A DNA stretch of 64,000 bases from Pseudomonadota bacterium (GTDB taxonomy: Bacteria; Pseudomonadota; Gammaproteobacteria; Burkholderiales; Burkholderiaceae_C): NCBI GenBank assembly GCA_020161145.1, contig JAIUPQ010000005.1, positions 1-64,000 on the forward strand. Reading direction: 5' to 3'. Positions 1 to 64,000 of this stretch are shown piece after piece; the first letter of the stretch is position 1; each line of letters opens with the position of its first letter. The notes under the pieces were generated by a model. That model saw nothing but the letters and a program-made list of their open reading frames with translations. It did no database searches and had not been told where the DNA came from. The position numbers and the translations under genes were made by a program.

Positions 1-57
1 CACGCGCTTGCGGGTCTTCTTGGTCGTCAGCTCAAGGCCCAGGCTGGTTTGCTTCAT
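1..57 (-). CDS. IS5-family transposase, N-terminal fragment (runs off the window)
   Basis: Only 19 codons are visible, starting MKQTSLGLELTTKKTRKR, which matches the well-conserved N-terminus of IS5-group transposases. The ATG is at 57-55; a purine-rich GAGAGG lies about 13 bases upstream. The catalytic DDE domain would be to the left. The call rests on this short motif together with the matching element end and CTAG target next to it. Confidence 0.75.
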   Translation of the reverse strand, partial: MKQTSLGLELTTKKTRKRV

Positions 58-124
58 GGCACCATCTTGCCCTCTCACGCCTGCGCGCGGTACCAGGGGT
101 TGCTCGGGTTTGTGCAGAGTGTCC
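1..124 (-). mobile_element. IS5-family insertion sequence, 5' end only
   Basis: The left edge of the window is the start of an insertion sequence transcribed leftwards. It contains the first codons of an IS5-type transposase (start at 57) and a leader of about 67 bases ending in the terminal inverted repeat, which reads GGACACTCTGCACAAA on the minus strand from base 124. Directly outside lies CTAG (125-128), the 4-bp YTAR-type target preferred by IS5 elements. The other end, and hence the second copy of CTAG, is outside the window. It interrupts a TonB-dependent receptor gene. Confidence 0.8.
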
Positions 125-440
125 CTAGGGATACGTTTACTTCGCGCGTAACGTTGGCGGAAGTGACCTTGTATCGGCCGGGAGGCAGTTTGGAGAACTG
201 AAACGAGCCGTCTTTGCCCACGGTGGCACTACGTGACACGCCCGTTTCTGTGTTGACGATAACTACGGACTCTCCTGATGTGGCCTGTCCGAAAATAGAG
301 CCTTCGGCACTTTGTGCAAAGGCTGGCGAGGCGAAATTTAAATTACTTACAAGCGCAAGCCCAAGCGCATTCATCAGCGCGGACTGGCGAAAGGTTGGTT
401 TACGTGTAATGCTACAAAAAAATGGACGATGGTTTTTCAT
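125..440 (-). pseudogene. TonB-dependent receptor (Oar-like), N-terminal part, disrupted by IS insertion
   Basis: The reading frame starts at an ATG at 440 with GAGG four bases upstream. It gives a signal peptide ending in AFAQ (about residue 43), followed by a carboxypeptidase-regulatory-like beta-sandwich (residues 45-104: GSIFGQATSGESVVIVNTET, then DGSFQFSKLPPGRYKV), as found at the N-terminus of Oar-type TonB-dependent receptors. The frame enters the IS at codon 105-106, within CTAG (125-128), and ends at an IS-encoded stop at 75 after 121 residues. The plug and barrel would lie beyond the IS, outside the window. A beta-barrel receptor cannot be made from this copy. The AT-richer composition differs from the rest of the window and fits acquired DNA. 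Confidence 0.7.
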
Positions 441-652
441 GGAGCCTCATTTCTATTTAATGTATGTGAAAAAACACTTCACAAGCCCAACGGGCTGACA
501 TGGAGAGCGAAGATGGTGATATAAGAATCGCCAGTTTCATTAAAACGTGCTCGCAGCGCATAGCCAAGTGGGTTTTCCCCTTGTCGCTTGACTGCAACAA
601 GATGAAAGTGAAACAGGCTTAGGCAACCTATCAACCAACGGAAGTCACCTCC

Positions 653-1594
653 ATGCACCTACTCGTCATCGCCGACCCCCTGGACGGCTTCAAGACCTAC
701 AAAGACACCACCTACGCCATGCTGCGCGAGGCGGCGCGGCGGGGGCACCGGCTGGCCGCATGCGAGCCGCGCGACCTGCATTGGGTGAGCGGCGGGCGGG
801 TCAGTGCCCGCCAGCGCGCGCTGACGCTGACGGGGGGTGACCACGCCTGGTACACGGCGGGCGAGCCGCAGGTTGCGGCGCTGGCTGACTTTGACGCCGT
901 GCTGATGCGCAAAGACCCGCCGTTCGACAGCGAGTACTTCTACGCCACCCACTTGCTGTCGCGCGCGCAAGCCGAGGGCGCGCGCGTGGTCAACGATGCG
1001 CGGGCGCTGCGCGAACACCCCGAGAAGCTGGCCATCCTCGAGTTCCCCGAGCTTGCGCCGCCGACGCTGGTCACGCGCAGCGAGGCCGATGTGCGCGCCT
1101 TTCACGCCCAGATGGGCGACATCATCCTGAAGCCGCTGGACGGCATGGGCGGCGCCGGCATCTTCCGCGTCAAGGCCGATGGCCTGAACCTGGGCAGCGT
1201 CATCGAGACGCTGAATCGCCATGGGGCGCAAACACTGATGGTGCAGCGCTTCGAGCCCGCCATCGCCGATGGCGACAAGCGCGTGCTGGTCATCGCGGGC
1301 GAGCCGGTGCCGTTTGCGCTGGCGCGCATTCCGCAGGGCGGCGAGGTGCGCGGCAACCTGGCCGCCGGTGGGCGAGGCGAGGCGCGGCCGCTGACCGCAC
1401 GCGACCGCGAGATTGCGCAGGCAGTGGCCGAGCGCCTGGCGCCGCGCGGGCTGTTGCTGCTGGGGTTGGACGTGATCGGCGAGCGGCTGACCGAAATCAA
1501 CGTCACCAGCCCCACCGGTTTTCAGGAAATCACCAACCAGACCGGCTTCGACGTGGCGGCGCGGTTTGTGGACGCGCTGGAGGCCTTGGCGTAG
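653..1594 (+). CDS. gshB: Glutathione synthetase
   Basis: A 313-residue protein matching the length of bacterial GshB (about 315), the ATP-dependent ligase that joins gamma-glutamylcysteine to glycine in the cytosol. The N-terminal domain (1-120) has the family features ADPLDGFKTYKDTT and RKDPPFDSEY. The ATP-grasp domain follows, with the nucleotide-binding loop KPLDGMGGAGIF (about 158-170) and the C-terminal metal/substrate loop NVTSPTGFQEI (about 283-293). The ATG at 653 gives the conserved start. No gshA is nearby. The next gene, an ABC-F ATPase, starts 30 bases downstream and may be co-transcribed. Confidence 0.95.
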   Translation: MHLLVIADPLDGFKTYKDTTYAMLREAARRGHRLAACEPRDLHWVSGGRVSARQRALTLTGGDHAWYTAGEPQVAALADFDAVLMRKDPPFDSEYFYATHLLSRAQAEGARVVNDARALREHPEKLAILEFPELAPPTLVTRSEADVRAFHAQMGDIILKPLDGMGGAGIFRVKADGLNLGSVIETLNRHGAQTLMVQRFEPAIADGDKRVLVIAGEPVPFALARIPQGGEVRGNLAAGGRGEARPLTARDREIAQAVAERLAPRGLLLLGLDVIGERLTEINVTSPTGFQEITNQTGFDVAARFVDALEALA

Positions 1595-1607
1595 CCCGCT
1601 CGCGCCA

Positions 1608-1624
1608 GCCGCGACAATCGCGGC
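1608..1624 (+). promoter_or_regulatory. Perfect hairpin abutting the start codon of the ABC-F gene
   Basis: Bases 1608-1614 and 1618-1624 form a perfect 7-bp stem (GCCGCGA/TCGCGGC) around CAA, ending one base before the ATG at 1625. No Shine-Dalgarno sequence is visible. The embedded GACAAT at 1613-1618 resembles a -10 box placed so that transcription would begin at or near the ATG. It could therefore be a hairpin over the start or a promoter for a leaderless transcript; neither is proven. Confidence 0.35.
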
Positions 1625-3502
1625 ATGGCCCTGCTGACCCTCTCTCAAGCCCATCTCGCCTACGGGCACGTGCCGCTGCTGGACGGCGTGGATTTCTCGC
1701 TGGAGGCCGGCGAGCGCGTGGGGCTGATCGGCCGCAACGGCGCCGGCAAATCGTCGCTGCTGAAGATCCTGGCCGGCATCGAGCGGCCCGATGACGGTGC
1801 GCTGCAATGCCAGGCCGGCGTGCGCACCGCCTATGTGTCGCAGGAGCCGGCCATGGCCGAGGACGCCACGGTGTTCGACGTGGTGGGCGAAGGCCTGGCC
1901 GAAGTGCGGGCCTTGCGCGCGCGCTTCGAGGCCGCCGCCCCCGGGGAAGACCTGAACGCCTTGCAAACCCGTATCGAGCAGCTGGATGGCTGGACCTGGG
2001 AGCAGCGGGTGGCCGAGACGCTGGATCACCTGGGCCTGCCGCCCGAGCGGGTGGTGGGCACGCTCTCGGGTGGGCTCAAAAAGCGTGTGGCGCTGGGGCG
2101 CGCGCTGGTGGCGGCGCCCGAGGTGCTGCTGCTGGACGAACCCACCAACCACCTGGATCTGGATGCCATCGTCTGGCTGGGCGACCTGCTGGCGGCCCGG
2201 CGCGGCGCGCTGGTGCTCATCACCCACGACCGTGCGTTTCTGGACCGGGTGACCACCCGCATCGTCGAGCTGGACCGGGGGCGGCTGCGCGGCTACCCCG
2301 GCAACTTCAGTGCGTTCGAGGCCACCAAAGCGCGCGAGCTGCAAGCCGAGGCGCTGGCCAACGCCCGTGCCGACAAGCTGCTGGCGCAGGAGGAAGTCTG
2401 GGTGCGCCAGGGCGTGGAGGCCCGTCGCACGCGCAGCGTCGCCCGCGTCCAGCGGCTGGAGCGGCTGCGGGCGGCGCGCCTGGCGCGGCGCGACGTGCTG
2501 GGTGGTGTACGCCTGGCGCTGGACGCCGGGGGCGCCAGTGGCAAGATCGTTGCCGAGCTCGACCGCGTGAGCAAGCGCTTTGGGGATGCGCCGCCCGTGG
2601 TGCAGGGGTTTTCCACCACCATCTTGCGTGGCGACAAGATCGGCCTGGTGGGCCCCAACGGGGCGGGCAAGACCACCTTGCTCAAACTCATCCTCGGCGA
2701 GTTGGAGCCGGACACCGGCAGCGTGTCTCGCGGCAGCCGCCTGCAGGTGGCGTACTTCGACCAGATGCGCGCTGCGCTGGACCTGCAGGCCACGCTGGCC
2801 GACACCATCAACCCCGGCAGCGAGTGGGTGGAGATCGGCCATGAGCGCAAGCATGTGATGAGCTATCTGGGCGACTTTCTGTTCTCGCCCGCCCGTGCCC
2901 ACGCTCCCGTGCACAGTCTCTCGGGCGGCGAGCGCAACCGCCTGCTGCTGGCGCGGCTGTTTGCCCGTCCGGCCAACGTGCTGGTGCTGGACGAGCCCAC
3001 CAACGACCTCGACATCGAAACCCTGGAGCTGCTGGAAAGCCTGTTGCAAGACTACGACGGCACGGTGTTTCTGGTCAGCCACGACCGGCGCTTCGTGGAC
3101 AACGTGGTCACCAGCACCCTGGTCTGGGAGGGCGATCAGCGCCCCGGCCAGTGGCGCGAGTACGTCGGTGGCATCGAAGACTGGCTGGCCCAGCGCGCGC
3201 GCCTGCCTGAGGTGCCTGTCGCGGCGGCGGCCACGGCGGCGGTGCCGGCCGCCACGCCCGCGCCCGCCAAGATGCGTACCAAGCTCAGCTACAAGGAGCA
3301 GCGCGAATGGGACGCGCTACCCGGTCGCATCGAAGCCCTGGAAGCCGAACAGGCGCAGCTGGATGCCCGCCTGGCCGACCCCGCCTTCTTCACCGGTCCG
3401 CCCGACGAGGTGGCGCGCACGACCACCCGCCATGCGCAGATCGAGGATGAACTGATGGCGTTACTGGAGCGCTGGGCCGAGCTGGAGGGCCGCGGCGCGT
3501 AG
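1625..3502 (+). CDS. uup: ABC-F family ATPase, Uup-like
   Basis: A 625-residue soluble protein with two ABC ATPase domains and no membrane segment, as in ABC-F translation and ribosome-associated factors. Domain 1 has Walker A GRNGAGKSS (about 36-44), signature LSGGLKKRVAL (about 146) and Walker B LLLDEPTNHLDL (about 168). Domain 2 has GPNGAGKTT (about 342), LSGGERNR (about 433) and VLVLDEPTNDLD (about 452). A linker rich in Ala and Pro leads to a C-terminal coiled coil (about 540-625), which is diagnostic of Uup rather than EttA. Uup in E. coli affects transposon excision and ribosome assembly. Its 3' end overlaps the convergent ybiB gene by 42 bases. Confidence 0.9.
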   Translation: MALLTLSQAHLAYGHVPLLDGVDFSLEAGERVGLIGRNGAGKSSLLKILAGIERPDDGALQCQAGVRTAYVSQEPAMAEDATVFDVVGEGLAEVRALRARFEAAAPGEDLNALQTRIEQLDGWTWEQRVAETLDHLGLPPERVVGTLSGGLKKRVALGRALVAAPEVLLLDEPTNHLDLDAIVWLGDLLAARRGALVLITHDRAFLDRVTTRIVELDRGRLRGYPGNFSAFEATKARELQAEALANARADKLLAQEEVWVRQGVEARRTRSVARVQRLERLRAARLARRDVLGGVRLALDAGGASGKIVAELDRVSKRFGDAPPVVQGFSTTILRGDKIGLVGPNGAGKTTLLKLILGELEPDTGSVSRGSRLQVAYFDQMRAALDLQATLADTINPGSEWVEIGHERKHVMSYLGDFLFSPARAHAPVHSLSGGERNRLLLARLFARPANVLVLDEPTNDLDIETLELLESLLQDYDGTVFLVSHDRRFVDNVVTSTLVWEGDQRPGQWREYVGGIEDWLAQRARLPEVPVAAAATAAVPAATPAPAKMRTKLSYKEQREWDALPGRIEALEAEQAQLDARLADPAFFTGPPDEVARTTTRHAQIEDELMALLERWAELEGRGA

Positions 3503-4405
3503 CGCCTGCAGCGCCTGCACCTGCCGTGCAATCGGTGCGGGCACCGACAGGTGGCCATCCAGCATGGCCGCAGTGGTCGCGGCGGTGTGCGCCGCGTCGC
3601 AGGCCGCCAACCCCTCGGGTAGCGCGGCCAGCGAGCCGGTCTGGGCCGGTACCTCCAGGTCGTCGCGCGGCTGGCCGGCCAGGAACGCCCGCAGCTGAGG
3701 CTGGCGGCGCGCGTCGGCCACCGGCTCGCCTTCGGTGCCGCGCAACACCATCGCGTGGGCGCCGGCCAGTTGCAGATACGCCGCTGTGCTGAGCGCGTAC
3801 TCGGGGTGGGTGTGGTTGACCACCCGCAGCGCCCCAGGCTGCGGCGCCAGCAGCTTGACCACGATGTGGGCGCTGTTGCGCAGCCCGATCACCTCGCGCC
3901 AGGCCAGCATCTGCGCCAGGCCCGGATGCAGCGCCGCAATGGGCATCCAGGCCGGCATGCGGTTGGCCCAGGCTGCGGCCACGGCGGCGGCATCGGTACA
4001 GACCGGCCAGCCCAGCGCGGCCGCCACCGCAAAACTGGTAACCCGGTCGGCGCCTGCCGGCGTGCCATGCACCAGCACCGGTATCCCCTCGCGCGCCAGC
4101 AGCGCCGCCAGCAGTGGCGTCAGGCACGGCAGTTTGCGCGCGCCGTTGTAGCTGGGCAAGGCCACCATGCCCGCTGCCTGCGGCAGCGGCGCCAGGCCTG
4201 CCTGGACGGCGTCCAGAAATCCCGCCAGTTCATCGGCTGATTCGCCCTTGATGCGCATGGCCGCCGCAAACGCCCCGCACGCCAATGGCGCCACATGGCC
4301 GGCCAGCAACTCGCTCATGGCCGCGCCAGCCTGGTCGCGGGTCAAATCCCGCGCGCCAGCCTTGCCGCGCCCCACCTCTTTCAGATACGCCGTGAATGCC
4401 GTCAT
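3461..4405 (-). CDS. ybiB: YbiB family DNA-binding protein (TrpD2, anthranilate phosphoribosyltransferase-like fold)
   Basis: A 314-residue protein with an N-terminal helical glycosyltransferase-family-3 domain (about 1-75: GAAMSELLAGHVAPLACGAF) followed by a phosphoribosyltransferase-like alpha/beta domain. The glycine-rich PRPP loop of true TrpD is replaced by SYNGARK, as in the YbiB/TrpD2 family, whose E. coli member binds nucleic acids without sequence preference and is LexA-regulated. The start at 4405 was chosen because MTAFTAYLKEVGRGK aligns with the family N-terminus; the frame is open a little further upstream, across a terminator hairpin. The gene converges on and overlaps the ABC-F gene. 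Confidence 0.85.
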   Translation of the reverse strand: MTAFTAYLKEVGRGKAGARDLTRDQAGAAMSELLAGHVAPLACGAFAAAMRIKGESADELAGFLDAVQAGLAPLPQAAGMVALPSYNGARKLPCLTPLLAALLAREGIPVLVHGTPAGADRVTSFAVAAALGWPVCTDAAAVAAAWANRMPAWMPIAALHPGLAQMLAWREVIGLRNSAHIVVKLLAPQPGALRVVNHTHPEYALSTAAYLQLAGAHAMVLRGTEGEPVADARRQPQLRAFLAGQPRDDLEVPAQTGSLAALPEGLAACDAAHTAATTAAMLDGHLSVPAPIARQVQALQALRAAALQLGPALQ

Positions 4406-4417
4406 GCCGCCATTATG

Positions 4418-4449
4418 AAAAAAGCCGCCGTGCGGTTGCACGGCGGCTT
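4418..4449 (-). terminator. Rho-independent terminator of the S8 protease gene
   Basis: Perfect 10-bp stem GCCGCCGTGC (4424-4433) / GCACGGCGGC (4438-4447) with loop GGTT, followed on the minus strand by a run of T (4423-4418). It sits 23 bases after the protease stop codon and just upstream of ybiB. Confidence 0.85.
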
Positions 4450-4471
4450 GTTCAGGCAAAGTGCCTCGGGT

Positions 4472-7075
4472 TTACGGACGGGCCACGGTCAGCGTCGGCG
4501 AGCTCCAGGTCTCCCAGTCGGCGGCGTTGCCCCACTTGCCCAGGGCCTTGAGCACGCGCAGGCGCACGGTGTAGTTGCCGTTGGGCACCGTCACCGATTG
4601 GCCTTGCTTGTTCACCACCTCGCCATCCCACTGCCAGGTGAAGAACTTGACCGCCGTTTCGTTGCGCGGCAGGTACTTGTCGCCGCCGAACGTGCCCACC
4701 ACCTTGCCGGTGGCCTGATCCACGACCTCGTAGCCCAGCTTGCTCGACTGGTGATCCAGGTGCACCAGGAAGTAGGGCTGGTCGCCGGCTGCCATCGTGA
4801 AGGTGGCGCCGTCGGGCTGGTTGGTGTAGAAACCATCAATCACCTTGGCCAGCCAGGGGAAGCCGTTGGCCGTCGGGGTCAACACCACCTTGGCCTGGTA
4901 GTCACCCTTGAAGCCCGCGTAGGGCACGCGCGCCACGGGGGTCTCGCTGCCCGCAGGGGTCACCGTCAGGTAACCGCCGTACAGGCTGCCATCGGCCAGC
5001 CCTTCGGGGGCGGTGATGGTCACGCTGACCTGAGCCTTGCCGCCCGCCGGCACCGTCACGGTGTCGTGGTTGAACGCCACCCCGGCCGGCGCATCGAAGA
5101 ACGCGTAGACGTAGGTGTTGGGGCCGGTCGCCAACGCGCTTTGGTGGCCCAGGGCGTAAGACTTGGGCTCGCTGGAGCGGTTGGAGATGGTCAGCTGGCG
5201 CGTGGCCGGACCGGCCTGGCTTTCACCCAGCGCGAGCTGGCTGGGGCCCACCAGCGTGGTGGCCTGGATGGCATCCACCACCTGAATGATGCCAGCGCCT
5301 TGCTGCTGCACCGTGTCGGTGTAGCCTGCGGTGGGGCTGCCGGCCCAGGCGGCGGGTTTGGCGGTGTTCTGGCCGCGCGCCATCAACTCCAGCGGGCGTT
5401 GACGCAGCGTGGGGTCGTTCTCCAGCATCAGCGCGGCGGCGCCTGCCACGTGCGGCGCAGCCATGGACGTGCCCGACAGCGTGGCGTAGCCGCCACCTTC
5501 CAGCGGATAGGTCGAGTAGATGGCACCACCAGGCGCGCCCAGGTTGGGCTTGAGCGTCAGGTCAGGTGCCAGGCCGAAGGAGCTGAAGCCGGACACCAGG
5601 CCGCCCGTCGGGGTCGGGAAGTCGCTCACGCGGTCGGACCAGGTCAGCGAGACGCTGCCCGAGGCCAGGCGGCTGTCGATCAGCGCGCCTTCGGTGTCGG
5701 AGATGGTGACCGTCGGCACCGTGATGGCCGGGGTGCCGGCCACGGTGGCGTTGATGCGGCCCGGCGCGTTGTTGTAAATCACCACGGCCGAGGCGCCAGC
5801 GGTCTGGGCGTTGAAGGCCTTGATGTAGAACGAGCAGCCACCGCGGCGCACCAGCGCGGCCGTGCCGGTGAGGCTGCCAGCCGGCAGGGGCGAGCAGGCG
5901 TCGGTCAGCGAGTCCACCGCGCCCGTGCGGGACATGGGCAGCGAGCCGCTGGTGGGCGGCAGGGGCGAGCCCGAGGCGGGGGCGTAGCCGATGGCGCTGC
6001 CATCGGGAGAGATGTTGAACTCGTTCAGCCGTGCCGACGCGTTGTCATACGAGGCCACGCTGACCACGTGCTTGCCCAGCGCCGGGGCGCTGCTGGCGTA
6101 CAGGCCGAGGGTGCCCGAGTTGCCGGCCGAGGCGATGGTGATCACCCCATTGCGGGCCATGCGGTCCGCGCCGACAGCGGTGGGGTACTTGGGCCACTGG
6201 AACGAGGCGCCAATGCTCATGTTGACCACTTGCATGCCGTCGTTCTGGGCCATTTCCATGGCAGCCAGCATGACGTCGCCGGTGGTGCTGCCGACGCAGC
6301 CAAACACGCGGTAGGCGCCCAGCGTGGCATTGGGGGCCACGCCGATCAAGCCACCGCCGTTGGCGCCGACGATGCCGGCCACGTGGGTGCCATGGCCGCC
6401 GCAGTCATCGGGGTTGGCGTCGGGCACCGGCACGGGGTTGTAGGTCGGGCTGTTGGGGTCGGCGTTGAAGAGGTCGCCGACGAAGTCGTAGCCGAAGGGG
6501 ATGCGCGCCGTGGGGAAGGCGGTGCTGCCCGGCGTGCCGTTGCCGCCGAAGGCGGGGTGGTCGATGTCGATACCGGTGTCGATGACGCCGACCTTGACAC
6601 CTTGGCCGGTCAGGCCCAGTTCATTTTGGGCACGGTCGGCCTGGATCATGGAGATCGAGTTGATGGCCACGTTGGTGGCGGCCATGGCCTGGGCGCGTTC
6701 CACCGGCGTCGGCGCCGGAATCGTCACCACCGGGTACAGCGCGACCACTTGGGGCATGCGCTCGAGCTTGGCGCGGTTGGCGTCGGAGATTTCCACCGAG
6801 ATGCCGTTGAACAGCGTGTTGAACGACTTGCGCAGCTTGTACTGAACGCCGGCGGCCTTGGCGGCCTTGGCAAAGGTGTCGTGATCGGCCTTGACGCGGC
6901 TGGCGGCCACCCCTTCGGTGGTGGGCATGCCCTTGAACTCGACGAACCACAAATTGTTGATGGTTTCGGCGGCGGTGACGGGCACGCTCTGCACGGCGGC
7001 CTGGGCGGATACGGCGCTCAGCGCGCACAGTGTGGCGGCGGCTAGGGCGACGGCGGAATGGTGAATGGTCTTCAC
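4472..7075 (-). CDS. Secreted subtilisin-like serine protease (S8 family, Vpr-like)
   Basis: An 867-residue exported protease. The GTG at 7075 is preferred because AGGAG lies 8 bases upstream and the protein then begins with a clean signal peptide ending SAQA (about residue 26). An inhibitor-I9-like propeptide follows (about 36-115). The catalytic triad is clear: Asp in VIDTGIDIDHP (about 162), His in GHGTHVAG (about 230) and Ser in GTSMAAPHVAG (about 536). A PA-type insertion lies between His and Ser (about 390-475), as in Vpr and lactocepin-like enzymes, and beta-sandwich modules make up the C-terminal 300 residues. It probably degrades extracellular protein. A terminator follows the gene; a hairpin overlaps its Shine-Dalgarno. 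Confidence 0.92.
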   Translation of the reverse strand: MKTIHHSAVALAAATLCALSAVSAQAAVQSVPVTAAETINNLWFVEFKGMPTTEGVAASRVKADHDTFAKAAKAAGVQYKLRKSFNTLFNGISVEISDANRAKLERMPQVVALYPVVTIPAPTPVERAQAMAATNVAINSISMIQADRAQNELGLTGQGVKVGVIDTGIDIDHPAFGGNGTPGSTAFPTARIPFGYDFVGDLFNADPNSPTYNPVPVPDANPDDCGGHGTHVAGIVGANGGGLIGVAPNATLGAYRVFGCVGSTTGDVMLAAMEMAQNDGMQVVNMSIGASFQWPKYPTAVGADRMARNGVITIASAGNSGTLGLYASSAPALGKHVVSVASYDNASARLNEFNISPDGSAIGYAPASGSPLPPTSGSLPMSRTGAVDSLTDACSPLPAGSLTGTAALVRRGGCSFYIKAFNAQTAGASAVVIYNNAPGRINATVAGTPAITVPTVTISDTEGALIDSRLASGSVSLTWSDRVSDFPTPTGGLVSGFSSFGLAPDLTLKPNLGAPGGAIYSTYPLEGGGYATLSGTSMAAPHVAGAAALMLENDPTLRQRPLELMARGQNTAKPAAWAGSPTAGYTDTVQQQGAGIIQVVDAIQATTLVGPSQLALGESQAGPATRQLTISNRSSEPKSYALGHQSALATGPNTYVYAFFDAPAGVAFNHDTVTVPAGGKAQVSVTITAPEGLADGSLYGGYLTVTPAGSETPVARVPYAGFKGDYQAKVVLTPTANGFPWLAKVIDGFYTNQPDGATFTMAAGDQPYFLVHLDHQSSKLGYEVVDQATGKVVGTFGGDKYLPRNETAVKFFTWQWDGEVVNKQGQSVTVPNGNYTVRLRVLKALGKWGNAADWETWSSPTLTVARP

Positions 7076-7083
7076 GCAACAAA

Positions 7084-7105
7084 CTCCTGTTGAGAACAAA
7101 ACAGG
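7084..7105 (-). promoter_or_regulatory. Shine-Dalgarno-overlapping hairpin in the S8 protease leader
   Basis: On the minus strand CCTGTT (7105-7100) can pair with AACAGG (7091-7086) around an 8-base loop. The AGGAG ribosome-binding site occupies 7088-7084, so half of it lies in the stem. This could limit translation of the protease mRNA; it may also be coincidental. Confidence 0.35.
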
Positions 7106-7106
7106 C

Positions 7107-7131
7107 CTGCCGACCGTGTTGGGGCCGGCAG
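7107..7131 (-). terminator. Possible terminator hairpin upstream of the S8 protease gene
   Basis: CTGCCG (7107-7112) and CGGCAG (7126-7131) form a 6-bp stem with a 13-base loop, followed on the minus strand by GCCTGTTTTG. It lies between the end of the reductase gene and the protease start and may stop read-through. The long loop and weak T tract make this uncertain. Confidence 0.35.
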
Positions 7132-7196
7132 GGATGTAGCGGAATGTTGCGAGAAGACGTCGGCGGCGTCGATAGGGGTTCTCCATTCCCCTAGAG

Positions 7197-8297
7197 TTAG
7201 GGGGTGGTCTGAAGCGTGTAGCCCTCGGCGCCGCCGCCGTATAGCGTATGGGGATCCAGCGACTGCAGCGCCAGCCCCTGGCGCCACAGCCGCGCCAGTT
7301 CGGGGTTGGCGATGAAGGGGCGACCCACGGCCACCAGGTCGGCGCGGCCGCTGGCGATGGCGGCCTCGGCCATGGCGTGGTCGTAGCCGTTGTTCACCAT
7401 CCAGGCACCAGGGAATTGCGCCCGCAGCGCGGCCCAGTCGAAGGCCTCGGCGCCGGGCGTGGTGCGCGCGCCGCCGGTCTGGCCCTCGACCACGTGCACG
7501 TAGGCCACGCCCGCAGCCGCCAGCGCCGCCACGGCGGCGCCATAAAGCGCTTGCGGGTCGCTGTCCAGGCCGCAATCGTTGACCGGCGAAATGGGCGAGA
7601 GCCGCACGCCAACCCGGCCTGCGCCGATCTGCGTGCAGCAGGCGCGCACCACCTCGTCCAGCAGGCGCACGCGGTGGGCGATGGGGCCGCCGTAGGCGCT
7701 GCCCAGCCGGTCGTTCACGCTGTCGCAGAGGAACTGCGCCAACAGGTAGCCGTTGGCGGCATGGATCTCAATGCCGTCAAATCCGGCGTCGCGGGCCGCC
7801 TGGGCGGCCCGCGCATAGTCGGCCACGATGGCCGGCAGCTCGTCGTCGCGCAGCGCGCGCGGGGCGCTGACCGGTACAAAGCCGTCGGCCACGAAGGTTT
7901 TGGCCTGGGCCTGACGCGCCGTGCTGGACACCGGGGCCGCGCCGCCAGGCAGCAAGCTGGTGTGGGAGATGCGGCCCACGTGCCACAGCTGCGCCACGAT
8001 TAACCCGCCCGCCGCATGCACGGCCTGGGTGACCGGCCGCCACGCCGCCACCTGGGCGGTGCTGTGCAGGCCTGGCGTGTCCAGGTAGCCGTGGGCCATG
8101 GGGCTGATGGGCGTGGCCTCGCTGATGAGCAGGCCGGCGCCCGTGGCCGGGTTGGCCCGCTGGGCGTAGTAGGTGGCCATCAAGGCATTGGGCAACTGGG
8201 CCGTGGCGCGGTTGCGCGTCAGCGGTGCCATGACCAGCCGGGAGGCCAGCGCCAGATCGCCCACCTGGCAGGCGGAAAACAAGGTTGGTGTGTGCAT
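7197..8297 (-). CDS. Alkene reductase, Old Yellow Enzyme family (NemA-like)
   Basis: A 366-residue FMN-dependent TIM-barrel oxidoreductase, normal length for the NemA/OYE group, which reduces activated alkenes, quinones or nitro compounds with NAD(P)H. The N-terminus LVMAPLTRNRA, QLWHVGR (about 104), the substrate-binding pair in EIHAANGYLLAQFL (HxxN, about 177-180), DRLGSAYGG and the FMN phosphate-binding end ADLVAVGRPFIANP are all present. The start at 8297 gives the conserved MHTPTLFSACQVG. It lies upstream of and co-directional with the protease but is separated from it by about 120 bases. The physiological substrate cannot be deduced. Confidence 0.92.
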   Translation of the reverse strand: MHTPTLFSACQVGDLALASRLVMAPLTRNRATAQLPNALMATYYAQRANPATGAGLLISEATPISPMAHGYLDTPGLHSTAQVAAWRPVTQAVHAAGGLIVAQLWHVGRISHTSLLPGGAAPVSSTARQAQAKTFVADGFVPVSAPRALRDDELPAIVADYARAAQAARDAGFDGIEIHAANGYLLAQFLCDSVNDRLGSAYGGPIAHRVRLLDEVVRACCTQIGAGRVGVRLSPISPVNDCGLDSDPQALYGAAVAALAAAGVAYVHVVEGQTGGARTTPGAEAFDWAALRAQFPGAWMVNNGYDHAMAEAAIASGRADLVAVGRPFIANPELARLWRQGLALQSLDPHTLYGGGAEGYTLQTTP

Positions 8298-8302
8298 GGT
8301 TG

Positions 8303-8382
8303 TGAGCGCCCCAGGTCCGGGCTTTGCCCGGCCCGCCCCCGTGGGGGTCAAGAAAACTTGGGGCGGCCCCGCATTTTCTCGT
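8303..8382. repeat. GC-rich palindromic intergenic repeat
   Basis: Between the divergent reductase and rlmJ genes lies a stretch of nested palindromes: CCGGGCTTTGCCCGG, then CCCCCGTGGGGG, then CTTGGGGCGGCCCC. It resembles the other GC-rich intergenic repeats of the window in style but not base for base. It does not look coding. Confidence 0.5.
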
Positions 8383-8430
8383 GAGCGCCGCTTCGTTTTC
8401 TTGAGAGCGCAGCCTCAATTACAGTGCGCC

Positions 8431-9303
8431 ATGCTTGCCTACCGCCACGCCTTCCATGCCGGCAACCACGCCGACGTGCTCAAACACCTGGTGCTCATTC
8501 AGGTGCTGCGCTATCTGGCGGCCAAGGGCAAGCCGCTGCGCTATGTGGATACGCACGCCGGCGCGGGCGGCTACAAGCTCAAGGGCGGGCAGGCCCAGCA
8601 GACGGTCGAGTACCGCAGCGGCATCGGCGCGCTGTGGAGCCGTGCCGACCTGCCCGCGGCGCTGGCCGACTATGTGGCCCTGGTGCAGACCTTCAACCGT
8701 CCCGAGGGCGAGGCCGCCGTGACCGGCCAGACGCCGCCGCTGGCGCTCTACCCGGGCTCGCCATCGGTGGCCCGCATGCTGCTGCCGGCGGGTACGCCCA
8801 TGCGCCTCTTCGAGACCCACCCGGCCGACGTGCGCACGCTGCAAGCCCACTTCGGCGGTGACCGCGCCGTGCAGGTGCTGCCCACGGACGGCTATGCCGG
8901 CCTGCTCGCCAACTGGCCGCCCACACCGCGGCGCGCGGTGGTGCTGATGGATCCCTCGTATGAGCTGCCGCGCGACTATGGCGCCGTGGTGGCCACGCTG
9001 CGCGAGGCCGTGGCCCGTTTCGCGCAAGGTGTCTACATCGTCTGGTATCCGCAGGTGGCCAAGGTGGAGGCGCGTGAGCTGGCGCGCCGCCTCACCGCGC
9101 TGGCACCGGCCGGCTGGCTGCACGCGCGGTTGTCGGTGGCGCCGCCGCAGGAAGGCGGGTTTGGTCTGCTGGGCAGCGGTGTCTTCGTGCTCAACCCGCC
9201 CTACACGCTGCATGCCACGCTGGCCGAATGCCTGCCTTACCTGAAGGCGCAGCTGGGCCAGCATGCGGGCGCCGACTTCCTGCTTGAGCACAAGGCCGAC
9301 TGA
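8431..9303 (+). CDS. rlmJ: 23S rRNA (adenine(2030)-N(6))-methyltransferase RlmJ
   Basis: A 290-residue SAM-dependent methyltransferase, slightly longer than E. coli RlmJ (280), which methylates A2030 of 23S rRNA. The start at 8431 gives MLAYRHAFHAGNHADVLKH, the conserved N-terminal helical signature; the upstream frame is open but not conserved. The SAM-binding motif I region is YVDTHAGAGGYKL (about 48-60). The catalytic motif IV reads DPSYELP (about 173), where the family norm is DPPYE, so one Pro is replaced by Ser. The M61 protease gene starts 2 bases after its stop, suggesting co-transcription. Confidence 0.93.
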   Translation: MLAYRHAFHAGNHADVLKHLVLIQVLRYLAAKGKPLRYVDTHAGAGGYKLKGGQAQQTVEYRSGIGALWSRADLPAALADYVALVQTFNRPEGEAAVTGQTPPLALYPGSPSVARMLLPAGTPMRLFETHPADVRTLQAHFGGDRAVQVLPTDGYAGLLANWPPTPRRAVVLMDPSYELPRDYGAVVATLREAVARFAQGVYIVWYPQVAKVEARELARRLTALAPAGWLHARLSVAPPQEGGFGLLGSGVFVLNPPYTLHATLAECLPYLKAQLGQHAGADFLLEHKAD

Positions 9304-9305
9304 GC

Positions 9306-11186
9306 ATGCGCTGGCTCGCCGCCTGCCTTGTCGCCGCGTGCGCGTGGACGGCGCAGGCCCAGCCCATGACGCTGGCGGTGGACGCCACCGACCTGGCGCG
9401 CCGCATCCTGCGCGTGGAGCAGACCGTGGCGGTCGCGCCGGGCCCGCTGACGCTGCGCTACGCCCGCTACCTGCCCGGCGGCCACGGGCCTTATGGGCGG
9501 GTGGAGCAACTGGCCGGCCTGGTCATCACCACCGAGGCCGGCCAGCGCCTGCCGTGGCAGCGCCAGGCGGCCGATCCCTACGCCTTCACCCTCACCGTGC
9601 CCGACGGCGTGCAGCGCCTGACGCTGCGCTTTGCCCACCTCTCGCCGCTGAACGACGCCGTCGACCGCGTCGCCGTCACCCCCACGCTGCTGGGTGTGCA
9701 ATGGGAGCAGGTGCTGCTGTACCCGGCGGACCCACCGGCGGCCGCGCAGCGTGTGCGCGCCCGGCTCACGCTGCCGCCCGGCTGGCAGGCCGCCACAGCG
9801 CTGCGGCCCGATGGTGAGGGTTTTGCCGAGGTGGCACTGGACACGCTGATCGACTCACCCGTGTTCGCTGGCCCGTTCATCCACCGCGAGCCGCTGGATG
9901 CGCCCGGCACATCCCATGCGGTGACACTGAACGTGCTGGCCGACACGCCAGCCACATTGCGCGCCACGCCCGCGCAATGGGCCGCGCACCGCGCCCTGGT
10001 GCGCCAGGCCGATGCCCTCTTCGGCGGCCAGCGGCCCTGGCGCCAGTACGACTTCCTGCTGGCGCTCTCGGACACCTTTGGCGGCATGGGCCTGGAACAC
10101 CACGAGTCCAGCGAAAACGCCTTGCGTGCCGACTACTTCAGCGACTGGCCCGCCGCCATCCGGGGCCGCGAACTGCTGGCCCACGAGTACGTCCATGCCT
10201 GGAACGGCAAGGCCCATCGCCCGGCCGATCTGGTCACGCCCGACTACCACGCGCCCATGGGCACCTCGCTGCTGTGGGTGTACGAAGGGCTGACCGAGTA
10301 CTGGGGCCATGTGCTGGCCGCGCGCGCTGGCCTGTCCACCCCCGAGCAGGCACGCGACCGCCTGGCCCAGCGCGTCGCCTACTACGCCGCCGCCCCGGGG
10401 CACCAGTGGCGCAACCTACAGGACACCACGCTGGACCCCGCCATCGGCCCCGGCCACCCCCATGCCTGGCCCGAGTGGCAGCGCGATGCCGACTACTACG
10501 TTGAAGGGCAGCTGCTGTGGCTGGAGGCCGACGCCACCGTGCGCGCGGCCAGTGGCGGCCGGCGGTCGCTGGACGACTTTGCCCGCACCTTCTTTGGCCG
10601 CCCGCCGCTGTGGCGTGCCGACGGCAGCCCCGGCCCGCGGCCCTACACCTTCGACGACATCGTGGCCGCCCTCCACGCCGTGCAACCGCTGGACTGGACC
10701 CACTGGCTGCGCAGCCGGCTGGATCGCGTGGGCGGCCCCGCCGCGCCCGATGCGCTGGCGCGCGCCGGCTGGCGCCTGGCCTGGGCCGACGAAGAAAGCG
10801 CCTTCCAGGCGGCCGAGCGCGGCGGCAGCGGTGAGTCGGGCACCGAGCGGCTGGCCGATTTCACCTACTCGCTGGGCTTCGCGCTGGTGCCCAGCAGTGG
10901 CAAGCTCGAACAAGTGCTGTGGGACGGCCCCGCGTTTGCCGCCGGCCTCGCGCCGGGCGCCACGCTGCTGGCCGTCAACGGCGTGGCCGCCACGCCGGTG
11001 CGGCTGAACGACGCGCTGCGCGCCAACCGCAGCGGCGCCGCGCCGCTGGTCTTGCTGGTGCGCGAGGGCGAGCGCTTTCGCAGCGTCACGCTGGACGTGC
11101 GCAGTGGCCCGCGCCACCCCCGGTTGGAGCGCCTGTCCGGCAGCACCGATTGGTTGGGTGCCATCCTGCGGGCAAGGCCCGACTGA
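9306..11186 (+). CDS. M61 family metallopeptidase with PDZ domain (glycyl aminopeptidase-like)
   Basis: A 626-residue exported protein. The signal peptide (about 1-18, ending AQAQ) is followed by an N-terminal beta domain and a gluzincin catalytic domain with the zinc motif HEYVH (about 293) in ELLAHEYVHAWNGKAHRP, and the third ligand in EGLTEYWG (about 327-334). A PDZ domain closes the protein (about 530-600: GPAFAAGLAPGATLLAVNG). This is the architecture of the M61 glycyl aminopeptidase family of proteobacteria. It probably acts in the periplasm. Its ATG follows the rlmJ stop by 2 bases. Confidence 0.92.
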   Translation: MRWLAACLVAACAWTAQAQPMTLAVDATDLARRILRVEQTVAVAPGPLTLRYARYLPGGHGPYGRVEQLAGLVITTEAGQRLPWQRQAADPYAFTLTVPDGVQRLTLRFAHLSPLNDAVDRVAVTPTLLGVQWEQVLLYPADPPAAAQRVRARLTLPPGWQAATALRPDGEGFAEVALDTLIDSPVFAGPFIHREPLDAPGTSHAVTLNVLADTPATLRATPAQWAAHRALVRQADALFGGQRPWRQYDFLLALSDTFGGMGLEHHESSENALRADYFSDWPAAIRGRELLAHEYVHAWNGKAHRPADLVTPDYHAPMGTSLLWVYEGLTEYWGHVLAARAGLSTPEQARDRLAQRVAYYAAAPGHQWRNLQDTTLDPAIGPGHPHAWPEWQRDADYYVEGQLLWLEADATVRAASGGRRSLDDFARTFFGRPPLWRADGSPGPRPYTFDDIVAALHAVQPLDWTHWLRSRLDRVGGPAAPDALARAGWRLAWADEESAFQAAERGGSGESGTERLADFTYSLGFALVPSSGKLEQVLWDGPAFAAGLAPGATLLAVNGVAATPVRLNDALRANRSGAAPLVLLVREGERFRSVTLDVRSGPRHPRLERLSGSTDWLGAILRARPD

Positions 11187-11269
11187 CGCCGCGCGGCGAC
11201 TGGGGTACAAACAGAGGTTGTGCGCCAGAGCCGGTCAACGGTGATCCTGCCTGGGGCGAAGGGGGTTCG

Positions 11270-11941
11270 ATGCGCATCCTGATAGCCGAAGATGACCAGG
11301 TCCTGGCCGATGGCCTGTTGCGCAGCTTGCGCGGCTCGGGCTATGCGGTAGACCGGGTCGAGACGGGCAGCGAGGCCGATGCGGCACTGGCCGCGCACGA
11401 GTTCGATCTGGTCATCCTCGATCTGGGCCTGCCCAAAATGCATGGGCTGGACGTGTTGCGGCGGCTGCGTGGCCGGGGCGCGGCGGTGCCCGTGCTCATC
11501 CTGACGGCGGCCGACTCGGTCGAGCAGCGCGTCAAAGGCCTGGATCTGGGCGCCGACGACTACATGGCCAAGCCGTTTTCGCTGCAAGAGCTGGAGGCGC
11601 GCGTGCGGGCGCTGACGCGGCGGGGCCTGGGCTCGGCCAGCAGCCTCATCAAGCACGGGCCGCTGTCGTTCGATGCGGCCGGGCGCGTGGCCTACATGAA
11701 CGACCAGATGATCGATCTGTCGGCGCGCGAGATCGGCCTGCTGGAGGTGCTGCTGCAACGCGCCGGCCGCCTGGTCAGCAAAGACCAGCTGGTGGCGCGG
11801 CTGTGCGAATGGGGTGACGAGGTCAGCAACAACGCCATCGAGGTCTACGTGCACCGGCTGCGCAAGAAGATCGAGCATGGGCCGGTGCGCATCGCCACGG
11901 TGCGTGGCCTGGGCTATTGCCTGGAGAAAATCCCCTCGTGA
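11270..11941 (+). CDS. DNA-binding response regulator, OmpR/PhoB family (TctD/QseB-like)
   Basis: A 223-residue two-component regulator. The receiver domain has acidic residues EDD near 9-11, the phosphoacceptor Asp in VILDLGLPKMHG (about 51) and the conserved Lys in MAKPFS (about 101). A C-terminal winged-helix domain (about 128-220) ends in the wing VRGLGYCLE. The stop overlaps the GTG start of the sensor kinase in GTGA, so the two are translationally coupled. Similarity is to TctD/QseB-type regulators. No tricarboxylate transporter lies nearby, so the signal and targets are unknown. Confidence 0.9.
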   Translation: MRILIAEDDQVLADGLLRSLRGSGYAVDRVETGSEADAALAAHEFDLVILDLGLPKMHGLDVLRRLRGRGAAVPVLILTAADSVEQRVKGLDLGADDYMAKPFSLQELEARVRALTRRGLGSASSLIKHGPLSFDAAGRVAYMNDQMIDLSAREIGLLEVLLQRAGRLVSKDQLVARLCEWGDEVSNNAIEVYVHRLRKKIEHGPVRIATVRGLGYCLEKIPS

Positions 11942-13353
11942 GACGCCGCCGCGAGCCGCGCTCGCTGTTCGGCGAAATCCTCGACTGGATGCTGGTGCCG
12001 CTGCTGCTGCTGTGGCCCATGAGTGCGGCGCTGACCTGGCTGGTGGCGCAAGACATCGCGGCCAAACCGTATGACCGCGATCTGACGCGGCTGACCCAGC
12101 TGATCGCCCGCCAGCTCGCCACCGGCGCCGATGGCAGCCTGCGGCTGGCCGAATCCACCGCCAGCCTGTTGCGCGCGGACGAAGCCGGCACCGTCTGGGT
12201 CCAGGTGCTGGACGCCCAGGGCCAGTTGCTCAGCGGTGACCGCGAGGTGCCGTCGCCGCCGGCCGCTGCCCGCGCCGGCGAGGTGGTGCTGCGGGACGCC
12301 ACCATCCACAACCAGCCGGTGCGGGTGGCGGCCCTGCGGCCCCTGGCCGCCGAGGCCGGCGTGGCCTGGGTGCAGGTGGCGCAAAGCCGCGACAAGCGCG
12401 ACCGCCTGACCACCGAAATCATCAAAGGCGTGCTGCTGCCGCAGTACGTCATCCTGCCGCTGGCCGTGCTGCTGGTGTGGCTGGCGCTGGCGCGCGGCAT
12501 CGCGCCGCTGACCCAGTTGCAGGCGCGCATCGCCGCGCGCGACAGCCACGACCTCTCCCCCATCGACGTGCGCGGCACGCCCGAGGAGGTGGTGCCGCTG
12601 GTCGAGGCCATCAACGGCCTGCTGGCGCGGCTGGACCAGTCGCTGGCCGCGCAAAAGCACTTCCTGGCCGACGCCGCCCATCAGCTCAAGACGCCGCTGG
12701 CCGGCCTGCGCACCCAGGCCGAGCTGGCCGAGCGCGACATTGACGCCGGCAACCACCTCGACAGCGTGCGCCATGGCCTGCGCCAGATCGCCCATTCCAG
12801 CCAGCGCGCCGCCCACATGGTCAACCAGTTGCTGGCCATGGCGCATGCCGAGAACGACGGCCAGTTGCCCGCGCAGCGCCAGGCCATCGACCTGGCCGAA
12901 CTGGCCCGCGACGTGGTCAAAGGCGCCGTGCAGCAGGCGCTGGACAAGCGCATCGACCTGGGCTACGAAGGCCCGGCCGAGGGTGAGGCACCGCTGCCGC
13001 CGCTGGAGTGCCAGCCCGTGCTGTTGCGCGAGCTGGTGCGCAACCTGGTGGACAACGCACTGCGCTACACGCCACAAGAAGGCCGCGTCACTGTGCGCGT
13101 CACGCCTGACCCCTTTGGCCAGGTGTTGGTGCTGCAGGTGGAAGACGACGGCCCGGGCATTGCGCCGGCCGAGCGTGAGAAGGTGTTTGCGCCCTTCTAC
13201 CGCGCGCTGGGCACGGCCGTGGACGGCTCGGGCCTGGGGCTGGCCATCGTGCGCGAGATCGCCGACGGCCATGGCGCCACGGTGACGCTGGCAGCCACGC
13301 GCAGCGACCCGCTGCGGCCGGGGCTGGCGGTCACCGTCAGGCTGCCGCTGTGA
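11938..13353 (+). CDS. Sensor histidine kinase, TctE/QseC-like
   Basis: A 471-residue membrane histidine kinase paired with the preceding regulator. The GTG at 11938 overlaps the regulator stop; an in-frame TTG at 11917 is the alternative. Two membrane helices (about 13-33 and 160-185) enclose a periplasmic domain of about 120 residues of the TctE sensor type. The phosphoacceptor His is in FLADAAHQLKTPLAGL (about 249). The ATPase boxes follow: N box LVRNLVDNALRYTP (about 366), G1 EDDGPGIA (about 402) and G2 GSGLGLAI (about 430). The ligand is not evident. Confidence 0.92.
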   Translation: MRRRREPRSLFGEILDWMLVPLLLLWPMSAALTWLVAQDIAAKPYDRDLTRLTQLIARQLATGADGSLRLAESTASLLRADEAGTVWVQVLDAQGQLLSGDREVPSPPAAARAGEVVLRDATIHNQPVRVAALRPLAAEAGVAWVQVAQSRDKRDRLTTEIIKGVLLPQYVILPLAVLLVWLALARGIAPLTQLQARIAARDSHDLSPIDVRGTPEEVVPLVEAINGLLARLDQSLAAQKHFLADAAHQLKTPLAGLRTQAELAERDIDAGNHLDSVRHGLRQIAHSSQRAAHMVNQLLAMAHAENDGQLPAQRQAIDLAELARDVVKGAVQQALDKRIDLGYEGPAEGEAPLPPLECQPVLLRELVRNLVDNALRYTPQEGRVTVRVTPDPFGQVLVLQVEDDGPGIAPAEREKVFAPFYRALGTAVDGSGLGLAIVREIADGHGATVTLAATRSDPLRPGLAVTVRLPL

Positions 13354-13372
13354 CACAGCCAAGGAGAAGCAG

Positions 13373-13594
13373 GTGTTCTACGCTGCATCGTTCTCAACTA
13401 CGCGCTGCTGGCGGGAGGCCTGGCCTCGCTGGTCATGCTGCGCGCGGATGCTCTACGGAATGTTGTTCTGGCGTCGCAGCCTGCCTTTGGATCGCCGCAC
13501 GGTCATGACGTTGGGCCTGGGGTTGCTGAGCAATGTGGCCATCGACCGTGCGGCGCTGGCCTTGGGGTTTCTGGACGACGCTTCGTTCTGCTGA
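13373..13594 (+). pseudogene. Small membrane-protein ORF, probably frameshifted
   Basis: A GTG start at 13373 has a good AAGGAG six bases upstream. The resulting 73-residue frame is odd at its start (many Cys, Trp and Arg), then reads MLYGMLFWRRSLPLDRRTVM and a hydrophobic stretch LGLGLLSNVAIDRAALALGF. The missing first helix is readable in another frame over the same DNA (IVLNYALLAGGLASLVML, about 13390-13445). A single indel near 13440 would join them into a two-helix membrane protein. It follows the sensor kinase by 19 bases. I do not recognise a family. A sequencing error or chance are alternatives. Confidence 0.35.
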
Positions 13595-13610
13595 CCAGCT
13601 ACCGGGCGCG

Positions 13611-14657
13611 TCAGCTGCCGGACGCGCCGGCGTCGGTCAAGGCCTGCGCCGTTGCGGCCAGCGTGTGGGCGCTGAGGTCGGGCAAGGCCACGGACATGCG
13701 CGGTGCCGTGGCCTGCGAGCGCGCATACAGCGGGTCGTAGTGCAGCGCCAGCAGCTCTTCGACCAACCAGTCCAGCTCGCCTGCCATGGCCCAGCCGCGC
13801 CAGCGCGACAGGTTCTCCCGGCTCTGCACGCGGTGCAGGCTCTCCAGTGCGGCCAGCAGCGGTGCCGGGTCCTGGCCGAAGTGGGCGTAGTCCTCACGCA
13901 AAAAGCCGATGCGGGCCACGCGCGGCACGTCCAGCGCAATGCCGGGGCTGGCGCGCAGCCGCTCCCAGAACGGCGTGGGCAGGGTGATGCGGCCAATGCG
14001 CCGGCTCTCGGCCTCCACCCACAGCGGTGCGCCGGGCGGGTGGCGCATCAGCACCTGCGCCAACTGGGTCTCGAACGCCGTTTGTGCCGGCTGCGGCGCA
14101 CCGGGCACGCCGCCCAGCACCGAGCCCTTGTGGCGAGCCAGGCCCTCCAGATCGAGCACCTGGGCGCCGGCGGCGACCAGGGCGTGCAGCAGCCGGGTCT
14201 TGCCGCTGCCGGTGGGGCCGGCGATGACGCGCAGGTCGAGCTGGGGCGACAGGGTCTCGATGCGCTCCATCACATGGCGCCGCCAGGTCTTGTAGCCGCC
14301 TTCGAGCTGCAAGGCCTGCCAGCCCACCAGGCGCATCCAGGTCACCATGGCACCTGAGCGCATGCCGCCGCGCCAGCAATAGACCAGCGGCCGCCAGTTG
14401 GCGGGCTTGTCGGCCCAGCGGCGCTCGGCGTGGCGGGCCAGGTTGGCGGCCATCAGCGCACCGCCCACGCGGCGCGCCTCGAATGCCCCCACCTGCTTGT
14501 AGAGCGTGCCCACGCGCTCGCGCTCGCCGTCGTAGAGGGCGGGCGCGTTGTGGGCGCCGGGGATGTGATCAAGGGCGTGCTCGGCGGGCGAGCGGGCATC
14601 GATCACCGCGTCCGCCTCGGCCAGTGCGGCGATGCCCACAGGGCGTGGCGCACTCAT
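13611..14657 (-). CDS. mnmH: tRNA 2-selenouridine synthase (MnmH/SelU)
   Basis: A 348-residue protein with the two-domain MnmH layout. The N-terminal rhodanese domain has the catalytic Cys in VYCWRGGMRSG (about 94), and a P-loop domain begins GPTGSGKT (about 146-153). The family converts 2-thiouridine at the wobble position of Lys, Glu and Gln tRNAs to 2-selenouridine through an S-geranyl intermediate, using selenophosphate. No selD is in the window, so the selenium donor must come from elsewhere if it is used. Start at 14657 gives MSAPRPVGIAAL. Confidence 0.92.
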   Translation of the reverse strand: MSAPRPVGIAALAEADAVIDARSPAEHALDHIPGAHNAPALYDGERERVGTLYKQVGAFEARRVGGALMAANLARHAERRWADKPANWRPLVYCWRGGMRSGAMVTWMRLVGWQALQLEGGYKTWRRHVMERIETLSPQLDLRVIAGPTGSGKTRLLHALVAAGAQVLDLEGLARHKGSVLGGVPGAPQPAQTAFETQLAQVLMRHPPGAPLWVEAESRRIGRITLPTPFWERLRASPGIALDVPRVARIGFLREDYAHFGQDPAPLLAALESLHRVQSRENLSRWRGWAMAGELDWLVEELLALHYDPLYARSQATAPRMSVALPDLSAHTLAATAQALTDAGASGS

Positions 14658-14774
14658 GGCAGGCTCCGTGGAGGAGTAGACATATTCTTATACTGGATTT
14701 GCATAGACAGGTCAGGCCACCCTAAGGGGCGACCTATACACTCATTTTCAACGGGTTCCCCATGCCCCCAAATC

Positions 14775-14806
14775 AACGGCCCTGTCCGCCCTGGAGGGCC
14801 GTTTTG
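14775..14806 (+). terminator. Terminator-like hairpin in the leader of pckG
   Basis: AACGGCCCT (14775-14783) and AGGGCCGTT (14795-14803) form a perfect 9-bp stem with an 11-base loop, followed by TTTTG. It lies 48 bases upstream of the pckG start, on the same strand. It could be an attenuator or the end of a short leader RNA. The T run is short, so read-through is likely. Confidence 0.45.
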
Positions 14807-14853
14807 CATGCTGGCGCCCTCCGCATTTTTTTGAGTCCTTTGGAGTTTCCATC

Positions 14854-16722
<1,869 letters not shown>

Positions 16723-16739
16723 GCCACCTCACGCCATGA

Positions 16740-16770
16740 ACAAAGCCGCCCTAGGGCGGCTTTGTTTTTG
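16740..16770 (+). terminator. Rho-independent terminator of pckG
   Basis: CAAAGCCGCCC (16741-16751) pairs with GGGCGGCTTTG (16754-16764), followed by TTTTTG. The hairpin lies 18 bases after the pckG stop codon. Confidence 0.9.
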
Positions 16771-16838
16771 AGGAAGCGGGCGAAGCCTAGCGCGCATCCC
16801 TCACGCACTACCCCAACGCCAACCCAGCCGTCGGCGTG

Positions 16839-16910
16839 GATCCGGCTTCGCCGGTCCACTGCTGAAGCCCCCTCGGGGGGCAGCGACCGGGAGGGAGCGT
16901 GGGGGCCTAA
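16839..16910. repeat. Intergenic palindromic repeat, copy 1, at the 3' end of the POT transporter gene
   Basis: The element runs GATCCGGCTTCGCCGGTCC, a short spacer, then CCCCCTCGGGGGG, CAGCGAC, GGGAGG, AGCGTGGGGGCCTAA. Copy 2 (37513-37583, next to cysD) has the same modules in the same order. The terminal CTA is the stop codon (TAG) of the minus-strand transporter gene, and cysD ends in the same way in copy 2. Confidence 0.8.
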
Positions 16911-18442
16911 TGAACCCCGTGCATCAACTTCTTCATCCACGGCGTCAGCAGGATCAGCAGCACGCCCGCGCCCGCCGGGATCAGCGTGAAGATCAGGAAG
17001 AAGGTGGACATCGAGTAGGTTTCGGAGATGCGGTCGATGTAGCTGCCGGTGAGGCCGGCCAGCTTGTTGGCAATGGCCGCATTCAGGAACCAGATGCCGA
17101 ACATCAGGCCCAGCAGCCGTGCCGGCGCCAGCTTGCTGATGTAGGACAGGCCCACCGGCGACAGGCACAGCTCGCCCATGGTGTGCAGCAGATAGGCCAG
17201 GATCAGGAACAGCATGCTGATCTGCGCCGTCTTGGCGCCGGGCGGAATGCCCGAGGCACCATAGGCCAGCGCCGCAAAGCCCAGGCCCATGGTGATCAGG
17301 CCGACGCCAAACTTGATGGGCCCGCTGGGGTTCCAGTGGCGCTCCCAGAGCTTGGAAAACAGCGGGGCCAGCACCACGATGAAGAACGAGTTGAGCACGC
17401 CAAACCAGCTGGCCGGCACCTCGGAGTTCTCCAGGCCAAATTCACGCCCCAGCATCCACAGCGACAGGCCCCAGATCAGCGCAAAAGCCACCGCCAGCAG
17501 CGCGTTGGACAGCAGATGTCGCCCCTGCATGCTGCGCACCAGCTGCACCAGCAGCCAGGTCAGGATGGCCGCCGGCACCAGCGTGATCAGCGAGTTGGCG
17601 ATCTTGAACATCAGGCCGCTGGTGCCCGTCAGGCTGCGGTCGGTGTAATCGGCCGCAAAAATGGTCATCGAGCCCCCCGCCTGCTCGAAGGCAAACCAGA
17701 AGAAGATGGTGAAGAACGACAACACCAGGATGGCAGTGATGCGGTCGCGCACCACGTGCGCCTCGGGTTCGTTCTCCAGCTGCTCCACCGCGCGCGCGGC
17801 GGCCTTGTCGGGGGCCGCGCCGATGGCACCGAAGATGCCCTGCGCCAGATAGAACTGCCCGGCGCCCAGAATCATGAACACCGCCGCCAGGCCAAAGCCC
17901 AGGTGCCACGACACCCGCTCGCCCAGGTAGCCGCACAGCGAGATGCCGAAGAAGGCCCCGGCATTGACCCCCATGTAGAACAGCGTGTAGCCGCCGTCGC
18001 GCTTGCCCTCGTTGTCCTTGTCGTAGAGCTGGCCCACGATGGCCGAGATGTTGGGCTTGAACAGGCCCGTGCCCGCCACCACCAGGGCCAGGCCCAGGTA
18101 GAACGCGGCCGGCGTGCCGAAGAACAGCGCAATGTGGCCGGCGGCGATGATGAAGCCGCCCAGCACCACCGAGCGGCGGGTGCCCAGGTAGCGGTCGGCG
18201 ATGTAGCCGCCCAGGATGGGCGTGATGTAGACGAACATCGTGTAGGTGCCGTACAGCGACGTGGCGTCGGCGCGGCTCCAGCCCCAGCCACCCTTGGCGG
18301 CCTCGGTGATCAGGAACAGCACCAGCAGGGCGCGCATGCCGTAGTACGAAAAGCGCTCCCACATCTCGGTGAAGAACAGCACGAAGAGCGCGTTGGGGTG
18401 GCCCAGCACCGTGGGCATTGCGTTGGGGGTGGTGGGTTTCAA
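16907..18442 (-). CDS. POT/PTR2 family proton-coupled peptide transporter
   Basis: An inner-membrane peptide:H+ symporter of 511 residues with about 12-14 helices. The POT proton-coupling motif ExxERFxYYG is present as FTEMWERFSYYGMRALLVLF near the start, and the PTR2 signature region reads GLFKPNISAIVGQLY. Start: GGAG with 8-base spacing supports the TTG at 18442; the first ATG is at 18418 (503 residues). The stop codon lies in the intergenic repeat that follows. The upstream frame stays open but is unlike a protein of this family. Confidence 0.9.
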   Translation of the reverse strand: MKPTTPNAMPTVLGHPNALFVLFFTEMWERFSYYGMRALLVLFLITEAAKGGWGWSRADATSLYGTYTMFVYITPILGGYIADRYLGTRRSVVLGGFIIAAGHIALFFGTPAAFYLGLALVVAGTGLFKPNISAIVGQLYDKDNEGKRDGGYTLFYMGVNAGAFFGISLCGYLGERVSWHLGFGLAAVFMILGAGQFYLAQGIFGAIGAAPDKAAARAVEQLENEPEAHVVRDRITAILVLSFFTIFFWFAFEQAGGSMTIFAADYTDRSLTGTSGLMFKIANSLITLVPAAILTWLLVQLVRSMQGRHLLSNALLAVAFALIWGLSLWMLGREFGLENSEVPASWFGVLNSFFIVVLAPLFSKLWERHWNPSGPIKFGVGLITMGLGFAALAYGASGIPPGAKTAQISMLFLILAYLLHTMGELCLSPVGLSYISKLAPARLLGLMFGIWFLNAAIANKLAGLTGSYIDRISETYSMSTFFLIFTLIPAGAGVLLILLTPWMKKLMHGVH

Positions 18443-18635
18443 ACGGTGGTCTCCACGGCGAATCGGGGGAAGGCACCCAGCCCGCCGGTCGGCAGGCGCA
18501 AGGGAGGCTGGGCGCGCGGCATTCTCGCTGCTGGGGGCTGCTTGTGCGCCTTTCGCCACACCAATCGCGGGAAACCCCCAGGGTCTGGCAGGTATTGGTC
18601 TTGCAATACCGGACGCCAGGCCCCACATTCCCCTC

Positions 18636-18926
18636 ATGAACCTGCTCTACAACTCCGACCACTATGTGGTGATGCAGATCGACTGGCCCGAAGGCGACGC
18701 GACGCAAGCGGAGCGTGGCGGCTACGAGATCGTGGACAAGTGGGCGCGCAAAGGCATCTTCATCGAAGGTGCGCTGGCCCAGCAGTTCCGCCAGGGCGTG
18801 GAGACGCTGGCCGCGCCGGGCGTCGATGAGGCCGGTCAGGTGCGCGGCGCGCCCGACGCCGACGTGATCGACGGCTATCTGGCTGGTTTCACCGAGATGG
18901 CCCAGCAAGTGGTGCGGATGCACTGA
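18636..18926 (+). CDS. DUF3567 domain-containing protein
   Basis: A 96-residue protein beginning MNLLYNSDHYVVMQID and containing RGGYEIVDKWARKGIFIEGA, which match the DUF3567 family found in Burkholderiales. No function is established. It is a stand-alone gene divergent from the peptide transporter and is followed by a cluster of hairpins. The start at 18636 is fixed by the family N-terminus; the frame is open upstream without similarity. Confidence 0.85.
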   Translation: MNLLYNSDHYVVMQIDWPEGDATQAERGGYEIVDKWARKGIFIEGALAQQFRQGVETLAAPGVDEAGQVRGAPDADVIDGYLAGFTEMAQQVVRMH

Positions 18927-18949
18927 AAGTCCATCCCACCCCCTACGCG

Positions 18950-19105
18950 ATCACAGATCGGCCTTGCAGGCCGCGTCGCAGCGGGGACGCTGCGACCCTT
19001 CGCCAGGCACGCCCTGTCCACAGGGACAGGGCATGTCCCGGCTCAACCCCCTCAAGGGGGCACCGCTGGCGGCCCGGCCAAGCCGGATCCGCGGCGGTCG
19101 CTGGG
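18950..19105. repeat. Intergenic region with a row of strong GC-rich hairpins
   Basis: Between the convergent DUF3567 and Nudix genes three perfect stems follow one another: GTCGCAGCG/CGCTGCGAC (18975-18996, 9 bp), CCCTGTCC/GGACAGGG (19012-19031, 8 bp) and CCCCCT/AGGGGG (19047-19060, 6 bp), then a stretch with CCGGCCAAGCCGG. None has a T run. It may act as a bidirectional transcription stop and belongs to the GC-rich intergenic repeats of this genome. Confidence 0.6.
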
Positions 19106-19924
19106 CTAGCCCAGATCTGCGAGGGCCGGCCGTGTAGAGCCGGCCAATGTGGGGTGCAACTTGTGCCTCAGGGCAAAGTCCAGCGTCACCAGCGCCGCAT
19201 CGCGCGTCATGGCGCCGCCTTCGGCCAGTGCCAGCGCCTCGGCCACCGGCAGCAGCCGCTGCTCGGCCACCTCGCCATCCGGGTTGTGCGCGCGCCAGGT
19301 GGGCGGCAGGCACAGGTCGTAGGTGTACAGCCACTCGTTCTGAAAGCCCTCGGGCACGTCACAGGCCAGGGCCAGCACATTGCCCCGCGTCAGGCTGGCG
19401 CAGTCGTGGGGTGTCAGGCCAGCCTCTTCGCCCGCCTCGCGGATCAGCGCACCCGCTGGCGTCTGGCCATGGGCCACGCCGCCGCCCACCAGGTTGTCCA
19501 GCTTGCCGGGGTCGGTGGGCTTGCTCTCGGCGCGCCGGGCCACCCACAAGTGGGTGGGGCGGCCGTCGGCATCGGCCACATAGCCATTCAGGTGGGCGCC
19601 CCAAGTGCGGCTGCCCCATAGCCGCGCCGCCGCCCGTTCAATCACCGCCAGGGCGCGGCCGTCGCCAGCCCACAACGTGAACGGCTCGTCGCGCCAGCCC
19701 ACGATTAACCCCGCCGCCCGCAGTGCCGGCTCCATGCGGGCCAGCCGTTGGGGCGCATGCAGCACCACGGCGGCCGCGCCCACGCCCAGCACCTCGGGCC
19801 AGGCGGCCAGGGCGGGCAGGTGGGCGCGGGCCACGCGGCCCACGGGCATGCCATCCGCCAGCACCAGGGGCACCCGCGGCACCGTGGCGTGCTGTGCGGC
19901 CGCGACGACGGTCTCCCAGCTCAT
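19106..19924 (-). CDS. Nudix hydrolase with N-terminal DUF4743 domain
   Basis: A 272-residue protein. An N-terminal region (about 1-110) of the DUF4743 type, as found fused to thiamine-pyrophosphokinase-related Nudix proteins of yeast and bacteria, precedes a Nudix domain. The Nudix box is GGGVAHGQTPAGALIREAGE then EAGL (about 140-165); Gln stands where the first Glu of the consensus is usual, while the REAGEE core is intact. It probably hydrolyses a nucleotide-like or thiamine-diphosphate-like substrate. The start overlaps the stop of the upstream EamA gene by 4 bases, so the two are coupled. Confidence 0.82.
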   Translation of the reverse strand: MSWETVVAAAQHATVPRVPLVLADGMPVGRVARAHLPALAAWPEVLGVGAAAVVLHAPQRLARMEPALRAAGLIVGWRDEPFTLWAGDGRALAVIERAAARLWGSRTWGAHLNGYVADADGRPTHLWVARRAESKPTDPGKLDNLVGGGVAHGQTPAGALIREAGEEAGLTPHDCASLTRGNVLALACDVPEGFQNEWLYTYDLCLPPTWRAHNPDGEVAEQRLLPVAEALALAEGGAMTRDAALVTLDFALRHKLHPTLAGSTRPALADLG

Positions 19925-20805
19925 CGGCGGGTCACCCAGATGTTGAGCAGCAGCCCGGCCAGCACCAGCGCAGCGGCGCCCAGCTTCCAACCGGGCAGGG
20001 ATTCGCCCAGCAACGCGGCCGAGGCTGCCATGCCGAAGAGCGGCACCAGCAGCGCCAACGGCGCCACGGTGGCCGCCGGGTGGCGCACCAGCAGCCAGCT
20101 CCAGACGCCGTAGCCAAACAAGGTGTTGCCCACCGCCTGCCAGGCCACGGCGGCCCAGCCCACCCAGTCGGCGTGGGCCAGCGCCTGTGTGATCGCCGGC
20201 CCGCCGCCCTCGGTGAACCAGGCCAGCAGCCACAGCGGTGGCACGGCAAAGAGGCTGGACCAGACCACAAAGCCCAGCGCACTGACCCGGCCCGTGCCGC
20301 GCGCCACCAGATTGCCCAGCGCCCAGCACAGCGCGGCCACCAGCACCAGGGTCAGGCCCAGCAGGCTGGCGCCGTTGAGCCCGGCCCCGGTGGGGGTGTC
20401 CATGGCGTGCCAGCCTATCCACCCCATGCCTGCCGCAGCCAGCCCGAAGGCGGGCCATTGGGCGGGCCGGGGGTGTTCGCGGTGCAGCCACATCACCAGC
20501 GCGATGGTGAACAGCGCCTGCGTCTGCACCACCAGCGAGGCCAGGCCCGGCGAAATGTCGGCCTTCATGGCCAGAAACAGCAACCCGAACTGACCCACGC
20601 CGATCAGCAGCCCGAACGCCGCCAGCCGCCACCAGGCCACGGCCGGCCGCGCCATGAAGGCCAGCAGCGGCAGCGACGAGAGCGAGAAGCGCAGCGCCGC
20701 AAACAACATGGGGGAAAACTCGGCCAACCCCCAGCGGATGACCACGAAATTGCTGCCCCAGATCATGACCACGACCAGGGCGAGCAGCAAGTGGGAGACT
20801 GGCAT
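19921..20805 (-). CDS. EamA/DMT family permease
   Basis: A 294-residue inner-membrane protein with about ten hydrophobic helices in two EamA repeats. It starts MPVSHLLLALVVVMIWGSNF, the typical N-terminus of drug/metabolite exporters such as EamA/RhtA. The second repeat ends LLGESLPGWKLGAAALVLAG. The substrate cannot be inferred. It overlaps the downstream Nudix gene by 4 bases and is divergent from the M16 protease genes, with a 79-base shared promoter region. Confidence 0.88.
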   Translation of the reverse strand: MPVSHLLLALVVVMIWGSNFVVIRWGLAEFSPMLFAALRFSLSSLPLLAFMARPAVAWWRLAAFGLLIGVGQFGLLFLAMKADISPGLASLVVQTQALFTIALVMWLHREHPRPAQWPAFGLAAAGMGWIGWHAMDTPTGAGLNGASLLGLTLVLVAALCWALGNLVARGTGRVSALGFVVWSSLFAVPPLWLLAWFTEGGGPAITQALAHADWVGWAAVAWQAVGNTLFGYGVWSWLLVRHPAATVAPLALLVPLFGMAASAALLGESLPGWKLGAAALVLAGLLLNIWVTRR

Positions 20806-20884
20806 GAGGCCGCAGTGTAGGGCCCCCACGATTGGCGGCCGTCCAGCCGCTATGCTGGACGCCTGTCCCAAGGAGGCCCAAACC

Positions 20885-22264
20885 ATGAAGCTGTTTTCTC
20901 GCCGCTGGTGCGCCAGCGCGTCGTTGGGGCTGGCGTGCACGCTGGTGCCGCTGGTCACTGCCCAGGCCCAGCCCCAGCCCACCGCGCTGGTCGTGGCGCC
21001 CATTGCCTTCACCCAGCGCACGCTGGCCAACGGCATGCAGGTCATTGCCGTGCCCCGGCCGGGTGGCGGGCGGGTGTCCGTTCAGGTCTGGTACCGCGTG
21101 GGCGGCAAGGACGACCCGCAAGGTCGTTCGGGCTTTGCCCACTTGTTTGAACACCTGATGTTCAAGCGCACCAAACACCTGGCCAACGAACAGTTCGACC
21201 GCCTGACGGAAGACGTGGGCGGCCACAACAACGCCTTCACCGCCGAAGACGTGACCGCCTATTTCGAGACCGTGCCGGCCAACCACCTGCAGCGCCTGCT
21301 GTGGGCCGAGGCCGAGCGCATGGCCAACCTGGCTGTGGATGAAGGCAACTTCAAGAGCGAGCGCGACGTGGTCAAGGAGGAGTACCGCCAGCGCGTGCTG
21401 GCCAACCCCTATGGCCTGCTGTTCAACGCCATCGCGCCGGCCATGTTCGACGTCCATCCCTATCACCGTCCGGTGATCGGCAGCATCGAGGACCTGGACG
21501 CCGCCTCGGTCGACGACGTGCGGGCCTTCCACGCCACCTACTACCGGCCCGACAACGCCGTGCTCATCGTCGCCGGCGACTTCGAGCCGGCGCAGCTGGA
21601 TGGCTGGGTCGATCGCTACTTCGGCCCGCTGGCCGCACCCAGGACGCCGCTGCCGCGCGTGACGCTGCAAGAGCCCGCCTGGACGACGGGCAAGACCCTG
21701 GCCGTCACGGCACCTGGCGTGCCGTTTCCGGCCGTGATGCTGATCTGGCAGGCGCCCAAGGCCTCGGGCAAGGACGCCGCCGCGCTGCAGGTGGCGCAGG
21801 CGCTGCTGGCGGGGGGCGCGTCGTCGCGCCTGCACGAGGCACTGGTCTATCGCCAGCAAATTGCCCAGGAGGCCTCGCTGGAGCTGTCGCTCAACGCCGA
21901 CGCCGGCGGCCTGGCCGCGTTTGCCATCGCCGCCGGCCCGCGCCAGCCCGAGGCGCTGGTCCAGCCGCTGCTGGCCGAGATCGAGCGTCTGGCCAAGGAG
22001 CCCATTCCCCCAGCCGAGCTGGCCAAGGTGCGCACCCAGTTGGTCACCGCCGCCCTCAAGGAGCGAGAGACCAATGAAGGCACCGCCATGGCGCTGGGCT
22101 GGGCCGTCATCAAGTTCGGCGACCCCAAGGCCGCCGACACCGAGCTGGCCGCGCTGCAGGCCGTCACCGCCGACGACGTGCAGCGCGTGCTGCGCACCTA
22201 CCTGCTGAGCAAGCCCTACCGCACGCTGACCTACACCCAAGCCGAACAGAAGGAGGGCACATGA
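20885..22264 (+). CDS. M16 family zinc protease, catalytic subunit
   Basis: A 459-residue exported protease with a signal peptide ending TAQAQ (about residue 31). The inverted zinc motif HxxEH is present as HLFEH (about 86-90), and the distal Glu is in SERDVVKEEYRQRV (about 160-170). A second, non-metal-binding M16 lobe follows. AAGGAGG precedes the ATG. The next gene encodes a partner without the zinc motif and overlaps in ATGA, so the two probably form the heterodimeric M16B-type protease. Confidence 0.93.
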   Translation: MKLFSRRWCASASLGLACTLVPLVTAQAQPQPTALVVAPIAFTQRTLANGMQVIAVPRPGGGRVSVQVWYRVGGKDDPQGRSGFAHLFEHLMFKRTKHLANEQFDRLTEDVGGHNNAFTAEDVTAYFETVPANHLQRLLWAEAERMANLAVDEGNFKSERDVVKEEYRQRVLANPYGLLFNAIAPAMFDVHPYHRPVIGSIEDLDAASVDDVRAFHATYYRPDNAVLIVAGDFEPAQLDGWVDRYFGPLAAPRTPLPRVTLQEPAWTTGKTLAVTAPGVPFPAVMLIWQAPKASGKDAAALQVAQALLAGGASSRLHEALVYRQQIAQEASLELSLNADAGGLAAFAIAAGPRQPEALVQPLLAEIERLAKEPIPPAELAKVRTQLVTAALKERETNEGTAMALGWAVIKFGDPKAADTELAALQAVTADDVQRVLRTYLLSKPYRTLTYTQAEQKEGT

Positions 22265-23703
22265 TGGTGCCGCGCATCTCGCTGTTGAGCGCCGCCCTGC
22301 TGGCGCTGTCCGCCCACGCCGCTGAGGACGCGCTGCCCGAACCCGGCCCCGCACGGCCGCTGGTGGTGCCTGCGTTCCAGGAGGCCACGCTGCCCAACGG
22401 GGTGCGCGTGGTGGTGGCCCCGCGCGCTGGCCTGCCGCTGGTCACCGTGGCGCTGCAACTGCGGGCCGGTGCGGCCATGGACCCACCCGGCAAGGCGGGC
22501 CTGGCTGAATTGACCGCGCAGTTGCGCACCAAGGGCGCCACGGTGGACGGCAAGCCGCTGCCCGCCACCGACCTGGCCGCCCGCGCCGAGGCGCTGGGCA
22601 GCGCGCTGGAATCCACCAGTGGCTGGCGCGGCAACGTGGTGGCCATGACCGTGACCACGCCGCAGATGGCCGAAGCCGCCAAGCTGGTGGCCGCCACCGT
22701 GCGCGCGCCGCTGCTGCAGGCGGCCGAGCTGGACCGGCTGCGCAGCCAGACCGCCGACGCCCTCACCGCCGCCCAGGCCGACCCCATGCAACTGGCCGGC
22801 TGGGTGGCTCGCCGTGCCGCCTGGGGCGCCAGCGTCTACGGCGGCACGCTGACGCCGACCAGCCTGGGGCGCATCCGGCTGGCCGACATCCGGGCCGCGC
22901 AGAGCGCCCAGAACCGCCCTGACCTGGCCACCCTGGTCGTCACCGGCGACGTGACGCTGGAGGCGGCCACCCGGCTCGCCCAAACCCTGTTGGGCGACTG
23001 GAAGGCGCCTCGTATGGCGCCGCCCCGGGCGCGCAACGAGGCAGCCGCGCCGCGCGCGCCGGCCACCACGGTGGTGGACTTTCCCGGTGCCGGCCAGAGC
23101 GGTGTCATCGTGATGGCGCCCAGCGTGGGCAGCGGCGCGCCCGAGCGCCACCTGGCCCGCGTGGCCACGGCCGTGCTGGGAGGTGGTTACTCGGCCCGCC
23201 TCAACAGCGAAGTGCGCATCAAGCGCGGCCTCAGCTACGGCGCCAACGCCTCACTGGCCGCACAGCCGGTGGGGGGCTTTGTCATCGCCGCCACCCAGAC
23301 CAAGAACCCCACGGCAGCCGAAGCCGCACAAGTCATGCAGGGTGAGCTGCTGCGGCTGGGCCAGGACGCGCCGGGCGACGCCGAGCTGGCCGCGCGCAAG
23401 GCCGCGCTGATCGGCGGCATTGCCAGCGGCATCGAAACCAACGCCGGCCTGGCCACGCTGGCGCTGGCCAACGTGGCCGAGGGCCGGCCGCTGGACGACA
23501 CCGCGCAATCGGTGCCGCTGCTGCAGGCCGTCACCGCCGAGCAGGTGCAGGCCTATGCCAAGGCGCATTGGACGGCGGCCAGTCTGCGCACCGTCGTCGT
23601 CGGCGACGTCAAGGAGGCGGGCAAGAGCCTGCCGGCGCTGGACCCCAAGGCGCTGCGGCTCAAGGCCAGCCAGGTCAAGCTGGATCAGGCCACACTGCGG
23701 TGA
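22261..23703 (+). CDS. M16 family protein, non-catalytic partner subunit
   Basis: A 480-residue exported protein with a signal peptide ending SAHA (about 20). It keeps the M16 fold (ATLPNGVRVVVAPRAGLPLV; C-terminal lobe with the RIKRGLSYGANA region), but LAELTAQ stands where HxxEH would be, so it cannot bind catalytic zinc. It is thus the typical inactive partner of the preceding protease, to which it is coupled by a 4-base overlap. ATG at 22261 or 22264 may be used. Confidence 0.92.
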   Translation: MMVPRISLLSAALLALSAHAAEDALPEPGPARPLVVPAFQEATLPNGVRVVVAPRAGLPLVTVALQLRAGAAMDPPGKAGLAELTAQLRTKGATVDGKPLPATDLAARAEALGSALESTSGWRGNVVAMTVTTPQMAEAAKLVAATVRAPLLQAAELDRLRSQTADALTAAQADPMQLAGWVARRAAWGASVYGGTLTPTSLGRIRLADIRAAQSAQNRPDLATLVVTGDVTLEAATRLAQTLLGDWKAPRMAPPRARNEAAAPRAPATTVVDFPGAGQSGVIVMAPSVGSGAPERHLARVATAVLGGGYSARLNSEVRIKRGLSYGANASLAAQPVGGFVIAATQTKNPTAAEAAQVMQGELLRLGQDAPGDAELAARKAALIGGIASGIETNAGLATLALANVAEGRPLDDTAQSVPLLQAVTAEQVQAYAKAHWTAASLRTVVVGDVKEAGKSLPALDPKALRLKASQVKLDQATLR

Positions 23704-24065
23704 GCACGCTGCACGGCGCCTGCCATTGCGGTGCCGTGCGGCTGGCGATTCCGCGTGCGCCCGAGAAAGCCACCAACTGCAACTGCTCGATCTGCCGTCG
23801 GCTGGGTGCGCTGTGGGCGTACTACGAGGTCAGTGAGGTGACCATTGAGGGTGAGCCTGAGCAAACCACCAGCTACGTCTGGGGCGACCAGACGCTGCGC
23901 ACCGTGCGCTGCCGGCACTGCGGCTGCGCCACGCACTGGTCGCCACTGCCGGGCCACGGCACGCGCATGGCCGTCAACATCCGCATGTTCGACCCCGAGG
24001 CCATAGGCGACGTGCGCATCCGGCGCTTCGACGGCGCGGACACCTGGCGTTATCTCGACCCCTGA
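23700..24065 (+). CDS. GFA family glutathione-dependent formaldehyde-activating enzyme-like protein
   Basis: A 121-residue zinc protein of the GFA/CENP-V fold. Cys ligands are in HGACHCGAVRL (about 6-16), NCNCSICRRLG (about 27-37) and VRCRHCGCATHW (about 66-77). The GTG start overlaps the stop of the M16 gene. The domain occurs in many proteins of unknown substrate, so formaldehyde chemistry should not be assumed. Confidence 0.88.
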   Translation: MSTLHGACHCGAVRLAIPRAPEKATNCNCSICRRLGALWAYYEVSEVTIEGEPEQTTSYVWGDQTLRTVRCRHCGCATHWSPLPGHGTRMAVNIRMFDPEAIGDVRIRRFDGADTWRYLDP

Positions 24066-24081
24066 GCCGGGTGAGCGGCGG

Positions 24082-24300
24082 TCAATGCCCGCCCTTGAAC
24101 ACCTCGCCGGCTTTGAGCCGGTAGGTCGTGCCGCAGTAAGGGCACTGGCCGTGGCCGGTGTGGACCACGTCCACGTAGACGCGCGGATGGTTGCTCCACA
24201 GCGGCATGGCCGGGTTGGGGCAGAACACCACGCCAGGGCCTTGCAGGTCTTTGGCCAGGAGTTCGACGGTGGCGGAGGCTTGGGCGGTGGAGGTGCTCAT
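24082..24300 (-). CDS. Small zinc-finger protein (zf-CHCC / NDUFS6-like)
   Basis: A 72-residue protein with VFCPNPAMPLWSNHPRVYVD and the C-terminal GQCPYCGTTYRL. The CHCC zinc-finger type, related to the mitochondrial NDUFS6 C-terminus, is common as a short ORF in proteobacteria. Function unknown. It lies 11 bases downstream of the phosphoesterase gene, at the end of the radA-containing unit. Confidence 0.85.
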   Translation of the reverse strand: MSTSTAQASATVELLAKDLQGPGVVFCPNPAMPLWSNHPRVYVDVVHTGHGQCPYCGTTYRLKAGEVFKGGH

Positions 24301-24311
24301 GGCGGGCGATT

Positions 24312-25055
24312 TTATTCAGGCCGCGCCCGGCCCGTGCGCAACTGATGGGCCCAGTGCGACAGGCCCTGGGCGATGGCACGTCGCGCGGCGGCCTCATGGT
24401 CGTAGGCCGTGGCGCGCAATTCGACCTGCCAGCCCTGCCCGGTGCGCGCAAGCACGGCCCAGCGCGCATGCGGGCTGCCGGTTTCCACCACATGCGGGTG
24501 GCCGTGGTCGTCGGCGTAGGCCGGGCGGCCCACGCTGCCGGGGTTGACGATCAAGAGGCCATCCACCGCCACCGCGCGCGGCAGGTGGCTGTGGCCGCAC
24601 AGCAGCACCTGGGCCTGTGGCCAGGGATCGATGCGCGCCCGGATTTCGGCCGGGCTGGCCAGGCGGCGGCCGGCCGCAGTGACGGTTTCCAGCAGGTACT
24701 GCACGTCGCTGGTGGGTGTGCCGTGGCAGCAGGCGATGGCGCCATCGTCCAGCACCAGTGCGGGCGGCAGCGCGGCCAGCCAGGCGCGGGCGGGGGCGTC
24801 CAGCGCGCGGGCGGCCAGGGTGTCCGCGTCCAGCGCCTCGCCCGCCGCAGCCAGCACCTGGCGCTCGTGGTTGCCGGCCAGCGTGGGCCAGCGGCGCGCC
24901 ATCAGCCAGTGGGCGGTCTCCAGCGGCCACAGCGGGCCGGCCACGGTGTCGCCCAGGTTGACCACGGCCTTGATGCCGGCAGCGTCGATTTCGGCCGCCA
25001 CGGCCTCCAGCGCCGGCAGGTTGCCGTGGATGTCGGAGACGACGGCCAGCCTCAT
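24312..25055 (-). CDS. Metallophosphoesterase, YfcE-like
   Basis: A 247-residue calcineurin-like phosphoesterase. Metal-binding motifs are in order: SDIHGN (about 8-13), NLGDTVAGP (about 34-42), GNHE (about 62-65), CCHGTP (about 112) and CGHSHLP (about 154). This group includes YfcE-type phosphodiesterases. The gene overlaps radA by 4 bases (ATGA) and is probably co-transcribed with it. The natural substrate is unknown. Confidence 0.88.
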   Translation of the reverse strand: MRLAVVSDIHGNLPALEAVAAEIDAAGIKAVVNLGDTVAGPLWPLETAHWLMARRWPTLAGNHERQVLAAAGEALDADTLAARALDAPARAWLAALPPALVLDDGAIACCHGTPTSDVQYLLETVTAAGRRLASPAEIRARIDPWPQAQVLLCGHSHLPRAVAVDGLLIVNPGSVGRPAYADDHGHPHVVETGSPHARWAVLARTGQGWQVELRATAYDHEAAARRAIAQGLSHWAHQLRTGRARPE

Positions 25056-26407
25056 GGCCGCACGGCGGCCAGCGCCTCGTCGATGCGCTCGACGGCGTGA
25101 ATGGTCAGGCCCGCAATGGGCTTTTTGGGGGCGTTGGCCTTGGGCACCACGGCCACCGAAAAGCCCAGCTTGGCCGCTTCCTTGAGCCGCTCCTGTCCGC
25201 GCGGCGCGGGGCGCACCTCGCCGGCCAGGCCCACCTCGCCAAAAGCGAAGAAGCCGCGCGGCAGTGGCTGGCCGCGCAGGCTGCTCTGGATGGCCAGCAG
25301 CACGGCCAGGTCGGCCGCCGGCTCGCTGATGCGCACGCCGCCCACGGCGTTGACGAACACGTCCTGGTCGCTGGAGGCCACGCCTGCATGGCGGTGCAAC
25401 ACGGCCAGCAGCATGGCCAGGCGGTCGCGCTCCAGACCCACCGAGAGGCGTCGGGGGCTGGCGCCGCCGGCATCGACCAGGGCCTGGATCTCCACCAGCA
25501 GCGGCCGCGTGCCTTCCAGCGTGACCAGCACGCAGGCGCCGGCCACCGGCTCGCCGTGGGTGGACAAAAAAATGGCGCTGGGGTTGCCCACGCCGCGCAG
25601 GCCGCGCTCGGTCATGGCAAAGACGCCAATCTCATTGACGGCGCCAAAGCGGTTCTTGATGGTGCGCACCAGCCGGAAGCTCGAATGCGTGTCGCCCTCG
25701 AAGTACAGCACCGTGTCCACGATGTGCTCCAGCACGCGCGGGCCGGCCAGTTGGCCGTCTTTGGTGACGTGGCCCACCAGCACCAGCGCCATGCCGCGTG
25801 CCTTGGCCAGCCGCGTCAGCTGGGCCGCGCATTCGCGCACCTGGGCCACCGAGCCGGGGGCGCTGGAGAGGGTGTCGGAGTACAGCGTCTGGATGGAGTC
25901 GATGACGCAAAAGCGCGGGTTCTCGGCCTCGAGGGTGGCGGCGATCTGCTCCAGGTGGATCTCGGCCACCACCCGCACGCCCTGGCCGGCCAGGCCCAGC
26001 CGGCGCGCGCGCAGCGCCACCTGGGCGGCCGATTCCTCGCCCGTCACGTAGAGCACCGGCAGGCGCGTGGCCAGTGCCTCGGCGGCCTGCAGCAGCAGGG
26101 TGGATTTGCCGATGCCGGGGTCACCCCCGATCAGCGTCACGCCGCCCTCGACGATGCCGCCGCCTAGCGCGCGGTCCAGCTCGTCCACGCCGGTGGGCGT
26201 GCGCGCCACGTCGGCGGCCTCAATGTCGGCCAGTGTGGCCACCGGCTGTGGCGCCGCCAGCGCGGCAAAGCGCTTGGCCGGGCTGGCGGGAGCCGGTGCC
26301 GGGCCTTCGGTGAGTGTGTTCCAGGCCCGGCAATGCGGGCATTGACCCAGCCACTTGGGGCTGGTGCCGCCGCAGTCCGAACAGGTGTAGAGCGTCTTGC
26401 CGCGCAT
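25052..26407 (-). CDS. radA: DNA repair protein RadA
   Basis: A 451-residue RadA/Sms, close to the E. coli length (460). A C4 zinc finger with Cys at 9, 12, 23 and 26 is followed by a RecA-like ATPase with Walker A GDPGIGKST (about 95-103), Walker B CVIDSIQTLY, the KNRFG motif (about 249) and a C-terminal Lon-protease-like domain (about 290-451: SVGLERDRLAMLLAVLHRHA). It processes recombination intermediates and promotes branch migration. The coiled-coil membrane protein gene ends 7 bases before its start. Confidence 0.96.
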   Translation of the reverse strand: MRGKTLYTCSDCGGTSPKWLGQCPHCRAWNTLTEGPAPAPASPAKRFAALAAPQPVATLADIEAADVARTPTGVDELDRALGGGIVEGGVTLIGGDPGIGKSTLLLQAAEALATRLPVLYVTGEESAAQVALRARRLGLAGQGVRVVAEIHLEQIAATLEAENPRFCVIDSIQTLYSDTLSSAPGSVAQVRECAAQLTRLAKARGMALVLVGHVTKDGQLAGPRVLEHIVDTVLYFEGDTHSSFRLVRTIKNRFGAVNEIGVFAMTERGLRGVGNPSAIFLSTHGEPVAGACVLVTLEGTRPLLVEIQALVDAGGASPRRLSVGLERDRLAMLLAVLHRHAGVASSDQDVFVNAVGGVRISEPAADLAVLLAIQSSLRGQPLPRGFFAFGEVGLAGEVRPAPRGQERLKEAAKLGFSVAVVPKANAPKKPIAGLTIHAVERIDEALAAVRP

Positions 26408-26414
26408 CAGCGCT

Positions 26415-27005
26415 TCAGGCGCTGCGGCCGAAGGCGGCCGTTGCCGTGCGCGTCGTCTGCTGCACCGCCTGCGCCACGTTGCGCAGCGCCAGCGTGTCGG
26501 CCTCGGGGCCCAACTGGGTTTGCAGCAGCTGCACCTGCTGGCCGTGGACGGCCTGCAGCGCGTCCAGTTGCTCCAGCACGGTGCGCATCAGCTGCGCCAG
26601 CTCCTGGGCATGGGCTTTGCGTTGCTCGTCGAGCTGGCGCTCCAGGCTGGTGCAGCGCTCACCCAGATCGAACGAGGATTCGGCGCCGTTGCCGACGGCC
26701 GCAGTCGGCGCGGCGGCGTGGGGTTCGGCCTCTTTGAGCTCACGCAGCTGGGTGGCCAACTGGCGATTCTGCTCGCGCAGGCGCTCAATCATGCGCACCA
26801 CTGCCGGGTCCAGCGCCGCTTCGGGGCTGGGGCTGGTTTGGCGCAGATCCGGCGCCACGCTCATCAGCCGGCTGTGTTCGGTCGCGCGCTGACGCGCCTG
26901 TGCCGCGTTGCGACCCATGCGCCACGCGCCAAACGCGCCGCCGAGGATCAGCCCCGCCGCGGCACCGGTCAACAACTGCCAACCCCAAGCTGGTACGTCG
27001 ATCAT
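26415..27005 (-). CDS. Membrane-anchored coiled-coil protein of unknown function
   Basis: A 196-residue protein with an N-terminal membrane helix (about 9-27: WQLLTGAAAGLILGGAFGAW), then charged helical segments with heptad-like leucines (about 70-90: VVRMIERLREQNRQLATQLR; about 118-165). I do not recognise a named family. It sits just upstream of radA on the same strand and is divergent from the AmpG-like transporter, with only 29 bases between the start codons. Confidence 0.7.
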   Translation of the reverse strand: MIDVPAWGWQLLTGAAAGLILGGAFGAWRMGRNAAQARQRATEHSRLMSVAPDLRQTSPSPEAALDPAVVRMIERLREQNRQLATQLRELKEAEPHAAAPTAAVGNGAESSFDLGERCTSLERQLDEQRKAHAQELAQLMRTVLEQLDALQAVHGQQVQLLQTQLGPEADTLALRNVAQAVQQTTRTATAAFGRSA

Positions 27006-27034
27006 CGTTTGATTGTGACGCAGAATCTCCGCCG

Positions 27035-28582
27035 ATGTCGCCGCGCACCGCCTACCGTTTTCTGGTCGTCACCTTGCTGGGTTTTGCTTCGGGGCTGCCG
27101 CTGGCGCTGACGGGCCAGGCCCTGCAGGCGTGGTTGTCCATGGAGGGGCTGGATGTGGCCACCATCGGCTTTCTGAGTCTGGTGGGCCTGCCCTACACCT
27201 TCAAGTTCCTCTGGGCGCCGCTGATGGACCGGTTCGACCTGCCGCTGCTGGGCCGGCGGCGCGGCTGGCTGGTGCTGTCGCAGCTGCTGCTGGCCGGCGC
27301 CCTGTGGCTGCTGGCCGCCACCCCGCCCACGGGCGCGCTGCAGGTGTTTGCGCTGCTGGCGGTGGCGGTGGCGTTTCTCTCGGCCACGCAAGACGTGGCC
27401 TACGACGCCTACCGCACCGACATGCTGCCCGCGCGCGAGCGCGGCATGGGCGCCTCGCTCAACGTCATGGGCTACCGGCTGGCCATGATCGTCTCGGGCG
27501 GCCTGGCGCTGATCTGGACCGATCCGGCCCAGGGCGGGGCCATGAGCTGGCCCGAGGTCTACCGGGGCATGGCGCTGGTCATGGTGGTGGCGGCCGGCTT
27601 CAGCCTCACCGCGCTGCCGCGCCTGCCCATGCCGGCCGTGGCGGCCACGCTGCCACGCCAGGAGCTCATCGGGTTTGGCGCCGTGCTGCTGGCCGTGGCC
27701 ACGGGCTATGCGCTCACGCAGTGGGGCGTGGCGCCGGCCATGCGCGCGGCGCTGGCCTGGGCACTGGGTGCCGAGCCCAGCGCGCTGGCCCAGCGCTGGG
27801 CCGATCTGGCCACGCTGTTCGTGGGCCTGGCCGTGACGCTGCCGCTGGCCGCCTGGGCGGCGCGCCGGGCGCGTTTTGCCACCTTGCTCGACGGCCTCTC
27901 GGGCTACTTCAGCCAGCGCGGCGCAGGGTTGTTTCTGCTCTTCATCGTGCTCTACAAACTGGGCGATGCGTTTGCCGGTGCGTTGCTCACGCCTTTCTTG
28001 TTGCAGGCCATGCATTACGCCCCGGCCGAGGTGGGCGTGGTCAACAAGCTGCTGGGGCTGTGGCTGACCATCGTCGGCGCGCTGCTGGGCGGGGCGCTGA
28101 TGCTGCGGCTGGGCCTGTGGCGGGCGCTGATGGCGTTCGGCCTGTTGCAGATGGTCAGCAACCTGGGCTTCTGGTGGCTGGCCAGCCAGGGCCAGGGCGC
28201 ACTGGGCACGTTGACGCTGCCGGCGTTCGACCTGGTCATCGTCCATCTGGATAGGCCCACGGCCCTCGACGGCGGCCTGCTGATGGTGGTGACGCTGGAG
28301 AATCTCTCGGGCGGCATGGGTACGGCGGCCTTTCTGGCCTTTCTGATGAGCCTGACCCAGCAGCGCTTTTCGGCCACGCAGTTTGCGCTGCTCAGCGCCT
28401 TTGCCTCGGTGGGCCGCGTCTGGGTGGGGCCGCTGGCCGGCGTGCTGGCGGCGTCCATAGGCTGGCCGACGTTTTTCGTGGTGTCCACCATCGCCGCCGT
28501 GCCGGCGTTGGTCTTGCTCGTGTTCATGCGGCCCGCCGTGGCCGCGCTGGAGGTGCCTCGCGGTGCCCCGATCGACGACTGA
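27035..28582 (+). CDS. AmpG-like MFS permease (muropeptide transporter family)
   Basis: A 515-residue transporter with about 14 helices. The N-terminus LLGFASGLPLALTGQALQAW, the GLPYTFKFLWAPLMDRF motif and SATQDVAYDAYRTDML are characteristic of AmpG, which imports anhydromuropeptides from peptidoglycan turnover. E. coli AmpG is 491 residues. The start at 27035 is chosen for the family N-terminus; the frame is open upstream within the divergent gene. No ampD or beta-lactamase is present nearby. Confidence 0.87.
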   Translation: MSPRTAYRFLVVTLLGFASGLPLALTGQALQAWLSMEGLDVATIGFLSLVGLPYTFKFLWAPLMDRFDLPLLGRRRGWLVLSQLLLAGALWLLAATPPTGALQVFALLAVAVAFLSATQDVAYDAYRTDMLPARERGMGASLNVMGYRLAMIVSGGLALIWTDPAQGGAMSWPEVYRGMALVMVVAAGFSLTALPRLPMPAVAATLPRQELIGFGAVLLAVATGYALTQWGVAPAMRAALAWALGAEPSALAQRWADLATLFVGLAVTLPLAAWAARRARFATLLDGLSGYFSQRGAGLFLLFIVLYKLGDAFAGALLTPFLLQAMHYAPAEVGVVNKLLGLWLTIVGALLGGALMLRLGLWRALMAFGLLQMVSNLGFWWLASQGQGALGTLTLPAFDLVIVHLDRPTALDGGLLMVVTLENLSGGMGTAAFLAFLMSLTQQRFSATQFALLSAFASVGRVWVGPLAGVLAASIGWPTFFVVSTIAAVPALVLLVFMRPAVAALEVPRGAPIDD

Positions 28583-28592
28583 TGGAGTGCCG

Positions 28593-29504
28593 ATGTTTCG
28601 CACCAACGCCGACTTGAGCCATCCCCCCACCTGCCCGTGTCGCCTGCATGGCCGCCGCCGCTGGCTGGGCGCTGCGGCCGCCGTGGCCGGCACCACGCTG
28701 CTGCCGGCGGCCGTGCTGGCGCAGCAGCAGGAAGGCGTGCAAGGCCAGGTGGGGCGCCGCTCGCGCTTCACGCAACTGGTGTCGGCCGAGCAGATCGAGG
28801 CCGCCGCCGACCAGCAATACCGGCAGATGCTGCAAGAGGCGCGGCAAAAGCGCGCGCTGGCCCCGGCCGACAACCCGCAGGTGCAGCGGCTGCGCGCCAT
28901 TGCCGACCGCCTGATTCCGTTTGCGCCGGCCTGGAACGGCCGCGCCCGCCAGTGGCGCTGGGAGGTCAACCTGCTGGGCTCCAAGGAGCTGAACGCGTTT
29001 TGCATGCCCGGCGGCAAGATCGCCTTTTACTGGGGCATCTTGCAGCGGCTGCAGCTCAGCGACGCCGAGGTGGCCGCCATCATGGGCCACGAAATGGCCC
29101 ACGCCCTGCGCGAGCACGCCCGCGAGCAGACCGGCAAGACGGCGGCCACGCGCATCGGCGCCGACGTGCTGACCTCGCTGCTGGGCCTGGGCGGCCTGGG
29201 CCAGGCCGCCATGGGCATGGGCGCGCAGCTGCTGACGCTGAAGTTCAGCCGCGAGGACGAAACCGAGGCCGACGTGGTGGGGCTGGACCTGGCCGCCCGC
29301 GCCGGCTACAACCCCGCCGCCGCCGTCACCCTGTGGCAGAAGATGATGCGCGCCAGCCAGGGCGCGCCGCCCGAATTCCTCTCCACCCACCCGGCCAGCA
29401 GCAGCCGCGTGCAGGACATCGAACGCACGCTGCCGCGCGTGGAAGCGCTCTACCAGCGGGCGCCCAAGCCACAAAGGGAATGGGGGCCGCCGGCGCAGGG
29501 GTGA
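28593..29504 (+). CDS. M48 family metallopeptidase (periplasmic)
   Basis: A 303-residue protein. The zinc motif HEMAH (about 166-170) lies in AIMGHEMAHALREHAREQTG and the downstream ligand in EDETEADVVGLDLAARAGYN (about 224), as in BepA/LoiP-type proteases. The N-terminus GRRRWLGAAAAVAGT, ending near VLAQ, resembles a twin-arginine signal peptide. The C-terminus has FLSTHPASSSRV, typical of the family. It follows the AmpG-like gene by 10 bases and may be co-transcribed. A role in outer-membrane protein quality control is inferred from the family. Confidence 0.9.
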   Translation: MFRTNADLSHPPTCPCRLHGRRRWLGAAAAVAGTTLLPAAVLAQQQEGVQGQVGRRSRFTQLVSAEQIEAAADQQYRQMLQEARQKRALAPADNPQVQRLRAIADRLIPFAPAWNGRARQWRWEVNLLGSKELNAFCMPGGKIAFYWGILQRLQLSDAEVAAIMGHEMAHALREHAREQTGKTAATRIGADVLTSLLGLGGLGQAAMGMGAQLLTLKFSREDETEADVVGLDLAARAGYNPAAAVTLWQKMMRASQGAPPEFLSTHPASSSRVQDIERTLPRVEALYQRAPKPQREWGPPAQG

Positions 29505-29543
29505 GGAGTCTCAGCGGCTAGGGGCAGGACAGGATCACTTCTT

Positions 29544-29663
29544 TTACCGCCGAAACAACGCCCTCATCACCATCCGCACCAACTGCGCCACCACCGTGGC
29601 CAGGACGATTTGTTGCAGCGGGCGGCCACGGCCGCCGCGGCCGGCTCGGGGCATGCGAAACAT
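29544..29663 (-). CDS. Small basic membrane-associated protein (39 residues)
   Basis: The ATG at 29663 has GGAGGA nine bases upstream and lies 3 bases after the stop of the metallo-hydrolase gene on the same strand. The product starts MFRMPRAGRGGRGRPL, followed by an amphipathic or membrane-prone stretch QIVLATVVAQLVRMVMRALF and RR-stop. The strong Shine-Dalgarno and tight spacing support translation. No family recognised. Confidence 0.45.
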   Translation of the reverse strand: MFRMPRAGRGGRGRPLQQIVLATVVAQLVRMVMRALFRR

Positions 29664-29666
29664 GGT

Positions 29667-30305
29667 TCAGGTTCCTCCGACGTAGGGGTTGGTGCGGCGC
29701 TCGCGGCCGAAGGTGGATTCGGGGCCGTGGCCGGGGATGAAGACGGTGTCGTCGCCCATGGGCCACAGGCGCTGGGTGATGCTGGCGATCAGTTGGTCGT
29801 GGTCGCCCTGGGGGAAGTCGGTGCGGCCAATGGAGCCGGCGAACAGCACGTCGCCCACAAAGCAGCGCTGGCTTTCGGGGTGGTGGAAGACGACGTGCCC
29901 AGGCGTGTGGCCGGGGCAGTGGCGCACGTGGACGCGGGTCTGGCCCAGCGTCACTTCGTCGCCGTCGGCCAGCCAGCGGGTGGGGGTGAAGGTCTCGGCC
30001 CGGGGCAGGCCGAACATCTGGCCTTGCTGCGGCAGGCCGGCGATCCAGAACTGGTCGGCGGGGTGCGGGCCGATGATGGGCAGGTCCACCTCGCGGGCAA
30101 TCTGCGCCACGGCGCCGGCGTGGTCAATGTGGGCGTGGGTGACCCACAGCGCGGTGAGGGTGACGCCCAGGCGGCGGGCTTCGGCCAGCAGCGCGGGCGC
30201 CTCGCCACCGGCATCGACGATGGCGCCTTCCATCGTCTGGTCGCACCAGACGATGGAGGCGTTTTGCTGAAAGGCGGTGACGGGGTGGGTGTGGTAGCGG
30301 AGCAT
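29667..30305 (-). CDS. MBL-fold metallo-hydrolase, glyoxalase II-like
   Basis: A 212-residue metallo-beta-lactamase-fold enzyme. Metal ligands: THAHIDHAG (about 55-63), CPGHTPGHVV (about 130-139), FVGDVLFAGSIGRTDF (about 149-164) and the final IPGHGPES (about 190-197). The motif set fits the short glyoxalase II/YcbL group, which hydrolyses thioesters such as S-lactoylglutathione. A stand-alone promoter probably lies just upstream. A 39-residue ORF follows 3 bases after the stop. Confidence 0.9.
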   Translation of the reverse strand: MLRYHTHPVTAFQQNASIVWCDQTMEGAIVDAGGEAPALLAEARRLGVTLTALWVTHAHIDHAGAVAQIAREVDLPIIGPHPADQFWIAGLPQQGQMFGLPRAETFTPTRWLADGDEVTLGQTRVHVRHCPGHTPGHVVFHHPESQRCFVGDVLFAGSIGRTDFPQGDHDQLIASITQRLWPMGDDTVFIPGHGPESTFGRERRTNPYVGGT

Positions 30306-30329
30306 GGGGCGAGGATAGCGCCCCTCGCC

Positions 30330-31817
30330 TCAAACAAACCCCAGGTTGCGCTTGCTCCCCCAGCGCGACAGGTTGGGCAGGATGAGGTCCAGCTCGCTGT
30401 CGGCCACGCCCAGCCAGCTGCCCAGCGTGGCGGCGTACTGGTCGGCGCTTTGCGCGGGCAGCAACTGGCCGCTGTCCAGCAGGTCGTCGCTGAGGAAGTG
30501 GCCCTGGCCGTCGGTGCCGCTGTAGGTGGGGAAACGCCCGTAGATGTCGCCGCCTTTGACGGCGCCGCCCATGACGAAGTGGTGGCTGCCCCAGCCGTGG
30601 TCGCAGCCGTCGCCGTTGCTGGTCAGCGCGCGGCCGAACTCGCTCATGGTGAAGGTGGTGACGCTGTCGTCCAGGCCCATGGCGCCCAGGGTGTCGTCGA
30701 AGTACTGCATGGCGTGGGCCAGTTGGGCCAGCAGCGGGGCGTGGCGGTCCTGCATGGTGTCGTGGGTGTCCCAGCCGCCCAGGCCGACGAAGAACACCTG
30801 CCGGCCCATGCCCAGCGTGCCCCGCACGGCCATGGTGCGGGCCACTGCCTGGAGCTGATGGGCCAGCGGGTTGTAGAGGTCGGCCTTGGTCGCCGGGTCG
30901 CGGTACTGCAGCAGCGGGTCTGTCAGCGGGTCGCTGCGCGAGCCCCAGGGGCCGGCGGTCACACCCGGGTAGATGCCGCCCAGCACATCCACGGCGGCGT
31001 AGCTGCGCTGCGAGACGGCGGCGTGCTCGCGCTCGATCAGGCGGTTGTCGCGCGTGGTGGTCATGATGCCCCGCATGCGCCGCAGCACCTCGGCCGAGCC
31101 GTAGACCGTGCCGTCATCGAGGCCCACGCGCACCGGCCCGCTGGGGGCGAGCTGGTAGGCGCGGGTCTGCTTGCCCGGCAGCCAGACGGCGTTGCCGTTG
31201 ACGCTGATGGCGCTGAACATGGACTGGGTGTTGGCGCCAATCTGGCCGTCCATGAAGTGCCCGCCCCAGCCGCGGGTGGTGCCTTCGGCGCCGCCCGACT
31301 GCCAGACCGACTGCTGGTCGTTGTGCGAGCCCAGTTTGCTGGGCCGCATGGCGGTGGAGTTGTCATAGTCGCTCTTGACGGTGGGGCCCAGCAGGTTGCC
31401 GACGTTGGCGACGATGGCCAGGCGCTGGCGGTTGAACAGCGTCTGCAGGCTGGCGATGCTGGGGTGCAGCGCGAAGCTGCGACCGGCCTGGGGCGTGGCC
31501 GGCGTGATGGGCAGCACGCCACCCAGGCGCTGGTGCAGCGAGCCGCTGCCCTTGGCCTGCGTGCCGGGCGGTGCCAGGGCAATGCCGCCCACCACGTCGC
31601 CACGCTCGGCGCTGTAGGCCGACCAGGAGGCTTCATCGGTGGCCAGCACGGTGTTGTAGTGGTCGTTGCCGCCATACAAAAAAATGCACACCAGCGCCTT
31701 GTAGTCGCCGGCGCCCACGGCACTGGCCCGGTTCATGGCGGTCAGGCCCAGGCCCAGACCGGCGACGGCGCCGCCATGGCGCAGCAGTTCTCGACGAGAC
31801 AGCATGGGAGACCTCAT
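30330..31817 (-). CDS. DUF1501 domain-containing protein, Tat-exported
   Basis: A 495-residue protein with a twin-arginine-type signal (SRRELLRHGGAVAGLGLGL, ending near NRASA) and the DUF1501 region (LVCIFLYGGNDHYNTV; FTMSEFGRALTSNGDGCDHG; GQGHFLSDDLLDSG). The fold is related to alkaline-phosphatase/sulfatase-like hydrolases, but no activity is established. The start overlaps the stop of the DUF1800 gene by 4 bases. The two families are a recurrent pair in bacterial genomes. Confidence 0.9.
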   Translation of the reverse strand: MRSPMLSRRELLRHGGAVAGLGLGLTAMNRASAVGAGDYKALVCIFLYGGNDHYNTVLATDEASWSAYSAERGDVVGGIALAPPGTQAKGSGSLHQRLGGVLPITPATPQAGRSFALHPSIASLQTLFNRQRLAIVANVGNLLGPTVKSDYDNSTAMRPSKLGSHNDQQSVWQSGGAEGTTRGWGGHFMDGQIGANTQSMFSAISVNGNAVWLPGKQTRAYQLAPSGPVRVGLDDGTVYGSAEVLRRMRGIMTTTRDNRLIEREHAAVSQRSYAAVDVLGGIYPGVTAGPWGSRSDPLTDPLLQYRDPATKADLYNPLAHQLQAVARTMAVRGTLGMGRQVFFVGLGGWDTHDTMQDRHAPLLAQLAHAMQYFDDTLGAMGLDDSVTTFTMSEFGRALTSNGDGCDHGWGSHHFVMGGAVKGGDIYGRFPTYSGTDGQGHFLSDDLLDSGQLLPAQSADQYAATLGSWLGVADSELDLILPNLSRWGSKRNLGFV

Positions 31818-33598
31818 TTCTGGACGATGAATTCGGGGCTGACCAGGGTCAGCAGGATGGCGGTCTGGACGCGCCGGGCCTTGGCGTTGTCGCGTGCCAG
31901 GGCGTTGCTGTCGTCGGGTCGTTTGGGCGGCATGGTGTGCGCCTGTACGGCGGCCAGCACCTCGTTGCGCAGGGTGGCCGAGGGTGAACTGGGCAGCAGC
32001 TTGTCGAAGACCTGGGTGACCAGCGCTGGCGGATCCTCGGCCAGGGCGGTTTCGGCCGTGTAGTTGGGCTGCATGTCGGGGCGCTCGCCCAGGTTGTCTT
32101 CGCCGCGCGGACCGATGCCGCGCTGGACCACACCCATCATGTAGTTGGCATAGCCGGCAATGCTGGTCTCGTTGGTGATCTGCATCTCGGGCAGCGTCAT
32201 GCGCGCCGCGTCGGCCTCGCCGCCGGCGGGGATGTAGCCGGGGCGGTAGAAGTTGAAGACCGATGGCGAGGACAGTGGTGTCTGGTTCAACTCGGTGGCG
32301 GCGTCGCTGGTGGGCGCGATCAGCACCTTGCCACTGTCGGAGGTGGCGTTGAAGGCCCGCAACCAGGCGGTGACGCGCAAGATGGGCTCGCGCACCTTGC
32401 CGTAGCGCTCGCCGCTGGCCACGCCGGCCCGGCGGGCCTCTTTGTCGTTGAGGACGGCGCGCAGCACCGCCTTCATGTCGCCGCGCACCCCGTTGCCGTT
32501 GTTGGCAAATTTGTTGGCCACGCGCTGCACGTAGGCGGGGCTGGGGTCGCTGGTGACCAGGCGCTGGATCAACTGGCGGCCGATGAAGGGGCCGACGTTG
32601 GCGTGTTTGAACAAGGTGTCGACGGCGATCTTGACGCTGGCGTCGGGGTCGGCCACTTTCTGGGCCGGCACCTGGGTGCCCAGAAACACCTTGGGCGTGA
32701 TGGCGTGGTACTGCGGATAGCCCTGCATGGGGGTGCCGTAGCGGTTGGGGTCGGCGTAGGCGGGGTCGCCGCCGAAGAAGCGTGGCTTGGAGGTGTCGGG
32801 TCCGTACCAGGAAAAACCGGTGAACGTCGACGCGATGCCGGCCACGTCATCCTGGTCGTAGGTGGGGATGGGCAGGCCGCCAGAGAGCTTGGCCGTGCCG
32901 TCGGGGTTGAGTTGCACCAGACCGATGGAGAACAGCTGCATCACCTCGCGGGCGAAGTTCTGGTCGGGCTGACGGCCGGTTACCGGATCGGCCGGCTGGT
33001 TGCGCAGATGCGACAGGTATTTGCCCATCGCCGGGTGCATGGTCACGTCCTGCAGCAGGGTGCGGAAGTTGCCGAAGGCGTTGCGCCCCAGCATGTCGTA
33101 GTAGGAGGCGGCCATTTCGGCCTGGGTGCCCGAGACTTCGATCAGCGAGATGACGAAGATTTCGGACAGCGCCAGCTTGACGCGCTGGCGCAACTGGTCA
33201 TCGGCGAACAGCGCCCGCTCGTAGATGGACGAGATCACCTCGTTGTTGCCGGCGGTGGCCTTGGGGTCACCCTTCTTGATGGCGGCATCGGCTGCCAGCC
33301 AGCGCGTGCGGTGCACGTCCTGGGCCGGCATGGCGAGCTGCTCATCAATCCACTTGGCGGTGCCCACCGACTGGATGCGAGACAAGGTGCTGGCGTTGGC
33401 GCCAAAGCTGGCCTGGTTGAGCAGGCGAAAGGCTTCGGTGCGCGTGGCGCCGGTGGCAGCAAGGGCGCTGCGGCGGGTGTCGGATTGGGAGAGGGCGGCG
33501 CTGTCGCTCTCGGGGTTCTGGCCGCCGCAGGCGGTCAGCAACCCGAGCAATGCGACAGTCGCCAATGCGCGCGTACGCGGCAAGGCGGCTGGGGTCAT
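31814..33598 (-). CDS. DUF1800 domain-containing lipoprotein
   Basis: A 594-residue exported protein. The signal peptide carries a lipobox-like LLTACGG (Cys at about 23), so membrane anchoring is likely. The DUF1800 domain spans most of the rest (AFRLLNQASFGANASTLSRI; NFAREVMQLFSIGLVQLNPD; GFSWYGPD). Function unknown. It is the first gene of a two-gene unit with DUF1501. The 141-base gap to the permease gene holds no gene I can support. Confidence 0.9.
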   Translation of the reverse strand: MTPAALPRTRALATVALLGLLTACGGQNPESDSAALSQSDTRRSALAATGATRTEAFRLLNQASFGANASTLSRIQSVGTAKWIDEQLAMPAQDVHRTRWLAADAAIKKGDPKATAGNNEVISSIYERALFADDQLRQRVKLALSEIFVISLIEVSGTQAEMAASYYDMLGRNAFGNFRTLLQDVTMHPAMGKYLSHLRNQPADPVTGRQPDQNFAREVMQLFSIGLVQLNPDGTAKLSGGLPIPTYDQDDVAGIASTFTGFSWYGPDTSKPRFFGGDPAYADPNRYGTPMQGYPQYHAITPKVFLGTQVPAQKVADPDASVKIAVDTLFKHANVGPFIGRQLIQRLVTSDPSPAYVQRVANKFANNGNGVRGDMKAVLRAVLNDKEARRAGVASGERYGKVREPILRVTAWLRAFNATSDSGKVLIAPTSDAATELNQTPLSSPSVFNFYRPGYIPAGGEADAARMTLPEMQITNETSIAGYANYMMGVVQRGIGPRGEDNLGERPDMQPNYTAETALAEDPPALVTQVFDKLLPSSPSATLRNEVLAAVQAHTMPPKRPDDSNALARDNAKARRVQTAILLTLVSPEFIVQK

Positions 33599-33739
33599 GG
33601 CAGTTTCCGGTTCGTTGTTGATCGTCGGTCGCAGTACTGCAAGGCCACGCCGACAACACGGACTCTAAGAGCGCCGCGCCCAACCCCGGTAACCAGTTCT
33701 TTCCACTCGGCCTGGGAAATCCCCAGGGTTTGTGCGCCC

Positions 33740-35479
33740 TCAGCGTGTGGTGAACGGGAAGAACACCGGCACCGCCACCAGGCACACCGCCATGAATACC
33801 AGTGCCAGCGGCACACCGGCGCGCAGGTAGTCGGCCAGCGTGTAGCGCCCCGGGCTCATCACCATCAGATTGGTCTGGTAACCGTAGGGTGTGGAAAAAC
33901 TGCAACTGGCGCCGTAGAGCACGGCCATGACGAAGGGCATGGGACCCAGCCCCATTTGTTCAGCCACGCCCAGCGCCACCGGAAAGGTCAGCGCGGCGGC
34001 GGCGTTGTTGCTCATCAGCTCGGTCATGATCCAGGTCACCAGCAGCACCAGGGCCAGCGCGGCGTAAGGCCCCCAGGCCACGCCGCCGGCCAGCAGCGCG
34101 CCGGCCAGCACCTTGGCCGTGCCGGTGGCCATCATCACGTCCGAAATCACCAGCGCCGAGGCGATGATGAGGATGATGTCGTAAGGCATGTGCCGCCGCA
34201 GCTCGGCCGGCTTGACCAGCCGCAAGGCGAGAAAGACCGCCAGCAGCACCAGCAGGCCTTTGAGAAAACTCAGCACGCCCAGCGCCGACAGGCCGATGAC
34301 GGCGACGAAACCAGCCAGCGCGAGGTTGGCCTTGCGCGGATCGATGAACTTTTGCACCTGGCGTTCGGAGACGACGACGAAGTTGCGGCTGAGGTTGTTG
34401 CGGGTCTGGAAGTCCTGGCCGGTGACCAGCACCAGCGCATCGCCCACCTCCAGCCGGATGGAGCCCAGCGAGCCGCCCAGCCGCTCGCCGCCCCGGCGCA
34501 CGGCGACCACGGCGGCGTCGAACTGGGCGCGAAAGTCCACCTCGCGCAAGGTCTGTCGCGCCAGCGTGGACTGGGCGGAAATCACCACCTCCACCAGGTT
34601 GTCCAGTGGCAGGTCGCGGTCGTGGCCCACGGTGTGCAGGCCAGGAAAGCGCGCCAGCAGATCGATGCGGGTGACGTCGCCGGTGAAGACCAGCTCGTCA
34701 CCGGCCTGGATGAAGCGGTCGGGCTCCACCGGGGCGATGACGTGGTCGCCGCGCACGATCTCGGTCAGGAACAGATGGCCCAGGTTGCGCAAGCCGGCCT
34801 CTTCCACGGTTTTGCCGATCAGCGGCGAGCCCTCGCGCACCTGGGCCTCCACGAAGTAATCGGCCGCGCTCTCGGGCTCGGTGGGATGGTCTTTGAGCAG
34901 ATGCGGGTAGAGCAGCCACATGGTCAGTCCGCCCGCCAGCAGCAGCAGGCCGCCCACCGGCAGCAGGTCGAACATCTTGAGCTCGGGCAACTGGCTGCCG
35001 ATCAGAAAGCTGTTGACCAGCAGGTTGGTAGAGGTGCCCACCAGCGTCAGCGTGCCGCCGATGGTGGCGGCAAAACACATGGGCAGCAGCACGCGCGAGG
35101 CCGCGTGATGCGGGTTGCCGCGCAGTGGCCCCATCAGCGAGGCCACCACGGCGGTGTTGTTCAGAAAGGCCGAGTAGATGGCGGTGGTGAAGTACAGCTT
35201 GGTCAGCGCCCACCGGTAGGGGCCGCGCACGAGCTTGTCGGCCATGGTCTCCAGCAGGCGGGACTTGTCCAGCACCACGGACAGCAGCATCAGCACCACC
35301 ACGGTGATGAGGCCGTTGTTGGTCAGGTGTTTGAGGCTGGTGTCCAGGCTGGTGAAGCCCAGCAGGATGAAGGCGAAGGCCGTGCCGCTGAAGATGGCGG
35401 CGGGCGCCCAGCGCCCCCGCACCAGCATGACGACCAGGCCGAGCAGTCCGGTGAGGACGACGATCTGCTGCCAAGACAT
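33740..35479 (-). CDS. SLC13-type permease with two TrkA-C domains, probable sulfate transporter
   Basis: A 579-residue inner-membrane protein. An N-terminal SLC13/ArsB-like helical half (about 1-200, with FLNNTAVVASLMGPL and GTSTNLLVNSF) is followed by two cytosolic TrkA-C (RCK-C) domains (about 205-370: VREGSPLIGKTVEEAGLRNL; VDFRAQFDAAVVAVRRGGER) and a second helical half with MTELMSNNAAAALTFPVAL. The start at 35479 has AGGAG eight bases upstream. This architecture matches SAC1/SLT-like sulfate permeases. Its place right after cysNC supports sulfate uptake (inference). A terminator separates it from cysNC. Confidence 0.85.
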   Translation of the reverse strand: MSWQQIVVLTGLLGLVVMLVRGRWAPAAIFSGTAFAFILLGFTSLDTSLKHLTNNGLITVVVLMLLSVVLDKSRLLETMADKLVRGPYRWALTKLYFTTAIYSAFLNNTAVVASLMGPLRGNPHHAASRVLLPMCFAATIGGTLTLVGTSTNLLVNSFLIGSQLPELKMFDLLPVGGLLLLAGGLTMWLLYPHLLKDHPTEPESAADYFVEAQVREGSPLIGKTVEEAGLRNLGHLFLTEIVRGDHVIAPVEPDRFIQAGDELVFTGDVTRIDLLARFPGLHTVGHDRDLPLDNLVEVVISAQSTLARQTLREVDFRAQFDAAVVAVRRGGERLGGSLGSIRLEVGDALVLVTGQDFQTRNNLSRNFVVVSERQVQKFIDPRKANLALAGFVAVIGLSALGVLSFLKGLLVLLAVFLALRLVKPAELRRHMPYDIILIIASALVISDVMMATGTAKVLAGALLAGGVAWGPYAALALVLLVTWIMTELMSNNAAAALTFPVALGVAEQMGLGPMPFVMAVLYGASCSFSTPYGYQTNLMVMSPGRYTLADYLRAGVPLALVFMAVCLVAVPVFFPFTTR

Positions 35480-35511
35480 GGGCGGCACTCCTGAGGTCAA
35501 TTCCAAGGGGC

Positions 35512-35541
35512 AAAAAAAAGCCGCCGCAGGCTGCGGCGGCT
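35512..35541 (-). terminator. Rho-independent terminator of cysNC
   Basis: AGCCGCCGCAG (35519-35529) and CTGCGGCGGCT (35531-35541) form an 11-bp inverted repeat, followed on the minus strand by eight T (35519-35512). It sits 23 bases after the cysNC stop and just upstream of the permease start. Confidence 0.9.
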
Positions 35542-35563
35542 GGGGTCGAGGCCGCAGGCCCGG

Positions 35564-37468
35564 TCAGTCGATGATGCCCAGCACCTTGAGGCGGGCGATC
35601 ACCTTGTCGGCTGCCTGCTCGGCCGTGCACTGCGTGGTGTCCACCCGCAGCTCGGGGTTCTCGGGCGCCTCATAGGGGCTGGAGATGCCGGTGAAGTTGG
35701 CGATCTCGCCGCGGCGGGCCTTTTTGTACAGGCCTTTGACGTCGCGGTCCTCGGCCACGGCCAGCGGCGTGTCCACGTGCACCTCGATGAACTCGCCTTC
35801 CTCCAGCATCGTGCGCGCCATGCCGCGCTCGGCGCGGAAGGGCGAGATGAAGGCCGTCAACACGACCAGGCCGGCGTCCACCATCAGCTTGGACACCTCG
35901 GCGACGCGGCGGATGTTCTCCACACGGTCGGCCTCGGTGAAGCCCAGATCCTTGTTCAGGCCGTGGCGGATGTTGTCGCCGTCCAGCAGGTAGGTGTGGC
36001 GACCGGCAGCGTGCAGCTTCTTTTCCACCAGGTTGGCGATGGTGGACTTGCCGGCGCCCGACAGGCCCGTGAACCACAGCACGGCCGGCTTCTGGCCCTT
36101 GGTGATGCCGCGCGCAGCCTTGTCCACGTCCACATGCTGCATGTGGATGTTGTGCGAGCGGCGCAGCGCAAAGTGCAGCATGCCGGCGCCGACGGTGTTG
36201 TTGGTCAGCCGGTTGATGAGGATGAAGCCGCCGGTGTCGCGGTTGGTCTTGTAGGCGTCGAAGGCAATGGGCCGGTCCAGCGCCAGATTGACCACGCCGA
36301 TTTCATTGAGCTCCAGCTGCTTGGCGGCCAGGTGCTCCATGGTGTTGACGTTGACCTTGTACTTGGGCTCGGTCACCGTGGCCGAAACGGTCTGGGTGCC
36401 GATCTTCAGCAGGTAAGGGCGGCCCGGCAGCAGCGGCTCGTCGTGCATCCAGACGACGGTGGCCTCGAACTGGTCGGCCACTTCGGCAGGGCTGTCGGTG
36501 CCCGAGATGATGTCGCCGCGCGAGATGTCGATCTCGTCTTCCAGCGTGATGGTCACGCTCTCGCCGGCCACGGCCTGCGGGCGGTCGCCGTGGACGGTGA
36601 CGATGCGCGCCACGGTGCTCTCGCGGCCCGAGGGCTGGGCGCGGATGCGGTCACCGGGCTTGACGACGCCGCTGGCGACCACGCCGCAGAACCCGCGAAA
36701 GTCCAGGTTGGGGCGGTTGACCCACTGCACCGGCAGGCGGAAGGCTTCTTTTTGCAGCCGGGTTTCGTCGATCTCGCAGGTCTCGAGAAAGCCCATCAGC
36801 GTCGGGCCGTGGTACCACGGTGTCTTCTCGCTGGGCTCGATCATGTTGTCGCCCTTGAGGCCCGACAACGGAATCGAGGTGATGTCCTCGAGGCCGATCT
36901 GCTTGGCGAACGCGCGGTACTCCTCGTCGATCTTCTTGAACGTGGCCTGCGAGTAGTCCACCAGGTCCATCTTGTTGATGGCCAGCACCACCTTGCGAAT
37001 GCCGATCAGGCTGACCAGGTAGCTGTGGCGGCGCGTCTGCGTCAGCACGCCTTTGCGCGCGTCGATCAGGATGACCGCCACGTCGGCCGTGGAGGCGCCG
37101 GTGATCATGTTGCGCGTGTACTGCTCGTGGCCCGGGGTGTCGGCCACGATGAACTTGCGCCGGTCGGTCGAGAAGTAGCGGTAGGCCACGTCGATGGTGA
37201 TGCCTTGCTCGCGCTCGGCCGCCAGGCCGTCCACCAGCAGCGCAAAGTCGATGTCGCCGCCCTGGGTGCCGAACTTCTTGGAGTCGTTCTCGATGGCGGC
37301 GAGCTGGTCTTCGAAGAGCATCTTCGATTCGTACAGCAGCCGGCCGATGACGGTGGACTTGCCGTCGTCCACCGAGCCGCAGGTGATGAAGCGCAGCAGC
37401 GATTTCTTCTCGTGCTGCTGCAGATACTGTTCGATGTCAGCCGAAATCAGGTCCGATACGTGGGCCAT
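35564..37468 (-). CDS. cysNC: Bifunctional sulfate adenylyltransferase subunit 1 / adenylylsulfate kinase (CysNC)
   Basis: A 634-residue fusion of two sulfate-activation enzymes. The N-terminal CysN GTPase has GSVDDGKST (about 31-39), DTPGHEQY (about 109-116), NKMDLV (about 164) and beta-barrel domains to about 440. The C-terminal APS kinase has P-loop GLSGAGKST (about 464-472) and [15 protein letters not shown]. With CysD it makes APS using GTP hydrolysis, and the kinase part makes PAPS. It lies 111 bases downstream of cysD, with an intergenic repeat between, and ends in a strong terminator. Confidence 0.96.
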
Positions 37469-37512
37469 GATGATTCCTTATACGTGTTCCGTGTTAACCA
37501 AGCTGTTGCACG

Positions 37513-37583
37513 AATCCGGCTTCGCCGGTTCGTCGCAACGCGCCCCCTCGGGGGGCAGCGACGGGAGGAGCGTGGGGGCCTAA
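37513..37583. repeat. Intergenic palindromic repeat, copy 2, at the 3' end of cysD
   Basis: The modules are AATCCGGCTTCGCCGGTTCG, then CCCCCTCGGGGGG, CAGCGAC, GGGAGG, AGCGTGGGGGCCTAA. They are the same as copy 1 at 16839-16910, in the same order and orientation relative to the neighbouring gene. The CTA at 37580-37582 is the stop codon of cysD. Confidence 0.8.
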
Positions 37584-38479
37584 AAATACCCTTCCTGCTT
37601 CTTCTTCTCCATCGAGGCGGCCGTGTCGTGGTCAATCATGCGGCCCTGGCGCTCGCTGGTCTTGGTCAGCAGCATCTCCTGGATGATGGCCGTCAGGCTG
37701 TCGGCCTCGGACTCGACGGCGCCCGACAGCGGGTAGCAGCCCAGCGTGCGAAAGCGCACCTTCTTCATCATCGGCACCTCGCCGTCGCGCAGCGGAAAGC
37801 GGTCGTCGTCCACCATGATCAGCGTGCCGTCACGGTCCACCACCGGGCGCTCGGCCGCGAAGTACAGCGGCACGATGGGCACGTTCTCCAGCAGGATGTA
37901 CTGCCAGATGTCCAGCTCGGTCCAGTTGGAAATCGGGAAGACGCGGATGGACTCGCCTTTTTGCTTGCGGCCGTTGTAGAGGCGCCAGAGTTCGGGGCGC
38001 TGGTTCTTCGGATCCCAGCGGTGCTGGGCCGAGCGGAACGAGAAGATGCGCTCCTTGGCGCGGCTCTTTTCCTCATCGCGGCGGGCGCCGCCGAAGGCCA
38101 CGTCAAAGCCGTATTTGTCCAGCGCCTGCTTGAGGCCTTGCGTCTTCCACATGTCGGTGTGGATCTGCGAGCCGTGCTCAAAGGGGTTGACGCCCATGGC
38201 CTGGGCTTCGGGGTTGTGATAGACCAGCAAGTCCATGCCCAGCTCTTTGGCCATGCGATCGCGCATCTCGTACATGGCGCGGAACTTCCACGTCGTGTCC
38301 ACGTGCAGCAGCGGGAACGGCGGCGGCGACGGGAAGAAGGCCTTCTTCGCCAGATGCAGCATCACCGCCGAGTCCTTGCCAATGGAGTACAGCATCACCG
38401 GGTTGTCGGCCTCGGCGACGACTTCGCGCATGATGTGGATGCTCTCGGCCTCCAGGCGCTGCAAGTGGGTCAGGTTCAT
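37580..38479 (-). CDS. cysD: Sulfate adenylyltransferase subunit 2 (CysD)
   Basis: Read from the internal ATG at 38479, the protein is 299 residues, the normal CysD length. It starts [20 protein letters not shown] and has the PP-loop of ATP pyrophosphatases ([16 protein letters not shown], about 28-43), [20 protein letters not shown] (about 127-146) and the C-terminal GRMIDHD and KKKQEGYF. It forms APS from sulfate and ATP together with CysN. The Shine-Dalgarno before 38479 is weak (GGAA), and the frame remains open for 293 codons upstream (see next entry), so a fused product starting at 39358 is possible. The stop lies in an intergenic repeat. Confidence 0.95.
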
Positions 38480-39358
38480 GGTGGGTTCCGTTGTGAGTGG
38501 AGCAGGTGAAAGGGAAGTGAATCGGGGGAGGGGTGGCGCCGGCACATCGTCGGCCAGCGGCGGCGGCGCCAGGGGCGGTGGCTCGGCGGCGCGTCGCGCC
38601 GTGGGGGCCAGCGGGCAGTGCGCCAGCGTCAGTTGGGGATGTTCAGCCAGCCATGTTGTCACACGCGGCGCACGGCGCAAATCAGGCCCATGCAGAAAGA
38701 GCTGCCAGGACGCGGCATTGTTGGCAACGACCGCATCCAGCAAGGCCAGCGCCCCGGCCTCGGTGGCCAGATGGGGCACCGGCAACCAGCCCACGTCACC
38801 GCGTGGCGACTGCACCACCCACAGCCCGGCCGGCGCCGCCAGATCCGGGTGGGACAGCGCGCCGGCGCGCAGCAGGCGGGCGCCGCTGCTGCGGGCCACC
38901 GCCAGTGCAGGGCGCCAGACCGCGTCCAGCCAGGCACGGGCGGCGGGGGCGGTCTTGGCCTGGTTGAGCGGGCTTTGCAGCGCCAGCCCCCAGCGCTCCA
39001 GCAGCCGCGTGGTGGTGCGGGCGTCGAGTTGAATCCCGTGCCGGTCGGCGGCCAGGGCCTGTACGTGTTGGCGCTGCCACAAGCCGCCACCAGGCGGCGG
39101 TTGGGTCAGCGCCTGCCAACGCAGCAAGGCCTCTTGCGTGGCCGACAGCGCCCGGCCTTGGCCGACCGGGCGGCCACGCTCGGCCACCGCCACGGCCTGC
39201 CAGCCACCCGTCTTGAACGCCTGATAGGCCTTGATGATGGTCGGCACCGACAGGCCCGTGGCGGCACGCACCTGCGCCAGACTGTGCCCGTCCACCCGCA
39301 GCTGCACCGCGCGCAGACGGCGCGCGTTCAGTGTGGCAAGCTCACGGGTGACCGGCAT
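38480..39358 (-). CDS. Transposase-derived (IS630-like) DNA-binding domain, in frame with cysD and without its own stop
   Basis: From an ATG at 39358 the frame encodes 293 residues that run straight into CysD. A helix-turn-helix (about 13-55: [20 protein letters not shown]), [18 protein letters not shown] (about 64-82) and a second winged-helix-like part (about 95-130: [20 protein letters not shown]) follow the order of IS630-family transposases. The RNase H-like region (about 140-260) is recognisable ([33 protein letters not shown]), but LHGP stands where the LDNA motif with the catalytic Asp is expected, and the final acidic segment is replaced by a Pro/Ala-rich linker. Excision activity is therefore unlikely. 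It may be a domesticated regulator or a CysD extension. Start-site Shine-Dalgarno is weak. Confidence 0.6.
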
Positions 39359-39390
39359 TTCAATCGAGACACAAAATGTTTAAGCATCAG

Positions 39391-39415
39391 ATTGTGCCAT
39401 GGTGCCGGGCACAAT
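39391..39415. promoter_or_regulatory. Dyad-symmetric operator candidate between cysD-side and cysQ genes
   Basis: ATTGTGCC (39391-39398) and GGCACAAT (39408-39415) form a perfect 8-bp inverted repeat with a 9-base spacer. It lies in the 85-base gap between the divergent starts at 39358 and 39444. The spacing and position suit a dimeric regulator, such as CysB-like factors or the adjacent helix-turn-helix protein. Which protein binds is unknown. Confidence 0.45.
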
Positions 39416-39443
39416 GTTCGTTTTCCATTCGATTGCCAATGCC

Positions 39444-40223
39444 ATGACCTCGACCACTCTTGCCGCGCCCGCCCTGCTCGATGCCCTGGTGCCGCTGATC
39501 CGCGACGCTGGCCGCGTCATCATGGACATCTACGCCACCGACTTCGATGTCACGCAAAAAGGCGATGACTCCCCGGTGACCCAGGCCGATCAGCGCGCCG
39601 AGGACGTGATCCTGGCCGGCCTGGCCCAGATCGCCCCGGGCGTGCCGGTGGTGGCCGAAGAGGCGGTGGCGGCGGGCAAGATCCCGGTGGTGGCCGAGCG
39701 CTTCTTCCTGGTCGATCCGCTGGATGGCACCAAGGAGTTCATCAGCCGCAACGGCGAGTTCACGGTCAACATCGCCCTGATCGAACAGGGCCGGCCCGTG
39801 CTGGGGCTGGTCTATGCGCCCGCCATCGGCCGCCTCTTTGGTGGCGTGGCCGGTCACGGCGCCTGGCTGGAAGAGGACGGCAAAGGCCGCCGTGCCATCC
39901 AGGCCCGCCAGGAGCCGGTCGCCGGCCTGACGGTGGTGGCCAGCCGCTCGCATGGCGACGAGACGGCGCTGGACGCCTTCCTGGCCGGGCGCAAGGTGGC
40001 CTCGCGCACCAACGCCGGCTCGTCGCTGAAGCTGTGCCTGGTGGCCGCCGGTGAGGCCGACGTCTATCCGCGCCTGGGCCGCACCATGGAGTGGGACATC
40101 GCCGCCGGTGACGCCGTGCTGCGCGCCGCCGGCGGCAAGGTGGTGGTGGTGGCCGACGGCCACGACCTGGGCTATGGCAAGCCCGGCTGGGACAACCCGC
40201 ATTTCGCGGCCTGGGGTGCCTGA
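39444..40223 (+). CDS. cysQ: 3'(2'),5'-bisphosphate nucleotidase CysQ
   Basis: A 259-residue inositol-monophosphatase-fold enzyme. Metal-binding motifs are GDDSPVTQADQRAEDVI (about 35-51), EE in VVAEEAV (about 70), DPLDGTKEF (about 90-98) and EWDIAAGDAVLRAAGG (about 216-231). It removes the 3'-phosphate of PAP/PAPS, the by-product of PAPS-dependent reactions. Start at 39444 gives MTSTTLAAPALL; an ATG at 39399 lies within the dyad and would add 15 residues. It is divergent from the cysD unit and followed after 21 bases by kpsC. Confidence 0.93.
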   Translation: MTSTTLAAPALLDALVPLIRDAGRVIMDIYATDFDVTQKGDDSPVTQADQRAEDVILAGLAQIAPGVPVVAEEAVAAGKIPVVAERFFLVDPLDGTKEFISRNGEFTVNIALIEQGRPVLGLVYAPAIGRLFGGVAGHGAWLEEDGKGRRAIQARQEPVAGLTVVASRSHGDETALDAFLAGRKVASRTNAGSSLKLCLVAAGEADVYPRLGRTMEWDIAAGDAVLRAAGGKVVVVADGHDLGYGKPGWDNPHFAAWGA

Positions 40224-40244
40224 CGCCGCGCGAGGGTCGCTGCG

Positions 40245-42245
40245 GTGACCTCCCCGCGGGTGGCCGTGCTGTACGGCCGTGGGCTGCATCAGCACGCCAC
40301 CTTGCCCGCGCTGTTGGCCGAGTACACGCTGGTGCGGCCCCACGAGACGCGCTCGCGCGAGGCGGAGTTGGTGCTGGGCTGGGGCCGCAAACCCAGCGGC
40401 GAGCAGGCTGCGGCCTGGGCCGCTGCGCGCGGCCTGCCGCTGGTCCGTCTGGAAGACGGCTTTCTGCGTTCGGTGGGGCTGGGCCATCAGGAGCCTCCGC
40501 TGTCCATGGTGATGGACGACGTGGGCATCTACTACGACGCCAGCGCGGCCTCGCGGCTGGAGGCGCTGATCGCCACCCCGCAGGATGCCGCCCAGACCGC
40601 GCGCGCGCTGGCACTGGTGGCGGCCTGGCGTGAGGGACGCGTCTCCAAATACAACCACGCCCGCGAGGACGTCACCGCGCTGCCGCCCGGTGCCGTGCTG
40701 GTGGTGGACCAGACCTGCGGCGATGCCTCGGTGCGCCTGGGCTGCGCCGACAGCGCCACCTTCGACCGCATGCTGGAGGCCGCGCTGGACGAGCACCCCG
40801 GCGCGCCTGTGGTGCTCAAGACGCATCCGGACGTGGTGGCGGGCATCAAGCATGGTTGTTTTGGCCGCTTGAGCCGCGCCCAGCGCCAGCGCGTGCAGGT
40901 GCTGGCGCGCGATGTGCACCCACCCGGCTTGCTGGAACGCGCCGCAGCGGTCTACACCGTCAGCTCGCAGATGGGATTCGAGGCCCTGTTGTGGGGCCGG
41001 CCGGTGCGCTGCTTCGGCCTGCCGTTCTACGCCGGCTGGGGGTTGACGGCGGACGAGCAGCCCGCGCCCGCGCGGCGCCAGCCCGTGCCGCTGGCGCAAC
41101 TGGTGCATGCGACGCTGATCCGCTATGCGCGCCAGATCGATGCCGAAACCTGGCAGCCGGCCACGCCCGAGGCGCTGCTGGCCTGGCTGGCGCTGCAGCG
41201 GCGCCAGCGTGAGCGCTATCCACCGCAGGTGCATGGCGTGGGCATCTCGCCCTGGAAGCGACCCATCGTGCGGCGTTTTTTTGCCGGCAGCGAGGTGCGC
41301 TTTGCCCGCCCCGGCCGGCCGCTGCCGCCGGGCGCGACGGTGGCGGTCTGGGGCCAGTTGGCGCCGCCACTGCCGGCCCAGGCCCAGGTGGTGCGGCTGG
41401 AAGATGGTTTCTTACGCTCGGTGGGCCTGGGCGCCGATCTGGTGCCGCCGCTGTCCTGGGTGATGGACGGGCTGGGCATGTATTACGACGCCCAGCGTCC
41501 CTCGGCGCTGGAGGCCTTGCTGGCGACCGCCCCGTTCGATGCGCCGCTGCTGGCGCGCGCGACCGCCTTGCGCGCACGCATCCTGGCGCTGGGCCTGTCC
41601 AAATACAACCTGGACGGCGCGCCGTGGCGCGCACAGGCCAACGGCCAACGCCGTGTGCTGGTCATCGGCCAGGTGGAAAGCGATGCCGCGCTGACCTGGG
41701 GCGCGCCGGGGCTGCGCCGCAACATCGACCTGCTGCGCGCGGTGCGCGCCCGCTGCCCGGATGCCTATCTGATCTACAAACCCCACCCCGATGTGGTGGC
41801 CCGGCTGCGCGCGCCCGGCCAGGGGGAGCGGACGGCCGCTGCGCATTGCGACGAAATCGTCACCGCCCCCATCGATGGCGTGCTGCGCCAGGTGGACGAG
41901 GTGCATGTGCTGACCTCGCTGGCCGGCTTCGAGGCCTTGCTGCGCGGCGTGCCGGTGGTGACCTGGGGTTGCCCGTTCTACGCCGGCTGGGGCTTGACGC
42001 GCGACGAGTTGCGGTCGCCCCGGCGTGGGCGGACCTTGACGCTGGACGCGCTGGTGGCGGGTGTGCTCATCCTCTATCCCACCTACCTGGGTCGTCGCAG
42101 TGGCCATTTCGCAACACCCGAGGCGGTGTTGGACGAACTGGCCCAGTGGCGCGAGGAGGGCGGCCGCAGCGGCCCCCGGCCGTGGCGTCGGGCTGCCTGG
42201 CGCTGGCTGCGTGGCGCCACCGAGGGCTGGCGGCGTGCACCATGA
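40245..42245 (+). CDS. kpsC: Capsular polysaccharide beta-Kdo glycosyltransferase KpsC
   Basis: A 666-residue protein built of two homologous halves. RLEDGFLRSVGLG occurs at about 67 and 384, and FYAGWGLT at about 261 and 577. This is the KpsC layout, with GT99 and GT107 modules that build the poly-Kdo linker joining group 2-type capsules to lysophosphatidylglycerol on the cytosolic face of the inner membrane. A GTG start at 40245 is preceded by GAGG. Its partner kpsS follows. The capsule export genes (kpsMTED) and capsule-specific transferases are not in the window. Confidence 0.92.
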   Translation: MTSPRVAVLYGRGLHQHATLPALLAEYTLVRPHETRSREAELVLGWGRKPSGEQAAAWAAARGLPLVRLEDGFLRSVGLGHQEPPLSMVMDDVGIYYDASAASRLEALIATPQDAAQTARALALVAAWREGRVSKYNHAREDVTALPPGAVLVVDQTCGDASVRLGCADSATFDRMLEAALDEHPGAPVVLKTHPDVVAGIKHGCFGRLSRAQRQRVQVLARDVHPPGLLERAAAVYTVSSQMGFEALLWGRPVRCFGLPFYAGWGLTADEQPAPARRQPVPLAQLVHATLIRYARQIDAETWQPATPEALLAWLALQRRQRERYPPQVHGVGISPWKRPIVRRFFAGSEVRFARPGRPLPPGATVAVWGQLAPPLPAQAQVVRLEDGFLRSVGLGADLVPPLSWVMDGLGMYYDAQRPSALEALLATAPFDAPLLARATALRARILALGLSKYNLDGAPWRAQANGQRRVLVIGQVESDAALTWGAPGLRRNIDLLRAVRARCPDAYLIYKPHPDVVARLRAPGQGERTAAAHCDEIVTAPIDGVLRQVDEVHVLTSLAGFEALLRGVPVVTWGCPFYAGWGLTRDELRSPRRGRTLTLDALVAGVLILYPTYLGRRSGHFATPEAVLDELAQWREEGGRSGPRPWRRAAWRWLRGATEGWRRAP

Positions 42246-42357
42246 CGCGAATGCAGCGGGGCGACCCGACAATGGCGGTGTGCCCGGGGGGCTATGCTTG
42301 CCAAGTAAGCCCAGGGACACCTGGGTAGCACGATCGGGTGTCAAGAAAGTACATGCC

Positions 42358-43686
42358 ATGCAGGGCAGGCAGATGAGCGGCGAGTCGCACGGCCTCACGG
42401 ACGTCCCCGTGGCTGAGGCGGGCTTGCCTGTGGCTGCCGCCACGGTGCCGGCGTCGTTCGAGTGGCTGCTGGCCTGCCGCCGCGTGCTGCTGCTGCAAGG
42501 GCCCATGGGGCCTTTTTTCAGCCACCTGGCGCAGCGGTTGCGCAGCCATGGCGCCAAGGTCTGGAAGGTCAACTTCAACGCCGGCGACGATCTGTTCTAC
42601 GCCGAGGGTGACGTGATCCGCTTTCGCGAGACCCAGGCCCAATGGCCGGCGCGCCTCGGTGAGTTGGTGCGCACGCTGCACATCGATGCCATCGTGCTGT
42701 TTGGCCAGACGCGCTCCTGGCACGCCGAAGCCAGCGCGGTGGCCCAGCAACTGGGACTGGCGCTGTTCGTGTTCGAGGAAGGCTATGTGCGGCCCGACTA
42801 CATCACGCTGGAACTGGGCGGGGTCAATGCCTACTCCACCATCAGCCAGGACGCCGCGTTTTACCGTCAACTGCCGCCCGACAACGTGGCGCCGCCCTTG
42901 CCCACCGGGCAGCGCTTTCGCCACGTGATGCGGGTGGCCATGCGCTACGCCTGGGCCACCTGGAGCGGGCGTCGCCGCTACCCCAACTACCGCCACCACC
43001 GCGACCTGTGCCCGCTGACCGAGGGGCCGCGCTGGTGGCGCGGGGCGGCGCGCAAATGGTGGTACCGGCTGGCGGAACGGCCGCACGCGCGCTGGGTGGT
43101 GACCCCGGCGGCACACAAGCACTACTTCCTGGTGCCGCTGCAGGTGCACAACGACAGCCAGATCCTGCATCACTCGCCGTTTGCCGACGTGGCCAGTTTC
43201 ATCGAAGCGGTGCTGCAGTCGTTTGCCCGGCACGCACCGCCCGGCACCAGCCTGGTGGTCAAACACCATCCGCTGGATCGGCCGTACAACGACTACGCCG
43301 CCTTGTTGCGCCGGCGCGCGGCGGCGCTGGGGCTGACCGGCCGCGTGCGCTACGTGCACGATCTGCACCTGCCCACGCTCATCAAGGGCGCGCGGGGTGT
43401 GGTGACCATCAACAGCACCACCGGCCTGCAGGCGCTGTACCACGGCACGCCGGTGGTCACGCTGGGCCAATGCCTGTATGCCCTTCGGGGGTTGGTGCAT
43501 CAGGGGCCACTGGATGCGTTCTGGGCGGCGCCGGGCACGGTGGATGACGCGCTGTTCCAGCGCTTTCGCAGCCACCTGATCCGGCAGACCCAGCTCAACG
43601 GCAGCTTCTATGCCAGCTGCCCGGCGCTGGATGAGCCCGAGACCGAGCCGCAGGCGACGACCTCAGCGCAGTTGCGCTCGGCCTGA
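42358..43686 (+). CDS. kpsS: Capsular polysaccharide beta-Kdo transferase KpsS
   Basis: A 442-residue protein of the KpsS family, which adds the first Kdo to the phosphatidylglycerol lipid acceptor. Features are VLLLQGPMGPFFSHLA near the N-terminus, FEEGYVRPDYITLELGGVNA (about 140-160), VVKHHPLDRPYNDY (about 300) and GVVTINSTTGLQALYHGTPV (about 346-365). The start is uncertain: ATG at 42358, or 42373 with a purine-rich stretch upstream. The 112-base gap to kpsC contains a small hairpin (CCCAGG/CCTGGG around 42310-42325). Confidence 0.9.
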   Translation: MQGRQMSGESHGLTDVPVAEAGLPVAAATVPASFEWLLACRRVLLLQGPMGPFFSHLAQRLRSHGAKVWKVNFNAGDDLFYAEGDVIRFRETQAQWPARLGELVRTLHIDAIVLFGQTRSWHAEASAVAQQLGLALFVFEEGYVRPDYITLELGGVNAYSTISQDAAFYRQLPPDNVAPPLPTGQRFRHVMRVAMRYAWATWSGRRRYPNYRHHRDLCPLTEGPRWWRGAARKWWYRLAERPHARWVVTPAAHKHYFLVPLQVHNDSQILHHSPFADVASFIEAVLQSFARHAPPGTSLVVKHHPLDRPYNDYAALLRRRAAALGLTGRVRYVHDLHLPTLIKGARGVVTINSTTGLQALYHGTPVVTLGQCLYALRGLVHQGPLDAFWAAPGTVDDALFQRFRSHLIRQTQLNGSFYASCPALDEPETEPQATTSAQLRSA

Positions 43687-43693
43687 CAGCTGC

Positions 43694-44356
43694 TCAGCCG
43701 GCCAGCGCCACCAGCCGCTCGTACCAGCGCGGCGCGGGCGGCGGCCCCACCAGCGGCAGGCGCAGATAGGCTTCGGACTCGCTGCCATGGCGTTCCACGC
43801 GGGCGCCGGCCCGGCGCGCAATGCGCAGCATGGGCACGTTCTCGCTCAGGGCATGGATGAACAGCGTCTGCACACCCAGCGCCCGCGCATGGCGCGCCGC
43901 ATGGGTGAACAGCAGCGCGCCCAGGCCGCGGCCGCGCGCACGGGCCTCCACTGACACGCCGAACTCGGCCATCAAGCCGGCATGCTGGCCGGCCGCCGTG
44001 GGTTGGGGCAGCAGTGCGAGGTGGGCGATGGCCACCGGCCGCAGCCGCCAGTTGAAGACGCCGAACACGAGGTCGCGGCGGAAGTCGAGATGGTCCACAT
44101 AGGCCAGGATCTCGGTGTCGCTGGCGGCATGGCCGAAGCGCAGGTAGCGGTCGCGCGCGGGCAGCGCCAGCAAGTGGGCCGCAATCAGCGGCCGGTGCCG
44201 GGGGCCCAGTTGGTACAGCGGCATCCAGGCCGCAATGCGTCGCCACAGCGCCGCCAGCCACCCGTCGCGGGGCGGAGGCAGGGCGTCAACGGGGTGCGCC
44301 ACCTCGGGGTGGCGGGCCGCCAGCTCCTGCAAGAAAGACGTGGACAGAACAGGCAT
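43694..44356 (-). CDS. GNAT family N-acetyltransferase
   Basis: A 220-residue protein with a GNAT domain in its C-terminal two thirds. The acetyl-CoA loop is VSVEARARGRGLGALLFTHA (R-x-x-G-x-G/A type, about 132-151), followed by LGVQTLFIHALSENVPMLRI and ARRAGARVERHGSESEAYL. The N-terminal 60 residues are unassigned. It converges on kpsS, with only 7 bases between stops. The acceptor substrate is unknown. A perfect 15-base palindrome lies about 100 bases upstream of its start. Confidence 0.85.
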   Translation of the reverse strand: MPVLSTSFLQELAARHPEVAHPVDALPPPRDGWLAALWRRIAAWMPLYQLGPRHRPLIAAHLLALPARDRYLRFGHAASDTEILAYVDHLDFRRDLVFGVFNWRLRPVAIAHLALLPQPTAAGQHAGLMAEFGVSVEARARGRGLGALLFTHAARHARALGVQTLFIHALSENVPMLRIARRAGARVERHGSESEAYLRLPLVGPPPAPRWYERLVALAG

Positions 44357-44451
44357 GGTGCGCTCAGGGAAAACCCTGGGTCGCATCCTAAGGGATGTCG
44401 GCCCGCCCTATTCGCAGAGCAGCGGGGTGAAACCGCTTGAGCGTGAAAATT

Positions 44452-44466
44452 TGTTGCAATGCAACA
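44452..44466. promoter_or_regulatory. Perfect 15-base palindrome upstream of the acetyltransferase gene
   Basis: TGTTGCA, A, TGCAACA: two 7-bp arms around a central A, in the 112-base gap between the start of the acetyltransferase and the end of the methionine synthase C-terminal gene. It could be an operator or a short hairpin. No T run follows on either strand. Confidence 0.35.
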
Positions 44467-44468
44467 CA

Positions 44469-47189
<2,721 letters not shown>

Positions 47190-47262
47190 GGGGATCAACC
47201 GAGGGTGAGCGCGTGTGCAAAGCCGCTATTCTCGGCGGTTGTGTCCTTGCAAAGAGCCTCAT

Positions 47263-47807
47263 ATGCCGTTGAATCGCTCGCGCCTGAGTCTGCTGGGGGT
47301 GGCTGTCTTGCTGGCGGCCTGCGCCAGCCCCCGATCCAACGCACCGACGCCGGTGTGGACGCCGGCCCCCGCCAAACCGGCGCCCATGCCGGCCACGCGC
47401 GAGCCGGCGCCCGCCGTGGCCCAGCCGGTGCGCCCACCCGGCACCCCCGCGCCGGCCGCCAGCACGGTGCTGGACGCCGAGTACCGCTGGCTGCGTGAGC
47501 TGTTCGGCCCCACGCCGGTGCGGCTGGCCAAGAGCAACGATGGCAGCATCACGCTGGGCGTGCCCATGGCGCATGCCTTCGACGACGGCAGCAATGAACC
47601 CAAACCGGCGCTGCAGGCCGTGCTGGGCAAGCTGGCCGAGTCGATGGCGCGCCAGCCCCAGGCCACGCTGCTGACCCAGGTGCCGGGCCCTACCGTGCGG
47701 GCGCTGGCCTTGCGGGACACCTTGGCCGCCCAGGGTGTGCCGCCCGGGCGGGTGGCCAGCACCAGCGTGGCGGCCGACGCGGCCGAGCTGGTGTTGCGGC
47801 TGGTGCC

Positions 47808-47811
<4 letters not shown>
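47263..47811 (+). CDS. Putative lipoprotein, OmpA-like C-terminus
   Basis: A 182-residue protein with a lipoprotein signal ([15 protein letters not shown], Cys at about 20), a Pro/Ala-rich linker (about 25-75) and a C-terminal domain (about 85-182) whose end ([20 protein letters not shown]) resembles the helix of OmpA-like peptidoglycan-binding domains; this is weak. It is transcribed against its neighbours, lying between the two halves of the methionine synthase, and overlaps the 3' end of the homocysteine-domain gene by 4 bases. Function unknown. Confidence 0.75.
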
Positions 47812-48875
<1,064 letters not shown>

Positions 48876-48887
48876 GGGGGGATTGTC

Positions 48888-49790
48888 TTACGCCGGATTG
48901 CGGATGCCCGCCGCCACATGGCCGGCCGGCACGTGGCTGGCCGCGTTCTCGATGTGGCCGGTCTGGTCGTCGAAGAAAAAGTCCGGCTCGAACTCGCGCA
49001 GGAACTCGCCCTTGGGCAGGCCGCCGAGGAACAAGGCCTCGTCGACCTCCACCTCCCAGTCCATCAGCGTGCGGATGGCGCGCTCGTGGGCCGGCGCGCC
49101 GCGCGCGGTCACCAGCGCGGTGCGCAGCCGCATGGGGCTGCCGGCGGCGTGGCTGCGCAGCAGGTGCAAGGCGTCGAGCAGCGGCTTGAACGGCCCCGGC
49201 GGCAGCGGCTTGCCGGCGCGTTTGACCTCGTGGCGCTGGAAGGCATCGAGCCCGTCTTTCTGGAAGACGCGCTCGGCCTCGTCGGAGAACAGCACGGCGT
49301 CGCCGTCGAAGGCGATGCGCATCTCGTGCGGATGTGCCGCCGAGGCCCGCGCCGCATGCGGCAGCACCCGCGCGGCCGGCGTGCCGGCGGCCAGCGCCGC
49401 GCGCACGTCCTCGTCGTTGGCCGACAAAAACAGGTGGGCGCGCAGCGGCTTGAGGTAATGCCACGGCGCCGCGCCGCGGGTGAACACGCCGCGCTCGATG
49501 GGCAGCCCGTCGCGCTTGGCCGAGCGGAACACGCGCAGCCCCGACATCGGGTCGTTGCGCGAGAGGATGACCACCTCCACGCGCGGCGCCCCGTCCGCAT
49601 TGAAGGCCAGCAGCTTGCGCACCAGCGAATGCGCCACACCCGGCCGCGCCGGCACGTCCAGCCGCTCTTGCTGCAGCCGCATGTAGGCGCGGTCGTCCTT
49701 GGCCTCGAAGACCTGGTTTTCTTCCTCGAAGTCGAAGAGGGCGCGCGAGGAAATGGCCACCACCAGGCGGCCGTCGAGCGAGGCGCTCAC
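48888..49790 (-). CDS. Cytosolic 5'-nucleotidase (PF06189 family)
   Basis: A 300-residue protein. The N-terminus LDGRLVVAISSRALFDFEEE, VVILSRNDPMSGLRVFRS, FLSANDEDVRAAL and IAFDGDAVLFSDEAERVF (the Asp-containing HAD-like motif) match the bacterial 5'-nucleotidase family related to cytosolic NT5C1. It probably dephosphorylates nucleoside monophosphates. The GTG at 49790 overlaps the pntB stop in GTGA, so it is translationally coupled to the transhydrogenase operon. Confidence 0.88.
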   Translation of the reverse strand: MSASLDGRLVVAISSRALFDFEEENQVFEAKDDRAYMRLQQERLDVPARPGVAHSLVRKLLAFNADGAPRVEVVILSRNDPMSGLRVFRSAKRDGLPIERGVFTRGAAPWHYLKPLRAHLFLSANDEDVRAALAAGTPAARVLPHAARASAAHPHEMRIAFDGDAVLFSDEAERVFQKDGLDAFQRHEVKRAGKPLPPGPFKPLLDALHLLRSHAAGSPMRLRTALVTARGAPAHERAIRTLMDWEVEVDEALFLGGLPKGEFLREFEPDFFFDDQTGHIENAASHVPAGHVAAGIRNPA

Positions 49791-51223
49791 TCCACCGCCT
49801 TGACCATCTCCTCCACCACCTTCTTGGCGTCGCCGAAGACCATCATGGTCTTGTCCATGTAGAAGAGTTCGTTGTCCAGCCCGGCGTAGCCCGAGGCCAT
49901 GGAGCGCTTGTTGACGATGACGGTTTTGGCCTTGTAGGCCTCCAGGATGGGCATGCCGTAGATGGGGCTGCCCTTGACGTGGGCGGCCGGGTTGACCACG
50001 TCGTTGGCGCCCAGGATGATGGCCACGTCGGCCTGGCCGAATTCGGCGTTGATGTCTTCCATCTCGAACACCTGGTCGTAAGGCACTTCGGCCTCGGCCA
50101 GCAGCACGTTCATGTGGCCGGGCATGCGGCCGGCCACCGGGTGGATGGCGTATTTGACGGTGATGCCTTTGTCGGTGAGTTTTTGCGCCAGCTCTTTGAC
50201 CGCGTGCTGGGCACGGGCCACGGCCAGGCCGTAGCCGGGCACGATGATGACGCTTTCGGCGTTGCCCAGCACGAAGGCGGCGTCGTCGGCCGAGCCGGTC
50301 TTGACGTTGCGCTGCGCGCCGCCGCCCGCTGCGGCCGTGCTGGTGTCGCCGCCGAAGCCGCCCAGGATGACGTTGAAGAACGAGCGGTTCATGGCCTTGC
50401 ACATGATGTAGCTCAGGATGGCGCCCGATGAGCCCACCAGCGAGCCGGCAATGATCAGCATGGTGTTGTTGAGGCTGAAGCCGATGCCCGCCGCCGCCCA
50501 GCCCGAGTAGCTGTTGAGCATGCTGACCACCACCGGCATGTCGGCGCCGCCGATGGGGATGATGAGCAGCACGCCCAGCGCAAAGCCCAGCAGGGTGACC
50601 AGCGCGAAGTCCATCCAGCTCTGGCTGTGCCAGAAGCCGAAGATGAAGAAGGCGGCCGCCAGGCCCAGCGCCAGGTTGATCCAGTGCTGGCCGGGGAAGG
50701 TGACGGGGGCGCCCTGGAAGAGGCGGAACTTGTACTTGCCTGAGAGCTTGCCGAAGGCGATGACCGAGCCGCTGAAGGTGATGGCGCCGATGAAGCTGCC
50801 CAGGGCCAGCTCGATGCGGTTGCCGCCAGGCAGCGGCTCGCCGGGGGCCACGATGCCGAAGGCGGCCGGCTCGGCCACCACGGCGGTGGCGATGCACACG
50901 GCGGCCAGGCCGATCATGCTGTGCATGAAGGCCACCAGCTCGGGCATTTTGGTCATCTCGACCCGCTGCGCCATCATGGCGCCCACGCCGCCGCCCACCA
51001 CCAGCGCGGCGATGACGTAAACCATGCCGCCGGCAAAGCTGACGTCGAGCTGGCCGGCCATCCGGTGGATCAGCGCCACCGTGGTGAGCACGGCCAGCGT
51101 CATGCCGGCCATGCCGAAGCGGTTGCCGCGGATGGAGGTGGTGGGGTGCGACAGCCCTTTGAGCGCCTGGATGAAGCAGACACTGGCCACCAGGTAGAGC
51201 AGGGCAATCAGGTTGAGGCTCAT
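49787..51223 (-). CDS. pntB: NAD(P) transhydrogenase subunit beta
   Basis: A 478-residue membrane subunit, the usual PntB length (about 460-480). The N-terminal half has eight or nine helices of domain II, and the C-terminal domain III binds NADP(H) (VIIVPGYGLAVARAQHAVKE; HPVAGRMPGHMNVLLAEA; ILGANDVVNPAA). It uses the proton gradient to drive hydride transfer from NADH to NADP+. The start overlaps the pntAb stop by 4 bases, and its stop overlaps the nucleotidase start. Confidence 0.96.
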   Translation of the reverse strand: MSLNLIALLYLVASVCFIQALKGLSHPTTSIRGNRFGMAGMTLAVLTTVALIHRMAGQLDVSFAGGMVYVIAALVVGGGVGAMMAQRVEMTKMPELVAFMHSMIGLAAVCIATAVVAEPAAFGIVAPGEPLPGGNRIELALGSFIGAITFSGSVIAFGKLSGKYKFRLFQGAPVTFPGQHWINLALGLAAAFFIFGFWHSQSWMDFALVTLLGFALGVLLIIPIGGADMPVVVSMLNSYSGWAAAGIGFSLNNTMLIIAGSLVGSSGAILSYIMCKAMNRSFFNVILGGFGGDTSTAAAGGGAQRNVKTGSADDAAFVLGNAESVIIVPGYGLAVARAQHAVKELAQKLTDKGITVKYAIHPVAGRMPGHMNVLLAEAEVPYDQVFEMEDINAEFGQADVAIILGANDVVNPAAHVKGSPIYGMPILEAYKAKTVIVNKRSMASGYAGLDNELFYMDKTMMVFGDAKKVVEEMVKAVE

Positions 51224-51528
51224 GACTGGCCCTCCGCTTTGGCCTTGGGGGCCTTCTTCTTGAACATCTCCAGCATGCGCCGGGTGACGAGGAAGCCGCC
51301 GAACACGTTGACGGCCGCCAGCGCCACGGCGGCCAGGCCCATGACCTTGGCCAGCGGGGTGACGGTGAGCGCCGCGGCCAGCATGGCGCCGACGATGACG
51401 ATGGCCGAGATGGCGTTGGTCACCGCCATCAGCGGCGTGTGCAGCGCGGGCGTGACCGTCCACACCACGTGGTAGCCCACGTAGATGGCCAGCACGAAGA
51501 TGGTCAGGTTGATGACGAGGTGGTCCAT
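51220..51528 (-). CDS. pntAB: NAD(P) transhydrogenase subunit alpha part 2 (membrane part)
   Basis: A 102-residue protein with three to four membrane helices (LTIFVLAIYVGYHVVWTVTP; IVIVGAMLAAALTV; GLAAVALAAVNVFGGFLV) equal to the C-terminal membrane portion of E. coli PntA. In this three-subunit form the alpha chain is divided. The ORF lies 3 bases after pntAa and overlaps pntB by 4 bases. Confidence 0.93.
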   Translation of the reverse strand: MDHLVINLTIFVLAIYVGYHVVWTVTPALHTPLMAVTNAISAIVIVGAMLAAALTVTPLAKVMGLAAVALAAVNVFGGFLVTRRMLEMFKKKAPKAKAEGQS

Positions 51529-51531
51529 GGC

Positions 51532-52659
51532 TTATTCCCTCAACAGCTTGCCGCCCTGGGTCATCAGGCAGGCTTTGACGATGTCGTCTTCCAGATCGAT
51601 GGTGACGCCCTCGGGTTTGAGCACCAGCTTCAGAAAGTCCAGCACGTTGCGCGCATAGAGCGCCGACGCATCGGCCGGCACCAGCGCCGGCAGGTTGGTC
51701 TCGCCAATCAGCGTGACGCCGTGGCGCACCACGGTGGCGTTGGCCTCGGTGAGCGCGCAGTTGCCGCCCACGCCGCCTTCGCCGCGGCCAGCGGCCATGT
51801 CCACCAGCACCGAGCCGGGCTTCATGGCCTGCACCATGTCTTCGCTGACCAGACGCGGCGCGGCGCGGCCGGGGATCAGGGCGGTGGTGATGACCACGTC
51901 GGCCATGGCCACGCGCTTGGCCACCTCCACCTGCTGGCGCGCCAGCCAGCTGGGCGGCATGGGCCGGGCGTAGCCGCCCACGCCCTCGGCGGCTTCTTTT
52001 TCTTCGGGGGTTTCGTAGGGCACGTCGATGAACTTGCCGCCCAGCGATTCGACCTGTTCCTTGACGCTGGGGCGCACGTCGCTGGCCTCGATGACGGCGC
52101 CCAGCCGCTTGGCCGTGGCAATGGCCTGCAGGCCGGCCACGCCCACACCCAGCACCACCACGCGCGCGGCCTTGATGGTGCCGGCGGCGGTCATCATCAT
52201 GGGGAACAGGCGCGGGTAGTGGTTGGCCGCCAGCATCACGGCCTTGTAGCCGCCGATGTTGGCCTGGCTGGAGAGCACGTCCAGGCTTTGCGCGCGCGTG
52301 GTGCGCGGTGCGGCTTCCAGCGCAAACGCGGTGATGCCGGCGCCGGCCATGCGCGCCAGGCCATCGCGGTCGAAGGGCTCCAGCATGCCCACCAGCGTGG
52401 CGCCGGTCTGCATCTGCGCCAGCTCGCTGTGCAGCGGCGCGCGCACCTTGAGCACCAGCGGCGCGGCAAAGGCATCGGGGGCATTGACGATGTCGGCCCC
52501 GACGGCGGCGTAGGCGCTGTCTGGGGCGCTGGCGGCCTCACCGGCGCCGCTTTGCACGCGCACGCGATGCCCTTGGGCAATCAGCTTCTTGGCGGTTTCG
52601 GGGGTGACGGCCACGCGCGTTTCGCGCGGCGCGGTCTCCTGGGGGACTCCAATGTCCAT
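51532..52659 (-). CDS. pntAA: NAD(P) transhydrogenase subunit alpha part 1 (NAD-binding)
   Basis: A 375-residue soluble NAD(H)-binding subunit. It begins MDIGVPQETAPRETRVAVTP and has the Rossmann dinucleotide motif VVVLGVGVAGLQAIATAKRL (about 168-187) and the transhydrogenase regions SSQANIGGYKAVMLAA and DMAAGRGEGGVGGNCALT. First gene of the pntAa-pntAb-pntB unit; divergent from yajC. Confidence 0.95.
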   Translation of the reverse strand: MDIGVPQETAPRETRVAVTPETAKKLIAQGHRVRVQSGAGEAASAPDSAYAAVGADIVNAPDAFAAPLVLKVRAPLHSELAQMQTGATLVGMLEPFDRDGLARMAGAGITAFALEAAPRTTRAQSLDVLSSQANIGGYKAVMLAANHYPRLFPMMMTAAGTIKAARVVVLGVGVAGLQAIATAKRLGAVIEASDVRPSVKEQVESLGGKFIDVPYETPEEKEAAEGVGGYARPMPPSWLARQQVEVAKRVAMADVVITTALIPGRAAPRLVSEDMVQAMKPGSVLVDMAAGRGEGGVGGNCALTEANATVVRHGVTLIGETNLPALVPADASALYARNVLDFLKLVLKPEGVTIDLEDDIVKACLMTQGGKLLRE

Positions 52660-52792
52660 GAGTGGGGCTCCTGCGTGCCGGGGACGTGTGTCGGCCCATG
52701 ATACGGCGCACGGCGCCCCCGACTTACCCTCGCGGCCTTGCGGGGGGCTGGGCAGTACAATGAAAAGTTATCTTGATAAGGACTGCCCTGCC

Positions 52793-53122
52793 GTGTTCAT
52801 CTCCGAAGCCTTTGCGCAAACCGCACCCGCCGCACCCGCCAGCGCCACCTCGTCGCTGATGCAGTTCCTGCCGCTGATCCTGATGTTCGTGGTGCTCTAC
52901 TTCATCATGATCCGGCCCCAGATGAAGCGCCAGAAAGAGCACAAGGCGCTGATCGACGCCCTGGCCAAGGGCGACGAAGTCGTGCTGGCCAGTGGTCTGT
53001 ATGGCCGCGTCACCCGGCTGGCCGAGGGTGTCGTCCACATCGAGATCGCCAGTGGCGTGGAAGTGCGCGTGCAGCGCGCCTCGGTGGTTCAGGTGCTGCC
53101 CAAGGGCACGCTGGACAAGTAA
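52793..53122 (+). CDS. yajC: Preprotein translocase subunit YajC
   Basis: A 109-residue single-span protein. The membrane helix FLPLILMFVVLYFIMIRPQM (about 23-42) and KRQKEHKALIDALAKGDEVV are the family signature. The GTG at 52793 is preferred (VFISEAFAQT matches other Burkholderiales YajC; AAGGA about 10 bases upstream); an in-frame ATG at 52760 would add 11 residues. It is the first gene of the yajC-secD-secF unit and the accessory partner of SecDF in protein export. No tgt or queA lies upstream here. Confidence 0.93.
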   Translation: MFISEAFAQTAPAAPASATSSLMQFLPLILMFVVLYFIMIRPQMKRQKEHKALIDALAKGDEVVLASGLYGRVTRLAEGVVHIEIASGVEVRVQRASVVQVLPKGTLDK

Positions 53123-53143
53123 GCCCGCCAATCCCTCGTCGCC

Positions 53144-55009
53144 ATGAACCGTTTTCCGCTTTGGAAGTACCTGCTGCTGGCCGTGGCGCTGGTGGGTGGG
53201 CTCATTTACACCTTGCCCAATTTCTACGGCGAGGCCCCGGCTGTGCAGGTGTCCAGCGCCAAGGCCACGCTGAAGGTGGGGCCCGATACCGCAGCGCGCG
53301 TGCAGCAGGCGCTCACGGCTGCGAACATCCAGGCCGACTACGTGCAGCTTGAGGGTCAATCGGTGCGCGCCCGTTTGGGCACCACCGACACCCAGATCAA
53401 GGCCAAGGACGCCATCGCCCACGCGTTGAACCCCGATGCGGCCGATGCCGGCTACATCGTGGCGCTCAACCTGGTGTCGCGCTCGCCGCAGTGGCTGACG
53501 CGACTGCATGCGCTGCCCATGTACCTGGGCCTGGATTTGCGCGGCGGCGTGCACTTCCTGATGCAGGTGGACATGCAGGCGGCGCTGACCAAGAAGGCCG
53601 AGAGCCTGACCAACGATGTGCGCTCGCTGCTGCGCGAAAAGAGCGTGCGCCACGCCGGCATCAGCCGCGAAGGCCAGGCCGTGCTGGTGGCATTCCGCGA
53701 CGCCGCCACCCGCGATGCGGCTCGCGAAGTGCTGACGGCAGGCGAGGGCAATGAGGTGTTGTGGGCCGACGCGGCCACCGCCAACGGCGATCTGCAACTG
53801 CGTGGCACGCTGCGCCCCGAGGCCGCACGCAAGGTGCAGGATGCAGCGGTCAAGCAGAACATCACCACGTTGCACAACCGCGTCAACGAACTGGGCACGT
53901 CCGAGCCGGTGATCCAGCAGCAGGGCCAGGACCGCGTTGTGGTGCAACTGCCCGGCGTGCAGGACACGGCACGGGCCAAAGACATCATCGGCCGCACCGC
54001 AACCCTGGAGTTGCGCATGGTGGACGACAGCGCCGAAGCCCAGGCGGCCGCTGGCGGCGGCCCGGTGCCGTTCGGCTCGGAGCGCTTCGTCGAGCGTGGC
54101 GGTGGTCCGCTGATCGTCAAGCGCCAGGTCATTCTGACCGGCGACAACCTCAAGGATGCCCAACCCGGGTTCGACGAGCAGCAGCAGCCGGCCATCCATT
54201 TGACGGTGGACGGGCGGGGCGAGCGCATCATGCGCGACGTCTCGCGCGAGAACATCGGCAAGCGCATGGCCATCCTGCTCTTCGAGAAGGGCAAGGGCGA
54301 AGTCGTTACCGCGCCGGTGATCCGGGGTGAGCTGGGCGCACGGTTTCAGATTTCGGGCCGCATGACCACTGCCGAGGCGCAGGATCAGGCGCTGCTGTTG
54401 CGCGCCGGCTCGCTGGCCGCGCCCATGGAGATCATCGAGGAAGGCACCATCGGCCCCAGCCTGGGCGCCGACAACATCAAGATGGGCTTCTACAGCGTGA
54501 TGTGGGGCTTTCTGGCCATCGCCGCCTTCATGTGCCTGTACTACCAGGTGTTTGGCCTGATTTCGGCGCTGGCGCTGGCCTTCAACCTGTTGCTGCTGGT
54601 GGCGGCGCTGTCGCTGGCGCAGGTGACGCTGACGCTGCCCGGCATGGCCGCCATTGCGCTGGCGCTGGGCATGGCCATCGACGCCAACGTGCTGATCAAC
54701 GAGCGCATCCGCGAGGAGCTGCGTGCCGGCAGTGCGCCGCAGACGGCCATTCATGCTGGCTATGAGCGCGCCTGGGCCACCATCCTGGACTCCAACGTCA
54801 CCACGCTGATTGCCGGCGCGGCCCTGCTGGCCTTTGGTTCGGGCCCCATCCGCGGCTTTGCGGTGGTGCACTGCCTGGGCATCCTGACCTCGATGTTCTC
54901 GGCCGTCTTCTTCTCGCGTGGCCTGGTCAACCTCTGGTACGGCCGCCGCAAGAAACTCCAGACCATTGCCATCGGGCAGATCTGGCGACCTGACAACCAC
55001 AAGGCCTGA
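53144..55009 (+). CDS. secD: Protein translocase subunit SecD
   Basis: A 621-residue inner-membrane protein, normal for beta-proteobacterial SecD. It has an N-terminal helix, a large periplasmic domain with LGLDLRGGVHFLMQVDM (about 127-143), and five C-terminal helices with FGLISALALAFNLLLLVAAL and ALGMAIDANVLINERIREEL (about 505-528). Together with SecF and YajC it uses the proton gradient to pull preproteins through SecYEG. Confidence 0.97.
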   Translation: MNRFPLWKYLLLAVALVGGLIYTLPNFYGEAPAVQVSSAKATLKVGPDTAARVQQALTAANIQADYVQLEGQSVRARLGTTDTQIKAKDAIAHALNPDAADAGYIVALNLVSRSPQWLTRLHALPMYLGLDLRGGVHFLMQVDMQAALTKKAESLTNDVRSLLREKSVRHAGISREGQAVLVAFRDAATRDAAREVLTAGEGNEVLWADAATANGDLQLRGTLRPEAARKVQDAAVKQNITTLHNRVNELGTSEPVIQQQGQDRVVVQLPGVQDTARAKDIIGRTATLELRMVDDSAEAQAAAGGGPVPFGSERFVERGGGPLIVKRQVILTGDNLKDAQPGFDEQQQPAIHLTVDGRGERIMRDVSRENIGKRMAILLFEKGKGEVVTAPVIRGELGARFQISGRMTTAEAQDQALLLRAGSLAAPMEIIEEGTIGPSLGADNIKMGFYSVMWGFLAIAAFMCLYYQVFGLISALALAFNLLLLVAALSLAQVTLTLPGMAAIALALGMAIDANVLINERIREELRAGSAPQTAIHAGYERAWATILDSNVTTLIAGAALLAFGSGPIRGFAVVHCLGILTSMFSAVFFSRGLVNLWYGRRKKLQTIAIGQIWRPDNHKA

Positions 55010-55020
55010 GGGGACCGGCG

Positions 55021-56094
55021 ATGGAATTCTTCCGCATCAAGCGTGACATCCCATTCATGCGCCACGCGTTGGTGTTCAACGCGATTTCGCTGCTGACGTT
55101 CGTGGCTGCCGTGTTCTTCCTGGTCACCCGCGGGCTGCACCTGTCCAACGAGTTCACCGGCGGCGCCGTGCTGGAGGTCAAGTATGCGCAGGCGGCCGAT
55201 CTGGCCAAAGTGCGCGATGCCGTGGCCACCTTCAACCTGGGCGACGTGCAGGTGCAGAACTACGGCACCAGCCGTGACGTGATGATCCGGCTGCCGGTGC
55301 CCGAGCGCCTCTCGTTGGGTGAGCTGGCCGATCAGGTGTTTGGCAAGCTCTGCGCCGCCGAGCACGGGCGCGTCATCGAGCAAAGCCTGGTCAGCGACAA
55401 GGGTGAGCAGATCAGCCGCCTGGCCTGCGCCGTGGGCGAGGGCGAGGCGCAGACCGAGCCGCTGGTGCGCTCGCGCAGCGAGGCCGTCAGCGCCTCGGTG
55501 GGTGACGAACTGGTGCACGACGGCCTCAAGGCGTTGGCCTTCGTGATCGTCGGGGTGGTGATCTACCTGTCCATTCGCTTCGAGTGGAAGTTTGCAGTGG
55601 CGGCCATCATCGCCAACCTGCACGACATCATCATCATCCTGGGCTTTTTCGCCTTCTTCCAGTGGGAGTTTTCACTCTCGGTGCTGGCGGCGGTGCTGGC
55701 GGTGCTGGGTTATTCGGTCAATGAATCGGTGGTCGTTTTCGACCGGATTCGCGAGGCCTTCCGCAAATACCGCAAGATGAGCACGCGCGAGGTCATCGAC
55801 CACGCCATCACCAGCACCATGAGCCGCACCATCATCACCCACGGCTCGACCGAGATGATGGTGTTGTCCATGCTGCTGTTCGGGGGGCCCACGCTGCATT
55901 ACTTTGCGGTGGCGCTGACCATTGGCATTTTGTTCGGCATCTATTCCTCCGTCTTCGTGGCAGCTGCCATCGCCATGTGGCTGGGCGTCAAACGGGAGGA
56001 TCTGGTCAAGGCCGGTCGTGACGACGGCGAGGCGCCCGGTGGCGGCGCCAAGGGCCGGCAAGTCCAGGATCCCAACGCCGGCGCGGTCGTGTGA
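55021..56094 (+). CDS. secF: Protein translocase subunit SecF
   Basis: A 357-residue protein, somewhat longer than E. coli SecF (323). N-terminal helix, ISLLTFVAAVFFLVTRGLHL, periplasmic domain with SNEFTGGAVLEVKY, then five helices including AAIIANLHDIIIILGFFAFF and YSVNESVVVFDRIREAF. The extra length lies in the periplasmic part and a hydrophilic C-terminal tail rich in Gly. It begins 11 bases after secD. Confidence 0.96.
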   Translation: MEFFRIKRDIPFMRHALVFNAISLLTFVAAVFFLVTRGLHLSNEFTGGAVLEVKYAQAADLAKVRDAVATFNLGDVQVQNYGTSRDVMIRLPVPERLSLGELADQVFGKLCAAEHGRVIEQSLVSDKGEQISRLACAVGEGEAQTEPLVRSRSEAVSASVGDELVHDGLKALAFVIVGVVIYLSIRFEWKFAVAAIIANLHDIIIILGFFAFFQWEFSLSVLAAVLAVLGYSVNESVVVFDRIREAFRKYRKMSTREVIDHAITSTMSRTIITHGSTEMMVLSMLLFGGPTLHYFAVALTIGILFGIYSSVFVAAAIAMWLGVKREDLVKAGRDDGEAPGGGAKGRQVQDPNAGAVV

Positions 56095-56157
56095 TCTCTT
56101 GGACGGGCGGTGGTAGAGTGATTGATTACCCTGCCCCCCTGAGGAGCCGCCGCCGCC

Positions 56158-59132
<2,975 letters not shown>

Positions 59133-59133
<1 letters not shown>

Positions 59134-59200
59134 TACGGCTTCGCAATCAAGGCGCTCACTTCGTTCCGTCGCCTTGTGATCACCTTGATTGCAGCCGTAT
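59133..59200. terminator. Long hairpin between convergent DUF1631 and smg genes
   Basis: ATACGGCT (59133-59140) pairs with AGCCGTAT (59193-59200), and GCAATCAAGG (59143-59152) with CCTTGATTGC (59183-59192), separated only by a 2-base bulge. An inner alternative pairing AAGGCG/CGCCTT also exists. It starts at the DUF1631 stop codon and lies between converging genes, so a bidirectional transcription stop is plausible; there is no T run. Confidence 0.55.
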
Positions 59201-59206
59201 GAGCCG

Positions 59207-59659
59207 TCAGTGGATGAGCCGGTCCTGGGGGGCGACGAAGAGCTCGTCAAGAATCAGGGCGTCGGGCTCCTGGCCCAGGCTCCACAACACCATCAGCACG
59301 ATGATCTTCAGCTCGTGCAGCGGCAGCGGGTGGCCGCAGGCGCTGGCGCGCTCCAGCACCAGCTCACGCGCGGTGGGGGTCAGCACGCCGCTGGACTCCA
59401 GAAACGTGATGAAGCCCAGGGCCTCGTCGCCCAGCAGGCGGCGCTCGGCCGGCAGGTAGATGCGCACGCTGTGGGTGGTGGGGGCGGGCGCGCCGGGATC
59501 CTGGGCACCCAGCACCAGGCCATCCAGCCAGTGCAGCGCGTCCTCGATCTCCTCGCTCTCGAACCCCACGGCCGACAGCTTGCGTGACAGCAGCGCATGG
59601 TCGGGCGCCGCATCGGGGCGGCCATAGGTTTCGTAGAGGTAGACCAGCACGTCGAACAT
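59207..59659 (-). CDS. smg: Smg family protein (DUF494)
   Basis: A 150-residue protein matching Smg (about 157 in E. coli). The N-terminus MFDVLVYLYETY and the sequences SAVGFESEEIEDALHWLDGL and GFITFLESSGVLTPTARELV are typical. Its genomic position next to dprA is conserved in proteobacteria; its biochemical role is not established. Confidence 0.92.
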   Translation of the reverse strand: MFDVLVYLYETYGRPDAAPDHALLSRKLSAVGFESEEIEDALHWLDGLVLGAQDPGAPAPTTHSVRIYLPAERRLLGDEALGFITFLESSGVLTPTARELVLERASACGHPLPLHELKIIVLMVLWSLGQEPDALILDELFVAPQDRLIH

Positions 59660-59698
59660 GGTGCCCGGATTATCCCGGATTCCCTGCCGCGCCGCCGA

Positions 59699-60820
59699 TC
59701 AGCCGCGCCCTCGCCGCTGGTAGCTGCCGCCAGGTAGTCGGGCCACCTGGCCTTGCAACTCCAGCTCCAGCAGCCTGGCGGTGAGCTCGTGGGCGGGCCA
59801 ACCGGTGCGGGCCACCAGGACGTCCAGATCCAGCGGGTCATGCCCCAACGCCGCCAGCAGGGGGTCGCATTGGGGTGCGGGTGCAGTCACTGCGGGCGCG
59901 GCGGCCAGCGGGGGTGCCGGCGCCAGCAGGTGCCCCAGTTCCTGCCAGACGTCGTCACCGGTCTCCACCAGCTTGGCGCCTTGTTTGATCAGCGCATGGC
60001 AGCCGCGCGACTGCGGGCTGTGGATGGAGCCAGGGATGGCAAACACCTCGCGCCCGATCTCGGCGGCCAGCCGCGCCGTGATCAGCGAACCCGACTGCGG
60101 AGCCGCCTCCACCACCAGCGTGCCCAGGCCAAGACCCGCGATCAGCCGGTTGCGCTTGGGGAAATTGGGCGCCAGTGGCGGCGTGCCGGGGGTGTACTCA
60201 CTGAGGATGAGGCCGCCGCCGGCGCGGATGCGGGCCGCCAACGCGGCGTGGCGGCGGGGATAGACGATGTCCGGCCCGGTGCCGATGACGGCAATCGTGC
60301 CGCCAGGCCCTCGAAGCCCGCCTTCATGGGCGGCGCCGTCGATGCCCAGCGCCAGGCCCGAGACGATGGTCAAGCCCCGCTGGCTCAGATGGGCACCGAA
60401 GGCGCGGGCGTTGTCCAGGCCCTGCGCGGTGGCCGCACGGCTGCCGACCATGGCCAGCGCCGGGTTGGCGAGCCGCGACAGGTCGCCCTGGCCAAACAGC
60501 AACAGCGGTGGATCGGCGGTTTGCAGCAGCGCGGCCGGGTACACGGCGTCGCCCAAGGTGAAGACGTGGTGGTCGGGCGCCGCGTCCAGCCAGGCCAGAC
60601 TGGCGGCCAGCACCGGCTCCAGGTCGGCCGGAGGCTTGGCCAGCGCGGCCGCAACGGTTTCGCCCACCTGGCCTCTCCAGGCGGCAGGGCCGGCCTCGAA
60701 CAAGGTCTGCGGCAGGCCGAACGTCGCCAACAGGCGCCGGGCGCCCACATGGCCCAGGCCGGGCGTGAGGATGAGCCGCAGCCAGGCGGCCAGTTCGTCT
60801 GGCGGCGGACGCAGGGCCAA
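59699..60820 (-). CDS. dprA: DNA-processing protein DprA
   Basis: A 373-residue protein. An N-terminal helix-hairpin-helix-like region (LILTPGLGHVGARRLLATFG) precedes the Rossmann-fold DprA domain: ALAMVGSRAATAQGLDNARA (about 118-137), IVSGLALGIDGAAHEGGL (about 150-167), FPKRNRLIAGLGLGTLVVEA (about 220-239) and a C-terminal winged-helix part (about 310-373). It loads RecA onto incoming single-stranded DNA during natural transformation. The LysM gene ends 2 bases before its start, so the two are co-transcribed. Confidence 0.95.
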   Translation of the reverse strand: MALRPPPDELAAWLRLILTPGLGHVGARRLLATFGLPQTLFEAGPAAWRGQVGETVAAALAKPPADLEPVLAASLAWLDAAPDHHVFTLGDAVYPAALLQTADPPLLLFGQGDLSRLANPALAMVGSRAATAQGLDNARAFGAHLSQRGLTIVSGLALGIDGAAHEGGLRGPGGTIAVIGTGPDIVYPRRHAALAARIRAGGGLILSEYTPGTPPLAPNFPKRNRLIAGLGLGTLVVEAAPQSGSLITARLAAEIGREVFAIPGSIHSPQSRGCHALIKQGAKLVETGDDVWQELGHLLAPAPPLAAAPAVTAPAPQCDPLLAALGHDPLDLDVLVARTGWPAHELTARLLELELQGQVARLPGGSYQRRGRG

Positions 60821-60822
60821 GC

Positions 60823-61947
60823 TCAGGGTGCCGAGAGCCGGTCACCCGGCTGCACGTCCAGCGCGGCCTGCACCACCAGGCCGTAGGCCACGCGGTCGAA
60901 CACGCGGAAGACGAACAGCGTGCCTTTGCGTTCGTCCGGCAGCACCAACTGGGCGCCGTCGGCCGGATCCACGCGCGTCTGACCCTTGGTCCAGATGGCC
61001 AGCATGTGGCCGGGCTCCACGCCGTTGGCGCTGCCCCGGTTGATGCTGACGATTTGCGTCACGCCCGCATGCAGGCTGTCGCCATAGACGCTGATGATCT
61101 GGCCACTGGCATCGGCCGGCGCCGCGTGCGGGGCGTAAGCACCCACTTCGCGACTGATGGCTGGCGCCAGGCGGTCGCCAGCGTTGACCTCTTCGCGCAA
61201 GTCGCCCAGCACCACGGTGGCCGGAATGACGGTGGGGTTGCCCTCGGCGTCGCTGCCGCTGCCGCCCAGCCGGGACACGTCGGCATAGCCCACGTGGCGC
61301 GCCTCGTAACCCAGCACCTCGCCGGTGGCCGGATCGACCAGTGGCTTGGGGGTGCGGAAGATCTGCCATTGGCGCACATCGCCCACGTTGCCGCGCACGT
61401 AGGCCGCCTGGCCGCGGCCCATCAGCACGCGGGCCTCGGCACCGGCCACCACCACGGGCGCGTCGGCCAGTGCATCGGCGTCGAAGACCACGGCCTCGGT
61501 CAAAAACGGGGCCAACAGCCGGCGGGGCAGTGCCAGCAGCGGCGCATCGGTCAGTGCCTGCTCGCGCACACGCGGCGACAGCCGCTCGGTGCCGTCACCC
61601 ACAGGCTGGCCCACCCGCAGCCGGGCGCGGCCATTGGCTTTTTCCAGCACCAGCATCTGGCCGGGGTAGATCAGATGAGGGTTGCGCACGGCGCCCAGGT
61701 TCATGCCCCACAGCTCGGGCCAGCGCCAGGGCGAGCGCAGGTAGAGCCTGGAGATATCCCACAGTGTGTCGCCCCGCTTGACGGTGTAGAGGTCGGGCGC
61801 GTCGGGCGCCAGTTCGGCCAGGGGCACGCCGGCTTGAGCCACCTGCTGGGCCGTGGTGCGTTGCTGCGGCGTGATGGGGTAGTCGGTGGCATAGGCCGGC
61901 GCCATCAAGGCGGCCAGCGCGAGCAAGGCAAGCGGCTTCTTCAACAT
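60823..61947 (-). CDS. LysM peptidoglycan-binding domain-containing protein
   Basis: A 374-residue exported protein with a signal peptide ending APAYA (about 20) and a LysM domain (about 55-105: [30 protein letters not shown]). The remainder (about 110-374) contains beta-rich repeats of the type found in the conserved LysM partner encoded beside dprA and def in beta- and gamma-proteobacteria. The start at 61947 ([14 protein letters not shown]) is set by the signal peptide. It probably binds the cell wall. Confidence 0.9.
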
Positions 61948-62062
61948 GCGTCTCCCAGAGGCGGGGTGCCGGAAGGTGCAACAATTCCGGCTCTCGGGCG
62001 GCACTCTACTGCAAGGCTGCGCGCCGCAAGCCGTCCAATTGGACGGTGTTCCTCATCCAGCT

Positions 62063-62581
62063 ATGCCTCTGCTCGACATCTTGCGCTACCCCGACCCCCG
62101 TCTGCACCGCGTCGCCAAACCGGTGGCCGCGGTGGACGGTCGCATCCGCCAGTTGGCGGCCGACATGATCGAGACCATGTACGCCGCCGACGGCATCGGC
62201 CTGGCCGCCACCCAGGTGGACGTGCACGAGCGCCTGCTGGTGATGGACACCTCCGAAGGCCGTGACACCCCGCGCGTGCTCATCAACCCGGAGCTGGTGG
62301 CCGCCAGCGATGAAATCGTCAGTGGCCAGGAGGGGTGTCTGTCGGTGCCGGCCGTCTACGACGACGTGCCGCGCCACGCCCGCGTCACCGTGCGGGCGCT
62401 GGGCCTCGATGGCCAGCCCTTCCAGTTCGATGCCCAAGGGCTGGAGGCCGTCTGCGTCCAGCACGAGATGGATCACCTGGTGGGCAAGGTTTTCGTCGAA
62501 TACCTCTCGCCGCTCAAGCGCGAGCGCATCAAGACCCGGCTGCTCAAGCAGGCGCGCGAGCTGCTAAAGAAGTCGGCATGA
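62063..62581 (+). CDS. def: Peptide deformylase
   Basis: A 172-residue metalloenzyme that removes the formyl group from nascent proteins. All three family motifs are intact: GIGLAATQ (about 44-51), EGCLSVP (about 90-96, metal Cys) and HEMDH (about 133-137, metal His and catalytic Glu). It overlaps fmt by 4 bases (ATGA) and is divergent from the LysM gene. Confidence 0.97.
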
Positions 62582-63525
62582 AGGTGGCCTTTGCCGGCAC
62601 GCCGGCCTTTGCGGCCGAGGCGCTGGCCGCCATCCATGCCGCCGGCTTTGCCGTGCCGCTGGTGCTGACCCAGCCCGACCGCCCCGCCGGCCGGGGCATG
62701 GCGCTGACGGCCAGCGCCGTCAAGCAAACGGCCCTGGCGTTGAACCTGCCCCTGGCGCAGCCGCAAGGGCTCAAGCTGGATGGCCGCTACGCCCAGGATG
62801 CCATCGCCGCTCAGGCCGCCCTGGCCGCCGCCGCACCCGACGTCATGGTGGTGGCCGCCTACGGCCTCATCCTGCCCCAGTGGGTGCTCGACCTGCCGCA
62901 CCTGGGCTGCCTCAACATCCATGCCTCGCTGCTGCCGCGCTGGCGCGGCGCGGCGCCCATCCACCGCGCCATCGAGGCCGGCGACACCGAGACCGGCATC
63001 GCCATCATGCAGATGGACGCTGGCCTGGACACCGGCGCCGTCATCGCCACCGCGCGCGAGCCCATGGCGCCCACCGACACCACCGGCACGCTGCACGACC
63101 GCCTGGCCACGCTGGGCGCCCGGCTGGTGGTCGAGGTGCTGCGCGGCCTGGGCGACGCCCGCGCCGCCAGCACGCCCCAGCCGGCGGCCGGCGTCAGCTA
63201 CGCCCACAAAATCGACAAGGCCGAGGCGGCCATCGTCTGGCAGGCGCCTGCGGCGCAGATCGAGCGGCGGCTGCGCGCCTTCTCGCCCGCACCCGGTCTT
63301 TACTTCACCCAGGGCGGCCAGCGCATCAAGCTGTGGGCCGCCGAGGTGGTGCCGCTGTCGGCCCCGCCCGGTACGCTGCTGGCCACGCCCACCGGCCTGG
63401 CCGTGGCTTGCGGCGAGGGCGCGTTGCGGCCGCTGCAACTGCAGCGGCCCGGCGGCCAGCGCGGGCCGGCCGCAGCCACCTGGCAGGCGCTGGGGCTGGT
63501 GGCCGGCGACGTGCTGGCGGCTTGA
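62578..63525 (+). CDS. fmt: Methionyl-tRNA formyltransferase
   Basis: A 315-residue enzyme that formylates initiator Met-tRNA with 10-formyl-tetrahydrofolate. The N-terminus [15 protein letters not shown], the catalytic/folate signature [20 protein letters not shown] (about 110-129, with Asn and His), DTGAVI and the C-terminal OB-like domain (about 205-315) are present. The ATG overlaps the def stop. Confidence 0.97.
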
Positions 63526-63588
63526 ATCGGCGCGGATCGCCCTCAGTTACACGGCTCTGCCGCCTCTTTCGACCTGGAGTCCCTGCCG

Positions 63589-64000
63589 ATGTTCAACCTG
63601 CTGAAAACCGCCGTTCTGATGGCCGCCATCACGGCCCTCTTCATGGCGCTGGGCCAGATGATCGGGGGCCGCCAGGGCATGATGCTGGCGCTGGCCGTCG
63701 CCGTGGCCATGAACTTCTTCAGCTACTGGTTCTCGGACAAGATGGTGCTGAAGATGTACAACGCGCGCCAGGTGGACGCCGCCAGCGCGCCGCAGTTCTA
63801 CGCCATGGTGCAGGACCTGGCCCAGCGGGCGCAGCTGCCCATGCCCAAGGTCTACCTGATCGAGGAAGACGCGCCCAACGCCTTTGCCACCGGCCGCAAC
63901 CCCGACCATGCCGCCGTGGCCGCCACCACGGGCCTGCTGCGGGCGCTGAGCGAGCGCGAGGTGCGCGGCGTGATGGCGCATGAACTGGCCCACGTCAAAC
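63589..64000 (+). CDS. htpX: Protease HtpX, N-terminal part (runs off the window)
   Basis: The first 137 codons of the membrane zinc protease HtpX. It starts [20 protein letters not shown], has two membrane helices (about 5-50), [20 protein letters not shown] (about 102-121) and the zinc motif HELAH (about 131-135) just before the window ends. It degrades damaged membrane proteins under stress. It lies 63 bases after fmt. Confidence 0.95.

Follow-up and report, generated by a model that had tools for sequence, protein, structure and literature searches.

The locus described here raises the question of why the reading frame of a cysD gene stays open far upstream of its usual start, and of what the additional part of the protein may do. 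It lies in a stretch of 64,000 nucleotides that was analysed as a whole (the window), and the open frame was found on the minus strand at 37580..39358, from an ATG at 39358 to a stop at 37582-37580. This frame encodes 592 aa and has zero internal stops over its 592 codons; the initial annotation had claimed that no stop codon separates an N-terminal extension from CysD, and this was borne out, with the CysD methionine at residue 294. The CysD part (37580..38479, minus strand, residues 294-592) retains its own ATG at 38479-38477 and is complete, matching its family over the full length. Residues 289-592 matched NCBIfam NF009214/PRK12563 at 550 bits (cut-off 413), and the curated cut-off of TIGR02039 was also exceeded (498.6 bits vs 396.6). 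The CysD family models (TIGR02039, NF009214) comprise about 300 residues and no DNA-binding domain, whereas the window protein adds a predicted one in front.

Like a bacterial sulfate adenylyltransferase small subunit, CysD is whole here and the gene for CysN-APS kinase (cysNC; 35564..37468, minus strand) adjoins it downstream. This gene is followed on the same strand by a CitMHS/TrkA_C permease gene (33740..35506), which we take to be of the SLC13 type. Upstream of the fusion, a divergent gene on the plus strand (39444..40223, start picked by eye) encodes an Inositol_P family phosphatase, presumably CysQ-like. The cysD-cysNC gap contains the inverted-repeat sequence CCCCCCGAGGGGGC (37541-37555), and a second copy with one mismatch is found at 16866-16880 (0.07 matches expected).

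The extension (38480..39358, minus strand, residues 1-293) begins with a first helix-turn-helix (HTH; 39206..39346, minus strand, residues 5-51), in which TGLSVPTI was invariant in the 18 rows of alignment A3. An RGRP motif, which is GRPR-like (39167..39178, minus strand, residues 61-64), stands between this and a winged HTH (38993..39142, minus strand, residues 73-122; Pfam HTH_33 at 91-136). There follow a predicted RNase H-like fold that has lost its catalytic acids (38615..38878, minus strand, residues 161-248) and a Pro/Ala-rich linker of low pLDDT (38480..38590, minus strand, residues 257-293), which is variable in length, yet in frame at 19/19 betaproteobacterial loci. HTH_33 scored above its Pfam cut-off (30 vs 25 bits), four further HTH families matched, each below its own cut-off, and residues 13-145 matched the IS630 transposase model NF033545 at 52 bits, under the 100-bit cut-off. 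An AlphaFold model of the extension, built from 19 sequences (mean pLDDT 87), placed an HTH at 5-51, a low-confidence RGRP stretch at 61-67, a winged HTH at 73-122, an RNase H-like b-b-b-a-b-a-b unit at 161-248 and a low-confidence tail. A model of the whole fusion (mean pLDDT 58.5) was good for the extension only and poor in the CysD half. Thus the Pfam match and the model agreed with the order of elements given by the initial annotation, and HTH_33, the sub-threshold NF033545 match and the predicted fold support the IS630-type origin that it had proposed.

Its further claim, that the catalytic residues are lost, also held when the extension was compared with two intact IS630 proteins, L238 of the IS1471 family and L015. 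WGDE is replaced by RAGAL, LDN by LHG, and the NPxE stretch is missing, so that all three catalytic regions are altered or absent. No DDE_3 domain was detected by Pfam in the extension at E up to 1, nor in four of its relatives that were scanned, while both intact proteins contain it. The IS630 transposases, represented by the IS1471 family on the Achromobacter plasmid pEST4011, have the same order of HTH, GRP-type motif, winged HTH and RNase H-like part, and the extension is 34.6% identical to that transposase over residues 7-162; it differs from them in having lost the catalytic residues and DDE_3, and in being tied to cysD. A Foldseek search with the extension model gave no PDB match at E <= 0.001. 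The top match was TnsB (7svw; E 3e-3, probability 0.69), retroviral integrase cores had probability 1.00 at E about 1e-2, and Mos1 (3hos) had E 1e-2 and probability 0.54; the same list also holds many reverse-transcriptase chains and one pantothenate kinase. These matches agree weakly with the predicted fold class.

The initial annotation had advised a survey of cysD loci in related genomes. The extension was matched in 26 genomes among 100 relatives, and in 15/16 genomes of the window's genus, 14 of them over most of its length. All 14 full same-genus loci (L001-L014, the window included) have it in one frame with cysD. With CysD as query the same 15 genomes were found to have this CysD, each in a frame within the range 534-1072 aa; in G002 only query residues 211-280 of the extension are readable in the CysD frame, and in the sixteenth genome (G009) there was no match to the extension or to this CysD. 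An assembly error or a chance open frame was ruled out, as every one of the 15 same-genus genomes that have this CysD shows the fused frame. Named genomes were scanned as well and contributed 18 loci, of which 16 are betaproteobacterial and fused (Ideonella species, Scleromatobacter humisilvae and metagenome bins) and two are from Marinomonas, one fused and one, in M. pollencensis, separate. Since 11 of the 16 duplicate same-genus loci, five are additional, all five fused, and the distinct betaproteobacterial loci number 14 + 5 = 19, every one of them open in frame. Two different fusions (L040 and L042) were seen in one metagenome bin, SH_71_45, which may be a mixed bin or contain two copies.

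GTDB places the classic betaproteobacteria in one order of the class Gammaproteobacteria, and the families f185, f198, f211 and f190 are called gammaproteobacterial here in the sense that they share the GTDB class of the window, not its order. When 369 genomes of the class were searched, the extension profile had matches at E <= 1e-6 in 20, six of which, that of the window among them, have the extension together with cysD. CysD was found at E <= 1e-60 in 63 of the 369 genomes (69 places), and in the flanks of 54 of these places, inspected over 1.5 to about 4 kb, the extension stood beside cysD in those same six genomes only. In f185 the extension is present in 42/48 genomes and fused in 41/42, comprising 30/30 loci first fetched, 10/11 further loci and that of G357; the single locus not counted is cut by a contig end. 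The fused form was also found in two f198 genomes and one Marinomonas. In f211, 20/151 genomes match the extension. All 16 strong hits (E <= 5e-56) are separate genes that precede a cysD of the same orientation; the distance is mostly no more than 100 bases, but amounts to 0.4 and 0.6 kb in two cases. In Marinomonas pollencensis the extension is likewise encoded by an independent gene, which precedes cysD and is read in the same direction. A third arrangement was seen in two f185 species (L115:5160-5459 and L234), in which the HTH and RGRP motif alone are fused to CysD. Two genomes have, in addition to the extension-bearing cysD, a second cysD without the extension, at G257:C4 (L105) and G463:C1 1725892-1726785 (L121). 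Plasmid records matched the extension in 36 cases, all under 60% identity and one covering at least 80%; the annotated ones among the 20 listed are IS630 transposases and the rest are unannotated, and with an f185 extension as query no plasmid record was matched.

The beta, f185, f198, f211 and Marinomonas loci rule out a restriction to one genus. The association described here as new is far wider than that, and it exists as a fusion, as a separate gene and as an HTH-only fusion. As the fused frame is repeated in the same-genus, beta and gamma loci, the in-frame join of extension and CysD is not accidental; it is confirmed as real, conserved and more than chance. The existence of separate genes suggests that regulation does not depend on fusion, and the HTH-only fusions suggest that CysD can replace the RNase H-like part, perhaps as an oligomerising or sensing unit.

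We consider, with moderate confidence, that the extension is a domesticated IS630-type repressor, catalytically dead, whose fusion to CysD makes an autoregulatory trigger enzyme. An IS630-type transposase would have lost catalysis, taken on the control of the cysD-cysNC sulfate-activation operon as its dedicated regulator and been fused in frame to CysD. The HTH-RGRP-winged HTH part may bind an AT-rich, partly palindromic site of the TAAAN2-3TTTA type, located where transcription of its own operon presumably starts and, in several species, also before a TauE/SafE sulfur-transporter gene. CysD assembly with CysNC, or occupancy by substrate or APS, would set the amount of the free DNA-binding form, and whenever a sufficient amount of ATP sulfurylase stands idle the trigger enzyme would repress its own genes. 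In this account, production of the long protein, its binding to DNA, repression and sensing are our inferences. The arrangement is shared by many relatives and by some bacteria further away, which points to a role of the enzyme in switching its own genes. The direct regulatory link that the initial annotation had envisaged is plausible, and the enzyme and a predicted DNA-binding domain do share one conserved open frame.

Control of sulfate assimilation is usually ascribed to stand-alone regulators such as CysB. Domesticated IS630/Tc1 DNA-binding domains are a known kind, and so are enzymes that act as repressors; PutA and BirA belong to the latter and are other enzymes with other DNA-binding folds than the CysD fusion. 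PAX proteins are animal transcription factors and are not known to be fused to an enzyme. Their paired domain is an HTH-GRPR-HTH module of transposase type used in regulation, and the extension has a similar predicted module. A paired domain and GRPR motif are described for IS630-Tc1-mariner transposases, and the motif is held to mediate TA target binding (PMC8533490). PutA and BirA are described as metabolic enzymes that are transcriptional repressors of their own pathway's operon, and by analogy the CysD fusion would share this principle (PMC6978683). An ATP sulfurylase subunit with such a domain was not found among the matches listed, by title and abstract opening, in the open-licence literature on CysD/sulfate adenylyltransferase, trigger enzymes and transposase-derived factors.

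The translation starts bear on whether the regulator and the enzyme are one protein. It is well within possibility, though on balance we doubt it, that one frame yields two products; translation of CysD would then begin mainly at its own ATG (38479), and the regulator would be a minor long form or a cut-off extension. The usual CysD start is kept in 19/19 betas. Of the 19 beta extension starts (median pairing 0.4 kcal/mol), 15 lack Shine-Dalgarno pairing (-0.1 kcal/mol or weaker), which favours two products, and the median pairing with the 16S end is -3.5 kcal/mol at the CysD ATG and -3.0 at other in-frame ATGs of the betas. Good pairing at the CysD ATG was found in L007 (-7.6), L010 (-5.0) and L012 (-8.2 kcal/mol), and a separate CysD from its own ATG is possible in the betas. 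The separate genes of f211 and M. pollencensis point in the same direction. In f185 the usual start is lost in 28 of the 40 loci parsed (42 given), and in 26 of these 28 an alternative ATG or GTG is found 8-44 codons further upstream, inside the linker. Against two separate products stands the retention of the frame, which they would not need: the HTH-to-CysD distance takes 16 values in the 19 beta loci and 29 in the 40 f185 loci, and is always in frame. Moreover, in L115 and L234 the stretch from HTH to CysD lacks both ATG and GTG and contains just a TTG, so that in these two loci at least CysD is most simply read as part of a long protein.

In the aligned beta promoters a -10-like box is followed by CCCCTAAAACATTTATTGAC or variants, and this element lies between the box and the extension start. 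In the window the box is TGGCACAAT (39391..39399, minus strand), read by eye as conserved in alignment A6, and a consensus scan gave no sigma-70 promoter in this region. The candidate operator is TTAAACATTTTGTGTC (39368..39383, minus strand), the only place in its own genome at up to 2 mismatches, and the reversed control of this site had no place there. The element is AT-rich, partly palindromic and nearly private to the extension-cysD promoter in the genomes searched. At <=1 mismatch its pattern has 14 places in the 16 same-genus genomes, against 2 for the reversed control; 11 lie before extension-cysD and three (G005, G010, G014) before one PF01925 TauE/SafE gene. In G000, G003 and G007 the element departs from the pattern, and in G002 and G009 this search did not find it. 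In L040-L044 it is a palindrome or near-palindrome, CACTAAATGTTTTAGTG or CACTAAATCATTTAGTG; the palindrome has one place in the Scleromatobacter genome and zero in three Ideonella genomes, and its reversed control has one, in one of these three. An inverted-repeat test with 60 simulations for each of 16 promoters gave no simulation reaching the observed value in four (L040, L042, L043, L044). In L001 three of 60 reached it, for a different repeat that overlaps the -10-like box, and in the other 11 promoters 8 to 49 of 60 did so.

A looser pattern, TAAAN2-3TTTA, was picked after inspection of the data. It was found in 15/18 beta windows (expected 0.0; L009 is omitted from the 19 loci), 20/30 f185 windows (expected 1.2) and 3/16 f211 windows (expected 0.4; up to 3 by chance), and in 0/2 Marinomonas and 0/2 f198 windows; these element counts overstate the evidence, because relatives are not independent. 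In f185 promoters fetched later it was present in 3/11 (expected 0.3), and the window's own site is one base off it. None of the 23 regions parsed upstream of extension-less cysD (24 given), which need not be operon promoters, contained it (expected 0.2). The beta-derived matrix was significant in 6/30 f185 and 2/16 f211 windows and non-significant in 24/30 and 14/16, so the idea of one operator for all lineages is supported only partly. Upstream of the extension in L143, L145, L147 and L148, TAAA[A/G]GTTT and AAACTTTTATAG were observed, inverted and about 62 bases apart, rather like transposon ends. A conserved promoter element, described here as new, accompanies the extension-cysD association.

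This element may belong to another factor, for example CysB, with the extension not being the binder. Such a reading is favoured by the poor transfer of the element to the f211, Marinomonas and f198 promoters, but it seems unlikely to us, since the element occurs at one or two places per searched genome, unlike the sites of a general sulfur regulator, since the 23 regions parsed before extension-less cysD are devoid of the loose motif, and since its position at the presumed transcription start is the place of a repressor.

The TauE/SafE gene is present in 14/16 same-genus genomes. The cysD-promoter matrix beat all 200 simulations upstream of it in 6/14 genomes, including that of the window (G000:C9), with the match in the opposite orientation each time. 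In the other 8/14 upstream regions the element was not found with this matrix.

Selection on the extension was estimated by Nei-Gojobori dN/dS in 10 beta pairs, eight excluding and two including the window copy. In the eight pairs the values were 0.02-0.26 for the HTH, 0.07-0.40 for the winged HTH, 0.21-0.55 for the RNase H-like part, 0.31-0.86 for the linker (7 pairs; one without change) and 0.02-0.13 for CysD. In the two window pairs they were 0.33 and 0.50, 0.57 and 0.71, 0.90 and 0.62, 0.45 and 0.60, and 0.13 and 0.18, respectively. The extension thus appears, from these substitution patterns, to be under purifying selection, and because of the higher values in its two pairs selection looks weaker on the window's own copy. 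The initial annotation had named stops in relatives and dN/dS near 1 as signs against it. The outcome is mostly in its favour: all 19 beta loci are open and the HTH values are low in the eight pairs that exclude the window. The values for the RNase H-like part of the window copy (0.90, 0.62) speak against the repressor reading.

We find it quite improbable that the extension is a non-regulatory add-on serving oligomerisation, stability or the tethering of the enzyme to DNA. Retention of the RNase H-like fold without catalytic residues would fit such a role, but among the parts of the extension the HTH gave the lowest dN/dS in 6/8 pairs (one tie, one reversal), the separate-gene form cannot tether CysD, and the HTH-only form does without the RNase H-like part. 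That the extension is a decaying insertion-sequence remnant reading into cysD by chance can hardly be credited: the transposase-like sequence, the lost catalysis and the weaker selection on the window copy favour it, but a frame that is open in 19/19 beta and 40/40 parsed f185 loci and apparently under purifying selection contradicts it.

A wider proposal that includes the repressor reading is put forward tentatively, as a little short of an even chance. ATP sulfurylase would itself be the sulfur sensor, in which a PAX-like, IS630-derived paired domain makes CysD an autorepressor whose DNA binding is tied to the state of CysNC assembly or substrate. Its regulon would be very small (the cysD operon and the TauE/SafE transporter), the link would have persisted in the form of a fusion, a neighbouring gene or an HTH alone, and the operon would have moved between proteobacterial lineages. 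If true, the enzyme of the first step of sulfate assimilation would be linked directly to a promoter, and there would be a bacterial parallel to the animal paired domain. The natural series of separate gene, fusion and HTH-only fusion would allow the path from transposase to regulator to be studied, and the system offers one definite candidate operator, a further candidate target gene (TauE/SafE) and a natural short form.

The history of the operon was followed in a rapidly built tree, which comprises 135 CysD sequences (61 with a fused, 16 with an adjacent and 58 with no extension, L245 of G002 being scored as without because its HTH is unreadable). The extension labels need 9 changes on this tree, against a shuffled mean of 54.8. 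The fused betas and f185 fall in one 63-row group (support 83) with 5 rows without the extension, and the adjacent f211 genes, Marinomonas and f198 in a neighbouring 26-row group (support 93) with 7 without. The window CysD shares 83-89% identity with its counterparts in G249, G361, G257, G461 and G463, which belong to other orders, and 47-73% with the CysDs of its own order found outside its genus. In f190 (L102 and L103, from G249 and G361) CysD is nested in the Ideonella clade and has no extension; this nesting makes at least one transfer of the operon between lineages probable, and f190 is perhaps a natural case of extension loss after transfer. The f190 operon reads cysD-cysNC-TauE/SafE-like gene, the last recognised by eye, and the place of this gene behind cysNC is an independent hint that it belongs with the cysD operon.
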